This document shows, piece by piece, positions 1-64,000 of a DNA stretch of 64,000 bases; position 1 is the stretch's first letter, and each line of letters opens with the position of its first letter. The stretch is from Streptomyces sp. NBC_01264 (GTDB lineage Bacteria > Actinomycetota > Actinomycetes > Streptomycetales > Streptomycetaceae), in assembly GCF_026340675.1 (NCBI RefSeq), contig NZ_JAPEOX010000001.1:620001-684000 (forward strand), read 5' to 3'. Both the position numbers and the translations under genes were made by a program. A model generated the notes under the pieces. It saw nothing but the letters and a program-made list of their open reading frames with translations. It was not told the origin of the DNA and ran no database searches.

Positions 1-241
1 TGGGAGCCTGGAGCATCCCGGGCGAGACCATCCGCAACGCGCGGAGCATCGCGGGTCGCGTGACGACGACGTACCGGTGGATCCGGCGGTTTCCGGCGCG
101 CGGCGCGTAGCGCGCGCTGTCGACCACGGCTTCCAGGTCCTCCTGATCGACGGGAACCGTGGTGAGGGCGCGGACCACACGGCGGGTGCGGATCGCCCGG
201 ATGACGGGGTCGGCTTCGGCGCCTTCTCGGCTCTCGTTCAT
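1..241 (-). CDS. Nitroreductase family protein, N-terminal 80 residues (cut by window edge)
   Basis: Translating leftward from the ATG at 241 gives a typical nitroreductase N-terminus: an Arg-rich helix (IRTRRVVRALTTVPV), then LEAVVDSARYAP and AGNRR, the segment that helps bind FMN and NAD(P)H in this family. Members are flavoenzymes reducing nitro compounds or quinones; the substrate here is unknown. The ATG overlaps the TGA of the gene before it (ATGA), so the two are probably translationally coupled. The C-terminal part lies outside the window. The family call rests on motif recognition only. Confidence 0.8.
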   Translation of the reverse strand, partial: MNESREGAEADPVIRAIRTRRVVRALTTVPVDQEDLEAVVDSARYAPRAGNRRIHRYVVVTRPAMLRALRMVSPGMLQAP

Positions 242-606
242 ACGGTTTGGGTTTCGGTCAGCCCCAGACGGGTCAGCAGGTGCTCGGCCAGCGTCCGGCA
301 CAGGTCATCGACCTGGGCGGCGTACGCATCCGGGTCGCCGGCCTGGACGGCAGTGTCGCCGGCTTGCCGCTCGATCTCGGCGAGCAGGGGCAGTAGTCCC
401 TCGCCCGCCTGCGGGGTGATCATTCCGGCGAGCCGGCCGGCTGCGGTGAGCAGACGCTTCGGCGCGTTTTCCGCGGCCTCGCTCATCTGAATACTGGCGG
501 CCGTCACCAGATAGGCCAGGAGCTCGACCGCATCCTCCTCTGAGAGAACGAGCGCGGCCGCACGCGCCTGCGGAGGCGGCGTGGGTGCTGCGGGCTTGGA
601 CGGCAT
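238..606 (-). CDS. Small DUF6092-like protein
   Basis: This is a 122-residue soluble protein with a Pro/Ala-rich start (MPSKPAAPTPPPQ) and a helical core (ELLAYLVTAASIQM, APKRLLTAAGRLAGM). From memory it resembles actinobacterial proteins catalogued as DUF6092; no biochemical function is known to me. I chose the ATG at 606; the frame is open to an ATG at 663, but the extra 19 residues look like read-through of noncoding GC-rich sequence. The gene overlaps the nitroreductase start by four bases, so the two form an operon. Confidence 0.7.
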   Translation of the reverse strand: MPSKPAAPTPPPQARAAALVLSEEDAVELLAYLVTAASIQMSEAAENAPKRLLTAAGRLAGMITPQAGEGLLPLLAEIERQAGDTAVQAGDPDAYAAQVDDLCRTLAEHLLTRLGLTETQTV

Positions 607-726
607 AGCCTCAGCATTCCACCGGGGCGCCGGCCCGGCATCTCCAAGCCGCAGCGGCGCCACGTGTCCATGGAGTTCCGCGGCACGCGCGGCCGCGCCG
701 ATCCCGCCGTTCGACGGCGCGTCCCC

Positions 727-2103
727 TCACTCGGCTGCGGACCGCGCGCGGCGATGGGATACGGCCATGACGAGGACGGACGCCGCGAGGATGGCCGCCC
801 CTCCGATGCGCAGTATCACCTCGTACGCCTCCTCAGGGGCTCGTTCGGGCGTCAGCGCCGCGATCGCGGCGGCCGCCGATGCGAGGGCGATCCCACCCAG
901 CGTGATCAAGAACGTCAACAGCACGCCCGACGCCTCACCGGCCCGAGCCGGGTCCACGACCTGCTGGGTCGCAACGCTCGAGTAGGTCCAACCGAGTCCA
1001 AGGCCGAGGCCGCACCAGGCGAACACGGGCACGTACAACCACCAGGCAGTGGTGTGACTGAGCGCGATCATGCCCGTCCCGGCGATCGCACCGGCCAGCA
1101 CCATCACCGCGGTGGGGCGCATGTGCCGCCCCAGTCGGGCACCCAGCGGACCGCTCAAGGCCGTGAGGAGCGCGGGGGCGAGGAACACGACGCCCGCCAT
1201 CAGCGGGGACAGCCCGCGTACCCCCTGAAGGTAGAGCGTGGTGAGGAAGACGGTGACGACGAAGCCCATGTTGGCGACCGCTCCCATGCCGGTCACCATC
1301 ACATAGGGAGCGTTGCGGAACAGCCGGAGGTCGACCAGCGGGTGCCGTGTGTGGCGCTCCCGCAGGAGGAACAGAACTCCGGCCACCGCCGCCACCGTGA
1401 ACAGCGTCAGGGTGCGGGCATGATCCCAGCCCCACGCGCTGCCGCGCTCCACGGCCAAGGTGAGCGCGGCGAGCGCGCACACGATCGCGCAGCAGCCGAG
1501 CACATCAAGCTGTCGGGGCGCGGAGGCGTCGCGCGAGTCGGGCACGTACAGGGCGGAGACGAACAGGGCCAGCGCGCTCAGCGGAGCCAGCAGCCAGAAG
1601 ATCCAGCGCCACCCCGGTCCCTCGGTAAGGCCGCCGCCGACGAACGGGCCGAGGGCCGTACCGATGTTGGCGATCCCGAAGACCGCGCCCAATGCGCGGG
1701 CGCGGGTCTCGTCCGGAAAGGCGTTGCTCACGACCGCGACGGACACCGGGAAGACGATGCCCGCACCGACACCCTGCACGATCCGCGCAGCCACCAGCGG
1801 GCCGAGGCCTTGAGCCAGCGCACACCAGACGGACGCGGCAGCGAAGATCGCCGTGCCGGCCAGCAGGGCGCCCCGGCGCCCGAACACGTCCCCCAGTCTG
1901 CCGCCGATGATGAAGCAGCAGCCGAGGGCGAGCATGTAGCCGGAGAGGGTCCACTGGGCGGCCGATGCCGTGACACCGAATTCGTCCGCGATACCGGGGA
2001 TGGCCAGGTTGAGCGCGAAGAAGTCGAGCTGGATGCCGAACAGCGCTACCGCAGCCGCGACGAGGGACCCGATCCGTGCGGCCTTCGGCGACCGTCTGCC
2101 CAT
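727..2103 (-). CDS. MFS drug exporter, DHA2 (14-TM) type
   Basis: This 458-residue integral membrane protein has about 14 hydrophobic segments. The first cytoplasmic loop carries the MFS signature GRLGDVFGRRGALL, and LVAARIVQGVGAGIVFPVS matches motif C of the proton/drug antiporters. I chose the ATG at 2103, residue 37 of the longer open frame, because GGAGAGGAGG lies just upstream; the upstream extension is Arg/Pro-rich and unlike a transporter N-terminus. The likely role is proton-driven export of a toxic or self-made small molecule. No regulator gene is adjacent. Confidence 0.88.
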   Translation of the reverse strand: MGRRSPKAARIGSLVAAAVALFGIQLDFFALNLAIPGIADEFGVTASAAQWTLSGYMLALGCCFIIGGRLGDVFGRRGALLAGTAIFAAASVWCALAQGLGPLVAARIVQGVGAGIVFPVSVAVVSNAFPDETRARALGAVFGIANIGTALGPFVGGGLTEGPGWRWIFWLLAPLSALALFVSALYVPDSRDASAPRQLDVLGCCAIVCALAALTLAVERGSAWGWDHARTLTLFTVAAVAGVLFLLRERHTRHPLVDLRLFRNAPYVMVTGMGAVANMGFVVTVFLTTLYLQGVRGLSPLMAGVVFLAPALLTALSGPLGARLGRHMRPTAVMVLAGAIAGTGMIALSHTTAWWLYVPVFAWCGLGLGLGWTYSSVATQQVVDPARAGEASGVLLTFLITLGGIALASAAAAIAALTPERAPEEAYEVILRIGGAAILAASVLVMAVSHRRARSAAE

Positions 2104-2238
2104 GGGCAGACCTCCTCTCCGGCGGCGGCGGCGTACTTCCCATTGTCGGTCGGGGCGCCCGGGGCCGCAGCGCGGGCGCCGGCGGGGCAGCGCACGCCCA
2201 GGTTCGGACATGGCGGCCGTCTGCGGCCTCGCCCGAGG

Positions 2239-3198
2239 TTAGGGAAGCGGCCCGCCCCGGGCCGTGAGCCACAGCGAGTACCACTCCTCGTGACCCAGGT
2301 CCGGGGCCCGCAGCGCGGCGTCGCGGCAGGCCCGGATGCGCTCGGGGCGGCCGGTGCCGATGACGGGGGCGATCCGGGCCGGGTGGCGTTGCAGCCACCA
2401 CAGCAGGATCGTCTCCGGGGTCGTGTCCTTCGCCTTGGCCAGGGCGCGCAGGTGCTCGGCGGTCGCGTGCTCCCCCACGCTCGACTCCCGTCCGGTGAAG
2501 CGTCCTTGGGCCAGGGAGCCGTAGGCCTGGAGGCGGACCCCGTTCGCCGTGCAGTACTCGACGGTGCTGGACGGGAATCCGACGGCCGCCGAGGCCGGGG
2601 TGTTGACGAGGACCCCGTCCTCCAGCCAGTCCCGCCGGTCCAGGCTCATTTCCAGCTGGTTGGCGACGAGCGGCAGGTCGAGCTGGCGTTGCAGGTGCGC
2701 GATCTGCGCGGCGTTCATGTTGGAGACGCCGAACCGCTTCACGAGGCCCTGGCGGTGCAGCGAGGTGAGTGCCTCGGCGATCTCCGCCGGGTCCGCCAGG
2801 GGGTCGGGCCGGTGCAGGAGCAGGACGTCGATGACGTCGGTGCGCAGCCGCGCGAGGCTCTCCTCGACGCGGCTGACGATGCTCGCGCCCCGCAGGTCGT
2901 AGATGCCGGGGCGGTCGCCTTCGGCGAGCCGGATGCCGCACTTGGTCTGCAGCGTGATGCGCTCGCGCAGGCCGGGGGTGCGGGCCAGCACCTCGCCGAA
3001 GACGGCTTCCGCCTTTCCGTGCCGGTAGATGTCGGCGTGGTCGAACATCGTGATGCCGCTGTCGAGGGCGGCCTCGATCGCCGCCTCGGCCTCGTCGATG
3101 TCCTCGGCCCGGTACGGGCCGGGCTCCCAGCTCCCGCCGAGAGCCATGCAGCCGTAGATCAACCGGTTGTCGTCCGTCGCTGGTTCCGTGATCGCCAT
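2239..3198 (-). CDS. Aldo/keto reductase
   Basis: This 319-residue protein is the normal length for the aldo/keto reductase TIM-barrel family, NADPH-dependent carbonyl reductases. The catalytic tetrad can be read as Asp53 and Tyr58 (in FDHADIYRHGKAE), Lys86 (LQTKCG) and His129 (LLHRPDP). GVSNMNAAQI and the C-terminal GTGRPERI match the conserved strand and the NADPH-phosphate-binding region. It resembles the YdhF-like oxidoreductase subgroup. It lies nine bases from the stop of the peroxidase gene upstream, so it may be the last gene of that operon. The substrate is unknown. Confidence 0.9.
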   Translation of the reverse strand: MAITEPATDDNRLIYGCMALGGSWEPGPYRAEDIDEAEAAIEAALDSGITMFDHADIYRHGKAEAVFGEVLARTPGLRERITLQTKCGIRLAEGDRPGIYDLRGASIVSRVEESLARLRTDVIDVLLLHRPDPLADPAEIAEALTSLHRQGLVKRFGVSNMNAAQIAHLQRQLDLPLVANQLEMSLDRRDWLEDGVLVNTPASAAVGFPSSTVEYCTANGVRLQAYGSLAQGRFTGRESSVGEHATAEHLRALAKAKDTTPETILLWWLQRHPARIAPVIGTGRPERIRACRDAALRAPDLGHEEWYSLWLTARGGPLP

Positions 3199-3207
3199 GC
3201 GGTCACC

Positions 3208-5214
3208 CTACGAGGCGGACGCCTTCCACAGCACCCGGGTCCCGGCCAGGATCACCAGCTCTCCGGAGGGGCGCAGCAGCAGGCGCGCGCCGGGGTGGCC
3301 GCCGGTTCCGCTGGACCAGACCGTGCCGCCGTCGGCGTCGCGCACGAGCAGTTCGCCGTCCTGGGTGAGCACGGCGTCGCGGCCGACGCCACCGGTGTAC
3401 GTACGCCAGGTACGGGCGCCGCCGGCGTCGAGCAGGGCGAGGTCGCCCGAGGCGTCCAGGGTCAGCCGGGCCTTGCCCGCGTCGAGGACGTCGCCCGGGC
3501 GCAGGACCGAGCCGGTGTGGAACTCGATGGAGGCGTCGAGCTGGCCCTTGGCCAAGGCGCGCAAAACGGGGAGGGAGGGGCTGAAGGCGTAGACCGATCC
3601 CTCGGTGCGGACGAACCGGCCGAAGTGGAGGGTGTTGGCCCGGCTGCCGGTGCCGTCCGCCGAGGGGGTTTCGAAGGCGATGGCCGAATCGGGGCCGAGC
3701 ACCGGGTCGCAGCCGGCGCGCGGGTTGCGGCCGGCCGGGAAGTCGGGGTCGTTCACCCACTTGCGCATCACCAGCTCGAACTGCCCCACCAGGTCCGACT
3801 GGTGGCAGACGAAGACCAGCCCGCGCTCGGCCTGCGGACCGTGCTCCTCGCCCAGTTCGGGCTTGTAGACGGGGCCGTACGGGATTCCGCGCCGCATCAG
3901 TCGCCGCGCGTCGAGCTCCGCCTGGGCCACCGGGGGGCGGCCCGGGGTGAGGACGAGGCCGCCGCGCGGGTTCCCCTTGCGGATGTGCGCGAAGAGCGGC
4001 ATCCCCCAGCCCTGCGGGTCCTGGCCGTAGTCGAGCCCGGCGTCGGGGTGCTTGCCCGGCGCGGGCAGTTGCTCGGCCGCGGGACACAGGGAGACCGGCA
4101 TGCCGCCCGGCCAGCGGCCCATCAGGCGGGCTCCGAGCCATTCGCGGCCGGCGTCGGCGGGCGCGGCGCCCGCGCGCTGGAGATCGGAGAGGCGCAGGGC
4201 GACCTGCGTCCACCAGCCGGGCACGTCCTGCGCGAGGCGGCGTACCACCTGGAAGGCCCCGCCGGTGGCCCAGGCGGGCAGACCCGTGGGGCGCTTGTTC
4301 ACCCGCTCGGGGCCGACCACGAACTCGCCCGCGGGGATCAGCCGGGTTCCGGGCTTGCCGAGCACGCCGGAGGCGTCGGCCGGGTCGGGCTCGTCGAAGC
4401 CCCGTACGCCGGGCTGGCTGATGCAGTCGAGGAAGCCGAAGTGCTCGTGCCCGCGCAGCTCCCCGGGGAGGGTGGCCCCGTCCTGGCGGAACAGGACCGT
4501 CACGCCGTCCGCGGCGGCGGCCGCGCGGTGTTCGGCGACGGCGGTGGCGAGGCGTTCGGGCTGGTCGGCGGCGAGCGTGAGGACCACGTGCACCGCGCGG
4601 GCGGGCTCCTCGGCGCCGAACAGCCAGGACTGCGGGGCGCTGGTTCCGGTGTCGCCGAGCAGCTGCGCGCGGGCCGCGGAGCCCTGGGTGAAGGCCTCGG
4701 CGCTGGACCCGGCCGGGGCGGCGGGGAAGGGCTCCTTGCCCGACAGCAGGCGCAGCCCCGGATGGGTCAGGCCGATCCCGGTCCACAGGGTGGCCATGGA
4801 TTCGGGGTCGATGCCGCCCCTCAGCCGGCGGGCCCTGCTGAAGGCCCGGTTGAAGCGGGCCACTTCCTCGGTGGTGGAGATCGAGGGCAGCAGGCGGGTC
4901 AGCCAGCTCCGGGCCTTGACGGCGTCGCCGAAGTGGAGGAAGAGGAAGCAGGCGTGGTCCTTGCGGAACCCGGCGAGGATGTCGCCCTGGGACTCGCGGT
5001 CGGTGCGCAGCGGAAGGGGAGCGGGGGCGGTGTCCCTCCGCGCGGGCTCCGCGTCCGGGCCTGCCGCCGGGCGGGCCGGTGCCTCGGCGGCCCACGCCGT
5101 GGGCGCGAGGCCCGCGGTGAGACCGGCGGCGGCGAGGGCCGCCGCCTGGACCACGGTCCTGCGGGCGGGTCCGGTGTGGGGGCAGCCCGGGGGCGGCGAC
5201 GGGGCGAGGACCAT
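3208..5214 (-). CDS. Tat-exported Dyp-type peroxidase with C-terminal bulb-lectin-like domain
   Basis: The 668-residue protein begins with a Tat-type signal (ARRTVVQAAALAAAGLTAG). Residues about 60-540 form a dye-decolorizing peroxidase: FGFLDCISQPG stands where the family has GxxDG, AHIRKGNPRGG carries the proximal haem histidine, and RRGIPYGP carries the conserved distal-side arginines. The last 110 residues (VLRPGDVLDAG, DGELLVRDADGGTVW, LLLRPSGELVI) repeat like a bulb-type mannose-binding lectin domain. The ATG at 5214 follows TTGGAG at good spacing. The expected role is extracellular haem-peroxide chemistry targeted to a carbohydrate surface. The Cys in place of the second Gly of GxxDG is unusual. 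Confidence 0.85.
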   Translation of the reverse strand: MVLAPSPPPGCPHTGPARRTVVQAAALAAAGLTAGLAPTAWAAEAPARPAAGPDAEPARRDTAPAPLPLRTDRESQGDILAGFRKDHACFLFLHFGDAVKARSWLTRLLPSISTTEEVARFNRAFSRARRLRGGIDPESMATLWTGIGLTHPGLRLLSGKEPFPAAPAGSSAEAFTQGSAARAQLLGDTGTSAPQSWLFGAEEPARAVHVVLTLAADQPERLATAVAEHRAAAAADGVTVLFRQDGATLPGELRGHEHFGFLDCISQPGVRGFDEPDPADASGVLGKPGTRLIPAGEFVVGPERVNKRPTGLPAWATGGAFQVVRRLAQDVPGWWTQVALRLSDLQRAGAAPADAGREWLGARLMGRWPGGMPVSLCPAAEQLPAPGKHPDAGLDYGQDPQGWGMPLFAHIRKGNPRGGLVLTPGRPPVAQAELDARRLMRRGIPYGPVYKPELGEEHGPQAERGLVFVCHQSDLVGQFELVMRKWVNDPDFPAGRNPRAGCDPVLGPDSAIAFETPSADGTGSRANTLHFGRFVRTEGSVYAFSPSLPVLRALAKGQLDASIEFHTGSVLRPGDVLDAGKARLTLDASGDLALLDAGGARTWRTYTGGVGRDAVLTQDGELLVRDADGGTVWSSGTGGHPGARLLLRPSGELVILAGTRVLWKASAS

Positions 5215-5358
5215 CGGCTTGCTCCAAGTGGCGTGGGGAGGGGGGAGGGGATCACGTCTGGACAGGGCGCGGAGGCGCGGGACCCCGGGGCCGGGCAACG
5301 GGCCACGGCAGCGCATAGGACCGCACCGCGGTGCGGCGCACGGGGAGCGGGGGCCGGC

Positions 5359-5637
5359 TCAGATGCCGCGCGCGGTCACGAACGCCGTGCAGGGCGACGG
5401 GTCCCCTTGCGCGCGCGGGGCTTTGACGCGGGTGAGCCGGAGGGGCGTCGGGCCTGCGCACCCGCGGGCGCCGCCCGTCCCCGCGGCGGCGAGGCCCCGG
5501 CGCGACGCCGGCGGCCGGCCGACCGCGTCCCGCGCGTCGTCGACGGGCTTCGGCGGAGCCACACGGTGGCCCGGCTTCGCGGCATCCCTCGCGGTGGGGG
5601 CGGCGGATGGGACGGAGAGAACGACGGCGACAGCCAT
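5359..5637 (-). CDS. Possible small hypothetical protein upstream of the peroxidase
   Basis: This is a 92-codon open frame whose ATG follows GAGGAG by 11 bases. The product (MAVAVVLSVPSAAPTARD, then Pro/Ala/Arg-rich sequence) has no recognisable domain and only a weak hydrophobic start without basic residues. It could be a small peptide gene or simply a chance open frame in GC-rich DNA upstream of the peroxidase gene. Confidence 0.2.
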   Translation of the reverse strand: MAVAVVLSVPSAAPTARDAAKPGHRVAPPKPVDDARDAVGRPPASRRGLAAAGTGGARGCAGPTPLRLTRVKAPRAQGDPSPCTAFVTARGI

Positions 5638-5815
5638 GGGGCCGGGGACTCCTCAATGCGGGGGCCGACGGGCAGCACGCGCTGCCGGTGATCCACACAC
5701 TCGGTGATCAACGCCGTGCGCGCGCGCCGAGGGCCCCGATGGAGTGATGCGCTGCTGTCGGTCCGTCACCCGTAGGCACCAGAAGCCGGTCTGTCGCCCC
5801 GTCCGGACGGGGCGG

Positions 5816-6352
5816 GACAGGCGGCGCCCCCGGGCGGGGGGCGGCGCCGGGCCGGGCGGACGCGAGGCCCAGCGGCCCCGGGGCCGGGCAGACGCGGCGC
5901 CCGGCGGACACGACGCCGGCGCACGCCGGGCCCAGCAGACACGGGACCCGACGGACACGGGGCCGAACCGACCCGGCGCCCGGCGGACGCATGGCCCAGC
6001 GGCCCCGGGACCCGACGGACCCGGGGCCGGACCGACGCGGGGCCCGTCGGACGCGACGCCGGGCTGATGCTGGGCCAGGCGGACACGAGGCCCAGCGGAC
6101 GCCGGACCGGGCAGACACGAGGCCCAGCGGACGCGACGTCCGGAAGACGCGCGGCCGGGCCGACGGGAGTACGCCGGGCCAGGCGGACGCGAGGCCCAGC
6201 GGCCCCGGGGCCGGGGCCGGGCAAACGCGCCGCCCGGAAGACGCGAGGCCGGGCCGAACCGCGCGACGCCCGGATGGCGCCGGGCCGGACCGACGCGACG
6301 CGGGACCTGGCGGGCGTCGGGCCGGGCCGGCGCGGCGCCCGGTCGGCGGGGC
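5816..6352. repeat. Array of degenerate 16-bp GC-rich tandem repeats
   Basis: About 30 imperfect units resembling CGGACGCGAGGCCCAG follow each other. The best-kept stretch is 6080-6143, where four consecutive units are exactly 16 bases long (boundaries 6080, 6096, 6112, 6128). Because 16 is not a multiple of three, the array shifts frame each unit, so the long open frames seen on both strands here are not credible genes. Each unit alternates a GAC/ACG core with GGCC-type palindromes and could form many small hairpins. It sits between the start of the peroxidase gene and the 3' end of the acetyltransferase gene. No function is evident. Confidence 0.75.
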
Positions 6353-6357
6353 GGCGG

Positions 6358-6849
6358 TCAGGACTCAGCCGTGAGTGTCCGCCGGTAGGTCAGCGCGGGA
6401 CGGCCGTCCAGGACCGTCTCCCCCAGTACCGTGAATCCGGTCCGCCGGAGCACCGCCGCCGAGGCCGGGTTGTGCAGGGCGGCGGACGCGGTGAGGGATC
6501 CGAGCCCGTACTCCGTGGCAGCGAGCCGGCAGACCTTCCGGACGGCCGCGGTGGCCGCGCCGCGGCCCGCCGCCCGTTGACCGATCCGGTAGCCGAGGTC
6601 GGCGGCGCCGTCCGCCAGGTCCACCAGGTTGACGCGCCCGATCAGTTCTCCGGAGGTGTCCAGCACCAGATGGAACTGGCACGTGCCCGCCTCCTGTTCG
6701 GCGAGAAGGGCGCGGTGGCGGGCGCCGAACTCCGCGAAGTACGCGTCCCCGCGGTCCGGTACGGAGCGGGCGAAGTAGGCCCGGTTCTCCCGCTCGAAGG
6801 CCCGCAGGGCATCTTCGTGAGCGGCCCGCAGGCGTTCGAGTCGCAGCAT
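6358..6849 (-). CDS. GNAT-family N-acetyltransferase (RimJ/RimL-like)
   Basis: This 163-residue protein has the GNAT layout: the LGYRIGQRAAGRGAATAAV segment corresponds to motif A, the acetyl-CoA pyrophosphate loop (Q/RxxGxG/A), followed by LTASAALHNPASAAVLRRTGF, the usual motif-B asparagine region. It resembles RimJ/RimL-type enzymes that acetylate protein N-termini or small amines; the substrate is unknown. I chose the ATG at 6849 because the frame upstream loses family character. The start codon lies 83 bases from the divergent lipoprotein start, so the two genes share a promoter region. Confidence 0.85.
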   Translation of the reverse strand: MLRLERLRAAHEDALRAFERENRAYFARSVPDRGDAYFAEFGARHRALLAEQEAGTCQFHLVLDTSGELIGRVNLVDLADGAADLGYRIGQRAAGRGAATAAVRKVCRLAATEYGLGSLTASAALHNPASAAVLRRTGFTVLGETVLDGRPALTYRRTLTAES

Positions 6850-6931
6850 GCCGGGCAGGATATACAGGCTGCTCGGACGCGTGCCCGCGCATCTGCGGGG
6901 GGCCGGGACGGCTACCGGGCAAGGGGTGGGA

Positions 6932-7768
6932 ATGAAGGCGGGAACGGTCACCAGGGTCACCAGGGGCGTCGCATCCGCGGTGATCGTGACGGCGGGCCTG
7001 AGCGGCTGCACGACCGGCGCCGAAGCGGGCCGTAAGGCGGCCGACTCGGCGCGGACGCTGGTCTCGACGCTCACGAAGGCCTCCGACCAGGCCGCCGGGG
7101 CGGGCTCGGCCGAGGTTGAGATGAGCGTGACGATGCCCGGCACGGGCGGCAGGCCGGTCCGGCTGAACGGCCTCTACTCCTGGGGCAACGGCCTCGCGGT
7201 GGAGGCGGAGATGCCGGCCGAGGACCTCCGGATGGAGGACCTGGTCGCCGACGGCACGATCACGTACCGGCTCGTCCAGGGGGCGTACTACTACGGCATC
7301 GACCCGGCGCCGAGCGGCCCCTACGCGGGCAGGACCTGGCTGAGGATCGAGGCCTCGGCCGTGCTCGGCGAGCGGGGCGCCGCCGGGATGAACGCGGGCG
7401 ACAACGACCCGACGGCCGGACTGAAGTCGCTCAAGTGGGCCGACGAGGTCACCGAGATCGGCCGGGAGGACGTCAACGGAAAGAGCTCCGTCCACTACCG
7501 GGCCACGGTTCCGGTGGACAGGATGGGCGACGCCGGAGCCGCGTTCGGCGCGGCGGGCGGGGGCGGGGGCGGCGCGACCGAGCTCGTCTCGGACGTCTGG
7601 GTCGACGACAAGGGCATGCCCTCGCGGCTGAACCAGACCCTCGGGAGCGTGATCGTCGACATCGACTTCCTCTCCTTCGGCGTGGTGAAGGAGATCGCGG
7701 TGCCGCCGGCCGCGGACACGGCCGACATCACCGAGGCCGTCAGGAACGGCGGCACGGCGCGGGGCTGA
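6932..7768 (+). CDS. Secreted lipoprotein, LppX/LolA-like
   Basis: The 278-residue protein has a signal peptide ending in the lipobox GLSGC, so the cysteine should be lipidated and the protein anchored outside the membrane. The rest alternates beta-strand-like segments (VRLNGLYSWGNGLAVEAEM, SVHYRATVPVDRM, SDVWVDDKGMPSRLNQ) as in the half-barrel LppX/LprG/LolA fold, which binds lipids. A Gly-rich stretch is at about residues 212-219. The ATG at 6932 follows AAGGGGTGGGA. The likely role is binding or carrying a hydrophobic ligand in the envelope; this is inferred from fold resemblance. Confidence 0.78.
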   Translation: MKAGTVTRVTRGVASAVIVTAGLSGCTTGAEAGRKAADSARTLVSTLTKASDQAAGAGSAEVEMSVTMPGTGGRPVRLNGLYSWGNGLAVEAEMPAEDLRMEDLVADGTITYRLVQGAYYYGIDPAPSGPYAGRTWLRIEASAVLGERGAAGMNAGDNDPTAGLKSLKWADEVTEIGREDVNGKSSVHYRATVPVDRMGDAGAAFGAAGGGGGGATELVSDVWVDDKGMPSRLNQTLGSVIVDIDFLSFGVVKEIAVPPAADTADITEAVRNGGTARG

Positions 7769-7921
7769 CACGCGCCGGGACCCGACAGGCGGTGCGGGAC
7801 AGGCCGTGCGGGACAGGCGGTGCGTGCGCGCGTACGGACCGCTTCCGTTCCTACACTGACCCCCGTACGCACCTCCCCCGCAGGCCACCGCCGGCCACCC
7901 GCACGTACGAAGGACTCCCCC

Positions 7922-8595
7922 ATGGCAGCCGAGACGCCCAACGCCACCGACGCGTACGGCATCCCGGTCCTCCCCGCATCCTCCGACGCCGTCCGGCGCA
8001 AGCGCCGGGCGATCGTCGGCGCGGCCGCCGCGGAGTGTTCCTCGCCGAGGGGTACGCGGCCGCCTCCATGGACGCGATCACCAGCCGCTCCGGGGTCTCC
8101 AAGGCGACGGTGTACAAACACTTCGGCACCAAGGAGCGACTGTTCCTCGCCGCCATCGGCGGCATCCTGCGCGAGACCTACGCGGACCTCGAACCGGGCG
8201 GCTCCGCCCTCGTGGAGGCCGCCGATCTGCGCGCCGCCCTGATCGCCCTCACCGGCGACTGGGCCACCCTCCTGCTGCGCCCCGACATCATGGCGCTGCG
8301 CCGCCTGGTGATCGGGGAGACCGGCCGCTTCCCCCAGCTGGGCAGGCTCTGGTACCGGGTCACGTACGACATGTACAACGGGCCTCTGGTCGAGGCCTTC
8401 ACCGAGCTCGGCCGGCGCGGAAGGCTCCGCGTCCCCGACCCCGGGCTCGCCGTCCGGCAGCTCGTCGCCGCCACCGTCGGCGTCCCGCAGCTGGAGCACA
8501 CCTTCGTCCCCGGCACCGGGACCGACCCGGCGGAGCTGACCCGCGTCGTCACCTCGGGCGTCGACCTCTTCCTGGCCCGCTACGCGGCTCCGTAG
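7922..8595 (+). pseudogene. TetR-family regulator interrupted by a -1 frameshift
   Basis: The ATG at 7922 follows AAGGA and encodes an N-terminus ending in KRRAIVGAAAAE; the frame then ceases to resemble TetR. A shift of one base at about 8034 (bases CGGAGTGTTC, where a G appears lost from GAGGTG) recovers FLAEGYAAASMDAITSRSG, VSKATVYKHFGTKERLF and a full C-terminal ligand domain to 8595. Adding one base gives exactly 225 codons. The HTH recognition helix (SKATVYKHF) is intact. Either the gene is inactivated in this strain or the base is a sequencing error. Confidence 0.85.
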
Positions 8596-8604
8596 GCGCG
8601 CGGG

Positions 8605-8640
8605 GCGCACCCCGCTCCGGGCGTACGGAGCGGGGTGCGC
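8605..8640. terminator. Bidirectional hairpin terminator
   Basis: A perfect 15-bp stem (GCGCACCCCGCTCCG and its complement) closes a 6-base loop at 8620-8625. It lies exactly between the convergent TetR and ABC transporter genes, so it can serve both. Confidence 0.85.
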
Positions 8641-8643
8641 GGG

Positions 8644-10557
8644 TCAGCGGTCCTGCGAGAGCCCGTACAGCTCGGCGAAGGTGCCGTCGAGGGCGGTCAG
8701 TTCGGCGAAGGTGCCGGTCTCGATGACCCGGCCCTTGTCCAGGACGATGATCCGGTCGGCCAGACGGCAGTTCTCCATCCGGTGGGTGACGATCATGGTG
8801 ATCCGGTCCTCCTTCATCTCCTGCAGCCCGGTGAAGATCCGGTGCTCCCCGCGGGCGTCCATCGCCGAGGTGGGCTCGTCCATGATCAGCAGCCGGGGCC
8901 TGCGGTGGAAGGCGCGGGCGCACGCCAGGCGCTGCCACTGGCCCCCGGACAGTTCGTGGCCGCCCCACAGGGAGCGGGCCAGGAGCGTGTCGAGGGCGCG
9001 CGGGTAGCCCTGGACCGCCTCGCGCATGCCGACCGCGTCGAGCGCCTCCCACACCGCGTCGTCACCGCGGCCGCCGGGCTGGCCGAGGGTGACGTTGTCC
9101 CGCACCGTGAACGGCCACTGCGCGTAGGACTGGGCGACCAGCCCGACGTGGGTCCACAGGGTCCGCTGGTCGTGCGCCCGGGTCGGGGTGCCGTCCCAGT
9201 ACGCTTCCCCGTCGCTCGGGACCGTGAGGCCGGTCAGCAGGCGGATGAGGGTGGACTTCCCGGCGCCGTTCTCGCCCACCACCGCGATGATCTCGCCGCG
9301 GGACAGGGACAGGCTGACCGGGCCGAGCGCCGGGGTGTCCTTGCCCGGGTAGGTGTACGAGACGTTCTCCAGGCTGATCTTCTCCGGCGGCCCCGCCTCC
9401 ACGCCGCCCCGGGTGACGGCCAGTTCGCGGGCCTGCTCCAGGAAGAGGCGGTAGTCCTCCAGGTAGAGGGCGTGCTGGAACATGGCGGCGCCGTAGACGA
9501 CCAGGCTGGAGAGGGCCGAGGCGGAGGTGCGCATGGCGACGATGGCGGTGCCCGCCGCCGCCAGGGCCATGGAGCCGGCCAGGACCAGCGCGCCCAGCGC
9601 GGCCCAGGTACCGAGCTGGAAGAGGCCGCCGAGGGCCGCGGCGAGGAGCGAGACCCTGAGGTAGCGCGGGGCGGAGCCGACGAGTTCGGCGTCGATGCGG
9701 GCGCAGACGGCGGCGTACCAGGCGTGCGCGTGGGGGCGCATGGAATTGCAGCGCAGCTCGTCGCCGAGCTTGTGGGTGGTGAGGTACCAGCGCATCATCC
9801 CGCGGATGTTGCGGGAGGCGATCGTCTCGTTGTGGAGGGCGTAGTCCAGGCGTGCGGCGATGACGGCGCCCACGCCGCGCGGTACGACGGAGAGCAGGAG
9901 CAGCGGCATCAGGACGGGGTGGACGACGGCGAGGACCCCGGCCACCGCCACGAGGTTGACCAGGCCGTTGACGAAGGCCATCGCGTCCTTCACGAGCATG
10001 GAGGAGCGGGCCGCGCCGATCTCGGCGGCTTCCGAGCGGTCGGAGAACGCGGGCTCGTCGTAGGCGGACACCTCCACGTCCATGTGGGCGTCGACCATGT
10101 CGAGGTCGGCCGTGGTGGCCAGGCGCGGGGTGAGCCGGCGGGCCGCGCTCCCGGACACGATCTGGGCGGTCGTACCGGCTCCGGCGGCGACGGCGGCCAC
10201 GGCCAGCGGCCAGGCGGCCTCGGAGAGGCGCTCGCCCGCGCCACCGCCGGTCAGGAGCGGGCCCATCGCTCGGGCGACGGCCCCGAGGGAGGCGGCCGTA
10301 CAGACCCCGGCGAGGATCTGCCCCGCCAGCAGCCGGGTCGCGGAGGCGGGGTCCAGCCGCCAGGCCATCTGCGCGGTCTGCGTGAGGGCGGCGGGCAGCC
10401 GCGCGGCCATCGCGCGGAGCGAGAGCTGCTCCATGGTCTTCTGGTGCGCGCCGAAGGCGAAGGTGAACTCGGGCGGGTCGAACTCGGGCGGGTCGGCGGG
10501 CGCCTGCTCGTCTGGCGCCGGTTCGCCCTGGGTGCTGCGTGCCGTCTTCTCAGCCAC
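8644..10557 (-). CDS. ABC exporter half-transporter (fused permease and ATPase)
   Basis: The 637-residue protein has an N-terminal membrane domain of about six segments (residues 60-370) and a C-terminal ATPase domain with Walker A GENGAGKST, signature LSGGQ, Walker B LLIMDEPTSAMD and the H-loop VTHRMEN. It is the usual half-exporter form and probably works as a dimer. The GTG at 10557 is favoured by AAGGAG six bases upstream; the frame stays open to an ATG at 10623 but that extension is not family-like. It faces the defective TetR gene across a shared terminator. The substrate is unknown. Confidence 0.88.
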   Translation of the reverse strand: MAEKTARSTQGEPAPDEQAPADPPEFDPPEFTFAFGAHQKTMEQLSLRAMAARLPAALTQTAQMAWRLDPASATRLLAGQILAGVCTAASLGAVARAMGPLLTGGGAGERLSEAAWPLAVAAVAAGAGTTAQIVSGSAARRLTPRLATTADLDMVDAHMDVEVSAYDEPAFSDRSEAAEIGAARSSMLVKDAMAFVNGLVNLVAVAGVLAVVHPVLMPLLLLSVVPRGVGAVIAARLDYALHNETIASRNIRGMMRWYLTTHKLGDELRCNSMRPHAHAWYAAVCARIDAELVGSAPRYLRVSLLAAALGGLFQLGTWAALGALVLAGSMALAAAGTAIVAMRTSASALSSLVVYGAAMFQHALYLEDYRLFLEQARELAVTRGGVEAGPPEKISLENVSYTYPGKDTPALGPVSLSLSRGEIIAVVGENGAGKSTLIRLLTGLTVPSDGEAYWDGTPTRAHDQRTLWTHVGLVAQSYAQWPFTVRDNVTLGQPGGRGDDAVWEALDAVGMREAVQGYPRALDTLLARSLWGGHELSGGQWQRLACARAFHRRPRLLIMDEPTSAMDARGEHRIFTGLQEMKEDRITMIVTHRMENCRLADRIIVLDKGRVIETGTFAELTALDGTFAELYGLSQDR

Positions 10558-11015
10558 GTGCGGCTCCTTCACGTCGTCGTAGAACAGCGGAGGTTCCCGC
10601 CGGACGGCGCCGCTCCGAGGCATGGCGGAGCGGGGCCGCGGTGCGTCCCGGGGAACCCGTTGGGTGGTCGAGTGAGGGAGTACATCCGAGCCCGGAGCGC
10701 GGAGTAGCGAGAACCGGCCTTCGTCGCGGACGGGCGGGGACGGGCCCGCGAGGCACGCGGGGAGGGGGGTCCGGAGCGGGCCCGGGGGCCAGAACGGCCT
10801 GATCCCGACGGAGCGCGGGGGAAATGCCTTGCACTCCCCCGGCTCACGCCGGAGGGCGGATCCGGAGGGCCGCCGGAGGGGCCGGTCGTCGACAGGGTGA
10901 AGTTCCCCTGAATTTCGCCCCGGCGACCGGACGGCGCACCACGGACCGTCACCGGGCGCGTACAGACTGCTTCCGAGTGTGCGGGAGTTGACCCGCCGGC
11001 GGATCGGGGGCGTTG
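10558..11015. other. Divergent intergenic region, 458 bp
   Basis: It separates the divergent ABC exporter and metallophosphatase starts and must hold both promoters. I see GGA/CCGGAGGG-type short repeats around 10840-10885 and open frames on both strands that look like GC-rich shadows. I found no clear operator, RNA gene or conserved small protein. Confidence 0.5.
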
Positions 11016-12971
11016 ATGGAGGAGTTCGGGCGGCGCCGGTTCCTGGCCCGGGCCGCGGGAGCCGCCGGGGCGGCCGTCGGCGTCAAGGCGCTCACCGGAA
11101 CGTCGGCGGCCGCCACCGCCGCGGCGGACGACGCCGCGAGCGCGGCCGGGTACGTGGACGTACAGCTGCTGCACATCACCGACCTGCACGGCTACCTGTC
11201 CGCTCCCCCGGCCCGGGATGCCGTCATCACCGGCGCGGGCGGCCGTACGTACACGGTCGGCGGGGTCGCCTACATGGCCACCCATCTGGCCCGTTTGCGG
11301 GCCGGACGGGCCAACTCCTTCTTCTTCGCGCCCGGCGACCTGTTCTCCGGCTGGGAGTTCCCCGCCTTCACCCTCGCCGACGAACCGACCATCGAGGCTC
11401 TCAACCGGCTCGGCCTGGACTTCGCGACCGCGGGCAACCACGAGTTCGACCGCACCCCCGGCTTCCTGAGCCGGCACATGGAGCAGGGGATCCCCTACGA
11501 GGGGGCGGGGCAGAGCAACACGTTCCCGGACTCGGGCGGCGCCCTCTTCCACGGCGCCGACTTCCGCTACTACAGCGCCAACGCCGTGTCCACGGCGAGC
11601 GGGGAGACGGTGCTCCCCCCGTACAACATCGAGTACGTGGACGCCCCGGGAGGGCAGCGGCTGCCCATCGGCTTCATCCACCTGACGGTCACCGGCAGCG
11701 AGACCTTCGGGAACTCCTTCCAGCCCGGCCTGACCACCCTGGACCAGCTCGCCTCCGCCAACCTCTGCGCCGCCCGGCTCAAGTCCCTGGGGGTGGGCGC
11801 GATCGTGCTCAGCATGCACGACGGGGCGGTCGCGGGCACCGACTTCGATTCCGGCAGCGAACCGAGCGGTCCGGCCTACGAACTGGCGCTGCGCGTGTCC
11901 CCGGACATCGACGCGATCGTGACCGGCCACTGGCACTGCGCCTTCAACATGATGCTCCCGGATCCCACCGGGCGGCCGAGGCCCTTCGTCGAGGCCGGCT
12001 GCCACGGGCAGATCATCGGCGAGATCACCCTGCGGCTCGACACCGCCACCGGTACGGTCGTCCGCGAGCTCACCAGCTCCGTCAACCACCCCAACACCCG
12101 TGATGTGGACCCCGATCCGGCGCTCAAGGAGGTCGTCGACCACTGGACCGGTTACGCGCGGCTGCACGGGGCGGGCGTCATCGGACGCCAGCGCGCCTCC
12201 TTCCGCCGCGCGCTCTCCCCGGCCGGGGAGTCCACCATGGGCAACCTCGTCGCCGACTGGGCGCTGTGGGCCGCACGGCAGGAGCCCGACTCCTTCGACA
12301 CCAGCCCCCGGCCGGACCGCTCCGGCGCCGACCTGGCCCTCATCGCGGTCGCCCCGCGCGTGGGCCGCAGCGTGATCAACACCGATCTCCTCGCCGGTCC
12401 CGCCCTCGACGACCCCGTCAGCTTCGAGCGGGCCTGGCGGGCCGTCGGCTACGGATGCCCGCTGGTCAGCGTCGAGGTGAGCGGGCTCCGGCTCCACGAC
12501 GCCCTGGAGCAGCAATGGGCGCTGAACGCCTCCGGCGTGCTGACGTACGCCCCGCTCGCGGTGTCGGACAACGTCCGGTACTCCTTCGACGCGGCGGGGC
12601 CCGTCGGGGACCGGGTGGCTCCGGGCGACGTGCTCCTCGATGGTGTCCCGCTGCGGCCGGAGGCCTCGTACCGGGTCGTGACCACCTCGTACACGCTCAC
12701 CGGGCAGGACGGTTACCCGGCCCTCGGCGACCACCGGGAGCCGGCCCGCCACCGGCGGGACACGGACAGCTTCCCGGCGTACGTCGCGGCCCTGGGCACC
12801 CTGGAGGCCGTCTCCACGGGCCGGGTCTCCGTGAAGCCCGCCGCGCTCTTCGACCCCCCGGGCCGCGAAGGCCGGCTGGTGACCCCGCACGAACCGGTGC
12901 CGGGGATCCCCGCGCCCGTCGCGGCGGAGGAGGAGGCCGCGCGGGACGCGGGGCGCCGGCCGGTCTGCTGA
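11016..12971 (+). CDS. Tat-exported metallophosphatase / 5'-nucleotidase
   Basis: The 651-residue protein starts with a Tat signal (GRRRFLARAAGAAGAAVG). Metal-binding motifs of the calcineurin-like phosphatase fold follow in order: LLHITDLHGYL, FFAPGDLF, AGNHEFDRTPG, SMHDG and TGHWHC. The C-terminal third (GNLVADWALW, SGLRLHDALEQQW) matches the 5'-nucleotidase substrate domain. Its likely role is outside the cell, hydrolysing phosphate esters such as nucleotides or cyclic nucleotides to recover phosphate and nucleosides. The ATG at 11016 is preceded by GGGGG. It is convergent with the sensor kinase gene 28 bases away. Confidence 0.9.
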   Translation: MEEFGRRRFLARAAGAAGAAVGVKALTGTSAAATAAADDAASAAGYVDVQLLHITDLHGYLSAPPARDAVITGAGGRTYTVGGVAYMATHLARLRAGRANSFFFAPGDLFSGWEFPAFTLADEPTIEALNRLGLDFATAGNHEFDRTPGFLSRHMEQGIPYEGAGQSNTFPDSGGALFHGADFRYYSANAVSTASGETVLPPYNIEYVDAPGGQRLPIGFIHLTVTGSETFGNSFQPGLTTLDQLASANLCAARLKSLGVGAIVLSMHDGAVAGTDFDSGSEPSGPAYELALRVSPDIDAIVTGHWHCAFNMMLPDPTGRPRPFVEAGCHGQIIGEITLRLDTATGTVVRELTSSVNHPNTRDVDPDPALKEVVDHWTGYARLHGAGVIGRQRASFRRALSPAGESTMGNLVADWALWAARQEPDSFDTSPRPDRSGADLALIAVAPRVGRSVINTDLLAGPALDDPVSFERAWRAVGYGCPLVSVEVSGLRLHDALEQQWALNASGVLTYAPLAVSDNVRYSFDAAGPVGDRVAPGDVLLDGVPLRPEASYRVVTTSYTLTGQDGYPALGDHREPARHRRDTDSFPAYVAALGTLEAVSTGRVSVKPAALFDPPGREGRLVTPHEPVPGIPAPVAAEEEAARDAGRRPVC

Positions 12972-12999
12972 GCGGGCGCTCCCGGGGAGCAGGGCGCCG

Positions 13000-14472
13000 T
13001 CAGGGGCCGAGCGGGAGCGTGGCGACGAGGCGGGCGCCCTTCGGGGAGTCCCGGACGGCGAGGGTGCCGCCGAGGCGCAGGGCGATGTCGCGGGCGATGG
13101 CCAGGCCCAGCCCGGTGCCGCCCTCGTCGCGGGCGCGGGCGTCGTCGAGCCGGGTGAAGCGTTCGAAGACCCGCTCGCGGTCGGCGGGCGCGATGCCCGC
13201 TCCGTCGTCGGCCACTTCGAGCACGGCCTCGTCCCGGAACCCGTCGACGCGCAGGAGGAGGGTGACGCTCCGTTCGGCGTGCCGGCCGGCGTTGTCCAGC
13301 AGGTTGGTGACGAGCCGCGACAGCCAGATCGCGCTGCCGCGGACCGCGATCCCGGGGGCGATGTCCGCCTGGACGGGGACCCGTCCTCCCCGGCGCGCGC
13401 GGGCCGCTTCGCGGACCACCTCGGTGAGGTCGACGGCGGTGGCCGGCGGCGGCTCCGAGGTGTCGAGGCGGGCGAGCAGGAGCAGGTCGGCCGCCAGGTC
13501 CTGGAGCCGTACGGTGTCCTCCAGCGCGCCGCTGACCAGTTCGCCCCACAGTTCGGGATCCGGGTGGGCCTGGGCGACCTCCAGCTGGGTGCGCAGCACC
13601 GTGATCGGGCTGCGCAGTTCGTGCGAGGCGTCGGCGATGAAGCGGCGCTGGCGGATGCCGGCGGCCTCCAGCCGGTCCAGGGTGGCGTTCATCGTGACGG
13701 CGAGCCGGGCCACCTCGTCGCGGGTGGCGGGAACGGGCACCCGGCGGTGGAGTTCGCGGTCGCCGATCTCGGCGACCTCGGCGCGGATCGCCTCGACGGG
13801 CCGCAGGGCCCATCCGGTGACCCGCCAGGTGATCAGGGCCACGACCAGGACGAGCAGCGGCACCACGACGGCCAGCACCGCCATGATGGTCGCGTCGGCG
13901 GTGTCGGCGTCCCGGAGCGAGGTGCCGGCGTAGACCGTGACGAGGCCCTTCTCAGTGACGGTGGTGACCTGTACGACGCGCTGGCGGTGTTCCTGGCGGA
14001 CCCGGCCGCCCTTCCAGGTGTCGCGGACCGTGCCGGGCACGGCGGGCGGTTCGGGGACCAGGGCGGGGCGGCCGGAGAGGTTGGGACTGGCCGCGAGCAC
14101 CCTGCCCTGCCCGTCCACGACCTGGATGAAGTCCGATTCGTGACCCGGGGCCGGTACGGGCCCCAACTGCCCGGTGGCCACCAGCGCGGCCACCTTGACG
14201 GCCCGCCGTTCGGCGTCGGCCTGGGCGCTCATGGTCATGTTGGTCTCCAGGGCCCCGAGCAGGGCGACGGAGGCGACGCCGAGTGCCAGGGCCACCACGG
14301 CGGACGCGCCGAGGGTGGCCTGGGCGCGCACGGACCGCGGCCGGAGCCGGGACGCGGCCCGGCGTAGGCGGTGCGTCAGCGCGCGGGGGCGCACCCGGTC
14401 CTCGTGGGCCTCGCCGCCTTCACCGCCCTGGTCGGCCTGGTCGGCCTGCTCGGCCCGGTCGGTCTCAGCCAC
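13000..14472 (-). CDS. Sensor histidine kinase
   Basis: The 490-residue protein has an Asp/Glu-rich cytoplasmic start, a first membrane helix at about residues 55-75, an extracytoplasmic sensor region of about 115 residues, a second helix (IMAVLAVVVPLLVLVVALI), a HAMP linker, then an H-box with the phospho-acceptor histidine (FIADASHELRSP), an N-box (LVTNLLDNAGRHA) and G-boxes (ADDGAGI, GGTGLGLAI). It is a complete classical kinase. The GTG start overlaps the stop of the response-regulator gene by eight bases, so the pair is co-translated. The signal is unknown. Confidence 0.92.
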   Translation of the reverse strand: MAETDRAEQADQADQGGEGGEAHEDRVRPRALTHRLRRAASRLRPRSVRAQATLGASAVVALALGVASVALLGALETNMTMSAQADAERRAVKVAALVATGQLGPVPAPGHESDFIQVVDGQGRVLAASPNLSGRPALVPEPPAVPGTVRDTWKGGRVRQEHRQRVVQVTTVTEKGLVTVYAGTSLRDADTADATIMAVLAVVVPLLVLVVALITWRVTGWALRPVEAIRAEVAEIGDRELHRRVPVPATRDEVARLAVTMNATLDRLEAAGIRQRRFIADASHELRSPITVLRTQLEVAQAHPDPELWGELVSGALEDTVRLQDLAADLLLLARLDTSEPPPATAVDLTEVVREAARARRGGRVPVQADIAPGIAVRGSAIWLSRLVTNLLDNAGRHAERSVTLLLRVDGFRDEAVLEVADDGAGIAPADRERVFERFTRLDDARARDEGGTGLGLAIARDIALRLGGTLAVRDSPKGARLVATLPLGP

Positions 14473-15142
14473 CGTCGGCCGCCAGCCGGTATCCGGCGCC
14501 GCGGACGGTTTCCACCGCGGCCCGGCCGAAGGGCGCGTCTATCTTCCGGCGCAGGGCACTGACGTGGACCTCGACGACGTTGAGGTCCCCTTCGTAGGCG
14601 GCGTCCCAGACGTGTTCGAGGATGTCCCGCTTGGGTACGACTTCGCCCGCCCGGCGCGCCAGGTGCACGAGCACGGCGAACTCGCGCGCGGTCAGCCGGG
14701 CTTCGACGCCGCCGCGCGTGCAGCGCTGCCGGGCCGGGTCGACGAGGAGGTCGCCGAACTCCATGACCTGCGGGCTGCGCCGGCCGGTGCGCCGGATCAG
14801 GGCGCGCAGCCGGGCCACGAGGACCACGTAGGAGAAGGGCTTCGAGAGGAAGTCGTCGGCTCCGGTGTCCAGCGCCTCGGCCTCGTCGTACTCGCCGTCC
14901 TTGGCGGTGAGCATGAGGATGCCGGACTCGCAGCCGTCCGCGCGCAGCCGGGCGCAGACCCGGTAGCCGTTGAGGCCGGGCAGCATGATGTCGAGCACGA
15001 TGGCGTCGTAATCGTGCTCTCCGGCCATCCACAGGCCTTGCGGGCCGTCGTGTGCCGTGTCCACGGTGAAGCCCTCGGCCCGCAGACCACGTTGCAGGGC
15101 GGCGGCCAGCCGCCGCTCGTCCTCGACCACCAGTACGCGCAT
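14465..15142 (-). CDS. OmpR-family response regulator
   Basis: The 225-residue protein has a receiver domain with acidic pocket (VVEDE), phospho-acceptor Asp51 (IVLDIMLPGLNGY), and conserved Thr and Lys (MLTAKDG, DDFLSKPF). The C-terminal half is a winged helix (LTAREFAVLVHLARR, VVEVHVSALRRKI, VRGAGYRL). It is the partner of the overlapping histidine kinase and lies first in the operon. It faces the PepSY membrane-protein gene across 132 bp that contain direct repeats suited to an OmpR-type dimer. It resembles CutR-like regulators, but I cannot prove orthology. Confidence 0.92.
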   Translation of the reverse strand: MRVLVVEDERRLAAALQRGLRAEGFTVDTAHDGPQGLWMAGEHDYDAIVLDIMLPGLNGYRVCARLRADGCESGILMLTAKDGEYDEAEALDTGADDFLSKPFSYVVLVARLRALIRRTGRRSPQVMEFGDLLVDPARQRCTRGGVEARLTAREFAVLVHLARRAGEVVPKRDILEHVWDAAYEGDLNVVEVHVSALRRKIDAPFGRAAVETVRGAGYRLAADGG

Positions 15143-15185
15143 GGTGCAAGGTTCTCAGGTCGCGCCGCGGGCTTGCTGAAGGGTT

Positions 15186-15213
15186 CTTCAGCTCGCTTCA
15201 GCGAGGCTTCAGC
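15186..15213. promoter_or_regulatory. Direct repeats, candidate response-regulator site
   Basis: CTTCAGC occurs at 15186, 15196 and 15207 (spacings 10 and 11 bases), and an inverted copy (GCTGAAG) is at 15175. OmpR-family regulators characteristically bind direct repeats one helical turn apart. The cluster lies between the divergent response-regulator and PepSY genes, so it may control one or both. This is inference from pattern and position. Confidence 0.55.
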
Positions 15214-15274
15214 ATCCTGCTCGCAGGATCGGCCGAGCCGGGCACGCCGCCCGGAGAACCCGAGGAGCATCCAG

Positions 15275-15979
15275 ATGACTCAGTCCACTCCGCAGCCGCC
15301 CGAGTTCCCCCCGGCCGCCGGTCCCGTCGAGGGCGGCGGCGAGGGCGGCGGCGCCCCGACCGGCAAGGCGGTGGGGCGCGGCGCCCGGATCGCCCGCTTC
15401 ACCCGGTTCGCCCGTGAGGGCCGGGGCCGCTGGGTGGCGCTCGGGCTCGTCGTGGTGGCGTCCGCCGGAGCGGGCGCCGCGGTGGTGGCCGTGGCGGACC
15501 ACGAGCACGACGTCCGCCGCACGCGCGCGGAGCGGGTGTGGGACCGGTTCGACGTCGAGCGGGAGGGCGGCGGGAAGCTGACGGCGCCGCTGCCCGTGCG
15601 GCCCGGGAAGCCCGGCAGTCCCGACGAGCCCGGCAAGCCCGGCCTGCGGGGTCAGAAGGCCGAGCGGTTCGCCTTCCCGCCGGACGGGCCCGACGGGGTG
15701 CCCGGCGGCGAGGAGGGGTTCGCCGTGGACGGGCCCGGCCGGGCCCCGGTACCGCTTCCCGCGCTTCCGGCGGCGCAGGCCCTGGAGAAGGCGGAGGCCG
15801 CCGTGCCCGGCGGCAAGGCCGAGGCGCTGCGCGTGGTCGCCCAGGAGGGCGGCGGGAGCGCCTGGCGCGTGGTGGTCCTGGGCTCCGACGGGGTCCGGCA
15901 CGCCGTGACCCTGGCCGGCACCGACGGCGCGGTCACGGGCAACACGGTCGTGGGGAAGGGCGCCGGAGCGGCCCGCTGA
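15275..15979 (+). CDS. Membrane-anchored PepSY-domain protein
   Basis: The 234-residue protein has a Pro/Gly-rich cytoplasmic start, one membrane helix (WVALGLVVVASAGAGAAVV, residues about 50-70), an Arg/Glu-rich stretch, a Pro/Gly-rich linker (VRPGKPGSPDEPGKPG) and a C-terminal PepSY-like unit (QALEKAEAAVPGGKAEAL, then two beta strands). PepSY domains are thought to modulate proteases or sense envelope state. GAGGAG lies 8 bases before the ATG. It is divergent from the two-component system and is its probable target. Confidence 0.72.
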   Translation: MTQSTPQPPEFPPAAGPVEGGGEGGGAPTGKAVGRGARIARFTRFAREGRGRWVALGLVVVASAGAGAAVVAVADHEHDVRRTRAERVWDRFDVEREGGGKLTAPLPVRPGKPGSPDEPGKPGLRGQKAERFAFPPDGPDGVPGGEEGFAVDGPGRAPVPLPALPAAQALEKAEAAVPGGKAEALRVVAQEGGGSAWRVVVLGSDGVRHAVTLAGTDGAVTGNTVVGKGAGAAR

Positions 15980-15996
15980 GCGGATGCGGGCCCGCG

Positions 15997-16039
15997 CCCG
16001 GTGTCCCGTACGGCCGCGACGGCGGTACGGGACACCGGG
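15997..16039. terminator. Hairpin terminator between convergent genes
   Basis: Two perfect 15-base arms (CCCGGTGTCCCGTAC and complement) flank a 13-base loop at 16012-16024, between the stops of the PepSY and acyl-CoA synthetase genes. The right arm recurs as a direct repeat at 16049-16063, with further degraded copies to about 16095. Confidence 0.7.
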
Positions 16040-16111
16040 CGGGCGGCGGTACGGGACACCGGGCGGCCGTCCGGGGCACCGGGCGGGCGGCGGTCCGCCG
16101 GTGAGCCCCTG

Positions 16112-17770
16112 TCAGGAGGGAAGGTCCAGCAGCCTGGCCGCCGTCTCCCGCATCTCGATCTTGCGGATCTTGCCCGTCACCGTCATGGGGAACTCCTCCA
16201 CCACGTGGACGTGGCGCGGGATCTTGAAGTGGGCCAGCCGGCCCTCGCAGTACGCGCGCACGGCCTCGGCGGTCAGGGGCTCGGCGCCCTCGCGCATCCG
16301 CACCCACGCCATGAGCTCCTCCCCGTACTTCGGGTCGGGCACGCCGATCACCTGGACGTCCAAGACGTCGGGGTGGCCGTGCAGGAACTCCTCGATCTCG
16401 CGCGGGTACAGGTTCTCACCGCCGCGGATCACCATGTCCTTGATCCGCCCGGTGATGCTCAGGTATCCGTCCCCGTCCATGACGGCGAGGTCTCCGGTGT
16501 GCATCCAGCGCGCCGCGTCGACGGCTTCGGCGGTGCGCTCGGGCTGGTCCCAGTAGCCGAGCATGACCGAGTAGCCCCGGGTGCACAGTTCGCCCGGTTC
16601 GCCGCGCGGGACGGTCCGGCCGGTGGCCGGGTCCACCACCTTGACCTCCAGGTGCGGTCCGACGCGGCCCACGGTCGACACGCGGCGTTCCACGGAGTCG
16701 TCCACGCGGGTCTGGGTGGAGACCGGGGAGGTCTCCGTCATGCCGTAGCAGATGGACACCTCGCGCATGCCCATCCGTTCGATGACCTCCTTCATCACCT
16801 CGACCGGGCAGGGCGAGCCCGCCATGATGCCGGTGCGGAGGCTGGAGAGGTCGTAGCTCTCGAAGTCCGGGTGGGCCAGCTCGGCGATGAACATGGTGGG
16901 GACCCCGTAGAGCGAGGTGCACGCCTCCGCCTGGACGGCGGCCAGGGTGGCACCCGGGTCGAAGGCGGGCGCGGGAATGACCATGGCCGCGCCGTGGCTG
17001 GTGCAGGCGAGGTTCCCCATGACCATGCCGAAGCAGTGGTAGAAGGGGACCGGGATGCAGACCCGGTCCTGTTCGGTGTAGTGACACAACTCGCCCACGA
17101 AATAGGCGTTGTTGAGGATGTTGTGGTGCGAGAGGGTCGCCCCCTTCGGGAAGCCGGTGGTCCCCGAGGTGTACTGGATGTTCACGGCGTCGTCCGGACT
17201 CAGCGCGGCCTGGGCGCGCAGCAGTTCGGCCCGGTCGGCGCGGCGGGCGCGTTCCTGGAGGGAGTTCCAGAGCGGGCCGTCGAGCAGGGCGGTGAACTCC
17301 AGGTCCGGACAGCGCGGTCCGACCTCCTCGATCATCGCCGCGTAGTCGGAGGTCTTGAACCGGTCCGCCGCGACCAGCAGCCGGATCCCGGACTGGCGCA
17401 GGACGTACTCCAGCTCGTGCGACCGGTAGGCCGGGTTCACGGTGACGAGGACCGCGCCGATCCTGGCGGTGGCGTACTGCACCATCGTCCACTCGGGACG
17501 GTTGGGGGCCCAGATGCCGACCCGGTCCCCCTTCACGATCCCGAGGTCCAGCAGGCCGAGCGCGAGGGCGTCCACGTCCGCGGCGAACTGCGCGTACGTC
17601 CACCGGCGCCCGGAGGCCATGTCGACGAGGGCGTCCCGGCCGGGGAACCTGCGGACGGCGCGGTCCAGGTTCTCACCGATGGTGTCGCCCAGCAGCGGCA
17701 CCTCGCAGGCCCCGGACGCGTAACTCGGCTCGACGGACGACTCGGATGGCACGGACGACGCGGACGACAC
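16112..17770 (-). CDS. Acyl-CoA synthetase (AMP-binding family)
   Basis: The 552-residue protein has the adenylate-forming motifs in order: [12 protein letters not shown] (P-loop), YGMTETSP (A5), [15 protein letters not shown] (A7), [16 protein letters not shown] (hinge) and the catalytic lysine in MTVTGKIRK near the C-terminus. It resembles medium/long-chain fatty acyl-CoA synthetases: ATP-dependent activation of a carboxylic acid to its CoA ester. I chose the GTG at 17770 after GGGGG; the frame is open far upstream into the anti-sigma gene, but that stretch is a shadow. Substrate chain length cannot be read from sequence. Confidence 0.88.
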
Positions 17771-17919
17771 ATGGACCCCCAGGGTTCGGTGGCGGGCACC
17801 GGGGCCCCATCGCTCCGGCGCCCCCTCATGATCCACGCGGCCCGCGGCCGGGGCCAGCCCCCGGCGGGCGGGTGACCCGAGCCCACGCTCGCGGCCACCC
17901 GCCCGGGTCCGCGTACGCC

Positions 17920-18666
17920 CTACGCGGGCAGGGCGAGCAGGAGCAGGGGGCTGGTCGTCGGCTGCGGCGACCCCCCGGCGGGCTCCAGCGTCAGGCCGAC
18001 CGCCGTGGCCGTACCCAGGCCTCCGTCCAGCACGGCCGCGCCGTCGCCGGTGAGGAAGCCGGCCGGGCGCATCGTGCCGCCGTCGGCCAGCCAGAGCTGG
18101 TACGTGTGGCCCTCCCCCGCGGCCGGCAGCCGGTCGGTGAGGAACACGGCCCGGTCCCGGGCGGCGGAGGTGACCACCGTCGCGGCGGCTCCGCCGCTGG
18201 TGCGGCCGTGGACGGTACGGGCGTCCGGGGCCGTGACCACGGCCCGCAGCTCCTGCCCGCGCGCCTCGGCCTGCCGGGCCTCCTGCCGGGCCCGGTCCGC
18301 CTGCCCGCTCTCGTGGAGCGCGGCGCCGCCGAAGAGCGCCGCCCCGACGAGGGAGGCGGCGACGACGAAGGCACCGGCCTTGCGCGGGAGCCGGTCCAGG
18401 AATCCGGCCGCCCGGTGGACGCCGACCCGCGGGGGCACCTGGCGGACGGTCCCGATGCGGGCGAGCACCTCCGCCTTCAGCTGCGGCGGGGGCACGAGGG
18501 CCACGGCGGCCGCCAGCCGGCCGGCCGTGGCGGAGAATTCCGCGACGTCCCCGGAGCACGGCGCGCAGCGGGCCAAGTGCCTGGAGAACGCCTCCTGTTC
18601 ACCCGGCTCGAGCGCGTCCAGTACGTAGGCCGCGGTGAGGGTGTGCAGTTCTTCGTCGTGCTTCAC
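17920..18666 (-). CDS. rskA: Membrane anti-sigma factor, RskA family
   Basis: The 248-residue protein has an N-terminal cytoplasmic anti-sigma domain ([18 protein letters not shown], then a HLARCAPC zinc-type motif), one membrane helix at about residues 95-117 ([18 protein letters not shown]) and an external RskA domain. Its start overlaps the sigma-factor stop in ATGA, so it is co-translated with it. In mycobacteria RskA holds SigK at the membrane and releases it after regulated proteolysis. The same role is expected here from gene order and family. Confidence 0.87.
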
Positions 18667-19355
18667 GTGGTCACCCCCATGCAGTCGCGCAGGCGGATCA
18701 GTCCGTCACGCATCCGGGTCTTGATCGTGGGAAGAGGAGTCTGGAGGGTCTCGGCGACCTCACGGTAGGTCAGCCCCTGGTAGTAAGCGAGGGTGACGGC
18801 CTGACGCTGGAGCTCGGTCAGCCGGCGCAGGCAGCGTTTGACCTGGTCGCGTTCCAGCCGGGTCTCCACCTGTTCGCTCACCTCGTCGAAGGGCCGTTCC
18901 TGGCCGCGTACGCCCACGTCGTGCTCGCGGTTGGCCGAGGCCTGCGCGGAGCGGACCCGGTCCACCGCCCGACGGTGGGCGATCGTGGCCACCCAGGCCA
19001 TGACGCTCCCCTGGTCGGGGCGGTAGCGGGCGGCCTGGCGCCACACGTCGATCATCACCTCCTGGGCGACCTCCTCCGACTGCGCGCGGTCGCGCACCAC
19101 CTTGACGGCGATGCCGAAGACGGTTCCGGCCACGGAGTCGTACAGGGCGGAGAAGGCGTCCTGGTCGCCCTGGGCGACGCGCGCCATCAGCTCCGCGAGC
19201 TCGGCCGCGGCCGATCCGGGTCCGGGGCCCGGGCCGCTGCCGGGGCCCGGGCCGGGGAAGGGCAGCCTCTCGGGGTTCACCTGAGCGGCCCCCCTGTACG
19301 GCCGGGCCCGGGCGGGCATCCCGGTACCGCGAGTGGTTCGCGCCGGTCCATCCAT
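18663..19355 (-). CDS. sigK: ECF sigma factor, SigK family
   Basis: This is a 230-residue ECF sigma factor. Region 2 is at about residues 60-125 (LYDSVAGTVFGIAVKV, EEVAQEVMIDVWRQA, VMAWVATIAHRRAVDRVR) and region 4 at about 170-225 (LTELQRQAVTLAYYQGLTYREVAE as LTELQRQAVTLAYYQ plus GLTYREVAE, TIKTRMRDGLIRLRD). A Gly/Pro run (PGPGPGSGPGPGPGS) precedes region 2. The ATG at 19355 follows AAGGA. It forms an operon with rskA. A SigK-like promoter motif at 19441-19468 suggests autoregulation. Confidence 0.88.
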   Translation of the reverse strand: MDGPARTTRGTGMPARARPYRGAAQVNPERLPFPGPGPGSGPGPGPGSAAAELAELMARVAQGDQDAFSALYDSVAGTVFGIAVKVVRDRAQSEEVAQEVMIDVWRQAARYRPDQGSVMAWVATIAHRRAVDRVRSAQASANREHDVGVRGQERPFDEVSEQVETRLERDQVKRCLRRLTELQRQAVTLAYYQGLTYREVAETLQTPLPTIKTRMRDGLIRLRDCMGVTT

Positions 19356-19440
19356 CGCATGAACGATCCTTCGTGGCAGGCGCACCCGTTCCCCGTCCGC
19401 CGGGGTCGCGGTGCGCGCCGGTCCTTGCTGTCTCACCCTG

Positions 19441-19468
19441 TCTTCGGAGCCGGTCCGCGAACGGATTG
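19441..19468 (-). promoter_or_regulatory. Candidate SigK-type promoter of sigK
   Basis: Read leftward the sequence is CAATCC, a 16-base spacer, then CGAAGA. From memory the M. tuberculosis SigK consensus is close to CCATCC-N16/17-CGAATA, so each box differs at about one position. It lies about 80 bases upstream of the sigK start and has the same spacer as the site at 20129. Confidence 0.5.
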
Positions 19469-19645
19469 GCCGACATGCGCGCGAGAGGGCATCCATTCGG
19501 GGGAACCGTGCCCCCGGGACCAAACCGCGCCGCGGGTCCGGACCGAACGAGGGCTGCAGGCCCGGTTCCGGGTCCGCCGCGCGGTGGGCCACGGAGCGAA
19601 AAGGCCACGCGGTCCGCCGCCGCACAGCCAGCAAGGAGAACTCTC

Positions 19646-19885
19646 GTGTCGCGTGTCCTCAAGACTGCCGCACTCGCCCTCGCCTCGGGCGCCCTTCTCG
19701 TGGGCGGGACCTCGGCGGCCTCGGCCGACGCCGGAGCCCAGGGCATCGCCGCCTACTCCCCCGGGGTCGGCTCGGGCAACCTGATCCAGATCCCGATCCA
19801 CATCCCGATCAACGCGTGCGGCAACTCCATCAGCGTGATCGGGCTGCTCAACTCCTCCTTCGGCAACACCTGCGTCAACGCCTGA
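19646..19885 (+). CDS. Short chaplin
   Basis: This 79-residue secreted protein has a signal peptide (LKTAALALASGALLVGGTSA) and one chaplin domain: Gly/Val-rich start, hydrophobic IQIPIHIPINACGNSISVIG and closing FGNTCVNA, with the two cysteines typical of short chaplins. Chaplins assemble into amyloid-like films that let aerial hyphae and spores break the water surface. The GTG at 19646 follows AAGGAG. Unusually it lies beside sigK/rskA and upstream of the molybdopterin oxidoreductase. A weak SigK-like motif (CAAACC, 17 bases, CGAACG) is at 19521-19549. Confidence 0.93.
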   Translation: MSRVLKTAALALASGALLVGGTSAASADAGAQGIAAYSPGVGSGNLIQIPIHIPINACGNSISVIGLLNSSFGNTCVNA

Positions 19886-19907
19886 CGCAGGACCCGGGCC
19901 GCGGTCT

Positions 19908-19943
19908 CCGGCCCGCCGCCGGCAACGGGGCGGCGGCGGGCCG
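19908..19943 (+). terminator. Hairpin after the chaplin gene
   Basis: CCGGCCCGCCGCC and a near-complementary GGCGGCGGGCCGG form a GC-rich stem about 20 bases after the chaplin stop codon. There is no T-run, as is common in Streptomyces. Confidence 0.6.
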
Positions 19944-20128
19944 GTGGTCCTCCGGACCGGCGGGGAGCGGGTCACCGCTCCTGAGCGCCGCCGGGCCCCG
20001 GAGGCCCCGCGCGGGCGGTGGCCGTCGGCGCCGCCGCCCGCGTGCGGGGGCCGTTACGGCGTGCTGCCATACGGCCCCCGCCCAAAGGTCAACACGTCGA
20101 CGGATCTTCACTTGATCGGATGTCCGGC

Positions 20129-20156
20129 CCATCCGGAAGCGATCCCGCGCCGAATG
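20129..20156 (+). promoter_or_regulatory. Strong SigK-type promoter motif for the molybdopterin oxidoreductase
   Basis: CCATCC at 20129-20134, a 16-base spacer and CGAATG at 20151-20156 match the remembered mycobacterial SigK consensus at all but the last position. The GTG at 20163 starts seven bases after the -10 box, just where transcription should begin, so the mRNA is probably leaderless. This also argues against the in-frame ATG at 20154, which lies inside the -10 box. Confidence 0.62.
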
Positions 20157-20162
20157 AGGGTC

Positions 20163-21794
20163 GTGAGCATCAACCGAAGGACAGTCGAGCGCGGCGCCCT
20201 CGCCGCGGCGAGCGGCCTGCTGGCGGGTTACGCGGCCCTGGCCGTCGCCGAGCTGACCGCGTCCCTGGTGCGGCCGCAGGCCGGACCGGTCACGGTGATC
20301 GGCGGGGCGGCCATCGACCGCACTCCGGCGGCGCTCAAGGATTTCGCCATCCGTACCTTCGGCGAGAACGACAAGCTGGTCCTCCAGCTCGGCATCCTCG
20401 CGACCGTCGGCCTCCTGGCGGCCCTGCTGGGGCTGCTCGCCCTGCGCCACCGCCGTACGGGGGCGGCCGGCGTACTGGCCTTCGGCGTCATCGGCGCCGC
20501 GGCCGCCCTCGGCCGGCCCGACGCGGCCGGGGCGGCGGACGTACTGCCCTCGCTGGTGGGGGCCGCGGCCGGTGCCCTGGTGCTGTACCTGCTGGTGGGA
20601 AAGGTGGGCGCCGCCGCCCGGCCAGGAGGAGCCGACCACACGGCGCCGGACGGCGCCCCTGACGCAACCGGGACCGGAGCCCGCGACACCGATCCCCCAT
20701 CCGCCTGGAACCGGCGCGGCTTCCTCCTCGCGGCCGGCATCACCGCGGTCGCCTCCACCGGCGCCGGCGCCCTCGGCCGGGCCCTAACCGGCCGGCGCGG
20801 CCAGGGCGCCGCCGCCTCCCGAAGCGCCGTACGCCTGCCCGCTCCCGCTTCGCCCGCCACGCCGATTCCGGCCGGGGCGGCCCTGCGGATCCCCGGGGTC
20901 AGCGCCTTCACCACACCGAACAAGGAGTTCTACCGTGTGGACACCGCCCTCGTGGTCCCCAAGGTCGACGCCGACACCTGGCGGCTGCGCATCCACGGCA
21001 AGGGCGTCCCCCGCCCGCGCTCCTACTCCTTCGCCGAGCTCCTCCAACGCCCGCTGATCGAGCGGGACATCACCCTCACCTGCGTGTCGAACGAGGTCGG
21101 CGGCCCCTACGCCGGCTCCGCGCGCTGGCTCGGCGTACGCCTGTCGGACCTGTTGCGGGAGGCCGGTTTCCAGGCGCCGTCCCGCGGGGGCCGGGCCGAC
21201 CAGCTGATCGCGCGCTCGGTGGACGGGATGACGCTGGGCACCCCCGTCGAGGAGGTCATGGACGGCCGGGACGCGATGCTGGCCGTCGGCATGAACGGCG
21301 AGCCGCTCCCCTTCGAGCACGGCTTCCCGGTCCGCATGGTCGTACCCGGTCTCTACGGCTACGTATCCGCCTGCAAGTGGATCCGGGAGATCGAGCTCAC
21401 CACCTTCGACTCCTACGACCCCTACTGGGTCAAGCGCGGCTGGGCCCGCCGGGCGCCGATCAAGACACAGGCCCGGATCGACGCCCCCAAGCCCTTCGCC
21501 CGGATCACGGCCGGGACCGTGACGGTCGCCGGGGTGGCGTGGGCCCAGCACCGCGGCATCGAGCGGGTGGAGGTCCAGGTCGACGACGGGCCGTGGCAGG
21601 AGGCCTCGCTCGCGGCGCAGGCCACCACCGACACCTGGCGCCAGTGGTCCTTCGACTGGAAGGCCGCGCCCGGCGGACACCGCCTCACCGTCCGTGCCAC
21701 GGACGGCCGCGGCGAGGTCCAGACCGAGCTGCGGACCCGGACCATTCCGGACGGCGCGAGCGGACGGCACGGCGTGTTCGTGACGGTCGGCTGA
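20163..21794 (+). CDS. Membrane-bound molybdopterin-dependent oxidoreductase (sulfite-oxidase fold)
   Basis: The 543-residue protein has several N-terminal membrane helices (residues about 10-150), a linker, another hydrophobic segment (GFLLAAGITAVASTGAGALG) and an external sulfite-oxidase-type domain: FYRVDTALVVPKVDADTWRL as FYRVDTALVV then PKVDADTWRL, the molybdenum-cysteine region ITLTCVSNEVGG, and GFPVRMVVPGLYGYVSACKW. The C-terminal 100 residues look like the Mo-cofactor dimerisation domain. It is a probable oxidoreductase acting outside the membrane on an unknown S- or N-oxide. The fasciclin gene follows 82 bases later, probably in the same SigK-dependent unit. Confidence 0.87.
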   Translation: MSINRRTVERGALAAASGLLAGYAALAVAELTASLVRPQAGPVTVIGGAAIDRTPAALKDFAIRTFGENDKLVLQLGILATVGLLAALLGLLALRHRRTGAAGVLAFGVIGAAAALGRPDAAGAADVLPSLVGAAAGALVLYLLVGKVGAAARPGGADHTAPDGAPDATGTGARDTDPPSAWNRRGFLLAAGITAVASTGAGALGRALTGRRGQGAAASRSAVRLPAPASPATPIPAGAALRIPGVSAFTTPNKEFYRVDTALVVPKVDADTWRLRIHGKGVPRPRSYSFAELLQRPLIERDITLTCVSNEVGGPYAGSARWLGVRLSDLLREAGFQAPSRGGRADQLIARSVDGMTLGTPVEEVMDGRDAMLAVGMNGEPLPFEHGFPVRMVVPGLYGYVSACKWIREIELTTFDSYDPYWVKRGWARRAPIKTQARIDAPKPFARITAGTVTVAGVAWAQHRGIERVEVQVDDGPWQEASLAAQATTDTWRQWSFDWKAAPGGHRLTVRATDGRGEVQTELRTRTIPDGASGRHGVFVTVG

Positions 21795-21876
21795 CCGAAC
21801 CGACCCCCGTTCCCGACCACTTCACACACTTTCTTCCTTCCTTCCGTATGCACCAACCCATTCTCTGGAGAACACC

Positions 21877-22530
21877 ATGAGCGCCCTTCGTTTCCGCCGT
21901 ACCGCCCTCGCCGTCGCCACGGCAGCCGTGCTTCCCTTCGCGCTGGCCGCCTGCTCCGACTCCGGCTCCGGCAAGGACGCGGCCGCCGGTTCGACCGCCG
22001 AAGCGAGCGCGGACACCTCCTCACCCGCCGCTGACGCCTCGGCGCCGATGACGTCGGACGGCCCCTTCGGCGCCGCGTGCGCCGGTGTTCCGAAGGAAGG
22101 CGCGGGCAGCTTCGACGGGATGGCCAAGGACCCGGTCGCGACCGCCGCGTCCAACAACCCGGCGCTGTCCACCCTGGTGGCGGCCGTCAAGCAGGCCGGG
22201 CTCGTCGACACGCTCAACAACGCCAAGGACATCACGGTGTTCGCGCCGACCAACGACGCCTTCGCGAAGATCCCGAAGGCCGACCTCGACAAGGTCCTCG
22301 CCGACAAGGCCACCCTCACCAAGATCCTCACGTACCACGTCGTCGGCGAGAAGCTGACGCCGAAGCAGCTGGAGAACGGCTCCTTCACCACGCTGGAGAC
22401 CGGGAAGGTGACCACCGCCGGCTCCGGCGAGTCCTACAAGGTCAACGGCACGTCCAATGTGGTCTGCGGCAACGTGCCGACCGCGAACGCCACCGTGTAC
22501 ATCGTGGACACGGTCCTGATGCCGAAGTAG
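21877..22530 (+). CDS. Fasciclin-domain lipoprotein (MPT83/MPT70-like)
   Basis: The 217-residue protein has a signal peptide with lipobox LAAC (Cys26), a Ser/Ala-rich linker and one FAS1 domain from about residue 75: NPALSTLVAAVKQAGLVDTL, ITVFAPTNDAFAKIP (H1 motif), LTYHVV and TVYIVDTVLMPK (H2 motif). Two Cys in the domain (GAACAG, NVVCGN) match the MPT70 pattern. The mycobacterial homologues are the main targets of SigK, and here the gene lies 2.5 kb from sigK, so the regulatory link appears conserved. The product should be a surface-anchored adhesion-type protein. Confidence 0.92.
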   Translation: MSALRFRRTALAVATAAVLPFALAACSDSGSGKDAAAGSTAEASADTSSPAADASAPMTSDGPFGAACAGVPKEGAGSFDGMAKDPVATAASNNPALSTLVAAVKQAGLVDTLNNAKDITVFAPTNDAFAKIPKADLDKVLADKATLTKILTYHVVGEKLTPKQLENGSFTTLETGKVTTAGSGESYKVNGTSNVVCGNVPTANATVYIVDTVLMPK

Positions 22531-22812
22531 CCGTGGCACCGAACCGGTGACCCGCAGGGGCGCCGGTCGTTGTAGAAGCGGTCAGCGAAGTGGCCCCGGG
22601 AGTCCCGGACCCGTCCTCAGGGTCCGGGACTCCATGCTGTGTACACCGGTCCATCACGTGCACGGCACATGTGGCACCGGATTGGACAAGTGGCCGATGT
22701 TACTAACACCATGGCCCCGCAAGTTCGCGGCTGCGCAGGGGGGCAAACCGCTCGTTCCACGTCCCTCCGCACGGACCGTCCGTCCCCGCCACACCCCTGG
22801 AGAGACTTCGCC

Positions 22813-23442
22813 ATGAGCTTCGGCGACCCGAACAACCCCTACGGCCAGCAGCAGCCCCCGCAGGGTCAGCCCGGCTACCCGCAGCAGGCACCGCAGGGCG
22901 TCCCCCCGCAGTACGGCTACCCGCAGCAGCCCGCGGGCGTCCCCCCTCAGCAGCCGTACGGCGCGTACCCGCCGGCCGGGATGCCGGGTGGCATGCCGCC
23001 CGTGCCGGGCGCCGGAATGCCGCCGCTGGCGCACTGGGGCCTGCGCGTCGGCGCGACCCTCCTCGACGGTCTGATCATCGCGGGACCGATGTACGCCCTC
23101 GGCTTCATCGACCTCGCCATGGCCGACGACTCCAGCTCCGCCGGCCCGGGCGTCTTCTTCCTGATCGGCTGGCTCTACGCCCTCGGCATGGGCATCTTCC
23201 AGCTCTACAAGGAAGGCTCGACCGGCCAGTCGATCGGCAAGAAGGTCGTCGGGATCAGCGTCCGCCGCGAAGCGGACGGCAACGTCCTCGGTTTCGGCAT
23301 GGCCTTCGTGCGCAAGCTCGCGCACTTCCTCGACGGCATCGCCTGCTACATCGGCTACCTGTGGCCGCTGTGGGACGAGAAAAAGCAGACCTTCGCCGAC
23401 AAGGTGTGCAGCACCGTCGTCATCGTGGTGCCCAAGGGCTGA
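22813..23442 (+). CDS. RDD-family membrane protein with Pro/Gln-rich tail
   Basis: The 209-residue protein begins with about 75 residues rich in Pro, Gln, Gly and Tyr (YGQQQPPQGQPGYPQQ and similar), then an RDD domain: LRVGATLLDGLIIAGPMYA, FFLIGWLYALGMGIFQLY, the signature KEGSTGQSIGKKVVGISV and FADKVCSTVVIVV. The three conserved charged residues (Arg, Asp, Asp) of the family are present. GGAGAG precedes the ATG. RDD proteins are of mostly unknown function; some act in ion transport or protein assembly. Confidence 0.87.
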   Translation: MSFGDPNNPYGQQQPPQGQPGYPQQAPQGVPPQYGYPQQPAGVPPQQPYGAYPPAGMPGGMPPVPGAGMPPLAHWGLRVGATLLDGLIIAGPMYALGFIDLAMADDSSSAGPGVFFLIGWLYALGMGIFQLYKEGSTGQSIGKKVVGISVRREADGNVLGFGMAFVRKLAHFLDGIACYIGYLWPLWDEKKQTFADKVCSTVVIVVPKG

Positions 23443-23451
23443 CACGCCCTG

Positions 23452-23490
23452 GCGTCGGGGCCCGTCCGGATTCCGGGCGGGCCCCGACGC
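23452..23490. terminator. Hairpin terminator between convergent genes
   Basis: GCGTCGGGGCCCG and GCGGGCCCCGACGC pair into a stem of about 17 bp with a 3-base loop, between the RDD gene and the convergent protease gene. Confidence 0.8.
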
Positions 23491-23495
23491 GTTGG

Positions 23496-24332
23496 CTACG
23501 GCTTGGGGAGCGTGCAGCCGGGGCGGTTCAGGTCGATCGCGTTACCGGGGCCCACGCAGGGGACGACGATGTAGGTCTGCTGCGCGTAGTTGATGCCCTG
23601 CCTAACGGTGACGGCGCCGTTCGCGTCCACCTCGCACGGGTTGTTCACCGTGCACGACTCACCGTCCTCGTTGCCCGTGTTGTTCACGGCGACCACCTTG
23701 CCGGTCGTCGTGTCGATCACCGGGGAGCCGGAGGTCCCGCCGATGGTGTTGCAGGCCGGGGTGTAGCGCAGGGAGTCCTTCCAGGTCCACTCCCCCTCCT
23801 TGAGGCGGTAGGCGAACCCGTCGACGTTGCAGCTGTACGTTCGCTTCCAGTACCCGGACACCACCTTGATCGAGGTGCCCTGTACCGGGTGGGCGTCGTT
23901 CAGGGTGAGCGCGTTGATGCCGTACTGGCTGCTGATCTGCGCGTAGGTCTTGGTCAGTTGGTAGATCGATATGTCGGTGTCGGTCATCGTGGCGTACGAG
24001 ATCTTGCTCGCGCGCAGTGTCGCGACTTTGGAGCCCGCGGCGTTCAACAGCGAGAAGGTGCGGCTGGACGCCTTGTCCTTGACGACCTGTCCGGCCGCCG
24101 GCATGCCGGACTCCAGACAGTGGCCGTTGGACAGGACGAGGGCGGGGTCGGAGGGCTGCGAGCTGGGCACGCGGACGACCGAGCCGGAGCAGTTGCTGAG
24201 CGCGACCGTACCGGCGAAGTTGACCGCGACGGCCTGCGCTGACGTGTCCCGGGGTGTCTGGGCCACGGCAGGCGAGGCCACCGCTCCGGTGAGGAGCAGT
24301 GCGAACGCGGCGCCGGCGAGAGGCTTGTTCAT
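23496..24332 (-). CDS. Secreted trypsin-like serine protease
   Basis: The 278-residue protein has a signal peptide ending near residue 24 (PAVAQ). The triad can be read as His71 (SNGHCLE), Asp118 or Asp120 (TDTDISIY) and Ser201 (GGTSGSPVID), with TSGSPV in place of the chymotrypsin GDSGGP, as in many bacterial S1 proteases. Several Cys pairs (CSG, CLE, TPACNT, SCTVNNPC) suggest disulfides. It resembles the secreted trypsin-like peptidases common in Streptomyces. The ATG at 24332 begins a clean signal sequence. It should act outside the cell; specificity is unclear. Confidence 0.88.
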   Translation of the reverse strand: MNKPLAGAAFALLLTGAVASPAVAQTPRDTSAQAVAVNFAGTVALSNCSGSVVRVPSSQPSDPALVLSNGHCLESGMPAAGQVVKDKASSRTFSLLNAAGSKVATLRASKISYATMTDTDISIYQLTKTYAQISSQYGINALTLNDAHPVQGTSIKVVSGYWKRTYSCNVDGFAYRLKEGEWTWKDSLRYTPACNTIGGTSGSPVIDTTTGKVVAVNNTGNEDGESCTVNNPCEVDANGAVTVRQGINYAQQTYIVVPCVGPGNAIDLNRPGCTLPKP

Positions 24333-24500
24333 GTGGGGGTTCCCCTCTGGGTGACAATGCGACCGAAGATCCTTCGGTTGTCATGCGCATTGTTGGGACC
24401 CAGGGCTCAACCCACAAGAGGGCCTTGGTGGTTCAGCCTTTTCAAGGGAACGGCCGTATTCCGCCTTGTGCCGGCGCCGCGCCGGCCGGCAAGCGGAGTC

Positions 24501-25655
24501 TCAGGCGAAGGTCACCACGGCGTCGCGCAGGGCGACGGTGGCGTGGCTCTCCTGGAAGCTCTGGTCGGAGACCAGGGTCAGCCGGGCCGTGGACCGGAAC
24601 TCCGGCAGAGTGGTGGAGCCACAGGACACCATCGTGGTCTTGAGCTTGGCCACGGTCACGGCGAGCCCCTCGTCGAGGTCGCCGGCGTACGGGACGTAGC
24701 CGTCGACGCCTTCCTCGAAGATCAGGCCCTGGCCCCCCTGCCCGTAACGCTGCCAGTTGCGGGCACGGTTCGAGCCCTCGCCCCAGTACTCCTTCACGAA
24801 GCCGTCCCGGGTGGGCAGCTTGGCTCCGGCCGCCTGGTCGAAGCGGGCGAAGTAGCGCCCCATCATGACGAAGTCGGCCCCCATCGCCAGTGCCAGGGCC
24901 ACGTGGTAGTCGTGCACCAGCCCGCCGTCGGAGCAGATCGGCACGTACTCGCCCGTGCGGTCGCGGAAGGCGTCCCTGGCGGCGGCGACGTCCAGGACCG
25001 CACTGGCCTGGCCGCGGCCGATGCCCTTCTGGTCGCGGGTGATGCAGATGGAGCCGCCGCCCACGCCGACCTTGACGAAGTCCGCGCCGGCCTCGGCGAG
25101 GAAGGTGAACGCCTCGCCGTCGACCACGTTGCCGCCGCCGGTCGGAATCTCCGGGTAGTACTTCTTCACCCAGGTCAGGGCCTGCGCCTGCCAGTCGCTG
25201 TAGCCGTCGGAGGAATCGAAGCACAGGGCGTCCGCGCCGGCCTTCAGCAGGGCGGGAACACGCTCCCGGTAGTCGTGGGTGTTGATGCCCGCGCCCACCC
25301 GCACGCGGACGCCGGTGTCGCCGATGGCGCCCGTGTCGCCGGTGACGAATCCGGCCTTGTGGTCCTTCACTTGGCGGACGGCCGCGGCCTGGTCCTGGAT
25401 CGACCGGTTGTGGTGCAGGAAGCTCAGACCGCCGTTGCGTGCGAGCGCGACGGCGAGTTCCGGCGTACTGACGGCCTGCATGATCGCGGAGGTGAAGGGG
25501 GAGCCCAGTTCGATCGCCGACCGCTCTCCGACGACGTGCCGCACCAGGGGCGTTCGCAGATCGACCTTCGCGGGCGAGCAGTCGGTCCGGGTCCGGCCCG
25601 GCAAGAGCAGGAATTCGTTGAACGTCCTCGATACCTCGGCGATGACCTGTGCCAC
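24501..25655 (-). CDS. IMP dehydrogenase/GMP reductase-family enzyme without CBS domains
   Basis: The 384-residue TIM-barrel protein carries the nucleotide loop and catalytic cysteine of the family (KVGVGGGSICITRDQKGIG, Cys204) and a glycine-rich phosphate-binding turn (GADFVMMGRYFARFD). The CBS pair normally inserted near residue 100 of IMP dehydrogenase is absent, as in GMP reductases. It could interconvert purine nucleotides, but I cannot tell IMPDH from GMPR activity. The GTG at 25655 follows a perfect AGGAGG; the open frame upstream is not family-like. It stands alone, downstream of the pigment cluster terminator. Confidence 0.83.
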   Translation of the reverse strand: MAQVIAEVSRTFNEFLLLPGRTRTDCSPAKVDLRTPLVRHVVGERSAIELGSPFTSAIMQAVSTPELAVALARNGGLSFLHHNRSIQDQAAAVRQVKDHKAGFVTGDTGAIGDTGVRVRVGAGINTHDYRERVPALLKAGADALCFDSSDGYSDWQAQALTWVKKYYPEIPTGGGNVVDGEAFTFLAEAGADFVKVGVGGGSICITRDQKGIGRGQASAVLDVAAARDAFRDRTGEYVPICSDGGLVHDYHVALALAMGADFVMMGRYFARFDQAAGAKLPTRDGFVKEYWGEGSNRARNWQRYGQGGQGLIFEEGVDGYVPYAGDLDEGLAVTVAKLKTTMVSCGSTTLPEFRSTARLTLVSDQSFQESHATVALRDAVVTFA

Positions 25656-25986
25656 TCGTTCCTCCTGCCCCGTCGGCCGGAACCCGACGTCCGGCCGTGA
25701 AGGCCGCCCCGTGTTCCAAGACCCGGGCAGGCAGGTTCCGGCACGGCAGCCGCGGAGGTGGCACGCGCTGCGGCAGAGCCCTGACCTGCCCGCGGCTCGC
25801 ACCGGAGGCGGTCGTTGACGTGGCACCTTAGCGACTGCCCGGCCGCTGCGCGAAATCACGTCCTCTTCGACCCCGACGGTGATCGCCGGTCGCGGAGGAA
25901 TCCGTCCGCGGACATGGTGGCGGGCCCCGCACCCGGAGGGTGCGGGGCCCGAGGCCTGCCGTTCGCGCGCGGGGCGGTCCGTACGG
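25656..25986. other. Intergenic region with pigment-operon terminator
   Basis: At 25921-25951 two perfect 14-base arms (CGGGCCCCGCACCC and complement) flank the loop GGA. This is 36 bases past the last gene of the leftward pigment operon and should end it. The remaining sequence (25656-25900) contains the promoter of the leftward IMPDH-like gene. I see no gene in it. Confidence 0.75.
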
Positions 25987-26328
25987 TCAAGCCGTACGGG
26001 TCGTGCCCGGGCGCTCCCAGCGGTAGAACTCCTGGGCCATGGCGTCCTTCGGACTGCGCCAGGTCTCCGGGTTGTGCGGGCTGACGTAGGCGGTGAGCCG
26101 GTCACTGAGCTCCCGGAACTCCGGGTGGCCGGTCACGTCGGCGATGGCCGGGCCGGGGGGCCGGTCCGACTCGATGAAGTGCATGTACACGTCGCCGAAC
26201 TGGAAGAGGCTGCGGCGGGTGACCCCGACGAGGTGCGGCAGCTCGCCCGCGTCCGAGGCCGCGAAGAGCTCAGCGATGTCGGGGGCGGACTGCGGCGCCA
26301 TGCGGGCCACGATGAGGGCGCGGTGCAT
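25987..26328 (-). CDS. whiE-ORFVII: Spore-pigment polyketide cyclase, TcmI-type (WhiE ORFVII-like)
   Basis: The 113-residue protein starts RALIVARMAPQSAPDIAELF and contains FQFGDVYMHFIESDRPP, the pattern of the TcmI family of small dimeric alpha/beta-barrel cyclases that close later rings of aromatic polyketides. I chose the ATG at 26328; the frame is open to 26643 but that stretch is antisense-like and overlaps the aromatase gene. It is the last gene of the leftward operon, 20 bases after the aromatase stop, and a strong terminator follows. Confidence 0.9.
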   Translation of the reverse strand: MHRALIVARMAPQSAPDIAELFAASDAGELPHLVGVTRRSLFQFGDVYMHFIESDRPPGPAIADVTGHPEFRELSDRLTAYVSPHNPETWRSPKDAMAQEFYRWERPGTTRTA

Positions 26329-26348
26329 CCGGTGTGCTGCCTTTCGTC

Positions 26349-27087
<739 letters not shown>

Positions 27088-27105
27088 GAGCGGCTCCTTC
27101 TGTCT

Positions 27106-28341
27106 CTAGGAGGGGATCTGGATGACGAGCGCGGCGTTGGAGCCCATGAGGCCCCTGCTCAGCACGAGCGCGGTGCGCAGCTGTGCCGGGCGGGCGCTGC
27201 CGGTCACCACGTCGAGGTCGTGGCACACGTCGAACACGTTCGGCGTGGGCGGGACGATGCCGTGCTCCAGGGCGAGCACCGCGGCTGCGGTGTCGAGGGC
27301 GGGGGCCGCGCAATAGGCCCGGCCCGTCCCGGTCTTGGGTGCCGTGACCGGCACCTTGCGGCCGTGCGCTCCGAGGGCGGAGAGGACCGCGGCCGCCTCG
27401 GCCCGGTCTGCTTCCGGGGTGCCGAGCGCGTCGGCGAAGACCACGTCGACCTCCTCGGGGGCGCAGCCCGCGTCCCTCAGGGCGCCCTTGATCGCGTGGG
27501 CCAGGCCCTCGGCGGACGCGTCGGCCCGTTCGGGGTGGTGCGGGCCGGTGAAGGTCGCCGCGTGCCCGGCCAGCAGGGCCCGGACGGACGCGCCGCGGCT
27601 CCGGGCCGCCCGCTCCTCCTCGACGAGGAACATCGCGCCGCCCTCGGCGGGGACGAAGCCGCAGGCCTTCTCGGTGAAGGGCCGGTAGGCCCGCTCCGGG
27701 TCCTCATGGGTGCTCAGGGCCTCGTAGCCGAGCTGGCAGACGATGGAGTACGGGGCCAGGGGCGCCTCGGTGGCTCCGACGAGCATGGCCTTGCTGCCCT
27801 GGTGGATGGCCCGGGCGGCGTGCGCGAAGGCGTCGAGTCCGCCCGCCTCGTCAGCTGCGACGACCCCGCAGGGGCCCTTGAGGCCCCTGCGGATGGAGAT
27901 CTGCCCGGTGCTGGCCGCGTAGAACCAGGCGATGGACTGGTACGGGCCGACGTAGCGCGGGCCCTGGCCCCACAGGTGCTGGAGCTCGCGCTGGCCGAAC
28001 TCGCCGCCGCCCGATCCGGCGGCGGTGACCACGCCGACCGAGAAGGGGTCGTCCTCGTAGTCGGCGCGGCCGAGCCGGCCGTCCTCCAGGGCGAGGTCCG
28101 CCGCGGCGAGGGCGTGGTGGGTGTAGCGGTCGGTCTGGACGAGGTAGCGTTCCTCCACCATCGAGGCCGGGTCGAAGCCCTGTACCTCGCCCGCCACGCG
28201 CAGCGGGAGGTGTTCGCAGCCCTCGCGGGTGACGCGTCCCAGGACCGAGGCGCCCGACTGAGTCGCCTTCCAGAAGGCCTCGGCGCCGATGCCGTTGGGG
28301 GCGACGACTCCGATGCCGGTGATGACCGTACGGACGCTCAC
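27106..28341 (-). CDS. whiE-ORFIV: Spore-pigment chain-length factor, KS-beta (WhiE ORFIV-like)
   Basis: The 411-residue ketosynthase-like protein starts [19 protein letters not shown]. The catalytic cysteine is absent: its region reads [15 protein letters not shown], with Glu165 where most chain-length factors have Gln (GQAGG). It should dimerise with KS-alpha, set chain length and help decarboxylate malonyl-ACP. The start overlaps the KS-alpha stop by four bases, giving equal translation of the two subunits. Full length and family order support a functional gene. The Glu may be a spore-pigment subgroup feature. Confidence 0.94.
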
Positions 28342-29621
28342 GAGACCACCTCCTCCTTGCGCTCATCGGGGCGGGTCATGACGACCGCGGACTGGAAGCC
28401 GCCGAAGCCGCTGCCGACGGAGAGCACGTTGCGCAGGGTGCGCTCGCGGGCGACGCGCGGGACGTAGTCCAGGTCGCATTCGGGGTCGGGGGTCTCGTAG
28501 TTGGCCGTGGGAGGGACGACCTGGTGGGTCATCGCCAGGACGCAGGCGGCCAGTTCGATCGCCCCGATGGCGCCGAGGGAGTGCCCCACCATGGACTTGA
28601 TGGAGGTCATCGGCGTCTTGTAGGCGTGGTCGCCCAGGACCTTCTTGACGGCCGCGGTCTCGTGGCGGTCGTTCTGCTTGGTCCCGGAGCCGTGCGCGTT
28701 GACGTAGTCGATCGCGCGGGCGTCGGTCCGGGCCTGGGCGAGGGCGGTTTCGATGGCGCGGGCCATCTCCAGGCCCTCGGTGGTCAGGCCCGTCATGTGG
28801 TGGGCGTTGCCGAAGGTGGCGTAGCCGCCGATCTCGCAGTAGACGGTCGCGCCGCGCGCCCGGGCGTGTTCCAGCTCCTCCAGGACGAGGACGGCTCCGC
28901 CTTCGCCCAGGACGAAGCCGTCGCGGTCGGCGTCGAAGGGCCGGGAGGCGTGGGCGGGGTCGTCGTTGTTGGGAGAGGTGGCCTTGATGGCGTCGAAGCA
29001 GGCCACGGTGATCGGCGAGACGGGCGAGTCGGAGGCGCCGGCGATGCAGACGTCCATCTTGCCCTCGGCGATGGAGTGGAAGGCGTAGCCGATCGCGTCG
29101 AGTCCGGAGGTGCAGCCGGTGGAGACGGTCTGGACCGGTCCGCGCGCTCCCGTCTTCTCCGCGACGGCGGAGGCCAGGGTGGCCGGGGTGAAGGCGCGGT
29201 GCAGGTGGGCCCCGGCGAGCCGGTGGTCCACGTCCCACCAGTCGCCCGACTGGCTGACGGCCACGTAGTCGTTCTCCAGGCGGGTGGTGCCGCCCACGGC
29301 GGTGCCGAGGGAGACTCCGGTGCGCCAGGCCTGGTCCGTGGTGAGGTCGAGTCCGGCGTCGCGCACGGCTTCGGCGGCGGCGACCAGCGCGAACTGGATG
29401 TACCGGTCCGCGCGGGCCGCCTCCTCGGCGCCGAGGCCGTGTGCGGCGGGATCGAAGTCGACCTCCGCGGCTATCCGGGAGCGGAAACCGGTCGGGTCGA
29501 AGAGGGTGATGCCGCGGGTCGCCGTACGGCCGTTGGAGAGCAGCTCCCAGAAGGCGGAGGCGCCGATCCCACCGGGGGCGACGACGCCGACCCCGGTGAC
29601 GGCCACGCGTCGGCGGGTCAC
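28338..29621 (-). CDS. whiE-ORFIII: Spore-pigment ketosynthase, KS-alpha (WhiE ORFIII-like)
   Basis: The 427-residue beta-ketoacyl synthase has active-site Cys170 ([16 protein letters not shown]) and the conserved catalytic regions [12 protein letters not shown] and [14 protein letters not shown] containing the two histidines. It condenses malonyl units on the ACP to build the aromatic pigment backbone. Stop/start overlaps join it both to the cupin gene upstream (4 bases) and to KS-beta downstream. Confidence 0.96.
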
Positions 29622-30064
29622 GAGACCGCTCCCGCGCGGTCCGGCGGCCGCTCCCAGGCGGAGCCTTCCGGGTGGACGGCCTCCTCGGTGTCCACGTGCC
29701 CGAGCTTGGGGTCGGGGGCGAGGGGTCCGAGGTGGAAGACCATGCGGGCCTCGGTGCCGCCGACGTTGCGGAACCGGTGGCGCACGTTCATCGGGACGAG
29801 GAGTCCCTGGTCGGTGAGGAGCGGGTGGGCCTCGCCGTCGAGGTCGACCTCCAGCTCGCCGGCGACCACGTACACGAACTCCTCGGAGTACGGGTGGTAG
29901 TGCTCGGCGATGTGCTCGCCCGGCGCCATGACGGCCAGGCCCATGAAGCCGCTGGTGCAGCCCACCGAGGTCGGTGTGAGGACGGCCCTCAGGTCGCCGC
30001 CGCGCCGCGTGTTGGGCTGCGTCTCGCTGAGGTCCACGATGTGCGGTGGGCTTTGTCTGGTCAT
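29618..30064 (-). CDS. whiE-ORFII: Spore-pigment cupin protein (WhiE ORFII-like)
   Basis: The 148-residue protein has a single cupin barrel with both motifs: [22 protein letters not shown] (metal-binding His and Glu) as [15 protein letters not shown] and VYVVAGE, and [12 protein letters not shown]. In whiE-type clusters a cupin gene always lies just before KS-alpha; its chemical step is not established, perhaps ring closure or oxidation. Its stop overlaps the KS-alpha start. Confidence 0.93.
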
Positions 30065-30147
30065 GGCGGGGGTTCCTCCTGGCAGTGGGGAGCCTGGACG
30101 GGGCTGATGGGTGGGGGGTCCTGTGGTTCCGGGGGGGGCGCCGCGGG

Positions 30148-31287
30148 CTACTTCTCGGCGGGGGCCCGGCGGTCGGTGATCAGGCTCATGGTGTGGCGGA
30201 CCGCGGACGCGGCGGCCCCCTCGGACCCTGCGGATCCGTCGAACCCGTCGGGGGGTCCGGCCATCAGGCGGGCGAGGACGGCCGCCTTGCGCGGTCCCTT
30301 GACGCCGAAGGCGGTTTCCAGCCCGGCGCCGTGCGGGCTGCGCACGTCGATGAGGCGTACGACGATGTCGTCGCGCTGGAAGATGCTGCTGCTCACGGTC
30401 GGGGCGTCGGGCCGGTGGGCCGCTTCCTCGTCCTGCCGGGCGAGGAACCGGGCCAGTGCCGGTCCGCAGCCGGGCTTGGCCGGGTAGAACAGCGCGTGGC
30501 GCCGTACGTCGGGGCGGTCCGCGGCGCCGGCCTCGCGGGCGGCGACGTGGTGGACGGCCGGGAGCGCGGCCTTCATGAAGAACATCCGGGCGGACTCGGG
30601 GTTGCCGAGGTCGCGGTCCTGTTCGAGGTGGGGGTTGATGGCCTCCTCGACGGCCCGTACCTCGGGCTGCTCGGAGACGTGCCGCAGGGCCGACATCAGG
30701 TCCCCGCGGACCTCCACCGTACGCACGACGCGGTTGCCGTGCATGAACAGCGTGGTGCGGCAGAGCCGGGTGTGGCCGTCGACGTCGGCCGCCGGGGAGG
30801 CGTAGCTGGAGAGGAGGGCCGCGACCTCCTTCTCACTGCCGGGCTTGACCGTGAAGGTCAGGGCGTGGCGGACGATGTCGGCGCCGAGCCGGGGCGCTTC
30901 CTGCAGCCGGGCGCCCCTGGGCCGCTGCGCGTCCTGGTAGCCGCGGCCGGTCTCGCGCAGGACGGTGTACTTGAGCGGGCGCATCGCGCGGGCGCAGGCG
31001 CCGAGCGGGCGGACCTGTTCGGCGTGGTGCTCGCTGTTGACCCAGGCGAGGTACTGCGGTGCGCTCTCCCACTCGCTGGTGATGAGCCACTGGGAGGGGT
31101 TCTCGAAGGACTGGCAGAGCTGGTCGCTGATGTGGCCCGGTTCGGACGCGATGTCGTGGCGCAGTTGCTCGTACGCCTCGAAGAACCGCTGCTGGGCTCC
31201 CTCGTGGAGGTCCATCAGCAGGACGACCCGGAGCATGGATCCGTCGAAAGCGGACTGTGACACCCGTTCGGACAGGGTGGTCGTCAT
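30148..31287 (-). CDS. whiE-ORFI: Two-domain ABM/cyclase-like protein (WhiE ORFI-like)
   Basis: The 379-residue protein has an N-terminal antibiotic-biosynthesis-monooxygenase-like domain ([36 protein letters not shown]) and later a similar alpha/beta unit ([17 protein letters not shown]) and a TcmI-like C-terminal part ([31 protein letters not shown]). This matches the first gene of whiE-type clusters, whose role is uncertain but probably in tailoring or cyclisation. AAGGAG precedes the ATG at 31287. It opens the seven-gene leftward operon. Confidence 0.88.
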
Positions 31288-31571
31288 CTGCTCACTCCTT
31301 CGTGAGGGCCCTGAGGGAGGGCGGGGATGTTCATCGCGTACGGACCCTCGTCCGTCATCGGCGCCGGCGCCCCGGTCCGGCGGCCGTCGCGGGGACGGCA
31401 GGCCGGCGTGTCTTCGGGGGCACCGCTGTCGCTCATCGTCATCCGGGTGCGGACGTAGCGCTACATCTCCGGATCAAGCGGGTGACAACCGGCGTATCTC
31501 CTGGGCTTGGCCGGCGATCGGGGGCATAAAAGAGTGCACTCCCCCCACACAGATTCAGGAGCTCGCAGCTG
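31288..31571. promoter_or_regulatory. Divergent promoter region of the pigment cluster
   Basis: These 284 bases separate the leftward seven-gene operon from the rightward hydroxylase gene, the same arrangement as in S. coelicolor, where two promoters are switched on late in sporulation and that of the hydroxylase depends on the sporulation sigma factor SigF. An AT-richer patch (GCATAAAAGAG) is 45 bases before the hydroxylase start. I could not identify a definite -10/-35 pair. Confidence 0.6.
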
Positions 31572-33212
31572 ATGGAAGACACGGCAGATGTTCGCGTACC
31601 GGTTCTCGTCGTGGGCGGCTCCCTCGTGGGTCTGTCCACCTCGCTGTTCCTGAGCCGCCACGGCATCAGGCACCTGGTAGTGGAGAAGCACGCCGGCACC
31701 TCCGACCACCCGCGCGGGCGCGGTATCAACGCCCGGACCATGGAGCTGTTCCGGGTCGCCGGGGCGGAGGGCGCCATCCGGCAGGCGGCGTCCGCCCTGG
31801 AGAACAACATGGGCATCCTGCAGACGCAGTCCCTGCTCGGCGGCGACCACAAATGGCTGGTCAAGGCCATCGACCCGGCCGGGGCACTCAGCAAGTTCAG
31901 CCCGAGCGCCTGGTGCGTGTGCAGCCAGAACAACATCGAGCCGATCCTCGCCGCGCAGAGCCGCGCGCAGGGTGCCGACGTGCGGTTCTCGACCGAGCTG
32001 ATGAGCTTCGACCAGGACGAGACCGGGGTGAACGCGCTGGTCAAGGACCGGGAGACCGGGGAGCACATCACCGTGCGCGCCGACTTCGTGATCGCGGCGG
32101 ACGGCCCGCGCAGTCCCGTGCGCGAGCAACTGCGCATCCCCCAGACGGGCAGCGGCGAGCTGTTCCACAACGTCAGCGTCACCTTCCGCTCGCGGCGGCT
32201 CGTCGAGGTCCTGGGCGACCTGCGGTTCATCGTCTGCTATCTGATGAAGCCCGGTGCGGACGGGGCGCTGCTGCCGGTGGACAACGACACCCAGTGGGTC
32301 TTCCACCTCCCGTGGCACCCGGACCAGGGGGAAACCCTGGAGGACTTCACCGAGGAGCGGTGCAGGGAGCAGATCCGGGCCGCGATCGGCGTGCCGGACC
32401 TGGACGTGGAGATCGGCGGAAAGGCCCCCTGGCACGCGGCGGAACGGATCGCCGAGCAGTACTCCTCCGGTCGGGTGTTCCTGGCCGGCGACGCGGCCCA
32501 CGAGATGTCCCCCACCGGCGCGTTCGGCTCGAACACCGGTATCCAGGACGCGCACAACCTGGCCTGGAAGATCGCGGCGGTCCTGAACGGATCGGCGGGC
32601 ACGGGCCTGCTGGAGACCTACGGCGCGGAGCGCCACCCGGTGGCCGTGGCGACCGCCCAGCGCGCCTCCGCCCGTTCGGCGGAGCACAGCCACCCGGGGT
32701 ACGCGCCGCCGCCCACGATGGGCGGCGGACCGGGCAGCGGGGTCCTGACGACGGCGATGGCCTACGCCTACCCGAGCGGCGCCTTCGTCGGCGCCTCACC
32801 GGACCGGCCCGTCATCCCGGAGGGGATGCGCATGAAGGGCGATCCCGGCACGCGGGCCCCGCACATGTGGCTGACCCGGGCCGACGGCGAGCGGGTCTCC
32901 ACGCTGGACCTGTACGAGACCGCGTTCGTGCTGCTCTGCGGCGCGGGCTCCCCGTGGCAGGCGGCGGCCGAACGGGTGGCCGAGCGGCTGTCGGTGAAGC
33001 TGGACGCCTACGCCATCGGGTCCGCCGGCGCTCCCGGCACGGATCTGGTGCAGGAGGAGGGCGCCGACTGGAGCGAGGTGCACGCCATGTCCCCGGAGGG
33101 CGCCGTACTGGTGCGACCCGACGGGTTCGTCGCGTGGCGCTCGCAGGGTCCGGCGGCCGATGCCCAGGCCGCGCTGTCCGAGGCGCTGTCCACGGTGCTG
33201 CGCCGGGCCTGA
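31572..33212 (+). CDS. whiE-ORFVIII: Spore-pigment FAD-dependent hydroxylase (WhiE ORFVIII-like)
   Basis: The 546-residue protein is an aromatic-polyketide monooxygenase: an N-terminal FAD-binding Rossmann motif (VPVLVVGGSLVGLSTSLFLS), DFVIAADGPRSPVR, and GRVFLAGDAAHEMSPTGAFG (the FAD ribityl DG/GD motif), with a C-terminal thioredoxin-like region typical of the PheA/TetX class of hydroxylases. It should add oxygen to the pigment core and change its colour. It is transcribed away from the main operon, as in other whiE-type clusters. The ATG at 31572 starts right before the Rossmann fold. Confidence 0.94.
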   Translation: MEDTADVRVPVLVVGGSLVGLSTSLFLSRHGIRHLVVEKHAGTSDHPRGRGINARTMELFRVAGAEGAIRQAASALENNMGILQTQSLLGGDHKWLVKAIDPAGALSKFSPSAWCVCSQNNIEPILAAQSRAQGADVRFSTELMSFDQDETGVNALVKDRETGEHITVRADFVIAADGPRSPVREQLRIPQTGSGELFHNVSVTFRSRRLVEVLGDLRFIVCYLMKPGADGALLPVDNDTQWVFHLPWHPDQGETLEDFTEERCREQIRAAIGVPDLDVEIGGKAPWHAAERIAEQYSSGRVFLAGDAAHEMSPTGAFGSNTGIQDAHNLAWKIAAVLNGSAGTGLLETYGAERHPVAVATAQRASARSAEHSHPGYAPPPTMGGGPGSGVLTTAMAYAYPSGAFVGASPDRPVIPEGMRMKGDPGTRAPHMWLTRADGERVSTLDLYETAFVLLCGAGSPWQAAAERVAERLSVKLDAYAIGSAGAPGTDLVQEEGADWSEVHAMSPEGAVLVRPDGFVAWRSQGPAADAQAALSEALSTVLRRA

Positions 33213-33234
33213 GCGGCCCGTACGCCGAGTGGTC

Positions 33235-33272
33235 CCCCTGCCCCCGGCCCGTAAGCGGGCCGGGGGCAGGGG
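33235..33272. terminator. Long hairpin terminator
   Basis: A perfect 17-bp stem (CCCCTGCCCCCGGCCCG and complement) with the 4-base loop TAAG stands between the hydroxylase gene and the convergent epsilon-subunit gene. It should end both. Confidence 0.87.
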
Positions 33273-33342
33273 CGTTCATGGGTGCTGCGGAACCGTGCCG
33301 GTCCGAACCGTGCCGGACCGGTCCGTCCCGTGCCGGTCCGCG

Positions 33343-33570
33343 TCAGCCGCAGGCCCAGCAGCCCGCCCAGCAGCCGGAGCCGTGGTGCGCGGGGGCCGGG
33401 CGGCGGGCGGCCCGGGCGGGGGCCGTCCCCGCTCCGGCGGAGTTGCGGCGGGCGAAGCAGGCGACGACCACCGCGATCGCGGCGAGTTCCTCGGGAGCGG
33501 CCACGCCCTTCTCCACACGGATCAGGCTGGTCATCGGGACCATCGGGGCTATCGGAGCGTCCTTCAGCAT
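33343..33570 (-). CDS. accE: Acyl-CoA carboxylase epsilon-subunit-like protein
   Basis: The 75-residue protein contains SLIRVEKGVAAPEELAAIA, close to the conserved core of actinobacterial acyl-CoA carboxylase epsilon subunits (IRVxxGxxxPEELAAL), small proteins that bind the carboxyltransferase beta subunit and stimulate malonyl- or methylmalonyl-CoA formation. The tail is unusual: GSGCWAGCWACG. ATGs at 33570 and further in-frame (MVPM, MTSL) are possible starts. Being convergent with the pigment hydroxylase, it may boost malonyl-CoA supply for pigment synthesis; that is inference. Confidence 0.72.
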   Translation of the reverse strand: MLKDAPIAPMVPMTSLIRVEKGVAAPEELAAIAVVVACFARRNSAGAGTAPARAARRPAPAHHGSGCWAGCWACG

Positions 33571-33818
33571 CGGCTCGGCCTCTCGCACAGGCGGATAGCG
33601 GGACCCCCCTCGCGGAATCCAAGGACTCCGGACGCTGCCGACGCTAGCGGGGCGCGACACGCCCGGCACGCCGGGCAGTTGCGCGAAACCGCAGGTCGCG
33701 GCCGCGCCGACCGGGTGACGCCGGGGCTGTTCGTGGCGCGCGCCGATTGGGCCGTCGGAGTGGCGGGCCCCGGGAAATCCCGGTGCGGACGGCTCGGGGG
33801 GCGGCCTAGGGTGAGGGG

Positions 33819-34178
33819 ATGAGCACCCGTACTTTCCGCATCACCGTCCGCGGGTCCTTCGACGGCCTCACCGAGGAGCAGCGTGCCGCGCTCCTCGCGG
33901 ACGCCGCCGGGCACGACATGCTGACGGCCGAGTTCACTCCCGAGGGGCACCTCACGTACGACGTGGCGGCCCGGCCCTTCTTCACCTTCCGGTTCCTGGC
34001 GGAGGGCGAGGCCGAGGAGGACATCCTGGACGCGACCGCCCACGCCGAGCTCGCGGCCGAGACCTGGCTGACGGAGCACGGGTACGGCTTCAAGCGCATG
34101 AGCTCGCAGGCCCAGGACCTCACGCTGGCCCCCTTGAGCAAGCGGCAGCGGCAGGCGGCCGCGCGGGGGGACTCCTGA
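33819..34178 (+). CDS. Small conserved protein, DUF6204-like
   Basis: This is a 119-residue soluble protein with an alternating strand/helix layout (FRITVRGSFDGLTEEQRAAL, HLTYDVAARPFFTFRFLAEG, DATAHAELAAETWL). From memory it matches Streptomyces proteins catalogued as DUF6204. A beta-alpha-beta pattern of this size suggests a ferredoxin-like fold; function unknown. The GGGTGAGGGG just before the ATG at 33819 provides the ribosome site. Confidence 0.78.
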   Translation: MSTRTFRITVRGSFDGLTEEQRAALLADAAGHDMLTAEFTPEGHLTYDVAARPFFTFRFLAEGEAEEDILDATAHAELAAETWLTEHGYGFKRMSSQAQDLTLAPLSKRQRQAAARGDS

Positions 34179-34217
34179 GCGGAGGCCCCGCACGGCCGCC
34201 CGTGGGGAGGGGCCGGC

Positions 34218-34889
34218 TCAGCGGGCCTGGCACTTCTTCCAGGAGAAGTGGTAGACGCTGTTGATGCTGCCGTCGGTGGAGTCGAGCGCCATGTAGCTGG
34301 TCGTCGACGGGTCCGAGGTGCCGACCTCGGCGCGCAGCTCGGTGTTGATGTTGAAGTTGCGCTGTTCTCCGCAGGGGGCGAAGACCAGGGCCTCGATGCC
34401 CGTGGTGTCGGTGGCCTGCCAGTTGTCGTCGAGCCGGCCCTGGAACTTGTGGGTGCGGTAGTCGGTCTGCTTCATGCCCTGGAAGTAGTAGCTGGCCTTC
34501 TGGGTGCCGATCGCGCCCTGCTGGAGGCTGCCGAATCCCCGGTAGTCCACCTGGGCGACGGCGTAGGTGTACCCCTGCGGGACGTGGACGAGCAGGGAGA
34601 GCAGGCAGTTCTTGCGGCCGTCGGTCGGGGCGCTGTTCCCGCCCGCCATGGCCAGGTACTCGCTGTAGGTCACGGTGAAGGCCGAGTTGTCCTCGGCCAC
34701 GGCGACGGTGGCGCTGCCCGGCCGGCAGCCCGAGCCGTTGACCGTCGCGACGTCGACGGTCACCCGGTCCTCCGGCGCGGCGGGTGCGCCGGGGCTGCCC
34801 GCCGCTCCGGCGGCGGAGACGGGCAGGAGGGCGAGGAGGCCGCCGGTCGCGAGGACGGCGCCGAGCGCGGTGCGCAGTGTTGTGATCAC
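34218..34889 (-). CDS. Secreted DUF4360-like protein
   Basis: The 223-residue product has a signal peptide (TLRTALGAVLATGGLLALLP, cleavage near AAGAAG). The mature part carries GSGCRPGSATVAVAEDNSAF, the opening motif of DUF4360 proteins, then NCLLSLLVHVPQGYTYAV and a closing FSWKKCQAR. Two cysteine pairs are likely. These small secreted proteins occur in actinobacteria and fungi without known activity. I prefer the GTG at 34889, since residues upstream are polar and precede the signal sequence awkwardly; an upstream start to 34967 remains possible. Confidence 0.78.
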   Translation of the reverse strand: MITTLRTALGAVLATGGLLALLPVSAAGAAGSPGAPAAPEDRVTVDVATVNGSGCRPGSATVAVAEDNSAFTVTYSEYLAMAGGNSAPTDGRKNCLLSLLVHVPQGYTYAVAQVDYRGFGSLQQGAIGTQKASYYFQGMKQTDYRTHKFQGRLDDNWQATDTTGIEALVFAPCGEQRNFNINTELRAEVGTSDPSTTSYMALDSTDGSINSVYHFSWKKCQAR

Positions 34890-35104
34890 CCGGCCATGGA
34901 AGCGCTCCGTACCGCGCCGATCGGTGAACGGGTGCGCGGCCTCACTCCGATGGCCGGGCCCTTTCACCGGAGAAACGTTCGGGCACGGCTGCGGGCAGGG
35001 CCGAACGGCTCATCGGCGGAATACGGAGCACGTCGGACCGTCCTGTTCCTCCCGGTATTTCCTATGATGAGCGGCCTACGGAACCGCCCGCGCCGAGGAG
35101 CCCC

Positions 35105-36943
35105 ATGCGCCGCCTGCACCGGTCCGCCCTGCTCTCCGCGACCGCGGTGGTCTGCGCCCTGATCCTGTCGACCGCACCGCCCGCGGCGGGGGCGCCGGGA
35201 CACGGCACGGACGGCGGCACCGCCGGCGGAACCGTCGGCGGAACCGACACGGCCGAGGCCGCCGTGATCGGCGTCGGCCACGCGCGCGCCCACGCCGAGC
35301 TCCGCCGGGCGGCCAAGGGCGCCGTGGAGTACCCCCAGGCCCGGCGCAGCGCCAGCCTGGCCGCGCTCGCCGCATCGCAGCGCGAGTCCAACGCCGCTGT
35401 CGAGGCGGCCGTCTCGGGCCGGTTCGCCGAGTACTTCCCCTCCCCCGATTTCGGCGTGCACGTCGCGCTGCTGCCGACCGGCAAGGTGCTGCTGTTCTCC
35501 TTCTCGCGGGTGGAGACCGACCCCACCAAGGAGACCGGCCCCACGGACCGGATCGGACCGGCGAACGCGGGCCGCGCCTACCTGTGGGATCCGGCGAAGG
35601 GGACCGGCGCCCGGGCGTTCCGGAAGGTCACCCCGCCCGTCGTGCTGATGCCCGACGGTACGCACGCGCCGCGCCCGGCGCCGTTCTTCTGCGCCGGCCA
35701 CTCCTTCCTGCCCAACGGGATGCTCGGGGTGTTCGGCGGCAACACGGGCGGCAAGGGCGGCAGCGGGGCGAAGCTGTCCTTCGTCTTCGACCCGTGGACC
35801 GAGGGCTGGTACCGCAACCGCGACATGGCGGTGGGCCGCTGGTACCCCTCGGTGGTGACCGGCGCGGACGGCCGCCAGATCATCATGTCGGGCCAGTCGG
35901 AGCGCGGCACGGGGACGCCCACCCCGGTGGTGGAGCGGTTCCCCGCGCCGGGGCAGCCGGTGCCCTGGCGCCCGTACGACATCCCGCTGGACGCCCCCGT
36001 GCAGCGGATGCGGTTCGACGCGCCGTTCCGCAACGACTACCCGCACCTGTTCTCGCTGCGCGACGGCAAGATCTACGGCCTGGGGCGCGACGCCGACCAG
36101 CAGTGGCTCTTCGACACCCGCACGCAGACCCGTACGGACCTGCCCAGGCGGCCCGCCGACTTCCGGGGCTACGGCTCCGCCGTACCGCTGCCGGCGGGGT
36201 TCGACGGACCGGACTCGGTGCTGGTGCTGGGCGGGGATCCGCTCGACCCGAACACCTACCGGCTGTCGGGCGGCGCCTGGACCACCGAGGAGCCGCGCGC
36301 CTTCGGCCGGACCCAGGACGACACCCTGATCCTGCCGGACAGCACGCTGCTGACGGTCAACGGGGCGAAGGACACCCGGGACTACGGGTTCGGGCCGTTC
36401 AATCCCAAGGCCGACCTGAAGTTCCGCCGGACCGAACTGCGGGGCGCCGACGGGCGGTGGAGGCTGGGGCCGGCCCAACGGCTGCCGCGGGGCTACCACT
36501 CCAACGCCCTGGTGCTGCCGGACGGCCGGGTCATGGTCACCGGGGACGAGCTCCAGCAGATCGCCAACGACCCGGACATCAAGGACGGCATGGACGGCTC
36601 GATCGAGATCTACGAGCCCGCCTACCTGCACCGGGGCGCCCGGCCCGTACTGGACCGGGTCCCGGCGGGCGAGATCGCCCACGGCGCGGAGTTCTCCGTG
36701 GAGAGCTCGACGGCCGTCGGCGTACGGCGGGCCGTGCTGCTGGCGCCGACCACCGTCACCCATGCGGTGAACACCAGCCAGCGCCATCTGGAGCTGCGGA
36801 TGACCGGCGTCCGCGGCCGCACGATCGGACTGCGGGCGCCGGCCACTTCGGCCGACGCCCCGCCCGGGTACTACATGCTGTTCCTCCTCGACGCGAAGGG
36901 GGTTCCCGGTACGGCGAGGTGGATCAAGCTCGGCAGGCGGTGA
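35105..36943 (+). CDS. Secreted copper-radical oxidase (galactose oxidase / GlxA type)
   Basis: The 612-residue protein has a signal sequence, a seven-bladed Kelch-like propeller and a C-terminal DUF1929 domain. All galactose-oxidase copper ligands and the cofactor can be placed by motif: Cys196 (PFFCAGHSF) and Tyr247 (GRWYPSV) forming the thioether radical, Tyr464-His465 (RGYHSNALV) and His553 (VTHAVN). The Streptomyces relative GlxA oxidises an alcohol to an aldehyde plus H2O2 and is needed for a beta-glycan at hyphal tips. This may be a paralogue, since the usual cslA neighbour is absent. The next gene, convergent, is a glycan hydrolase. Confidence 0.88.
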   Translation: MRRLHRSALLSATAVVCALILSTAPPAAGAPGHGTDGGTAGGTVGGTDTAEAAVIGVGHARAHAELRRAAKGAVEYPQARRSASLAALAASQRESNAAVEAAVSGRFAEYFPSPDFGVHVALLPTGKVLLFSFSRVETDPTKETGPTDRIGPANAGRAYLWDPAKGTGARAFRKVTPPVVLMPDGTHAPRPAPFFCAGHSFLPNGMLGVFGGNTGGKGGSGAKLSFVFDPWTEGWYRNRDMAVGRWYPSVVTGADGRQIIMSGQSERGTGTPTPVVERFPAPGQPVPWRPYDIPLDAPVQRMRFDAPFRNDYPHLFSLRDGKIYGLGRDADQQWLFDTRTQTRTDLPRRPADFRGYGSAVPLPAGFDGPDSVLVLGGDPLDPNTYRLSGGAWTTEEPRAFGRTQDDTLILPDSTLLTVNGAKDTRDYGFGPFNPKADLKFRRTELRGADGRWRLGPAQRLPRGYHSNALVLPDGRVMVTGDELQQIANDPDIKDGMDGSIEIYEPAYLHRGARPVLDRVPAGEIAHGAEFSVESSTAVGVRRAVLLAPTTVTHAVNTSQRHLELRMTGVRGRTIGLRAPATSADAPPGYYMLFLLDAKGVPGTARWIKLGRR

Positions 36944-36971
36944 ACCCGCCTGCCTTCGTGGAGGCGGCGGC

Positions 36972-39900
36972 CTAGCCGCCGTTGATCAGGAACTGCGATC
37001 CGGGTTCGATCAGGATGTTGCCCTGGGCGGATCCGGTGATGGTCACGTTGGACAGGGTGGCGTTGCCGCGCGCTCCGCCCATGGCCAGGATTCCGGACCC
37101 GTTGTTGGACTTGCTGATGGTCACGTTCGTGATCTTGACGTCGGCCATGACCCCGCCGCCGGTCTTGAACTGGATCCCGTCGTAGGTGGAGTCGTGGATG
37201 TCGGTGTCGCGGATGACGACACCCGGGATGGGCAGGTTCGACGGGAACAGGGTGATCGCGCCGAACTCCTGGTCCTCGTTCCAGAACGCGCCGCCGGTGC
37301 GGAAGAGGCCGTTGCCCGCGATCAGCGTCTGCCCGGAGAAGGGCAGCGGGTCGTGGTCGGTGGCCAGCATGATGCCGGGGTAGTTCATGGTGTCGTAGAT
37401 CAGGTTGTTCTCGATGGTGTTGCCGTAACCGCCGTAGATGGCGATGCCGTTGGCGCGCCAGGGCAGCTGGATCGTGTTGTTGCGGAAGTGGTTGTCGTGA
37501 CCGATGTCGATGGACTGGTCCTTCACGTACTTGCTGGACCACACCGCGAGGGCGTCGTCACCGGTCGTGCGGAAGGAGGAGTTGAAGACGGTGGAGTTGC
37601 GGGTGCCGTTGGCGAAGTTGATGCCGTCGGCGTAGGTGTCGCGGATCCGCACGCCGTTGAACTCGATGCCGTCGCCGGGACCCCACAGGGCCGGGATGTT
37701 GTCGTAGTCGCGGCCGACCCAGACACCGACGTTGGCGTGCTCGATCCACACGTTGGTGATCTTCGTGTTCTTGCCGAAGCGCCCGTTCAGGCCCACGCCG
37801 CCCTCGGCGTTGCCGTCCCCGCCGCGGATCCGGCCCGATCCGAAGATGGCGATGTCGGAGATCTGCGTGTTGTCGTCGATCTCGAAGCCGAAGTTGCCCT
37901 CGTGCGGGTGGTTGATGCCGCCTGCGTTCTGCGGCTCGGTCAGGGTGTAGAGCTGGGAGTGCCACATGCCCGCGCCGCGGATGGAGACGTTGCTGATGCC
38001 CACCTGGTTGAACTGGCCCCGGTTCAGCGGGTCGTCGGTGAGGATCTTCTGCTCCTGGCGCCACTGGCCCTGCGGGATCCAGACGCAGGCGATCTGACCG
38101 TTCTGGTCTGCGGTCACGGCCTTCTGGATGGCGAGCGTGTCGTCGATGCCGTCGTTCGGGATCGCGCCGTAGTCGGTGATCGAGGTGCACTCGGCGGGCT
38201 TGGCCGCCGCCGGGGCCACCTGCTCCAGGTCGATCAGGTCGATGACGTAGTACGAGGCCGTGTCGCCCGCGTCGCGCTGGAGGCGGAAGGTGGTGCCGGG
38301 CGGGTAGCTCTGCGCGAGCAGGGCGTGCGACTCGTCGAAGAGCCTGCGGGCGTCCCCGCCGGGGGTGTTGGTCAGGCCCTCGGGGCTGTCGGTGCTGCCG
38401 TAGAGCCAGCTGTGCTTCGAGGAGAGGTTCAGCTTCTGGGCGAAGCTGCCGTTGACGTACAGGCTGATCGTGGCATCGGCGCCGCCGCCGTTCGCGGCGT
38501 CCGGGATCGAGTTGCGCACGACGATGGAGTTGGCCTGGTTGGTGGAGGTGAACTGCACGTACTGGCCGGCCGAGGAGAGGCGTACGGACTCGCGGCCCGA
38601 GGACTCGGTGGCGAAGTTGGTGTGCCCGAAGGTGCGCTTGGCGTCGCTCTGCAGCAGGGTGCCGGTGTAGCTGCCGGCCTCCGCCTCGTACTCGGTGTAC
38701 GGGAGCGCCGCCCCGCGGCCGACGACCACGGCGCGGGAGGTGCTGTTGTTGGTCTCGTTGGTCTCGGCGACGAGGCCGGTCCCGTCGGCCGTGGCGGTGA
38801 GGGTGGCTCCGCCGCTGACCGCCGTCCAGGTGCCGTTGATCGGCACGTTGACGGTCTCACCGGCGGCGATCGCCGGGGTGGGGCCGTTCAGGGTGGTGGC
38901 GCCTGCCACCAGCCGGGTGACGGTGCCCGCGCTCACCGCGCTGGTGCCCCGGTTGCGGACGGCCACGGTGAAGGAGACCGGGGCGCCCACGGCCGGGTTG
39001 GCCGGGTTGGTGGCGATGGAGAGGGCTTCCAGGTCGGGGCCCGGTGCCTGGCCGACCACGAGCTTCGCGGTGGCCGTGCGGCTGTTGTTGGTGTCGTTCT
39101 GCTCGGGGACGGTCCCGGCCGGGTCCACGACGGCGGAGACGGTGTAGCTGCCCATCGGGCGCTTGCCGACGGCGACCGGGACGGTGGCAGAGGCTCCGGC
39201 CGCGAGGGCTCCGACCGGGGCGCTGCCGGCGACCGCGCCTTCGAGGCTGACGTTGACGGTGGTGGCCGGGGAGGCGACCGTACCGGCGTTGCGGACGGTC
39301 GCGTTGACCGTGACGGCGTCGCTCTCGGAAGGACTGGCCGGGGACCAGGCGAGGTCCGTGACCGTCAGGTCCGGGTTCGGGGCGGCGGCGCCGATGACCT
39401 GGAACTCGGCGGCCTGTCCGCCGCCGGCCCCGGTGTTGCCGGAGAACTTCAGCTGGACGTCGGCGAGCCGGCCGGTGACGGGGACCGTCACGGTGTTCTG
39501 GTTGCCGCCCGGGCTGAACGCGTAGTCGGCGCGGGCCTTCAGCGTGGTGAACCCGCTCGCCGACTGCTCCCGGCCCAGGACCTCGAAGCTCTGGGTGCGG
39601 TTGCCCCAGGCGGGGTCGGGGTTGAGCTTGAGGACCACTCCGGTGACATCGGCGTTGGAGCCGAGCTTCACGGTCAGCGTGGACTGCTGACCGCCGGCCT
39701 CCCAGTAGCTGGTGACGCTGTCGTCGTTGGCGTTGGCCGCGACGAACGACTGGGTGGTCGAGGAGGCCTCGATGGGCTTGCCCTTGGCGAGGTTCACGCC
39801 GACGGGGGGCGTGCCCGGGTCCCCGGGATCGCCGGGGTCACCGCTGCCGTTGGCGGAGTACACCTCGAGCTCGGATATCTGCGCGGCCTGCCAGCCCGTG

Positions 39901-40364
39901 TTGGCGGTGACGCTGACCCGCACGTAGCGGACCGTCGCCGCGGTGAACCCGATGGTCACCGTGTTGGACTGGGCGGGGTTGAACACCCTCCCCGCCGAGG
40001 CGGACAGGGTGGTGAAGGTGTTCCCGTCGGCGCTGCCCTGCACGGTCAGCGTCTCGGTGCGCGTCTCCCAGCCGGCGGGCAGCTTCAGCACCACCTGGTC
40101 GATGGCGACGCTGCTGCCGAGGTCCACCTGCACCCACGTCGGGAAGGTGCTGCCGGGCCCCTCCCAGTACGAGCCCTGGTTGCCGTCGGTGACTCCGGCG
40201 GCCCCGTATCCGCCGAGGGATCCGCTCGCGCTGACCGACTTGCCCAGGGCGATGTTGGGTCCGCCGGCGGCGGCCGCGAAGGTGGCCGGCAGGAGTCCGA
40301 CCGACACCAGTCCCGCGACCACCGAGCCGGCCACCATCAGCCGGCCGCTTTGCTTCCATCTCAT
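36972..40364 (-). CDS. Large secreted multidomain glycoside hydrolase (parallel beta-helix, GH87-like)
   Basis: The 1130-residue protein has a signal peptide, two discoidin (F5/8 C-type) carbohydrate-binding domains (NIALGKSVSASGSLGG and VNLAKGKPIEASSTTQ starts), two CARDB Ig-like domains (each ending EQNDTNNS or ETNETNNS), a CBM-like unit (YTEYEAEAGSYTGTLLQSD) and a C-terminal right-handed beta-helix beginning ITDYGAIPNDGIDDTLAIQKA, like alpha-1,3-glucanase/mycodextranase enzymes. It should cut a polysaccharide outside the cell. The ATG at 40364 follows GAGGA. Family assignment within beta-helix enzymes is tentative. Confidence 0.82.
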   Translation of the reverse strand: MRWKQSGRLMVAGSVVAGLVSVGLLPATFAAAAGGPNIALGKSVSASGSLGGYGAAGVTDGNQGSYWEGPGSTFPTWVQVDLGSSVAIDQVVLKLPAGWETRTETLTVQGSADGNTFTTLSASAGRVFNPAQSNTVTIGFTAATVRYVRVSVTANTGWQAAQISELEVYSANGSGDPGDPGDPGTPPVGVNLAKGKPIEASSTTQSFVAANANDDSVTSYWEAGGQQSTLTVKLGSNADVTGVVLKLNPDPAWGNRTQSFEVLGREQSASGFTTLKARADYAFSPGGNQNTVTVPVTGRLADVQLKFSGNTGAGGGQAAEFQVIGAAAPNPDLTVTDLAWSPASPSESDAVTVNATVRNAGTVASPATTVNVSLEGAVAGSAPVGALAAGASATVPVAVGKRPMGSYTVSAVVDPAGTVPEQNDTNNSRTATAKLVVGQAPGPDLEALSIATNPANPAVGAPVSFTVAVRNRGTSAVSAGTVTRLVAGATTLNGPTPAIAAGETVNVPINGTWTAVSGGATLTATADGTGLVAETNETNNSTSRAVVVGRGAALPYTEYEAEAGSYTGTLLQSDAKRTFGHTNFATESSGRESVRLSSAGQYVQFTSTNQANSIVVRNSIPDAANGGGADATISLYVNGSFAQKLNLSSKHSWLYGSTDSPEGLTNTPGGDARRLFDESHALLAQSYPPGTTFRLQRDAGDTASYYVIDLIDLEQVAPAAAKPAECTSITDYGAIPNDGIDDTLAIQKAVTADQNGQIACVWIPQGQWRQEQKILTDDPLNRGQFNQVGISNVSIRGAGMWHSQLYTLTEPQNAGGINHPHEGNFGFEIDDNTQISDIAIFGSGRIRGGDGNAEGGVGLNGRFGKNTKITNVWIEHANVGVWVGRDYDNIPALWGPGDGIEFNGVRIRDTYADGINFANGTRNSTVFNSSFRTTGDDALAVWSSKYVKDQSIDIGHDNHFRNNTIQLPWRANGIAIYGGYGNTIENNLIYDTMNYPGIMLATDHDPLPFSGQTLIAGNGLFRTGGAFWNEDQEFGAITLFPSNLPIPGVVIRDTDIHDSTYDGIQFKTGGGVMADVKITNVTISKSNNGSGILAMGGARGNATLSNVTITGSAQGNILIEPGSQFLINGG

Positions 40365-40414
40365 GCTGTCCTCTGTTCCATGAGGGGACCCCGGCCCGAC
40401 GCAGCCGCGCCTGC

Positions 40415-40426
40415 CGCAAACTTGCG
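40415..40426. promoter_or_regulatory. Palindrome in the AT-rich promoter of the glycoside hydrolase
   Basis: CGCAAACTTGCG (arms CGCAA/TTGCG, 2-base centre) lies about 50 bases before the start codon. Upstream (40427-40515) is unusually AT-rich and holds TTGACA (minus strand, 40508-40513). LacI-type sugar repressors use similar CGCAA/TTGCG palindromes; repression relieved by a sugar is plausible. Inference. Confidence 0.4.
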
Positions 40427-40597
40427 TAGCGTTATTAATTTTTTGAGTGATCTGATCGCAGTTATGCGGCCATGGCGCCACAGGTTTCTAGCAGATGACG
40501 ACTTTGTCAACGCTTTGCGCACAGAGGGGAGTTCGGAGGGCTGCTGGGAGGGGGGATCGGAGGGGGCTTCGGAGGGGGCTTCGGAGCGGGCTTCGGA

Positions 40598-41203
40598 TCA
40601 CACCCCGGGCCAGCCCCGCTCCAGGTGGTCGAAGGCGGTGTCCAGCGCGCGCCGCGGGTCCGGCCGCATGCCCGCCAGGTCGGGAATCTCCAGCACGTAG
40701 CGGGCCAGGATCCGCAGCGAATCGTCCCCGGCCGGGCGTCCGCACTCCTCGGCGATGACCTGGGCCAGGGCCTCCTCGCAGCCCGTCCACATCCGGCGGG
40801 CGTAGGCGCGCAGGGCGGGCGTGACGACGACGAGCCGCGTCTTGCTCAGGAGCTGCGGCGGCGGGTTCGGGTCGAAGGGGCCGCGGCCGGCGAAGAACGC
40901 GCGCAGGGCCGCCAGGACCGACACCCCGTCGGCCCGGCCGCGTACCGCCAGGGCCAGGGACTCCTCCCGCTCGGCGCCGTCCTCCAGGATCAGCGCCTCC
41001 TTCCCGCCGGGGAAGTGTGCGAACAAGGTCGTCAGTGCCGTGTCGGCGGCCTCGGCGACCTCGGCGACCTTGACCTGGTCGAAGCCCTTCTCCAGGAAGA
41101 GCCGCAGCGCGGCGTCGGCGAGCGCCTGCCGGGTTGCGGCCTTTTTGCGTTCGCGTCGCCCGGGGCCGTCCGGTTCTGCCTCTGTCTTGTCGATGCGCGT
41201 CAT
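40598..41203 (-). CDS. TetR-family regulator
   Basis: The 201-residue protein has an N-terminal helix-turn-helix domain (TRQALADAALRLFLEKGFDQ, VAEVAEAADTALTTLFAHFP) and a C-terminal ligand domain. It is divergent from an FAD monooxygenase, and a 12-bp-arm palindrome lies 29 bases upstream of its start, so it probably represses both genes until an inducer binds. I chose the ATG at 41203; an upstream ATG at 41233 would place the start inside the palindrome. Confidence 0.9.
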   Translation of the reverse strand: MTRIDKTEAEPDGPGRRERKKAATRQALADAALRLFLEKGFDQVKVAEVAEAADTALTTLFAHFPGGKEALILEDGAEREESLALAVRGRADGVSVLAALRAFFAGRGPFDPNPPPQLLSKTRLVVVTPALRAYARRMWTGCEEALAQVIAEECGRPAGDDSLRILARYVLEIPDLAGMRPDPRRALDTAFDHLERGWPGV

Positions 41204-41231
41204 GGGACCAGCATAGAGCCGCTCCCTAGTC

Positions 41232-41264
41232 ACTATGAAAGTGTATCGATTGCACTTTCATAGT
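41232..41264. promoter_or_regulatory. Perfect palindromic operator
   Basis: ACTATGAAAGTG (41232-41243) and its exact complement (41253-41264) flank a 9-base spacer. The site is AT-rich within GC-rich DNA and sits in the divergent region between the TetR gene and the monooxygenase leader, so it is the likely TetR operator covering both promoters. Confidence 0.8.
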
Positions 41265-41331
41265 CATTGTGTTCTTCTGGGGAGGAAGCCGCCGCGGCTC
41301 ACCCCCCCTCCCTCCCGATCCAGGAGCAGCC

Positions 41332-41424
41332 ATGTCCTCCGTAGCTGAAATCCGGCCCCCACAGCTCCCCCGGCGGCTGCTGCCGCGCGCCGCGCAGGCC
41401 GAGCCCGCCGGCCACGGCGCCTGA
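41332..41424 (+). CDS. Possible 30-residue leader peptide
   Basis: An ATG with a good ribosome site (CAGGAG, 5-base gap) opens a 31-codon frame: MSSVAEIRPPQLPRR then LLPRAAQAEPAGHGA. It lies between the TetR operator and the monooxygenase start, 75 bases before it. It has no recognised domain. It may be a short regulatory leader or a chance frame. The sequence after it holds a direct repeat of CCCGCACGCCGCCACC. Confidence 0.35.
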   Translation: MSSVAEIRPPQLPRRLLPRAAQAEPAGHGA

Positions 41425-41499
41425 CCCGCACGCCGCCACCGCCCGCACGCCGCCACCAACCACACTCCCCCGCACTCGAGCTCACCCGAGGAGACCACC

Positions 41500-42630
41500 A
41501 TGACCACTCACCACCCCATCGCGATCATCGGCGCCGGACTCGGCGGCCTCACCCTGGCCCGCGTCCTGCACCTGCACGGGATCGAGGCGGCCGTCTTCGA
41601 CCTCGACGCCTCGCGCACCGCCCGCGACCAGGGCGGCATGCTCGATCTGCACGAGGAATCCGGCCAGGCCGCCCTGCGCGCGGCCGGACTCCACGAGGAC
41701 TTCCGCGCGCTCGTCCTCCCCGGCGGCCAGGCCATGCGGATCCTCGACAGCCGCGCGGCCGTCCACGTCGAACACGCCGACGAGCAGGACGGCGAGGACC
41801 ACGGCCGTCCCGAGGTGCACCGCGCCGCACTGCGCGACCTGCTGCTGGACTCGCTGCCCGCCGGGGCCGTCCGCTGGGGCGCCAAGGCCACCGGGGTACG
41901 GGCCCTCGGTGACGGCGTCCACGAGGTGGTACTGGCCGACGGGTCCACCTTCACCACGGACCTGCTCGTCGGCGCGGACGGCGCGTGGTCGAAGGTCCGC
42001 CCGCTGGTCTCGTCCGCGCTCCTCCGGTACTGCGGCCTGTCCTTCGCCGAGGCGCACCTGTACGACGCCGACGTCCGCCATCCCGCGAGCGCCGCCCTGG
42101 TCGGCGGCGGGATGATGTTCGCGCTCGGCGAGGGCCGGGGACTGCTCGCCCACCGGGAGCCGGGCGGCGCCCTGCACGTCTACGCGGCCCTGCGGACCGC
42201 CGAGGACTGGGCCGTGGGGTCCGCCCCGGCGAAGGAGGCCGTGCTGGAACGGTTCGCCGGGTGGGACCCGCGACTGCGGGCGCTCGTCGCCGACAGCGAC
42301 GCCCCTCTCGTGGGCCGGCCGATCCACGCGCTGCCCGTCGGCCACCGCTGGGCCCGCACCCCCGGCGTGACCCTGATCGGCGACGCCGCGCACCTGATGT
42401 CCCCCTTCGCCGGGGAGGGCGCCAACCTGGCCATGCTCGACGGCGCCGAGCTCGCCGCGGCCCTCCTGGCCCGCCCCGGTGACCGTGAGGGCGCCCTCGC
42501 CGCCTACGAGGAGGCGCTGTTCCCGCGCTCGGCGGCCGCGGCCGCCGAGTCCGCGGACAATCTCGAGCTGTGCTTCGGGGCCGACGCCCCCCTGGGCCTC
42601 GTGGAGCGGATGGCCTCCTACGCGGGCTGA
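41500..42630 (+). CDS. FAD-dependent monooxygenase (TetX-like)
   Basis: The 376-residue flavoprotein has an FAD-binding start (PIAIIGAGLGGLTLARVLHL), the DG motif (LLVGADGAWSKVRPLV) and a GD motif (GVTLIGDAAHLMSPFAGEG). It resembles the small single-component hydroxylases of the TetX class that inactivate or tailor aromatic compounds using NADPH and O2. GAGGAG precedes the ATG. It is probably induced through the divergent TetR regulator; the inducer is likely its substrate. Confidence 0.9.
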   Translation: MTTHHPIAIIGAGLGGLTLARVLHLHGIEAAVFDLDASRTARDQGGMLDLHEESGQAALRAAGLHEDFRALVLPGGQAMRILDSRAAVHVEHADEQDGEDHGRPEVHRAALRDLLLDSLPAGAVRWGAKATGVRALGDGVHEVVLADGSTFTTDLLVGADGAWSKVRPLVSSALLRYCGLSFAEAHLYDADVRHPASAALVGGGMMFALGEGRGLLAHREPGGALHVYAALRTAEDWAVGSAPAKEAVLERFAGWDPRLRALVADSDAPLVGRPIHALPVGHRWARTPGVTLIGDAAHLMSPFAGEGANLAMLDGAELAAALLARPGDREGALAAYEEALFPRSAAAAAESADNLELCFGADAPLGLVERMASYAG

Positions 42631-43222
42631 GCCCGGCCCGCCGTCCGGGGACCCGGGCGAGGCGGACCACCGCCGCGCACCCGAAGCTCCGTAGCACGAT
42701 GTCGCGCTCCCCCGTCATCAACACGGCGTCGTACGGGCCCAGTTCGGTGGGGACGCCGTCGACCTCGGCCGTCCCCTCCAGGGCGACGACCAGCAGGCTC
42801 TCGCCGGGCCGGACGGCGAGCGCGAGGTCGCCCCGTACGACGGCGGTGTCGGCGCTCACCGCGCCCCGGCGGTACATCACGTTGAAGTTCACCACCGGCC
42901 CGGCCAGCAGGCGGCAGTCCGTCGGTTCGTCCCCGGGGAACCGCTGGGGCTCGTACCGCCGGTCCACGAGGCGTCGTACGCCGCCGATCGCGAGGTCCAT
43001 GCCGGCCCCCTCCGCGAGGGTGAGCGTGCGGTCGACGCCGGGGAAGACGGAGAAGGCCCCGTCGGCGGCGACCTCGGCGAGGCTGACCCGCCAGTCGAAA
43101 TCGTCCGTCCCGGAGCCCTCGGGTCCGGCGGCGATCTCGCGGGTCACGCCCCCGCCGTTCTTCCACCGGGCGGCCGGACGATCGGCCGCCCGCAGGATCC
43201 GGATCGCTTCTTCGCTGGTCAT
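41951..43222 (-). CDS. HutD/Ves-family protein with run-on 3' end
   Basis: Residues 1-190 match HutD-like cupin proteins (ILRAADRPAARWKNGGGVTR, FDWRVSLAEVAADGAFSVFP, DRTLTLAEGAGMDLAI, GPYDAVLMTGERDIVLRS). Relatives end near residue 190, but here the first in-frame stop is at 41951, giving 423 codons. The extra 230 residues are Arg/Pro-rich and antisense to the monooxygenase, so probably not real protein sequence; a nearby frameshift could place a TAG close to 42620. HutD function is unclear, linked to histidine use. The true 3' end is doubtful. Confidence 0.6.
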   Translation of the reverse strand: MTSEEAIRILRAADRPAARWKNGGGVTREIAAGPEGSGTDDFDWRVSLAEVAADGAFSVFPGVDRTLTLAEGAGMDLAIGGVRRLVDRRYEPQRFPGDEPTDCRLLAGPVVNFNVMYRRGAVSADTAVVRGDLALAVRPGESLLVVALEGTAEVDGVPTELGPYDAVLMTGERDIVLRSFGCAAVVRLARVPGRRAGLSPRRRPSAPRGPGGRRPRSTARDCPRTRRPRPPSAGTAPPRRRRGRPHGHRGGPGGPRRARRRRAWPGWRPPRRRGTSGARRRRSGSRRGCGPSGGRRAARGSAGPREGRRCRRRAPAVAGPTRRTVPARPPSPGRTPRPSPRRSAGPRRRAGRRPAPGGRAVPGPRRARTSSRRRPGRRSRDGGRRRRTGAPRRRTGRSTGGARTRPAGGPSTTRRPRRRAGPW

Positions 43223-43421
43223 GACACCCTTCCGGGCCCGGGGAGATCCTTTCCGCGCCCGGTCGAGCCTATCCAGCCGACGGCCGGCCGGGGTGTTCGG
43301 CCCACGGTGAGGTCGTCGCCGTGGAACGGGTAGAGCCGCCCCCGGGCCCTGCCGCGTGTGCGGCGGGACCCGGGGGCGGCTCGGTGGTGGCGCGACGCGA
43401 CGCCGCTCCGGTGCGGACCGG

Positions 43422-44975
43422 TCAGGCGCCGGCCTTCGCGGTGGTCACCGCGACGGCGGCCGGCTCGGATTCCACGGACGCGGACCCGGCGGGCTCGGAC
43501 CCGGCCGAGGCTGCCACCGGAGCGGCGACGGCTGTCCGCGGGCCGTGTGCCCCGCGCAGGCCGATCCCGCTGATCACCGCGACCAGGCCGAAGGCCACGG
43601 CGCCGATGGCGAAGGTGAGGGTGAAGCCGGATTCGGCCGGCAGCGCGGGAACACCCGCCGGGAGGTGTTCGATCGTCTTCGAGGCCAGGATGGTGGTCAC
43701 GATGGCACTGCCGATCGCGCTGCCCGTGGAGCGGGAGATCGAGTTGATGCCGTTGGCGATGCCGCTCTGGTGGTGCGGGACGCTCGACATGATCACGGCG
43801 GGCATGGCCGCGTAGCCGAAGCTGACGGCCGCGCCGACGATGAGGCCGGCACCGATCACCGAGGCGGTGTGGCCGTGGTCCAGGGCCAGCCAGCCGAAGC
43901 CGGCGGCGCCGAGGGCCGCTGCCACGGCCAGTGCGGCGCGCGGCCCGCGGTGGCGGACCAGCTGTCCGCCGATCGGCGAGGCGAGCAGCGAGACGATCGC
44001 GCCGGGCAGCAGGAACTCCACGGAGGCGCGCAGGATGGAGGCGTCGAACCCGTAGCCGGTCAGGGCCTTGGGCATCTGGACGAGGTAGGAGACGCCCAGG
44101 AAGTTCGCGAACATGCCGAAGCCGACGAGGATGCCGGCCAGGTTGGCCATCAGGACCGGACGGTGGACGAACATCTTCATGTCGACCAGCGGCTCGCGGA
44201 CCTTGAGCTCGGTGAACACCCAGACGGCGGTCATGACGACGGCGCCGGCGAAGCTGCCCAGCGTACGGCCGGAGGCCCAGCCCCACTCGTGGCCCTGGGA
44301 GATCGGCAGCAGGAGGAGCAGCAGGGCGATGCCCAGGGTGAGCGCGCCGAGGAAGTCCGTACGTCCGCCGGTCTTGTGCTTGGTCGCCGGGACCAGGAAC
44401 ACGACGGCGAGCAGGGCGATCACGGCGAAGCCCGTGGCCATCCAGAAGGCGTTGCGGTAGTCGGCGTCGCTGCCGGAGGTCAGCAGGCCGGTGGCGACGA
44501 GCGCGAGGCCGCTGCCGAACGCGAGGGTGCCGCTGACCAGGGCCATCGCTCCGGGGAGCTTCTGCGGGCGGACCTCCTCGCGCAGCACGGAGAGCGCCAG
44601 CGGGAAGATCGCGGTGGCGGCGCCCTGGAGGACGCGGCCGAGCAGGAGCAGGGGGAGCGAGGACGCCAGCGCCGCGATGACGGAGCCCGCGACCATGACA
44701 CCGAGTACGGCCACCAGCGTCGGCTTCTTGCCGTGCTGGTCACCGAAGCGGCCGAGCAGCGGGGTGAAGACGGCGGCGGACAGCAGAGTGGCGGTGGTCA
44801 CCCAGCTGACGTTGGCGGTGGTGGTGCCGAGATCGCTGCGGATCAGTCCGAGGATCGGGACCGGCAGCGTCTGCATCATCGACACGACCATGGCGGCCAG
44901 GCTCAGCGCGAAGACGATGACCGTCTCGTTCCGGTGGCCGCCGGCCCGGGTGGTGGCAGTGGGGGTGGGGCTCAT
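43422..44975 (-). CDS. MFS drug exporter, DHA2 (14-TM) type
   Basis: The 517-residue membrane protein has about 14 helices, loop 2-3 signature LGRFGDQHGKKPTLV and a motif-C-like segment LLLGRVLQGAATAIFPLALS. It starts MSPTPTATTRAGG at 44975 and ends in an Ala/Glu/Ser-rich tail. It is divergent from a MarR gene, a common exporter/repressor layout, so it probably pumps out a toxic compound recognised by that regulator. Confidence 0.92.
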   Translation of the reverse strand: MSPTPTATTRAGGHRNETVIVFALSLAAMVVSMMQTLPVPILGLIRSDLGTTTANVSWVTTATLLSAAVFTPLLGRFGDQHGKKPTLVAVLGVMVAGSVIAALASSLPLLLLGRVLQGAATAIFPLALSVLREEVRPQKLPGAMALVSGTLAFGSGLALVATGLLTSGSDADYRNAFWMATGFAVIALLAVVFLVPATKHKTGGRTDFLGALTLGIALLLLLLPISQGHEWGWASGRTLGSFAGAVVMTAVWVFTELKVREPLVDMKMFVHRPVLMANLAGILVGFGMFANFLGVSYLVQMPKALTGYGFDASILRASVEFLLPGAIVSLLASPIGGQLVRHRGPRAALAVAAALGAAGFGWLALDHGHTASVIGAGLIVGAAVSFGYAAMPAVIMSSVPHHQSGIANGINSISRSTGSAIGSAIVTTILASKTIEHLPAGVPALPAESGFTLTFAIGAVAFGLVAVISGIGLRGAHGPRTAVAAPVAASAGSEPAGSASVESEPAAVAVTTAKAGA

Positions 44976-45119
44976 GACAGGGAAGACCTTCTCAGTGCTT
45001 CAGATCGCAGATGTTTGACGTCATCAAGTACTTCGACTCCAGCAGACGGTAGACCTCAATAGTTAAGGTGGTCAAGTAAAAGGTTGATAATGTGAAGCAC
45101 CTTGAGTACGCTCCGAGGC
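44976..45119. promoter_or_regulatory. Divergent exporter/MarR control region
   Basis: This AT-rich stretch holds two short inverted repeats: TTGACGTCATCAA at 45015-45027 (TTGA/TCAA arms) and TCAAGTAAAAGGTTGA at about 45072-45087 (TCAA/TTGA arms), plus AAGGTG with CACCTT at about 45065 and 45098. They are candidate MarR operators covering both promoters. Confidence 0.45.
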
Positions 45120-45563
45120 ATGAGCGCCACCACCCCCCACGCCGTCCCGACCAAGCTGGAGCTCCTGGAGCTGCTCGCCGCGATCGGCACCGCCCAGTGG
45201 CGCGATTTCGCGGGGGCCGCCGCCCACCACGGCCTCACGTCCACGCAGGCGAAGGTCCTCGCACAGCTGAACGGCCCGCTCCCGATGCGCGGCCTCGCCA
45301 CCCTGCTGGTGTGCGACGCCTCGAACGTGACCGGGATCGTGGACCGGCTGGAAGCCCGCGAGCTGGTGCGCCGCGAGCCCGATCCCGCGGACCGGCGGGT
45401 CAAGAACGTCGTGGCCACGGACGCGGGCCGCGAGGTGATCCGCCGGGTGCGCGAGGAGATGCAGGCCACGCACGGCGCCCTCGACGTCCTGGACGACACC
45501 GAGCGCGCGACGCTCCACGCCCTGCTGGAGCGGCTGCGCCCGACCCTGGAGAAGGACGCCTGA
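45120..45563 (+). CDS. MarR-family regulator
   Basis: The 147-residue protein has a winged HTH: LTSTQAKVLAQLNGPLPMRG, LATLLVCDASNVTGIVDRLE (recognition helix) and the wing VRREPDPADRRVKNVVATDAG as VRREPDPADRRVKNVV and ATDAG. MarR proteins usually repress a neighbouring exporter until a phenolic or drug ligand binds; here the target is the divergent DHA2 gene. I use the ATG at 45120; a TTG at 45102 in the same frame is possible. Confidence 0.9.
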   Translation: MSATTPHAVPTKLELLELLAAIGTAQWRDFAGAAAHHGLTSTQAKVLAQLNGPLPMRGLATLLVCDASNVTGIVDRLEARELVRREPDPADRRVKNVVATDAGREVIRRVREEMQATHGALDVLDDTERATLHALLERLRPTLEKDA

Positions 45564-45656
45564 GACCGGTCCGGAGCCGCCTCTCGCGAACGCGTTGGCC
45601 AGGGGAAACACCACCTGACAGACTGCAACCGGCTTCAGAACATTCCAGGAGGACGC

Positions 45657-45848
45657 ATGTCAGAAGAATCAGACACCCCGCAGAACGAATCGCCGGCCGA
45701 GGAGGCCAAGCGCAAGTTCAAGGAGGCCCTGGAGCGGAACGCCGCCAATGCCCAGTCGCAGCAGGCGCACCAGAGCCGGGCGAAGATCCAGGGCGCCGGC
45801 GGAAACCCCGGGGGCAAGAACAAGAAGGTCCGCCGCAAGACCGGCTGA
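45657..45848 (+). CDS. Small basic protein, DUF5302-like
   Basis: The 63-residue protein is acidic at the start (MSEESDTPQNESPAEEA) and basic at the end (GGKNKKVRRKTG) with a helical middle (KRKFKEALERNAANAQSQQ). From memory it resembles Streptomyces DUF5302 proteins; function unknown. AGGAGG lies four bases before the ATG. A very strong hairpin follows. Confidence 0.75.
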   Translation: MSEESDTPQNESPAEEAKRKFKEALERNAANAQSQQAHQSRAKIQGAGGNPGGKNKKVRRKTG

Positions 45849-45882
45849 CCGACGCGGCGTCGCGCTGTCGCGCCGCCGCCCT

Positions 45883-45937
45883 GCCGACGCCGACGGGATC
45901 CGGGACCGCACACGGTCCGGATCCCGTCGGCGTCGGC
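45883..45937 (+). terminator. Exceptionally long hairpin
   Basis: A 21-bp perfect stem (GCCGACGCCGACGGGATCCGG and complement, given here as arms at 45883-45903 and 45917-45937) continues for four more pairs after a one-base bulge, with a 5-base loop. It follows the DUF5302-like gene and precedes the rodlin promoter region. Confidence 0.8.
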
Positions 45938-46189
45938 ACCCCCTCCCGGCGCACGGGGCGCGAACCCGGGGCGCACGCGCAGGGCCGCACCCGGGGCGGG
46001 GGGATCCGCCGGCCCGCCCGGCCCGGCAGCGTTCGGTCAATCGGCCGATGCCGGACCGCACCTGCGGAGTGCAAGGTTGAGCCACTCGGGTGATGGGTGA
46101 TAACCCCCGGTGTCCACGGCAGTTGAGCAGCTCGTCCCGCCGAGGGCAGCTATCTCATGCGACAGTGCGACAGAAGAAGGATCCCCCAC
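45938..46189. other. Rodlin upstream region
   Basis: About 250 bases without a gene. A possible promoter (TTGAGC at 46077, 17 bases, ATAACC) lies about 90 bases before the rodlin start. A GC-rich stretch at 45938-46020 shows nothing else I can support. Confidence 0.4.
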
Positions 46190-46600
46190 ATGCTCAAGAA
46201 GTTCATGGCCACCGCAGCCGCCACCGCAGCCGTTCTGGGTGCCGGTGCCGCCGTAGCCTCCCCGGCGATGGCGATCGGCAACGACAACGGCGTCAACACG
46301 GTCAACGGCAACGACTCCTCGCAGCTCTACGGCAACCAGGAGACCTCCGGCTCCATGAGCCCGCAGATGGCCGCCATCCAGGGGTCCCTGAACAAGCTCT
46401 GTGTCGGCCTGCCCGCGAAGGTCAACGCCCAGTCGATCCTGGCGCTGATCAACGTCGGCGTCCAGGACATCCCGATCGCGTCCAACCCGCAGAACCAGCA
46501 GTGCGCGGAGAACTCCACCCAGGCCAAGGGTGACGAGACCGCTTCGCACATCCTGGACAACATCCCGATCCTCGCCGGCAACCTCTCCGCCGGTAGCTGA
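46190..46600 (+). CDS. Rodlin
   Basis: The 136-residue secreted protein has a signal peptide (LKKFMATAAATAAVLGAGAA, cleavage after AMA) and the rodlin pattern: IGNDNGVNTVNGNDSSQLYG as IGNDNGVNTVNGND and SSQLYG, GSMSPQMAAIQGSLNKLCVG, a middle with INVGVQDIPI and the conserved QQCAENSTQAKGDETASHIL. Rodlins organise chaplin fibres into paired rodlets on aerial hyphae and spores. AAGGA lies 8 bases before the ATG. Only one rodlin is present here, where S. coelicolor has a divergent pair. Confidence 0.92.
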   Translation: MLKKFMATAAATAAVLGAGAAVASPAMAIGNDNGVNTVNGNDSSQLYGNQETSGSMSPQMAAIQGSLNKLCVGLPAKVNAQSILALINVGVQDIPIASNPQNQQCAENSTQAKGDETASHILDNIPILAGNLSAGS

Positions 46601-46657
46601 CCCTTCAACGGAGCGCTGGCGCACCACCCTTCGGGGCGGGGCGCCGGCGCTTCGTTT

Positions 46658-46685
46658 TGGTCTAGACCTTGACAGGTCCAGACCA
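46658..46685 (+). promoter_or_regulatory. Paired DasR-type sites in the chitinase promoter
   Basis: TGGTCTAGACCT (46658-46669) and, inverted, AGGTCCAGACCA (46674-46685) match the core of the DasR-responsive element (TGGTCTAGACCA) and the repeat known from Streptomyces chitinase promoters. TTGACA at 46669-46674 overlaps both, as a -35 box. This predicts DasR repression lifted by aminosugar phosphates. Confidence 0.8.
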
Positions 46686-46761
46686 TTCTCGCTTCAGTGG
46701 GCCCAGGTGCTCCCCGCCCGTTGCCCCCCACGGCAACTCCCCCCACTGAAGGAGAACTTCC

Positions 46762-47685
46762 GTGACATCCATCCTGCGCCGCCGCGCCCTCTCGCTGGCC
46801 GCCACCGCCGCGGCCGTCCTCGGCTTCGCCGTGGCCCTCCCCTCCTCCCCCGCCGCCGCGGCTCCCGCCTGCGTCGGCGCGTGGGCCGGCTCCGCCGTCT
46901 ACACCAACGGCATGAGCGCCTCGTACGGCGGCCACAACTGGCTGGCCAAGTGGTGGACCCAGGGCGAGACCCCCGGCACCACCGGCCAGTGGGGCGTCTG
47001 GTCGGACCAGGGCGCCTGCGGGGGCGGCGGGAACCCGAACCCGGACCCGACCACTCCCAACCCGTCCGGATTCGTGGTCAGCGAGGCCCAGTTCAACCAG
47101 ATGTTCCCGAACCGGAACCCCTTCTACACGTACAACGGCCTGGTCGCGGCCCTGTCCGCCTACCCCGGCTTCGCCACCACCGGTGACGACACCGTCAAGC
47201 GGCGCGAGGCGGCGGCCTTCCTGGCCAACGTCTCGCACGAGACCGGCGGGCTGGTGCACATCGTCGAGCAGAACACCGCCAACTACCCGCACTACTGCGA
47301 CGCGAACCAGCCGTACGGCTGTCCCGCTGGGCAGGCCGCCTACTACGGGCGCGGACCCATCCAGCTGAGCTGGAACTTCAACTACAAGGCCGCCGGCGAC
47401 GCCCTCGGCATCAACCTCCTGGCCAACCCGTACCTGGTGGAGCAGGACCCGGCCGTCGCGATGAAGACGGCCCTCTGGTACTGGAACACGCAGAACGGCC
47501 CGGGCACGATGACCGCCCACGCCGCCATGGTGAACGGCGCGGGCTTCGGCGAGACCATCCGCTCCATCAACGGCGCCCTGGAGTGCAACGGCGGCAACCC
47601 GGCGCAGGTGCAGAGCCGGATCAACTCCTACCAGGGCTTCGTCCAGATCCTCGGCACGACCCCGGGGAACAACCTGAGCTGCTAG
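46762..47685 (+). CDS. Secreted family 19 chitinase with chitin-binding domain
   Basis: The 307-residue protein has a signal peptide, a CBM5/12 chitin-binding domain (residues about 36-85: WAGSAVYTNGMSASYGGHNW, KWWTQGETPG, GQWGVW), a Gly/Asn/Pro linker and a GH19 domain with catalytic Glu160 (FLANVSHETGG) and Glu169 (HIVEQN), plus YYGRGPIQLSWNFNY. It hydrolyses chitin outside the cell. GAAGGAG precedes the start and DasR-like sites precede the promoter. Its stop is directly next to the stop of the convergent LuxR regulator. Confidence 0.95.
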   Translation: MTSILRRRALSLAATAAAVLGFAVALPSSPAAAAPACVGAWAGSAVYTNGMSASYGGHNWLAKWWTQGETPGTTGQWGVWSDQGACGGGGNPNPDPTTPNPSGFVVSEAQFNQMFPNRNPFYTYNGLVAALSAYPGFATTGDDTVKRREAAAFLANVSHETGGLVHIVEQNTANYPHYCDANQPYGCPAGQAAYYGRGPIQLSWNFNYKAAGDALGINLLANPYLVEQDPAVAMKTALWYWNTQNGPGTMTAHAAMVNGAGFGETIRSINGALECNGGNPAQVQSRINSYQGFVQILGTTPGNNLSC

Positions 47686-50472
47686 TCAGCGCGGACGGAG
47701 CGTGGTGGCCAGCTGGGCCCGGGACCGGACGTCGAGCTTCTGGTAGATCCGGGTCAGCCGGGCCTCCACGGTCTTCACGCTGACGAACAGCTTCGCGGCC
47801 GCCTCCTGGTTGCTGGCGCCCTGGGCCACCAGCACCGCGAGGCGGGCCTCCGCCTCCGTGAGGGCGGCCAGGGGCCGGGCCCCGCCACCGCCCTCGCTCC
47901 CGGACGGGGAGCGCTCCCGCGCGAGCTCCGCCCACGGGGTCGCGCCGGCGCGGGCGAAGGCCTCGGCGGCCGCCGCGAGGGCGGCGCGGGCGGGCGCGCG
48001 CCGCCGGCGGCGGCGCTCCACCCGGGCCAGGGCGAGCAGCGTACGGGCACGCTCCAACGGCAGTTCGAGGCCCGCGAACCGCTCGGCGGTGTCTTCCAGC
48101 AGGGCGACGGCCGCCTCGGCCTCGCCGTGCGCGGACAGGCACAGCCCCCGGGCCCGGTCCAGGGCGGCGATCACGCTGGTGCGGCCGAGCCCGAGGGCCG
48201 TCGTACGGACCCGGGCCTGCAGCTCGGCGGCCTCATCGGGCGCGTCCGCGGCGACCAGGGCTTCGGCGAGCTCTCCGTGCCAGCGCAGGATCGAGGGGTC
48301 GACCACCTGCTGGGCGGCCTCCAGTTCGGCCACGCGGCGCAGGGTGGCGACGGCCTTCGCGGCCTCACCCGTGGCCAGTTCGACCAGGCCGAGCACGTAC
48401 AGGCCGCGGGAGAGGAAGATCTGGTCATGCTCCTCCTCGGAGGCCTGGATCCCGCGCCGGGCGTATCCGGCGGCGCGCGGGAAACCGCCGCCCATGGCCT
48501 CGGCCATCGCGGCGACGTACCAGGCGGGACCCGGCGAGAGGCCCGCCTCGACCGTCAGACGCAGGGCGTCGCGGGCGTGCGCCGTGGCGGCCGCGCACCT
48601 GCCCCGGCGCAGTTCCACCTCGGTCAGGCTGCGCAGCACTTCGAAGACGTCCTCGGCGGATCCGGTGCGCCGCACCGCGGGCAGCAGCACGAGGAGCTGG
48701 CGTCCGGCGTCGGCGAGCCGGTCGTCGAAGAGGGCGTGGCGTACGGCGAGGTACTGCGGGGCGTTGCGCATGCCCAGCGGTACGTCGGGGGCGGGCAGGG
48801 CGAGGGCCTCGGCGAGGATCTCCTCGGCGTCCCGATCACCGAGGATGCGGCCCATCCGGGCCCGCACGGTCAGCGCCATGGCCTCCGCGACCTGGTCGCC
48901 GCCGCTGCGGGCCAGTACGCCGGCCTGCGCGGCGGCGTCCCGGGAGAGGACGGGGTCGCCGTCGCAGAGGTTGTGCTTCCAGGCGAGCCGCAGCCGGATC
49001 GCGGCCTGCAGGGCGGGGTCTCCCTCAGCGTCGGCCGCGGCGTGCGCGAAGGTCTCGTCGAGGGACCCGAGGGCCTGCCCCTCGGCGTCGATGACGGCGA
49101 GGCGGGCCCGCACCCGGTCCGCGGGCGAGGCGTCGCGGGCGAGCACGGCGCGGGTGGCGCGGCGGGCCAGGTCGGCGCGGCCGGCCCAGCCCGCGTCCTC
49201 GGCGGCGCCGACGAGCCGGGCGAGCTCCTCGCCGGGCAGGTGGCCGGGGGTCCGCTCGGCCGCGAGCAGCCCGAGCTCGGCGGCCAGGGCCCGCTGGCCC
49301 CGACGTCTGCAGGAGGCGGCGGCCCCGGTGATCTCGGCGGCGAGCGCCTCGTCGGGGGCGTCCACGGCCAGCGCCCGGTGGCGTACGGCCTGGACCGGGT
49401 CGTCGACGGCGGCGGCCAGTGCGGCGTGCCCGGCGGCGCGTTCGGGCCAGCCCGCGTCGGCGGCCAGAGCGGTCGGCAGGGCCCCGGCGATGAACCGGAT
49501 GGTGCCGTCCTCCTCCACGGTGAGCAGGGCGGCCCGTTCGGCCGCGGCGAGCTCGGCCTCGGCGTCGGGCCGGCCCGCCCGGCGCAGCAGCGCGGTGGTG
49601 GGGCGTGCGGCGAGGGCGGCGAACAGCAGGGTGCGCCGGGCCTGGGCGGGGACGACCCCGAGCAGTCGGCGGGCCACCTCGCGGGCCTGTCCGGAGACGG
49701 GCAGCGGATCGGCGTGGTGGGCGCCGCCCTCGCGGGAGCCGGCGGCTTCGGCGAGGGAGTGGCCCAGCGCCAGGGCGAGGCGCGGGTTGCCTCCGCTGGC
49801 CTGGTGGATGCGGCCGGCGAGGCGGGCCGGGAGCCCGCGGCGCACCAGTAGTTCGGCGACCTCGTCGGTGCCGAGCGGGGGTACCCGTATCCGGGGGGTG
49901 TCCGGTCCGCACAAGGACTCGCTGAGCGGGGCTCCGCCCTGGACGCACTCGGCGGCGAGGACCCGTACCCGCGGCGGGGTCAGGCGCAGGGCGAAGCGGA
50001 GCAGGTCGGTGCTCTCCACGTCGAGCCACTGGGCGTTGTCGAGCGCGAGCAGGACGGGTCCGCGGGCGGCCAGGGTGCGCAGCACCTCGACGACGGCGAG
50101 GCGCAGGGCGACGTGGTCCCGGCCGGCCCGCGGTGCGTCGGTTTCGCGCCGCAGGAGGGCGATGGCGGTGCGCTGCGGTCCGGAGAGGCTGTCCAGCGCG
50201 GTGGCGGGCACGGAGGCGAGGAGGGCGGCGGCGGCGGCTTCGGGTATCCACCGGTCGGTCGCTCCGGGAGCGAGGCCCAGCACGGTCTCGTGGCGCAGCG
50301 CGGCGGCCTCGGTGAGGGCGCGCAGCACCTCGGTCTTGCCGGAGCCCGCGGGCCCGGTGAGCAGGACGCGTCCGTGCGTGGTCAGCGCACGGTCGACCGC
50401 CTTGATCAGTTCGCCGTGTCCGACGGGCGGTTGTCCGCCCGTCGTGTCAGCGTGCCCCGTCGCCACCCCCAC
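47686..50472 (-). CDS. Large LuxR-family regulator (LAL type)
   Basis: The 928-residue protein has an N-terminal ATPase domain (Walker A LLTGPAGSGKTEV, Walker B VLLALDNAQWLD), a long helical TPR-like middle and a C-terminal LuxR helix-turn-helix (EAEARLAVLVAQGASNQEAA, LFVSVKTVEARLTRIYQKL). These large ATP-binding regulators switch on target operons in response to metabolites. The GTG at 50472 gives a natural short lead to the ATPase domain. The gene is convergent with the chitinase with no gap, so its message must be ended inside or beyond that gene. Confidence 0.92.
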   Translation of the reverse strand: MGVATGHADTTGGQPPVGHGELIKAVDRALTTHGRVLLTGPAGSGKTEVLRALTEAAALRHETVLGLAPGATDRWIPEAAAAALLASVPATALDSLSGPQRTAIALLRRETDAPRAGRDHVALRLAVVEVLRTLAARGPVLLALDNAQWLDVESTDLLRFALRLTPPRVRVLAAECVQGGAPLSESLCGPDTPRIRVPPLGTDEVAELLVRRGLPARLAGRIHQASGGNPRLALALGHSLAEAAGSREGGAHHADPLPVSGQAREVARRLLGVVPAQARRTLLFAALAARPTTALLRRAGRPDAEAELAAAERAALLTVEEDGTIRFIAGALPTALAADAGWPERAAGHAALAAAVDDPVQAVRHRALAVDAPDEALAAEITGAAASCRRRGQRALAAELGLLAAERTPGHLPGEELARLVGAAEDAGWAGRADLARRATRAVLARDASPADRVRARLAVIDAEGQALGSLDETFAHAAADAEGDPALQAAIRLRLAWKHNLCDGDPVLSRDAAAQAGVLARSGGDQVAEAMALTVRARMGRILGDRDAEEILAEALALPAPDVPLGMRNAPQYLAVRHALFDDRLADAGRQLLVLLPAVRRTGSAEDVFEVLRSLTEVELRRGRCAAATAHARDALRLTVEAGLSPGPAWYVAAMAEAMGGGFPRAAGYARRGIQASEEEHDQIFLSRGLYVLGLVELATGEAAKAVATLRRVAELEAAQQVVDPSILRWHGELAEALVAADAPDEAAELQARVRTTALGLGRTSVIAALDRARGLCLSAHGEAEAAVALLEDTAERFAGLELPLERARTLLALARVERRRRRRAPARAALAAAAEAFARAGATPWAELARERSPSGSEGGGGARPLAALTEAEARLAVLVAQGASNQEAAAKLFVSVKTVEARLTRIYQKLDVRSRAQLATTLRPR

Positions 50473-50593
50473 GCACAGCCACCAGCCTCTCGCTCGCCCG
50501 CTCCTGTGGCCTTCCTGTGAGACGCGACAATACGAGGTCGGATGCCCGGCGGGCCGGGATTGTGACGCAGATTCCAGTCACGTGACAGGAAAA

Positions 50594-50638
50594 CCCGCCG
50601 GACCTGCCGATACGTGGGGTATCGGCAGGTCCGGCGGG
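50594..50638 (-). terminator. Perfect 20-bp hairpin terminator
   Basis: Arms CCCGCCGGACCTGCCGATAC and complement enclose the 5-base loop at 50614-50618. On the minus strand TTTTCC follows, making it a textbook Rho-independent terminator for the protease gene. Confidence 0.9.
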
Positions 50639-50697
50639 CTCGTCTGGTCCGTACTATCGCCCCGTCAGGGGTGGTTCGGGTGCGATCGGGACCGGCC

Positions 50698-52506
50698 TCA
50701 GAAGCCGAGGCTCCAGGAGTCGATCTTGCCGGTGTCGCCGCCGGCGTTGTCGTTGACGCGCAGCTTCCAGGTGCCGTTCGCGACCTCGGAGGAGGCGTTG
50801 ACGGTGTAGGTCTGGTTGATGTTGTCGGCGCTGCCGCCGGTGCGGTTGTGGACCGTGTAGGCGGTGCCGTCGGGGGCGATCAGATCGACCTTGAGGTCAC
50901 CGATGTAGGTGTGGACGATGTTCACGCCGACCTTGAGGGCGGCGGGGGCGTTGCCCGTGACCCCGCTGGCGGTGATGGGGCTCTCCACCGTGGCGTTGTC
51001 GGCGATGGCGACGTCCGCGGTGTTCTCGAAGGACGGGGTGGTGGGCGTGGAGGTCACGGCCGTCACGGTCGCGGCCGCGTCGGCGAGACCGGTGCCGCAG
51101 CCGCCGGTGCAGGTGCCGGCCAGCGGGCGGGCGTTCGTCTTGATGGCCGACTCGACCTGCGCCGGGGTGAGCGAGGGCTTGGCGGAGACGAGGAGCGCGG
51201 CGAGGCCCGCGATGTGCGGGGCGGCCATGCTGGTGCCCTGGTACGGCTTGTAGATCTCGGCGCCGGGGGTGGTGGCGCCGTCGTTCAGGATGGAGAGGAT
51301 GCCGTTCTCCGGGGTGGTGACGGTGCCGGGCGTGTCGGTGCCGCGGCGGGTCTCACCGCCCGGGGCGGACACGTCGATGATCGTGCCGTAGTTGGAGTAG
51401 AAGGAGCGGTCTCCGGTGCGGTTGGTGGAGGCCACGTTGATCACGTTGTTGCAGCTGGCGGGCGAGAAGCCGGACGCGTTCGCGTTGCTGTTGCCCGCGG
51501 CCACGACGACGGTGGTGCCGCGGCCGACGGCGGCGTTGATCGCGTTCTGGTAGGTGGCGGTGCAGGCGCCCGAGCCGCCGAGGGACATGTTGATCACCTT
51601 GGCGGGGGTGGCGTTCGCCGGGATGCCCGAGACGGAGCCGCCGGAGGCCCAGGTGATGGCGTCGACGATGTCCGAGGTGGCACCGCCGCACTTGCCGAGC
51701 ACGCGGACGGGCTGGATCTTCGCGCCGTACGCGATGCCCGCGACGCCCTTGGCGTTGCCGGTGGCCGCCGCGATGGTGCCGGCCACGTGGGTGCCGTGCC
51801 AGGAGGAGCCGCTGGCCGTGGAGCCGGTGCCGCATTCGCCGGCTGCGCTCCAGTCTCCCTGGTCGGCCGGGTTGTTGTCACGGCCGTTGCCGTCGCGGGC
51901 GGCGGTGGAGCTGGAGATGAAGTCGTAGCCGGCCACGATGTTGGGGGCCACGTCGGAGTGGGCCACGTAGCCGGTGTCGATCACGGCGACCGTGACGCCG
52001 GAGCCGGTGGTCTTGTCCCACGCCGCCGGAACGTTCATGCCGGCGGTGGGCTCGAAGAGGTCCCACTGCTTGGCGTACTCGGTGTCGTTGGGGGTGACGG
52101 CGAGGGCGTAGGCGCGGGAGTCGGGCTCGACGTAGGCGACGTCGGGGTCGGCGCGGAACTGGGCCATGACGGCGGCCGCGTCGGACGGGGCGCCGAGGGT
52201 GACGAGGGCGGCTCCGGTTCCGAGGCGGCGCTCGAACTTCGCCTTCTTCGAGGCCTTCTTGCCCTTGGCGGCCACGTCGGCGGCGGCGGCGGAGTTGGAA
52301 CCGGCCTCGGCGGCCGAGGTCTTGTAGCCGACGATGAGGTTCTCGGCGGGGGCCGCGGCGGTGGGGGCGCCGGCGGCGGGGAGGGTCCGCGCGGCGGGGG
52401 CGGGATCCGAGGCGGACAGCGCCATGGAGGTGGTGGCGGTGCCGGCGAGCAGGGTGACGGACATCGCCACCACGGATATGAGCCGGCGTCGTCTGGATGC
52501 GTGCAC
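50698..52506 (-). CDS. Secreted subtilisin-like protease with P-domain
   Basis: The 602-residue protein has a signal peptide, an inhibitor-I9-like propeptide (residues about 55-135), a peptidase S8 domain with Asp177 (VAVIDTGYVAHSD), His237 (SSWHGTHVAGT) and Ser426 (GTSMAAPHIAG), and a C-terminal proprotein-convertase P-domain (IVHTYIGDLKVDLIAPDGTA, GTWKLRVNDNAGGDTG). It should be exported as a zymogen and mature in the medium. The GTG at 52506 follows AAGGGA six bases upstream; the longer open frame adds a Pro-rich, signal-free extension. Confidence 0.93.
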   Translation of the reverse strand: MHASRRRRLISVVAMSVTLLAGTATTSMALSASDPAPAARTLPAAGAPTAAAPAENLIVGYKTSAAEAGSNSAAAADVAAKGKKASKKAKFERRLGTGAALVTLGAPSDAAAVMAQFRADPDVAYVEPDSRAYALAVTPNDTEYAKQWDLFEPTAGMNVPAAWDKTTGSGVTVAVIDTGYVAHSDVAPNIVAGYDFISSSTAARDGNGRDNNPADQGDWSAAGECGTGSTASGSSWHGTHVAGTIAAATGNAKGVAGIAYGAKIQPVRVLGKCGGATSDIVDAITWASGGSVSGIPANATPAKVINMSLGGSGACTATYQNAINAAVGRGTTVVVAAGNSNANASGFSPASCNNVINVASTNRTGDRSFYSNYGTIIDVSAPGGETRRGTDTPGTVTTPENGILSILNDGATTPGAEIYKPYQGTSMAAPHIAGLAALLVSAKPSLTPAQVESAIKTNARPLAGTCTGGCGTGLADAAATVTAVTSTPTTPSFENTADVAIADNATVESPITASGVTGNAPAALKVGVNIVHTYIGDLKVDLIAPDGTAYTVHNRTGGSADNINQTYTVNASSEVANGTWKLRVNDNAGGDTGKIDSWSLGF

Positions 52507-52903
52507 GGTGTTCCCTTTCGCGGGCCGCCACAGAACGGGCCTGGACGGCCGGTTGGTGCAGTGTGGGAGGTTGACCGGCGGCCGCGGGGCCGGAACGGGC
52601 TGGTCAGGCCCGCCCGGCCACCGCTGCTGCACACCACGTCGTCGCCCGCCGCAGCGTCGGGGCTAGGCAACCGTGGCACCGGCGAAGGACCGACCTGCAG
52701 CTTCACGCCATGTGGGGTGGGCGCGGGGACTGTTCGGAACGGGGAGGATCGCCGGTGGGCAGACAGTAGGCAAAGCCGGGATGAACGCGATACGGGGAAA
52801 ACCCTTGTCCGCACCCTGCGGGGGCCGTCGTAGGGTGGCCGGAACCCCCGGCGGGCCGCCGGTGAACGGCCGTCCGGGACAAAACGACGAGGAGGTCGGG
52901 AAC
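52507..52903. other. Divergent intergenic region, 397 bp
   Basis: It lies between the divergent protease and iminopeptidase starts. It must hold both promoters. The frames that stay open through it are long antisense extensions without protein character. I see no clear operator or RNA. Confidence 0.5.
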
Positions 52904-53857
52904 GTGGCTGAGCTCTACCCGCCGGTCGAGCCCTACGACAAGGGGATGCTCGACGTCGGCGACGGCAACGTCATCTACTGGGAGGTCTGCGGCAATCCGG
53001 ACGGGAAGCCCGTGCTCGTGGTCCACGGCGGCCCGGGGTCGGGGTGCTCCGAGAACGCCCGCCGGCTCTTCGACCCGGCACGCTACCGGGTGGTCCTGTT
53101 CGACCAGCGCGGCTGCGGCCGCAGCACCCCGCACGCGAGCGATCCGGCGACCGACATGCGGCACAACACCACCGGGCACCTGGTCGCCGACATGGAGCGG
53201 CTGCGCGAGCACCTCGGCATCGGCCGCTGGCTGCTGTACGGCGGCTCGTGGGGCTCCACGCTGATCCTGGCCTACGCCGAGCGGCACCCGGAGCGGGTCT
53301 CCGAGATCGTCATCGCGGCCGTCACGACCACCCGGCGCTCGGAGATCGACTGGCTCTACCGCGGCGCCGGCCGGTTCTTCCCCGAGGCGTGGGAGCGCTT
53401 CCTCGCCGGATCGGGCGTCGCGCGCGACGGCGACCTCGTCGGGGCCTACGCGCGCCTGGCGGCCGATCCCGACGAGGAGGTCCGGGCGAAGGCCACGGCG
53501 GACTGGTGCGCCTGGGAGGACGCGGTGCTCTCCGGCGAGACGAAGGGCGCCTCCCAGCCGTACACCGGCCGGCCGCCGGCGGCCCGGGTCGCCCTCGTCC
53601 GGATCTGCTCGCACTACTTCTCGCACGGTGCGTGGCTGGAGGAGGGCGAGCTGCTGCGCGGGGCCCACCGGCTGGCCGCGATCCCGGGCGTCCTGATCCA
53701 CGGCCGGCTCGACATGGCAGGCCCCCTCGGCACGGCCTGGGAACTGTCCCGCGCCTGGCCCGGTGCGGAGTTGACCGTGGTGGAGGAGGCGGGACACATG
53801 GGCGGAACGGCCACCCTCGACCACGTGCTCGGCGCCCTCGACCGGTTCGCGGGCTAG
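52904..53857 (+). CDS. pip: Proline iminopeptidase
   Basis: The 317-residue alpha/beta-hydrolase has the iminopeptidase layout: VHGGPGSGCSENARRLFDP (oxyanion HGGPG), FDQRGCGRSTPHA, nucleophile Ser115 (LYGGSWGSTLIL), the acidic residue in HGRLDMAGP and His in EEAGHMGG. It removes N-terminal proline from peptides, finishing protein breakdown inside the cell. AGGAGG lies 8 bases before the GTG at 52904. Secreted proteases nearby suggest a role in peptide use. Confidence 0.93.
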   Translation: MAELYPPVEPYDKGMLDVGDGNVIYWEVCGNPDGKPVLVVHGGPGSGCSENARRLFDPARYRVVLFDQRGCGRSTPHASDPATDMRHNTTGHLVADMERLREHLGIGRWLLYGGSWGSTLILAYAERHPERVSEIVIAAVTTTRRSEIDWLYRGAGRFFPEAWERFLAGSGVARDGDLVGAYARLAADPDEEVRAKATADWCAWEDAVLSGETKGASQPYTGRPPAARVALVRICSHYFSHGAWLEEGELLRGAHRLAAIPGVLIHGRLDMAGPLGTAWELSRAWPGAELTVVEEAGHMGGTATLDHVLGALDRFAG

Positions 53858-53931
53858 GCCGTCCCTATCGGGTCCTGCCCGGCCCGGCTGAGACGCGCCC
53901 AGGAGGCCTGGTGCCGCCCGGTGGGACCGGC

Positions 53932-54684
53932 TCAGGCCCCTCGCGCGTCCGACGGCGGATTGAGCTTGCGGAAGTACGTCCAGCTGGTCTCGTTCGGCTC
54001 CGTCCACTTCTCGGGCGCGTGGGCGAACTCCGGGTGGCGGGCGGCGATGTAGGCGCGGGTCCGCTCCGGAACCTCCACGTAGGAGGCGAGTTTGCGGCCC
54101 CGGCAGTGGAAGGTGAGCCCGCCGGGGAGCGCTCCCTGTTCCATCCAGGGCAGCCAGGGCGACATCCGGGTCCAGGACATGGTGGAGGGCACGCTGGGCT
54201 CGTCGGTGGTGAGGACCGAGGCGGGGGCGAAGAACTGGAAGAGCTCCAGGGCCCGGTAGGTGTCGTCGGCCGAGTTCGCCGGGTACTGCGCCACGGGCAG
54301 CGGGGACGGGTAGGCGAGCGGGATCTCCAGGCTGAAGCAGACCTGGTCGCCCAGTTCGGTCATGGGGACCGGGAAGGGGCGCCACTTCTGGTTCGCGGGA
54401 TCGTTCCAGACGTGGATCACCGGCTTGTCCTCCCAGGTCTCCAGGATCTCGCGCGTCAGCGGGTCCAAGTAGAAGGCGGCCTCGCGGGTGAGGAGTTGGT
54501 AGGTCCCCGGCGTCTCGTCCTCCACCAGCCGTGCCACGTTCAGGCCTTCGAATCCGAGGAGGCGCCGGTAGGGCTCGCCGGGAGCCCAGGCGTGGACGTC
54601 TCCGGTCCACCAGAAGGTGACCTCGGATCCGTCCAGGGAGGCACGGGTACGGGCGAGGGCCTGCAGGAGCTGTTCGGGTGTCAT
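53932..54684 (-). CDS. DUF1838-like protein
   Basis: The 250-residue protein has no signal peptide and carries the aromatic-rich DUF1838 pattern: EVTFWWTGDVHAWAPGEPYR, LEIPLAYPSPLPVAQYP, TMSWTRMSPWLPWMEQG and EPNETSWTYFRKLNPP. Function is unknown. The ATG at 54684 is chosen because the sequence upstream is Arg-rich and unlike the family. It is divergent from the small monooxygenase gene, 139 bases away. Confidence 0.82.
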   Translation of the reverse strand: MTPEQLLQALARTRASLDGSEVTFWWTGDVHAWAPGEPYRRLLGFEGLNVARLVEDETPGTYQLLTREAAFYLDPLTREILETWEDKPVIHVWNDPANQKWRPFPVPMTELGDQVCFSLEIPLAYPSPLPVAQYPANSADDTYRALELFQFFAPASVLTTDEPSVPSTMSWTRMSPWLPWMEQGALPGGLTFHCRGRKLASYVEVPERTRAYIAARHPEFAHAPEKWTEPNETSWTYFRKLNPPSDARGA

Positions 54685-54823
54685 ACCGGGCCACTCTGCG
54701 CGGTCGGCCCGGACCGGGCAAGAACCGGACCGGCCATGCGGGGGCCCGGCAGTGGCCGGACGGCGGCTCGGCCGGCGGAAAAACCTTTCCGCAGCCCGGT
54801 CCGGTCGATCTAGTCTTCGACCC

Positions 54824-55126
54824 ATGCCATCGACAGTTCGACTCCTGATCCTCATCACCACCCTCCCGGGCCGCGGCCGGGAGCAGTGGGAGGCCTACGA
54901 GCGCCTCGCGCCGGTCGTGCGCGCCGAGGAGGGTTGCCTCCGCTACGACTTGCATCCGGTGAGCGGCGATCCGGACCGGTTCGCCCTCATCGAGGAGTGG
55001 TCTTCCCGGGCGGCCCTCGCCGCGCACGACGTCACCCCGCACATGATCGAGGCGGACGCGGCGAGCCCCTCGTTCCGCGCGGGACCCGCGGAGGTGATCG
55101 AGCTCGACGCGGCGCTGCCGGTCTGA
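54824..55126 (+). CDS. Antibiotic biosynthesis monooxygenase (ABM)-domain protein
   Basis: The 100-residue protein is one ABM/ferredoxin-like domain: LLILITTLPGRGREQWEAYE, RAEEGCLRYDLHPVSGDPDR, ALIEEWSSRAALAAHDVTPH. It resembles YgiN-type quinol monooxygenases, small cofactor-free dimeric enzymes that oxidise quinols or polyketide intermediates. The true substrate is unknown. No strong ribosome site is visible before the ATG. Confidence 0.86.
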   Translation: MPSTVRLLILITTLPGRGREQWEAYERLAPVVRAEEGCLRYDLHPVSGDPDRFALIEEWSSRAALAAHDVTPHMIEADAASPSFRAGPAEVIELDAALPV

Positions 55127-55173
55127 GCCGGTCCCCCGGCCGGGGGGGGGCTTCGTCCGTGCGCCTGCCGGTC

Positions 55174-56751
55174 TCACCCGGGGGGTGCGCCCGGGCCGAG
55201 GAGTTGGATCTCGCGGGCGGCACGCGGGGAGTGGACACCCCGGTTGAGGGCTTCGGCGTACCGCAGTTCGGCGGCGGCCTCCCGCTCCCGGCCGCCGAGC
55301 CGGTACAGCCGGGCCCGTTCCACGTGGGTGAGCATGATCGCGCGTTCCTGCTGGGCGGGGCGGGACGCCAGCGAGGCGTCCAGCGCGGCGTGGGCCGCGG
55401 GGTGGTCCCCCAGCAGGCCGAGGACCACCGCGCGCTTGAACTCCAGGGCGGCCGGGCGGTACGTGTGGAAGGGGTCCGGCTCGCCGACGGCGGCTCCCTG
55501 CGCCCGGTCGGCGGCGTCGAGCCAGGCGAGGGCCTCCGCGCGGTGCCCCAGGGCAGCGTGCACCTGGGCCGCCTGGGCGGCGACGAAGGCCCGTACGGCG
55601 TCGGGGGCGCGCGGGGCGATCTCCAGCGCCTGGCGTACGTAGGAGAGCGCGACGGCCGGCTGGTTCTGGTCGAGGGCGTCCTGGCTGAGCATGCGCAGGG
55701 CGATGGCCTGGGTGGAGGGCTCCCCCGCCAGCTCGGCGAGGGCGGCGGCCCGGCTCAGGGTCCGCCGTGCCTCGGCGAAGGAGCACTGGTCGGCGTAACT
55801 GCGGGCCAGGAGCAGCACCGTGCGCGCGGCGTGGCCGATCTCCAGGGCGGACAGGGAGCCTTCGTCCCCGGTGGTGGTCAGGGCCGTACGGAAGGTGCTC
55901 TGGAGGTACGCGAGGAGTACGGGCGCGGTGGCGTCCCCGCCGAGGGCGTCGACCTGGCCGGTGAAGAAGCTCTCGGCGGCCCGGCGCAGCTCGGTGTGCG
56001 ACAGGGCCGGGACCTGGCCGGCGTCGGCCTCGAGACGGCGGGGCTCGGCACCGGACCCCAAACCGGGCTCGGAGCCGGCTCCGGGTGCGGGGCCGGGTTC
56101 GGCGCCGGGCCCGGGGCCGGGCCCGGGGCCGGGTTCGGCTCCGGGTGCGGGGCCGGGTTCTGAACCAGTTGCGGCGCCGGGTCCGGAAGCAGCGCCGGGT
56201 CCGGAACCAGACCCGCTGCCGGGTTCGGACCCGGCTCCAGCTCCGGAACCGCCCCCGATGCCGCCGCCCTGCGGGCCCCCGCCCGCGCGGGCGGCCCCGG
56301 GCGCGGATCCGGCGCGTTCGCGCTGTCCGGGGACCCTGGGCGCCCCGCCGCCGCCGCGGGGCCTGCGGTGCGGGTGCAGGCCGGGCACGGTGGCGAGGAG
56401 CTCCGCCGCCAGGGCGTGCGGTCCGGGCGCCGGATCGCGGCCGGAGGGGTCGGTGCCCGGACGGCCCGAGGCGGTGTGGTTGATGCCGGTGTGGCCCAGG
56501 CCGGCCCGGTGCATGCCGATGTCGGCCGGGCTCACGGGCCGGTCCAGCCGGGCGGCGAGGATCTCGCAGAGCAGGCCGGGGACGGGATCGCGCGGGGTGC
56601 TGCCGCGCAGCCAGTGGGCGACCGAGGTCCGGTCGTACCCGGTGGTGAGTCCGACCGACCGCGCGCTCGTGTTGAGCCGCCGGGCCAGGGCCTCGTAGGT
56701 CCAGCCGGTTTCCCTGATCAGGCGGTGCAGGAGGTGGTTGGCAGCGGGCAC
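55174..56751 (-). CDS. HTH/TPR regulatory protein with Gly-Pro-rich linker
   Basis: The 525-residue protein has an N-terminal HTH-like domain (LIRETGWTYEALARRLNTSA, YDRTSVAHWLRGSTPR), a low-complexity Gly/Pro/Ala/Glu/Ser linker of about 90 residues (roughly 140-232; SEPGSGSGSGPGAASGPG, GAEPGPGPGPGPGAEPGP) and a C-terminal TPR-like helical region (FAEARRTLSRAAALAELAGE, ALSYVRQALEIAPRAPDAV). It resembles the NsdA-type transcriptional regulators of Streptomyces. The linker length is probably variable between strains. Confidence 0.82.
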   Translation of the reverse strand: MPAANHLLHRLIRETGWTYEALARRLNTSARSVGLTTGYDRTSVAHWLRGSTPRDPVPGLLCEILAARLDRPVSPADIGMHRAGLGHTGINHTASGRPGTDPSGRDPAPGPHALAAELLATVPGLHPHRRPRGGGGAPRVPGQRERAGSAPGAARAGGGPQGGGIGGGSGAGAGSEPGSGSGSGPGAASGPGAATGSEPGPAPGAEPGPGPGPGPGAEPGPAPGAGSEPGLGSGAEPRRLEADAGQVPALSHTELRRAAESFFTGQVDALGGDATAPVLLAYLQSTFRTALTTTGDEGSLSALEIGHAARTVLLLARSYADQCSFAEARRTLSRAAALAELAGEPSTQAIALRMLSQDALDQNQPAVALSYVRQALEIAPRAPDAVRAFVAAQAAQVHAALGHRAEALAWLDAADRAQGAAVGEPDPFHTYRPAALEFKRAVVLGLLGDHPAAHAALDASLASRPAQQERAIMLTHVERARLYRLGGREREAAAELRYAEALNRGVHSPRAAREIQLLGPGAPPG

Positions 56752-56948
56752 GGCGGTGGTCCTTCCTTGCGATGCGGGTCGCTCAAGAAGGCTGCTTCGC
56801 CGTATGAACAGCCAAACGGGGGCAAAGGTTGCGGGCCCCGGGCCGCCGGGCCCGCGCGTGCTGCACCTTCAACGGATTCCGGAGCCCCGGCGGGGCGGTG
56901 CCCGCTGTGCGGACGCCAGGTTGACGCAGGCGGGGGTGGGCGGCAACG

Positions 56949-57956
56949 GTGACCCGCATGGGGAACGAACGCCGACTGCTGACGCTGCTGATCTGCCTGG
57001 TCCTGGGCGCCGGGCTGACCGCCGCCGTCCTGGGCGCCGCGCGCGTGGGCGGTCCGCGCACGCCGGCGGCGGGGACGGGTCCCGTGCCCTCCGACTTCGT
57101 GGACTTCCGGGAGGTCCCGCCGGGGCCCGCCGAGCCCGTCGCGGCCGGTCCGCAGGCCTCCACGGGCCGGGTGTCGGTGGATTGCGGCCGCAACGCGGAG
57201 GGCCACTACAACGAGGACAACCTCGTCGTCTCCCCCGGACTGCGCTCCGGCGCCCACCACACGCACGGCTACGTCGGGAACCTGTCCACGGACGCCTTCT
57301 CCACCGATGCCTCCCTGGACGCGGCCGCCACCAGTTGCGCGGGCGGCGACCGTTCCACGTACTACTGGCCGGTGCTGCGCCGCACCGACCGGCCGGGCGC
57401 CCGGCCGCACGAGGGGACCGCGGGCCACGGGAACGCGGGCACGATCCTGCCGGAGGCCACGGTGTCCGTGGAGTTCCTCGGCAGCCCGGTGAGCAAGGTG
57501 GTGGCGATGCCCCGGTTCCTGCGCGCGATGACCGGTGACGCGGTGGCCTTCACCGCCGGCTCCGACGAGGACGTGCGGGCCCGCTGGGGCTGTTCGGGCT
57601 CCCCCGACCGGTCCACCACCCGCTATCCGCGCTGTCCCGAGGGCGAGCGCCTCACCCGTACGCTCACCTTCCCGAGCTGCTGGAACGGCCTGGACACCAC
57701 CAGCCCCGGGCACCGCGCGCACCTGCGCTTCCCGGCCGCGAACGGGGCCTGCCCCAAGGACACCTTCCCCGTACCGCGGCTGCGGATCTCCCTCGCCTAC
57801 GAGGTGCCCGCGGGGGCGCCCCTCGCCCTCGACTCCTTCCCCGAGCAGCGGCACAGCCCCAGGACCGACCACGCGATGTTCGTGAACGTGATGACCGGCC
57901 CGCGGATGGACGAGGTCGTGGACTGCCTCAACCAGGGCCGCACCTGCCGTACATGA
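56949..57956 (+). CDS. Exported DUF1996-like protein
   Basis: The 335-residue protein has one N-terminal membrane/signal helix (LLICLVLGAGLTAAVLGAA) and then the DUF1996 pattern: SGAHHTHGYVGNLSTDAF, STYYWPVLRRTD, LTFPSCWNGLDTTSPGHRAH as LTFPSCWNGLDT and SPGHRAH, HAMFVNVMTG. These are secreted proteins of unknown role, common in fungi and Streptomyces. The GTG at 56949 is followed three codons later by an ATG (56958), equally possible. Confidence 0.87.
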   Translation: MTRMGNERRLLTLLICLVLGAGLTAAVLGAARVGGPRTPAAGTGPVPSDFVDFREVPPGPAEPVAAGPQASTGRVSVDCGRNAEGHYNEDNLVVSPGLRSGAHHTHGYVGNLSTDAFSTDASLDAAATSCAGGDRSTYYWPVLRRTDRPGARPHEGTAGHGNAGTILPEATVSVEFLGSPVSKVVAMPRFLRAMTGDAVAFTAGSDEDVRARWGCSGSPDRSTTRYPRCPEGERLTRTLTFPSCWNGLDTTSPGHRAHLRFPAANGACPKDTFPVPRLRISLAYEVPAGAPLALDSFPEQRHSPRTDHAMFVNVMTGPRMDEVVDCLNQGRTCRT

Positions 57957-58066
57957 ACGGCACCGCGCACCAGCGGCTCCCGGGTGACGCAGGTCACGTG
58001 AACCGGGTGCCCGTCCGTGGCGTGTTGTGACCGCACCACGTAAGCGAGAAAGACGGAGAGGGTGAG

Positions 58067-58648
58067 ATGGCCGGACCACTGTGGCCCCGCACTCGGCGGG
58101 GCTCGACCGAAGAGGCACTGATCAAGTCCGTGTACGAGGAGCACGGTCACGCCCTGCTCGCGTACGCGACCCGGCTGACCGGGGACCGGGCCGCGGCCGA
58201 GGATGTCGTCCAGGAGACCCTGATCAGGGCCTGGCGCCACTCCGAGGTCCTGGTGAACGGGAAGGGTTCCGTACGCGGCTGGCTGCTCACGGTGGCCCGC
58301 AACATCATCACCGACCGGTACCGGGCGAAGGCGGCCCGGCCGCCGGAGGTCTCGGGATCGCCGGCCCATCCGCCGGTGGAGGCGGACCACGCCGACGCGG
58401 TCGTGGACACGATGACCGTGCTGGGCGCCCTGGACCGGCTGTCGCCGGAACACCGCGACGTGCTGACGGAGTTGTACTACCGCCAGCTGAGCGTCGCCGA
58501 GGCCGCGGACACCCTCGGCATCCCCGCCGGCACGGTGAAATCGCGCTCGCACTACGCGCTCAAGGCGCTCAGAGAAGTCTTCAGGGACAGCACACGCTCG
58601 GGCGGCCCGTCTCCGCGGCCCGGCGGACTGCAGGAGGTGGTGGCATGA
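58067..58648 (+). CDS. ECF sigma factor with zinc anti-sigma partner
   Basis: The 193-residue protein has sigma region 2 (EHGHALLAYATRLTGDRAAA, EDVVQETLIRAWRHSE, VRGWLLTVARNIITDRYR) and region 4 (LSPEHRDVLTELYYRQLSVA, DTLGIPAGTVKSRSHYALKA). Its stop overlaps the ATG of the anti-sigma gene (ATGA). This arrangement resembles envelope- or redox-stress systems. No conclusion about the signal is possible. Note GTGACGCAGGTCAC at about 57983, a short palindrome in the promoter region. Confidence 0.92.
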   Translation: MAGPLWPRTRRGSTEEALIKSVYEEHGHALLAYATRLTGDRAAAEDVVQETLIRAWRHSEVLVNGKGSVRGWLLTVARNIITDRYRAKAARPPEVSGSPAHPPVEADHADAVVDTMTVLGALDRLSPEHRDVLTELYYRQLSVAEAADTLGIPAGTVKSRSHYALKALREVFRDSTRSGGPSPRPGGLQEVVA

Positions 58649-59367
58649 ACGGGCAGCGGCACGAGGAGGAACTGCTCGGCCCGTACGTTCTCGGCGTCCT
58701 GGACGACGCGGAGGTCCGCCGGGTCGAGGAACACGTGGACGGCTGCGTGCAGTGCCGTCAGGAGGTGACGGCTTTGCGCGAGATGGAGGCGGCGCTGGGC
58801 GAGGTGCCCCCCGAGGCGTTCCTCGACGGCCCGCCGCAGGGCGGGGACCTGTTGCTCCAGCGCACCCTGCGCCAGATGCGCCAGGAGGTCGACGGGGCGC
58901 GCCGGCGCCGGACCGCCTTCACGGGACTGGCCGTGGCGGCCTCGCTGACCGCCGTCTTCTGGGCCGGGACGCAACTGGGCGGCGGGAAGACCGAGGTCGA
59001 GGCCCGGCCGCTGCCCACGGTCTCGGCCCTGCCCTCGCCGCCGGCGGCGGGGACCAAGGTGGCCTCCGCGACGGATGCGGGCACGGGCGCGCGGATGACC
59101 GTACAGGTGACCCCCGCGGCCAAGTGGGTCAGGGTCCACGCGGCGGTGACGGGTGTCCCGGCGGGCGAGCGCTGCCGCATCGTCGTGGTCTCCCGGGACG
59201 GTACGCGCACCACGGCGGGCGGCTGGGTGGTGGGCACCGCGGAGCACGGCGAGGGCAAGGGCGCGGCGCTGGACGGCTCGGCGGCGGTGGATCCGGCGGA
59301 CGTCCGGGCGATCCTGGTGGAGAACGAGTCGGGCACGGCGTTCGTCTCCGTACCGATGCCCGCGTAA
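58645..59367 (+). CDS. Membrane anti-sigma factor with zinc motif
   Basis: The 240-residue protein has an N-terminal ZAS domain (LLGPYVLGVLDDAEVRRVEE, HVDGCVQC: the HxxxCxxC zinc motif), one membrane helix (residues about 95-113, TGLAVAASLTAVFWAGTQLG) and an external domain of strands (VSVPMPA end, AKWVRVHAAVTGVPAGERCR). It should hold the upstream sigma factor at the membrane and release it on an outside or redox signal. AGGAGG lies 7 bases before the ATG. Confidence 0.9.
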   Translation: MNGQRHEEELLGPYVLGVLDDAEVRRVEEHVDGCVQCRQEVTALREMEAALGEVPPEAFLDGPPQGGDLLLQRTLRQMRQEVDGARRRRTAFTGLAVAASLTAVFWAGTQLGGGKTEVEARPLPTVSALPSPPAAGTKVASATDAGTGARMTVQVTPAAKWVRVHAAVTGVPAGERCRIVVVSRDGTRTTAGGWVVGTAEHGEGKGAALDGSAAVDPADVRAILVENESGTAFVSVPMPA

Positions 59368-59397
59368 CGGCACGGCGGCCGGTCGCCGAACGTGACG

Positions 59398-59428
59398 GAG
59401 CCCGGGAGCATGTCCAGCTCCCGGGCTC
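59398..59428. terminator. 12-bp hairpin between anti-sigma gene and tRNA-like RNAs
   Basis: GAGCCCGGGAGC and its exact complement enclose the loop ATGTCCA. It follows the anti-sigma stop by 30 bases on the plus strand and the second tRNA-like RNA by about 22 bases on the minus strand, so it may end both transcripts. Confidence 0.8.
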
Positions 59429-59449
59429 CAGCTTGCCACCCATTTGCGC

Positions 59450-59588
59450 ACACCGGCGGCGTTTAAGAGCCGCGGGTCATCTTGAGATCGACGTGTTCTG
59501 CCGTTGAACTACAGCGCCATGCAAGAGGCGCCGAAGGGACTTGAACCCCTATCCGTCAATGTTCGCCCGCGCTCGGTCGATCCGGTGT
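59450..59588 (-). ncRNA. Permuted tRNA-like RNA 2 (Y RNA-like)
   Basis: Minus strand, 5' to 3': flanking strands ACACCGG and GAGCGCGGG; ATTGACG; T-arm AGGGG-TTCAAGT-CCCTT (59550-59534); acceptor 3' strand CGGCGCC (59533-59527); 8-base loop TCTTGCAT; acceptor 5' strand GGCGCTG (59518-59512); TA; D-arm GTTC-AACGGCA-GAAC (59509-59495); CGTCGAT; then CCCGC, GCTC and CCGGTGT. CGTCGAT pairs with ATTGACG, CCCGC(G)GCTC with GAGCGCGGG, and CCGGTGT with ACACCGG. Invariant tRNA bases U8, A14, G18, G19, G53, U54, U55, C56, A58 and C61 are kept. There is no anticodon loop and no CCA. The tRNA halves are in reversed order, as in YrlA Y RNAs. Confidence 0.8.
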
Positions 59589-59594
59589 TCGGCG

Positions 59595-59739
59595 GCGAAT
59601 ACTGAGACTGGAGCGAGAATCTGAGATTTACGGGGCCGCCTCTGCCGGCTTGGGCCACCCCCGCACGTGTGCGGGGGGAGGGATTCGAACCCCCACCTGA
59701 CACCCCATGATCAGCTTCAACATCAGTTTCAGCTTGCGC
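59595..59739 (-). ncRNA. Permuted tRNA-like RNA 1 (Y RNA-like)
   Basis: Minus strand, 5' to 3': flanking strands GCGCAAG, CTGAAACTG and GAAGCTGA; ATGGGGT (59708-59702); 7-base variable region GTCAGGT; T-arm GGGGG-TTCGAAT-CCCTC (59694-59678); acceptor 3' strand CCCCCGC (59677-59671); 6-base loop ACACGT; acceptor 5' strand GCGGGGG (59664-59658); TG; D-arm GCC-12-base loop-GGC with G18G19; GCCCCGT; then TCAGATTC, CAGTCTCAG and TATTCGC. GCCCCGT pairs with ATGGGGT, TCAGATTC with GAAGCTGA (one mismatch), CAGTCTCAG with CTGAAACTG (one mismatch). The tRNA T- and D-arm invariants are all present. Same architecture as RNA 2 with little sequence identity outside the arms, so the fold is what is conserved. 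Confidence 0.8.
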
Positions 59740-59749
59740 TCATCGCGCA

Positions 59750-59770
59750 CCCCCCGCTCGCGACGGGGGG
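59750..59770 (-). promoter_or_regulatory. Hairpin between the protein gene and the first tRNA-like RNA
   Basis: CCCCCCG and CGGGGGG pair across a 7-base loop, directly upstream (minus strand) of RNA 1 and 12 bases past the stop of the 243-codon gene. It could be an attenuator, processing boundary or terminator. A second small hairpin (GGCTACC / GGTAGCC) covers the last codons of that gene. Confidence 0.5.
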
Positions 59771-59781
59771 CGAATGTGGGG

Positions 59782-60513
59782 CTACCCGAAGAGGTAGCCG
59801 AATACCGCGTCACCGATCCGCTGGTCGGTGACCTCGGTGTTGTTCGCCTCCTCGCGGGCGAACTTGACGGACTGCTGGAGCTTCTCGACCCGGTCGAGGA
59901 GCTCGTTGACCCGCCGGGCGGGCAGCGCGCCGGAGAACTTCACGGTGGTCCAGTAACCGACCGCCACGTCCTCGTAGTACACCTCGACCTGCGCCGGGTG
60001 CTTCTCCGTGGCCTCCGCCTTGACGTGGTTGCGCGGGACCTTCTTCGTGCGGATGGTCCGCACCGCGTCCGTCTTCCAGGCGTCCGTCGAGGGGTCCAGG
60101 TTCCACGATTCGGAGGCGTCGAGCACCGGCAGCTTGCGCACGAAGGTGTGCAGGTCGGTGAGCTGCTTCTCCAGGAACAGCAGGTACGGGACGGGCACCT
60201 GCGGCAGCAGGACCCTGCCGTCGACCACCACGTCCGCGACCGCGGACCGGTTCGCCCAGTCCTTCGTCGCGGTCACGTCGAAGAGCCGGGTGAGCGTCGA
60301 GGCGGTCGCCCGCAGGGCGTCCTCGGCCTTGATCTGGACCCGGGTGGACTCGGGCGGGAGCTGCTCGCCCTCCTCGTCCTTGGGCTGGTAGGTCCGGGAG
60401 ATGCCGGCCAGCAGGGCGGGCTTCTGCACGTCCTGGTGAGCCTGGGTGAGCTCCTGGAGGGCCTTGGACTTGACGCCCTTTTCGACTGCGATGATCTGAT
60501 TCAGCTTCGGCAC
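59782..60513 (-). CDS. Conserved uncharacterised protein next to the tRNA-like RNAs (DUF7873-like)
   Basis: The 243-residue soluble protein begins MPKLNQIIAVEKGVKSKALQ, with a helical N-terminus (ELTQAHQDVQKPALLAGISR), a conserved-looking YQPKDEEGEQLPPEST segment, LTRLFDVTATKDWANRS, a Lys/Arg-rich stretch (RTIRTKKVPRNHVKAEATEK) that could contact RNA, and a C-terminal helix (RVNELLDRVEKLQQSVKFAR). No membrane segment and no known catalytic motif. From memory, related actinobacterial and phage sequences are catalogued as DUF7873. The start is GTG at 60513; TAGGTT six bases before it hints at a leaderless message. It lies just upstream of the two RNAs on the same strand, so a shared transcript is likely. 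Confidence 0.8.
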   Translation of the reverse strand: MPKLNQIIAVEKGVKSKALQELTQAHQDVQKPALLAGISRTYQPKDEEGEQLPPESTRVQIKAEDALRATASTLTRLFDVTATKDWANRSAVADVVVDGRVLLPQVPVPYLLFLEKQLTDLHTFVRKLPVLDASESWNLDPSTDAWKTDAVRTIRTKKVPRNHVKAEATEKHPAQVEVYYEDVAVGYWTTVKFSGALPARRVNELLDRVEKLQQSVKFAREEANNTEVTDQRIGDAVFGYLFG

Positions 60514-60554
60514 ACGCCGAACCTAACAACCGTGCCCCGCAAGCACATCCGATT

Positions 60555-60577
60555 AAAACGGCCGCTTAAGACGGCCG
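60555..60577 (-). terminator. Hairpin terminator after the P450 operon
   Basis: CGGCCG arms flank CTTAAGA, followed on the minus strand by TTTT. It lies between the P450 operon end (60619) and the start of the 243-codon gene, so it separates the two leftward units. Confidence 0.65.
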
Positions 60578-60618
60578 CCCTCCGCCCCCTCCTGCACCGA
60601 GGGGGCGGGGCACCCCGG

Positions 60619-61854
60619 TCAGGACAGGCGGACCGGGAGGTCGAAGAGGTCGTTCTGGGTGAGGATCGGCTTGTTGCGGAGCTCGGCCGGGGCGACGGCC
60701 AGGGTGAGGTCCGGGAACCGGGCGTAGAGGGCCGGGAGGGCGACCAGGGCCTCCAGGCGGGAGAGGGCCGCGCCGGGGCAGACGTGGGGGCCGTGGCCGA
60801 AGGAGATGTGCCGGTTCGGGGTGCGGGCGGCGTCGAACTCCCCCGCCGTCTCGCCGAACTGGGCCTCGTCGCGGCCGAGCGCGCCGAAGGAGACGATCAG
60901 CCCCTCGCCCTTGGGCAGGATCCGGTCACCCACCTCCACGTCCTCGGTGGCGAAGCGGATCAGGACGTGCGAGGTGGGGCTGGACCAGCGCAGGGTCTCC
61001 TCGATGACGTTCTCCCAGGAGACCTCGCCCTTGAGGACCAGGTCGCGCTGCTCCGGGTGGGTCTCCAGGGCGACGACCGCGTTGACGATCAGGCTGATGG
61101 TGGTCTCGTGGCCGGCGGCGACGATCAGCTGGAGGGTGTTGGTGATCTCCTCCGTGCTGAGGTGGTCGCCGTCCTCCGAGGCCTCGATGAGGGCGCTGGT
61201 GAGGTCGTCGCCCGGGTTCTCGCGCTTGGACTCGACGATGCGGGAGAACAGCGCGCCGAGGTCCGCCATCATCTGCGGCACCTCCTCGGGGAGCGTCTGC
61301 GTCGAGAAGAACTTCTCGAACAGGGCCTTCAGGCGCGGGTGTTCCTCGGCGTCGACACCCATCAGGTCGCTGATGACGTTCATCGGCAGCGGGTACGCGA
61401 ACTGCGCCTTGAGGTCCACCGTCTCGCCGGCCGGCAGCGCGGCCAGCTTGTCGAGCATCCCGGTGGTGAGCGCCTCGATGCCGGCGCGCAGCTTCTCGAC
61501 CCGGCGCACGGTCAGGGCCTGCGCGACCAGGGTGCGCAGCCGGCGGTGGTCCTCGCCGTCCACGGTGAGCATCGAGCGGCCGGGGTTGGCGAGGCCGATC
61601 AGCGGCCAGTCCATCGGGATCTCGCCGCGCTGCCAGGCGCCCCACACGTCGATGTCCTTGACGATCCGGGGATCGGTGAGCAGCTTGCGCGCCTCGGCGT
61701 GGTGCGTGACGGCGTACACCGGCACATCGCCGGGGAGGACCACCTGGACCAGGGGGCCCGCGGCGCGCAGCGCGGCGCTCTCGGCGGCGAGGTCGGCGAC
61801 GAAGGGGTCCAGGACGATGGCCGCGGGGCCGGTGTGGTCGATCGGGCACGTCAT
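60619..61854 (-). CDS. Cytochrome P450, CYP154-like
   Basis: The 411-residue P450 has the I-helix AAGHETT (residues 247-252 region), the K-helix ExxR (Glu286-Thr-Leu-Arg289 in EETLRW) and haem-binding Cys359 (FGHGPHVCPGA). It is a complete, conventional enzyme. The ATG overlaps the stop of the second P450 (ATGA). Its pairing with an ExxR-less P450 at the end of a conservon is the CYP157-CYP154 arrangement known in S. coelicolor. Substrate unknown; electrons must come from ferredoxin elsewhere. Confidence 0.93.
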   Translation of the reverse strand: MTCPIDHTGPAAIVLDPFVADLAAESAALRAAGPLVQVVLPGDVPVYAVTHHAEARKLLTDPRIVKDIDVWGAWQRGEIPMDWPLIGLANPGRSMLTVDGEDHRRLRTLVAQALTVRRVEKLRAGIEALTTGMLDKLAALPAGETVDLKAQFAYPLPMNVISDLMGVDAEEHPRLKALFEKFFSTQTLPEEVPQMMADLGALFSRIVESKRENPGDDLTSALIEASEDGDHLSTEEITNTLQLIVAAGHETTISLIVNAVVALETHPEQRDLVLKGEVSWENVIEETLRWSSPTSHVLIRFATEDVEVGDRILPKGEGLIVSFGALGRDEAQFGETAGEFDAARTPNRHISFGHGPHVCPGAALSRLEALVALPALYARFPDLTLAVAPAELRNKPILTQNDLFDLPVRLS

Positions 61855-63089
61855 CGGGTGGCTCCAAGGGCGGGGGTCGGGGTGTAGGTCACGGGAAGGG
61901 TGGTGAGGCCGCGCAGCCAGGGCGAGGGGCGGCGGGCCAGGTCCGCGGCGGGCACGGCGAGGTCCACGTCGGGCAGCCGGTCGAGGAGCACCTCGATGCC
62001 GGTGCGCGCGATGACCTCGGCGACCTCCTGGGCGGGGAAGGGACAGCGGTGTTCGCCGTGCCCGAAGGAGAAGAAGGCGTTGTTGCCGCCGGTCAGCTCT
62101 CCGGCGTCGGTGCGTACGTGCGGGTCCGTGTTGGCGGCGCCGATGCCGAGCAGGACGAGGTCCCCGCCGGCGATGCGCTGTCCGCCCAGGTGGGTGTCGC
62201 GGGAGGTCCAGCGGCCGGCCACGTTCTGGGTGGGGGTGTCCTCCCAGAGCACCTCGTTCATGGCCTCGCCGACGCTGTGCCGGCCGCCCGCGAGGGAGGC
62301 GGCGAAGCGGTCGTCGGTGAGCATGAGGCGCAGGGAGTTGCCGATCCAGTCGGCGGTGGGCTGGTGGCCCGCGGCCATCATGACCATGAGGTCCTGCGCT
62401 ACCTCCTCCACGGTGAAACCGGACCGGTTGGCGAGCATCCGGGAGACCACGTCGGGTCCGGGCTCGGCGAGCTTGGCGGAGAGCAGCGCGAACATCGACT
62501 CGGCGAGGTGCTGCTGGCCTTCCAGGGCGCCCTCCCGCCCGTTGATCATGTCGTTCATGGCGCGTACGAGTCCGGGGCCCTGCGCGTCGGAGAACCCGTA
62601 GAGGCGGGCGAGGACGCGTAGCGGGAGCAGTATCGCGTACTCGCCGACGATGTCGCAGGATCCCTTGCCGCACAGTTCGTCGATCAGCTCGTCGGCGAAC
62701 CGCTCGGCGTGCCCCTTGAGTTCGAAGGGGTCGACGGCTTCGAGGGCCTCGGAGATGACGGCGGCCCGCTCTCGGTGGCGTTCGCCGACGGTGTAGAGGA
62801 TCGACGGCTGGCGCCGGCCGATCATCGGGAGCAGCGGCCAGTCCGCGGGGATGCGGTCCCACTGGTTCCACAGCTCGGAGTCCCGGGAGAAGAGCACGGG
62901 GTCGCTGGTGACCTGGTGCAGTTCGCGGTAGCCGAGGACCAGCCAGGCCGGCACGTCTCCGTCGAGGACGACCGGGGCGACGGCGCCGTGATCGCGCCGC
63001 ATCTCGCGGTACAGGTCGGCGGGGTCGGTCTGGAACCGGGGTCCGCCGAGGTAGACGGGCTGGTGCTCGGGGGCGGCGGGGCAGGTCAC
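61851..63089 (-). CDS. Cytochrome P450 lacking ExxR, CYP157-like
   Basis: The 412-residue P450 has an I-helix AAGHQPTADW and haem Cys349 (FSFGHGEHRCPFP), but in the K-helix the normally invariant ExxR reads EVLW (residues 279-282 in GEAMNEVLWEDTP). This substitution is the published hallmark of the CYP157 family. The GTG at 63089 overlaps the GTPase stop (GTGA); the longer open frame upstream is a shadow of the GTPase gene. It is translationally coupled to both neighbours and so belongs to the conservon. Confidence 0.94.
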   Translation of the reverse strand: MTCPAAPEHQPVYLGGPRFQTDPADLYREMRRDHGAVAPVVLDGDVPAWLVLGYRELHQVTSDPVLFSRDSELWNQWDRIPADWPLLPMIGRRQPSILYTVGERHRERAAVISEALEAVDPFELKGHAERFADELIDELCGKGSCDIVGEYAILLPLRVLARLYGFSDAQGPGLVRAMNDMINGREGALEGQQHLAESMFALLSAKLAEPGPDVVSRMLANRSGFTVEEVAQDLMVMMAAGHQPTADWIGNSLRLMLTDDRFAASLAGGRHSVGEAMNEVLWEDTPTQNVAGRWTSRDTHLGGQRIAGGDLVLLGIGAANTDPHVRTDAGELTGGNNAFFSFGHGEHRCPFPAQEVAEVIARTGIEVLLDRLPDVDLAVPAADLARRPSPWLRGLTTLPVTYTPTPALGATR

Positions 63090-63793
63090 GGGGTGGGCTC
63101 CGGGGTCTGGGACGGGGGGCTCTGCCGGCGGCTCGGCCGGGTTCTCGACAGCGCGGCCGTCCGGAGGTGCTGGACGAGGGAGATCAGGACCTGCTTGCTG
63201 GACTCCCGGGAGCGGGCGTCGCAGAACACCAGCGGGATGGCGTCGGGCAGGTCCAGGGCGGCCCGGATCTGCTCCGGGGTGTGCTCGGGGCCGCCGAAGT
63301 CGTTGCAGGCCACGACGAAGGGCGTGCCGTGGTGTTCGAGCCGGTCGATGGCGTACCAGGAGTCCGCCAGGCGCCGGGTGTCGACGAGGACGACCGCGCC
63401 GAGGGTGCCGGAGAAGAGCCGGTCCCACAGGAACCAGAACCGCTCCTGGCCGGGGGCGCCGAACAGGTAGAGCACGTTGCGGGCGTCGAGGGTGATGCGC
63501 CCGAAGTCGAAGGCCACGGTGGTGGCGCTCTTCCCGGCGATCCCGTGGGTGTCGTCCACGGCCTCACCGGCCTTGGTCATGGTCTCCTCGGTGTTCAGCG
63601 GGCGGATCTCGCTGACCGAGCGGACCATCGTGGTCTTGCCGACGCCGAAACCGCCCACGATGACGATCTTCAGCCCGTTGTCGGCCGTGCTGCGCAGCGC
63701 CTGGCGGGGCCGCAGCGGTTCGGCCTGGGCGGGCGGTGCGCTCGCCGGGGACGCGGCTTCGGGGATCGTCGCGTCAGAGATTGCGGAGTCCAA
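63086..63793 (-). CDS. cvnD: Conservon GTPase CvnD
   Basis: The 235-residue protein is a small GTPase of the conservon type: P-loop VGGFGVGKTTMV (residues 47-54 core), FGAPGQERFWFLWD (DxxG-region variant with GQ), VLVDTRR and VACNDFGG (in place of NKxD). A Pro/Ala-rich head and Arg/Pro-rich tail flank the domain. With CvnA-C it forms a membrane-associated signalling complex resembling G-protein coupled signalling. The start overlaps the DUF742 gene by 20 bases. Confidence 0.93.
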   Translation of the reverse strand: MDSAISDATIPEAASPASAPPAQAEPLRPRQALRSTADNGLKIVIVGGFGVGKTTMVRSVSEIRPLNTEETMTKAGEAVDDTHGIAGKSATTVAFDFGRITLDARNVLYLFGAPGQERFWFLWDRLFSGTLGAVVLVDTRRLADSWYAIDRLEHHGTPFVVACNDFGGPEHTPEQIRAALDLPDAIPLVFCDARSRESSKQVLISLVQHLRTAALSRTRPSRRQSPPSQTPEPTP

Positions 63794-64000
63794 CGAGCAC
63801 CTGCTCCAGGATGTCGGGGTCGGTAAAGCTGTACGCCGAGTTCGCCGTACGCGGGTGCCGCGCGCGGATCCGTCCGGTGGCGAGCAGGTCGGCCAGCAGG
63901 ATCCGTACGATCGACACCGGCAGTCCGAGCTCGGCCGCGATCTCCACCACGGCCGTCGGGAACTGGCACATCCGCAGGATCGCGGCGTGCTCGGACTGCA
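63774..64000 (-). CDS. cvnC: Conservon DUF742 protein CvnC, C-terminal part (cut by window edge)
   Basis: Translating from the edge gives LQSEHAAILRMCQFPTAVVE and then IAAELGLPVSIVRILLADLL, the winged-helix-like pattern of DUF742 proteins, ending VLVGLRNL. DUF742 is the third gene of conservons. The true start lies beyond the window; an ATG-like start inside (63971) would cut the domain and is not believed. cvnA and cvnB should lie further right. Confidence 0.9.
   Translation of the reverse strand, partial: QSEHAAILRMCQFPTAVVEIAAELGLPVSIVRILLADLLATGRIRARHPRTANSAYSFTDPDILEQVLVGLRNL

Follow-up and report, generated by a model that had tools for sequence, protein, structure and literature searches.

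A DUF7873 gene and an adjoining predicted RNA with two circularly permuted tRNA-like arms form a conserved module in Streptomyces and phages

To our knowledge, permuted tRNA mimicry in bacterial ribonucleoproteins (RNPs) has so far comprised the Y RNAs that go with Ro60 and permuted tmRNA. The YrlA-type Y RNAs contain one tRNA-like domain in an RNA of 90 to 150 nt. This domain is modified by DusA and TruB, and YrlA tethers Rsr to PNPase (PMC8394870). The literature mentions YrlA-like RNAs in phages (PMC7765460) and in mycobacteria (PMC9569102), so single units of the RNA described here may already be listed in print as YrlA. Permuted tmRNA is cut into two pieces by tRNA-processing enzymes (PMC11915505). 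The permuted tRNA genes of algae and one archaeon place the 3' half before the 5' half, with an intervening loop (PMC3978253).

The locus described here lies on the minus strand of a 64,000-nt window, the whole stretch of DNA that was analyzed, from a 10.67-Mb Streptomyces genome. It shares with YrlA a permuted order of T-arm, acceptor 3' strand, loop, acceptor 5' strand, U8, and D-arm, closed by a long stem. It differs from YrlA in the core of the RNA and in its partner, which is TROVE there and DUF7873 here. It also differs in size and domain number, with two mimics in one block of about 350 nt predicted from conservation. It resembles two-piece tmRNA in the permuted topology of the tRNA domain and in the loop between the acceptor strands, but it has two tRNA domains, no tmRNA match, and no G3-U70 pair. 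Unlike the products of permuted tRNA genes, its units have no anticodon loop. OLE, GOLLD, and ROOL are large structured RNAs, some of them phage-borne. The module RNA is smaller than these and carries paired tRNA mimics, and Rfam gave no match to any of the three in the window, where no family reached the gathering threshold.

The predicted protein partner is encoded at 59782 to 60513 on the minus strand. It contains 243 amino acids and belongs to DUF7873 (PF25283; E 2.3e-120), which was its only Pfam match, with none to TROVE. On the same strand, the gene is followed by a GC-rich hairpin (59750 to 59770; CCCCCCG-TCGCGAG-CGGGGGG), the repeat-rich left strand of helix P1, unit 1, the right strand of P1, the left strand of P2, unit 2, the right strand of P2, and a 14-bp hairpin. 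From the block conserved in relatives, one RNA of about 350 nt that includes both tRNA-mimic arms is predicted, running from 59741 to 59396; both ends are estimates. R1, a covariance model that covers unit 2 and its flanks and was built from 37 sequences, scores 147 bits at this locus, which is itself one of the training sequences. ARAGORN called no tRNA in the 59396 to 59741 block, and a simple scan found neither a U-rich terminator nor a sigma-70 promoter. Elsewhere in the window, ARAGORN called a tRNA-Pro at 56079 to 56154 (plus strand), opposite a repetitive coding region; this call is probably false.

The initial annotation had described two circularly permuted tRNA-like units at 59450 to 59739. 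Both were found there on the minus strand, with their T-arms, 7-bp acceptors, and D-arms, and both have the permuted order that it had given. Its interval was too short, because the conserved feature extends to the 3' hairpin at 59396 to 59430 and goes with the DUF7873 gene.

The T-arm of unit 1 (59678 to 59694; GGGGG-TTCGAAT-CCCTC) was located in the sequence and by a descriptor scan. Its acceptor (59658 to 59677) pairs CCCCCGC with GCGGGGG over 7 bp across a 6-nt loop, ACACGT. U8 and the D-arm, TGGCCCAAGCCGGCAGAGGC, are at 59638 to 59657, read from the sequence and supported by family covariation at the Levitt pair. At the place of the anticodon stem, 59702 to 59708 pairs with 59630 to 59636 over 7 bp (ATGGGGT/GCCCCGT, with two G-U pairs). 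Outside this stem are the left strand of P1 (59711 to 59741), an array of YUNA elements recognized by their spacing, and the right strand (59598 to 59626) with a conserved TCAGAYTMTCGCTCCAGWCTCAG. The two strands of P1 pair irregularly, as judged by duplex energy.

The T-arm of unit 2 (59534 to 59550; AGGGG-TTCAAGT-CCCTT) was located in the same way. Its acceptor (59512 to 59533) pairs CGGCGCC with GGCGCTG over 7 bp, including one G-U, across an 8-nt loop, TCTTGCAT. U8 and the D-arm, TAGTTCAACGGCAGAAC, are at 59495 to 59511, from the descriptor scan and the sequence. The anticodon-stem place again pairs over 7 bp (59554 to 59560 with 59487 to 59493; ATTGACG/CGTCGAT, with one G-U). P2 is formed by a left strand at 59565 to 59587, with the conserved internal-loop strand ATCGAC, and a right strand at 59451 to 59476, with a conserved CTTAAACG. 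The 3'-terminal hairpin (59396 to 59430) has 14 bp and the loop TGGACAT; the family loop is mostly NGGAYAY or NGGCTAC.

The sequence and the helix tests bear out the initial proposal that the stem at the anticodon-stem place continues, in both units, into longer helices; it also runs into internal loops. An anticodon loop, a feature of functional permuted tRNAs, is absent from the aligned family structures. No decoding tRNA is expected, because the anticodon-stem place runs into P1 or P2.

Pairing in the acceptor, T-arm, and D-arm was built into the search rules, so counts of such pairs are no independent proof. The P2, Levitt pair, 3' hairpin, and P1 tests concern positions outside these rules, as the closing-helix test largely does. 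Of 196 loci, 50 were set aside because they lacked two units at the expected spacing, and the remaining 146 pairs were thinned to 65. The P2 test used 37 of the 65 (those with unit 2 loops of up to 12 nt, less one more where the locus ended). Its 17 pairs were formed in 93.6% of 622 cells, compared with 32 to 48% when the strands were slid, and 15 pairs had double changes. The covariation score was 0.655, compared with 0.13 to 0.17 when slid. In relatives, therefore, the pairs are kept by compensatory change, and for the pairing the initial proposal withstood its own refutation test. The helices closing both units scored higher than all 500 partner shuffles (14.3 versus at most 12.9 for unit 1; 15.5 versus at most 13.2 for unit 2). 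The shuffles here and below do not remove kinship among the loci. The unit 2 search window also reaches P2, so its result overlaps the covariation test.

P1 was assessed in two ways. In the P1 left strands of the 65 loci, a spacing of six bases between YUNA elements occurs 125 times, compared with 3.0 times in shuffles. The duplex of each left strand with its own right strand averages -19.8 kcal/mol, and the best of 300 shuffles gave -17.5 kcal/mol. For the 42 viral loci alone, the values were -17.5 and -15.3.

The Levitt pair, 15-48, was A-U in 236, G-C in 34, and another combination in 11 of 281 units with A14; a further 13 units, of 294 in all, lack A14 and were not counted. All 34 G-C pairs are viral, and the bacterial units have 121 A-U and 7 other combinations. 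The neighboring pair 15-47 shows no comparable one-to-one switch. Because the Levitt pair switches between A-U and G-C, both units very likely fold as real tRNA elbows. For the window RNA alone, the minimum-free-energy fold does not form unit 2 cleanly, and the centroid fold does. Its folding z-score is modest at -2.15, with 3 of 100 shuffles folding as well.

Decayed tandem tRNA genes could look permuted when neighboring halves are read together. Tandem tRNA-Asn genes are in fact a false-positive class for R1, at about 41 bits. They were found at four loci among the weaker R1 matches examined, along with TROVE-linked YrlA-like units and, by coordinates, unit 1. Such decay can hardly be credited here. 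The acceptor strands pair 7/7 within the unit in 60 and 63 of 65 loci, but across units in only 1 and 4 of 65. Only the cross-unit count is informative, since within-unit pairing belongs to the search rule. The flanking helices also covary. An ancestral origin of the units from tandem tRNAs is possible.

The initial annotation had expected two stable RNAs of about 140 nt. This was not supported. Between the first acceptor and the second T-loop lie 108 to 119 nt in 59 of 66 unit pairs and 122 to 243 nt in the others; the acceptor loops of the same pairs vary between 6 and 89 nt. Among 30 loci inspected by eye, five (L009, L015, L020, L021, and L027) have lost unit 1 or have a plain hairpin in its place, and all five retain the core. 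A 3' hairpin whose loop reads GG[ACT][TC]A was found in 48 of 64 tested loci, compared with a mean of 0.95 and a maximum of 3 in 20 shuffles. Because the spacing is near fixed, unit 1 is dispensable, and there is one common 3' hairpin, we infer that both units are arms of one conserved block, transcribed as a single RNA of about 350 nt and not as two.

A cis-acting 3' untranslated region (UTR) of the DUF7873 mRNA, controlling stability or translation through tRNA-binding proteins, would also lie where this RNA mostly lies, directly downstream on the same strand. The median distance from the stop codon to the first T-loop is 108 nt in 103 viral loci. Two viral loci make this reading improbable. 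In L108, the RNA is wholly upstream of DUF7873; the rule identified one of its units and inspection by eye the other. In L241, a further gene, seen by eye, separates DUF7873 from the RNA. The RNA is therefore not merely a 3' UTR.

The gene and the RNA occur together in Streptomyces relatives. We found 33 DUF7873 genes in 32 of 61 related genomes, and all 33 have the RNA adjoining, by comparison of R1 matches and gene coordinates by hand. R1 gave 31 full-length matches of 115.8 to 147.1 bits in 30 genomes, a match of 53 bits in G010, and one cut by a contig end in G051; some of these loci are R1 training sequences. None of the 29 genomes without DUF7873 had a full-length match among the best 50 candidates per genome under the stricter filters of Infernal. 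Across the phylum, DUF7873 was present in 7 of 396 genomes drawn, all in the genus of the window. The homologue search scored at least 7,553 relatives, and the matches listed come from Streptomycetaceae, a few other actinobacteria, and phages. The closest named relative found was from Streptomyces sp. AP-93, with 99% identity. Deinobacterium chartae, a control genome, has both a DUF7873 match and a TROVE match, and the protein therefore reaches outside actinobacteria and phages.

The AlphaFold2 model of DUF7873 is confident (pLDDT 94, pTM 0.79, 78 sequences) and contains long helices and a long beta hairpin. It gave no trustworthy match in the structure libraries. Searches with the protein found no sequence relative in the PDB, no resemblance in fold or sequence to known RNA-binding proteins, and no match in PHROGs, NCBIfam, or PADLOC. 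The neighbor clusters listed include no third gene that is conserved next to the module. In Rhodococcus phage NiceHouse, a band-7 membrane protein (L034, 3874 to 4746) follows the module; it was not recognized among those clusters. Band-7 membrane proteins are a neighbor type at Ro60 loci.

The initial comparison with YrlA was right about the permuted tRNA-mimic layout. At relaxed thresholds, YrlA (RF02553) is the best Rfam match for both window units, with 26.6 and 22.8 bits, below the gathering cutoff of 69. The YrlA-type reading did not carry over to the partner, because the RNA follows DUF7873, a gene that the initial annotation had missed, and not Ro60. YrlA scores reach 38.7 bits in a set of 19 loci and 37.6 bits in 7 phage loci. 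TROVE-linked Streptomyces units also fall below the cutoff, with a best score of 58.4 bits, so the cutoff alone cannot separate the two RNAs.

The genome of the window has a TROVE locus of its own (L001). Two YrlA-like permuted units lie there directly upstream of the Ro60-type gene (approximately 2570 to 2960, minus strand). They score 49.6 and 34.8 bits against Rfam YrlA, and one passes the descriptor. At least one unit was found by rule in 14 of 20 TROVE loci scanned, that locus included. Two units are also present at the TROVE loci L297, L304, L307, and L308 of relatives. R1 covers only the tRNA-like part of TROVE-linked units, apart from one weak full-length match of 31.6 bits. These units are separate from the DUF7873 module, and Streptomyces can therefore hold two separate permuted-tRNA systems. 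TROVE is present in 34 of the 61 relatives; 23 genomes have both genes, 9 have DUF7873 only, 11 have TROVE only, and 18 have neither.

These results bear on whether the units are two separate YrlA-type Y RNAs serving the Ro60 of the cell. The permuted layout is the same, YrlA is the best Rfam match, and the genome has a TROVE gene. Against this, no Ro60-type (TROVE) match was found in 9 of the 32 genomes that have both DUF7873 and the RNA, and the window genome and many relatives keep other YrlA-like units beside TROVE. The units also have a common core and near-fixed spacing, and the scores are 22 to 39 bits against the cutoff of 69, though this is not decisive alone. We regard two Y RNAs as very improbable.

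Phages also carry the module. By tblastn, DUF7873 was found in 69 phage records with the window protein as the query and in 73 with a Klebsiella phage relative. These phages are named for Gordonia, Arthrobacter, Rhodococcus, Rhizobium, Vibrio, Klebsiella, Serratia, Pseudanabaena, and Microcoleus. Among the first seven phages, five carry a pair of units downstream of the gene, each 7/7-paired; in L035 one unit is clear and the other imperfect, and L037 has none. In a first strict scan, 45 of 79 viral and 23 of 80 bacterial loci had at least two units; these counts are low because its D-loop limit missed many first units. Scans of viral contigs together with ten named phages gave 117 distinct loci, 116 of them with enough downstream sequence. 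With a longer D-loop limit, 69 of these have two or more units within 650 nt downstream, 34 have one, and 13 have none. The 103 loci with units are above chance, since equal upstream windows of the 116 loci contained 5 units in total and the opposite downstream strand contained 1.

Inspection by eye of the 13 loci without units revealed degenerate units in L059, L068, L096, L100, and L273. Units are elsewhere or interrupted in L051, L108, L111, and L241, and none was seen in L037, L054, L085, and L106. By eye, the second unit of L100, L273, and L108 is permuted and has the T-loop GTGCAATTC, a T-arm variant shared by the three, and not TTCRANY. In L037, from a Microcoleus phage without the twin RNA, a HEARO RNA (129 bits) and an open reading frame lie after DUF7873, in the region 3247 to 4961. 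The open reading frame is of the IscB type, judged by its N-terminus. It is as if an IscB element had replaced the RNA. In Gordonia phage Phendrix (L033, 572 to 1100), a tmRNA match of 89 bits (cutoff 47) lies in the phage tRNA cluster.

The acceptor ends of the viral units carry further marks. After the acceptor, C74-Y75 is present in 117 of 156 units, the full NCCA in 55 of 156, and U at -1 in 93 of 152; these counts omit 5 of the 161 units, whose loops measure 13 to 15 nt. The marks are weaker in loops of at least 16 nt (45, 29, and 11 of 65 for C74-Y75, U-1, and NCCA, respectively). Such C74-Y75 and U-1 marks resemble pre-tRNA at RNase P sites. Pairing across the ends of the acceptor loop is possible in only 24 to 60 of the 161 units. 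The window units have ACAC and TCTT and no NCCA. The G3-U70 alanine pair is present in 3 of 161 viral units and absent from the window units. No tmRNA family appeared among the Rfam matches listed for the window, a listing that omits lower-scoring clan members where matches overlap. Across seven phage loci, the sole tmRNA-type match at the RNA was RF01850 in L038, with 24.8 bits against a cutoff of 84.

These marks would fit a tRNA-like adaptor made of several pieces, in which RNase P and 3' processing open both acceptor loops and leave helix-held pieces with chargeable, CCA-like ends. The rarity of possible loop-end pairing fits as well, and the permuted tmRNA that is cut in two is a precedent (PMC11915505). 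We consider this adaptor unlikely. The marks fade in the longer loops, the window units have no NCCA, 5 of 30 loci do without unit 1, and the window block has neither a tmRNA match nor the tmRNA-like G3-U70. A bolder form is a phage-spread DUF7873 RNP whose RNA has two complete, adjacent tRNA L-shapes and would be converted by RNase P into a three-piece RNA with two tRNA-like 3' ends, a two-headed tmRNA-like adaptor. This is quite unlikely. If true, it would be without a known counterpart, and its ends could be charged or be handed to the translation or tRNA-processing machinery.

Annotated tRNA genes lie within 2.5 kb of the module in 7 of the 10 phage records opened; the other three have none annotated. 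This neighborhood would suit a decoy, in which phage tRNA mimics soak up or report host enzymes that attack tRNA and DUF7873 acts as a stabilizer. For YrlA itself, competitive inhibition of a tRNase has been proposed (PMC7790460). Anticodon nucleases are unlikely targets, because the units have no anticodon loop. There was also no PADLOC match, and a decoy leaves the resident copy in many Streptomyces unexplained. A decoy is therefore unlikely.

Our best reading is a DUF7873 RNP that is analogous to Ro60/YrlA yet distinct from it. The DUF7873 gene and one RNA would form a conserved module in which the protein binds the core and the two arms with swapped halves dock tRNA enzymes. We give this reading a probability of roughly 0.55. 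Sequence comparison supports the module and the shape of the RNA well; its expression, protein binding, and docking we infer. The block would be transcribed as one RNA of about 350 nt, and DUF7873 would bind P1, P2, or the 3' hairpin. The arms would be read by tRNA-handling proteins such as RNase P, TruB, Dus, or a nuclease. By analogy, the RNP might tether or compete for a tRNA enzyme, as YrlA does for Ro60 and PNPase.

The presence of the module in phages, with tRNA genes close by in most of the records opened, suggests a role in phage translation or in the quality control of tRNA during infection. Streptomyces may have acquired the module from phages. Searches of one open-access library turned up no account of the link to DUF7873 or of the twin arrangement. 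Permuted tRNA mimicry would occur twice in one predicted RNA, tied to a protein family unrelated to Ro60. If DUF7873 and the RNA work together, as is likely, this would be a new kind of tRNA-mimicry partnership. The reading would give DUF7873 a first testable function, and phage annotators would gain a missed RNA gene. The question of what purpose tRNA-mimic arms serve could then be asked of a second system, and one part of it can be tested directly through the RNase P-like marks at the acceptor loops.
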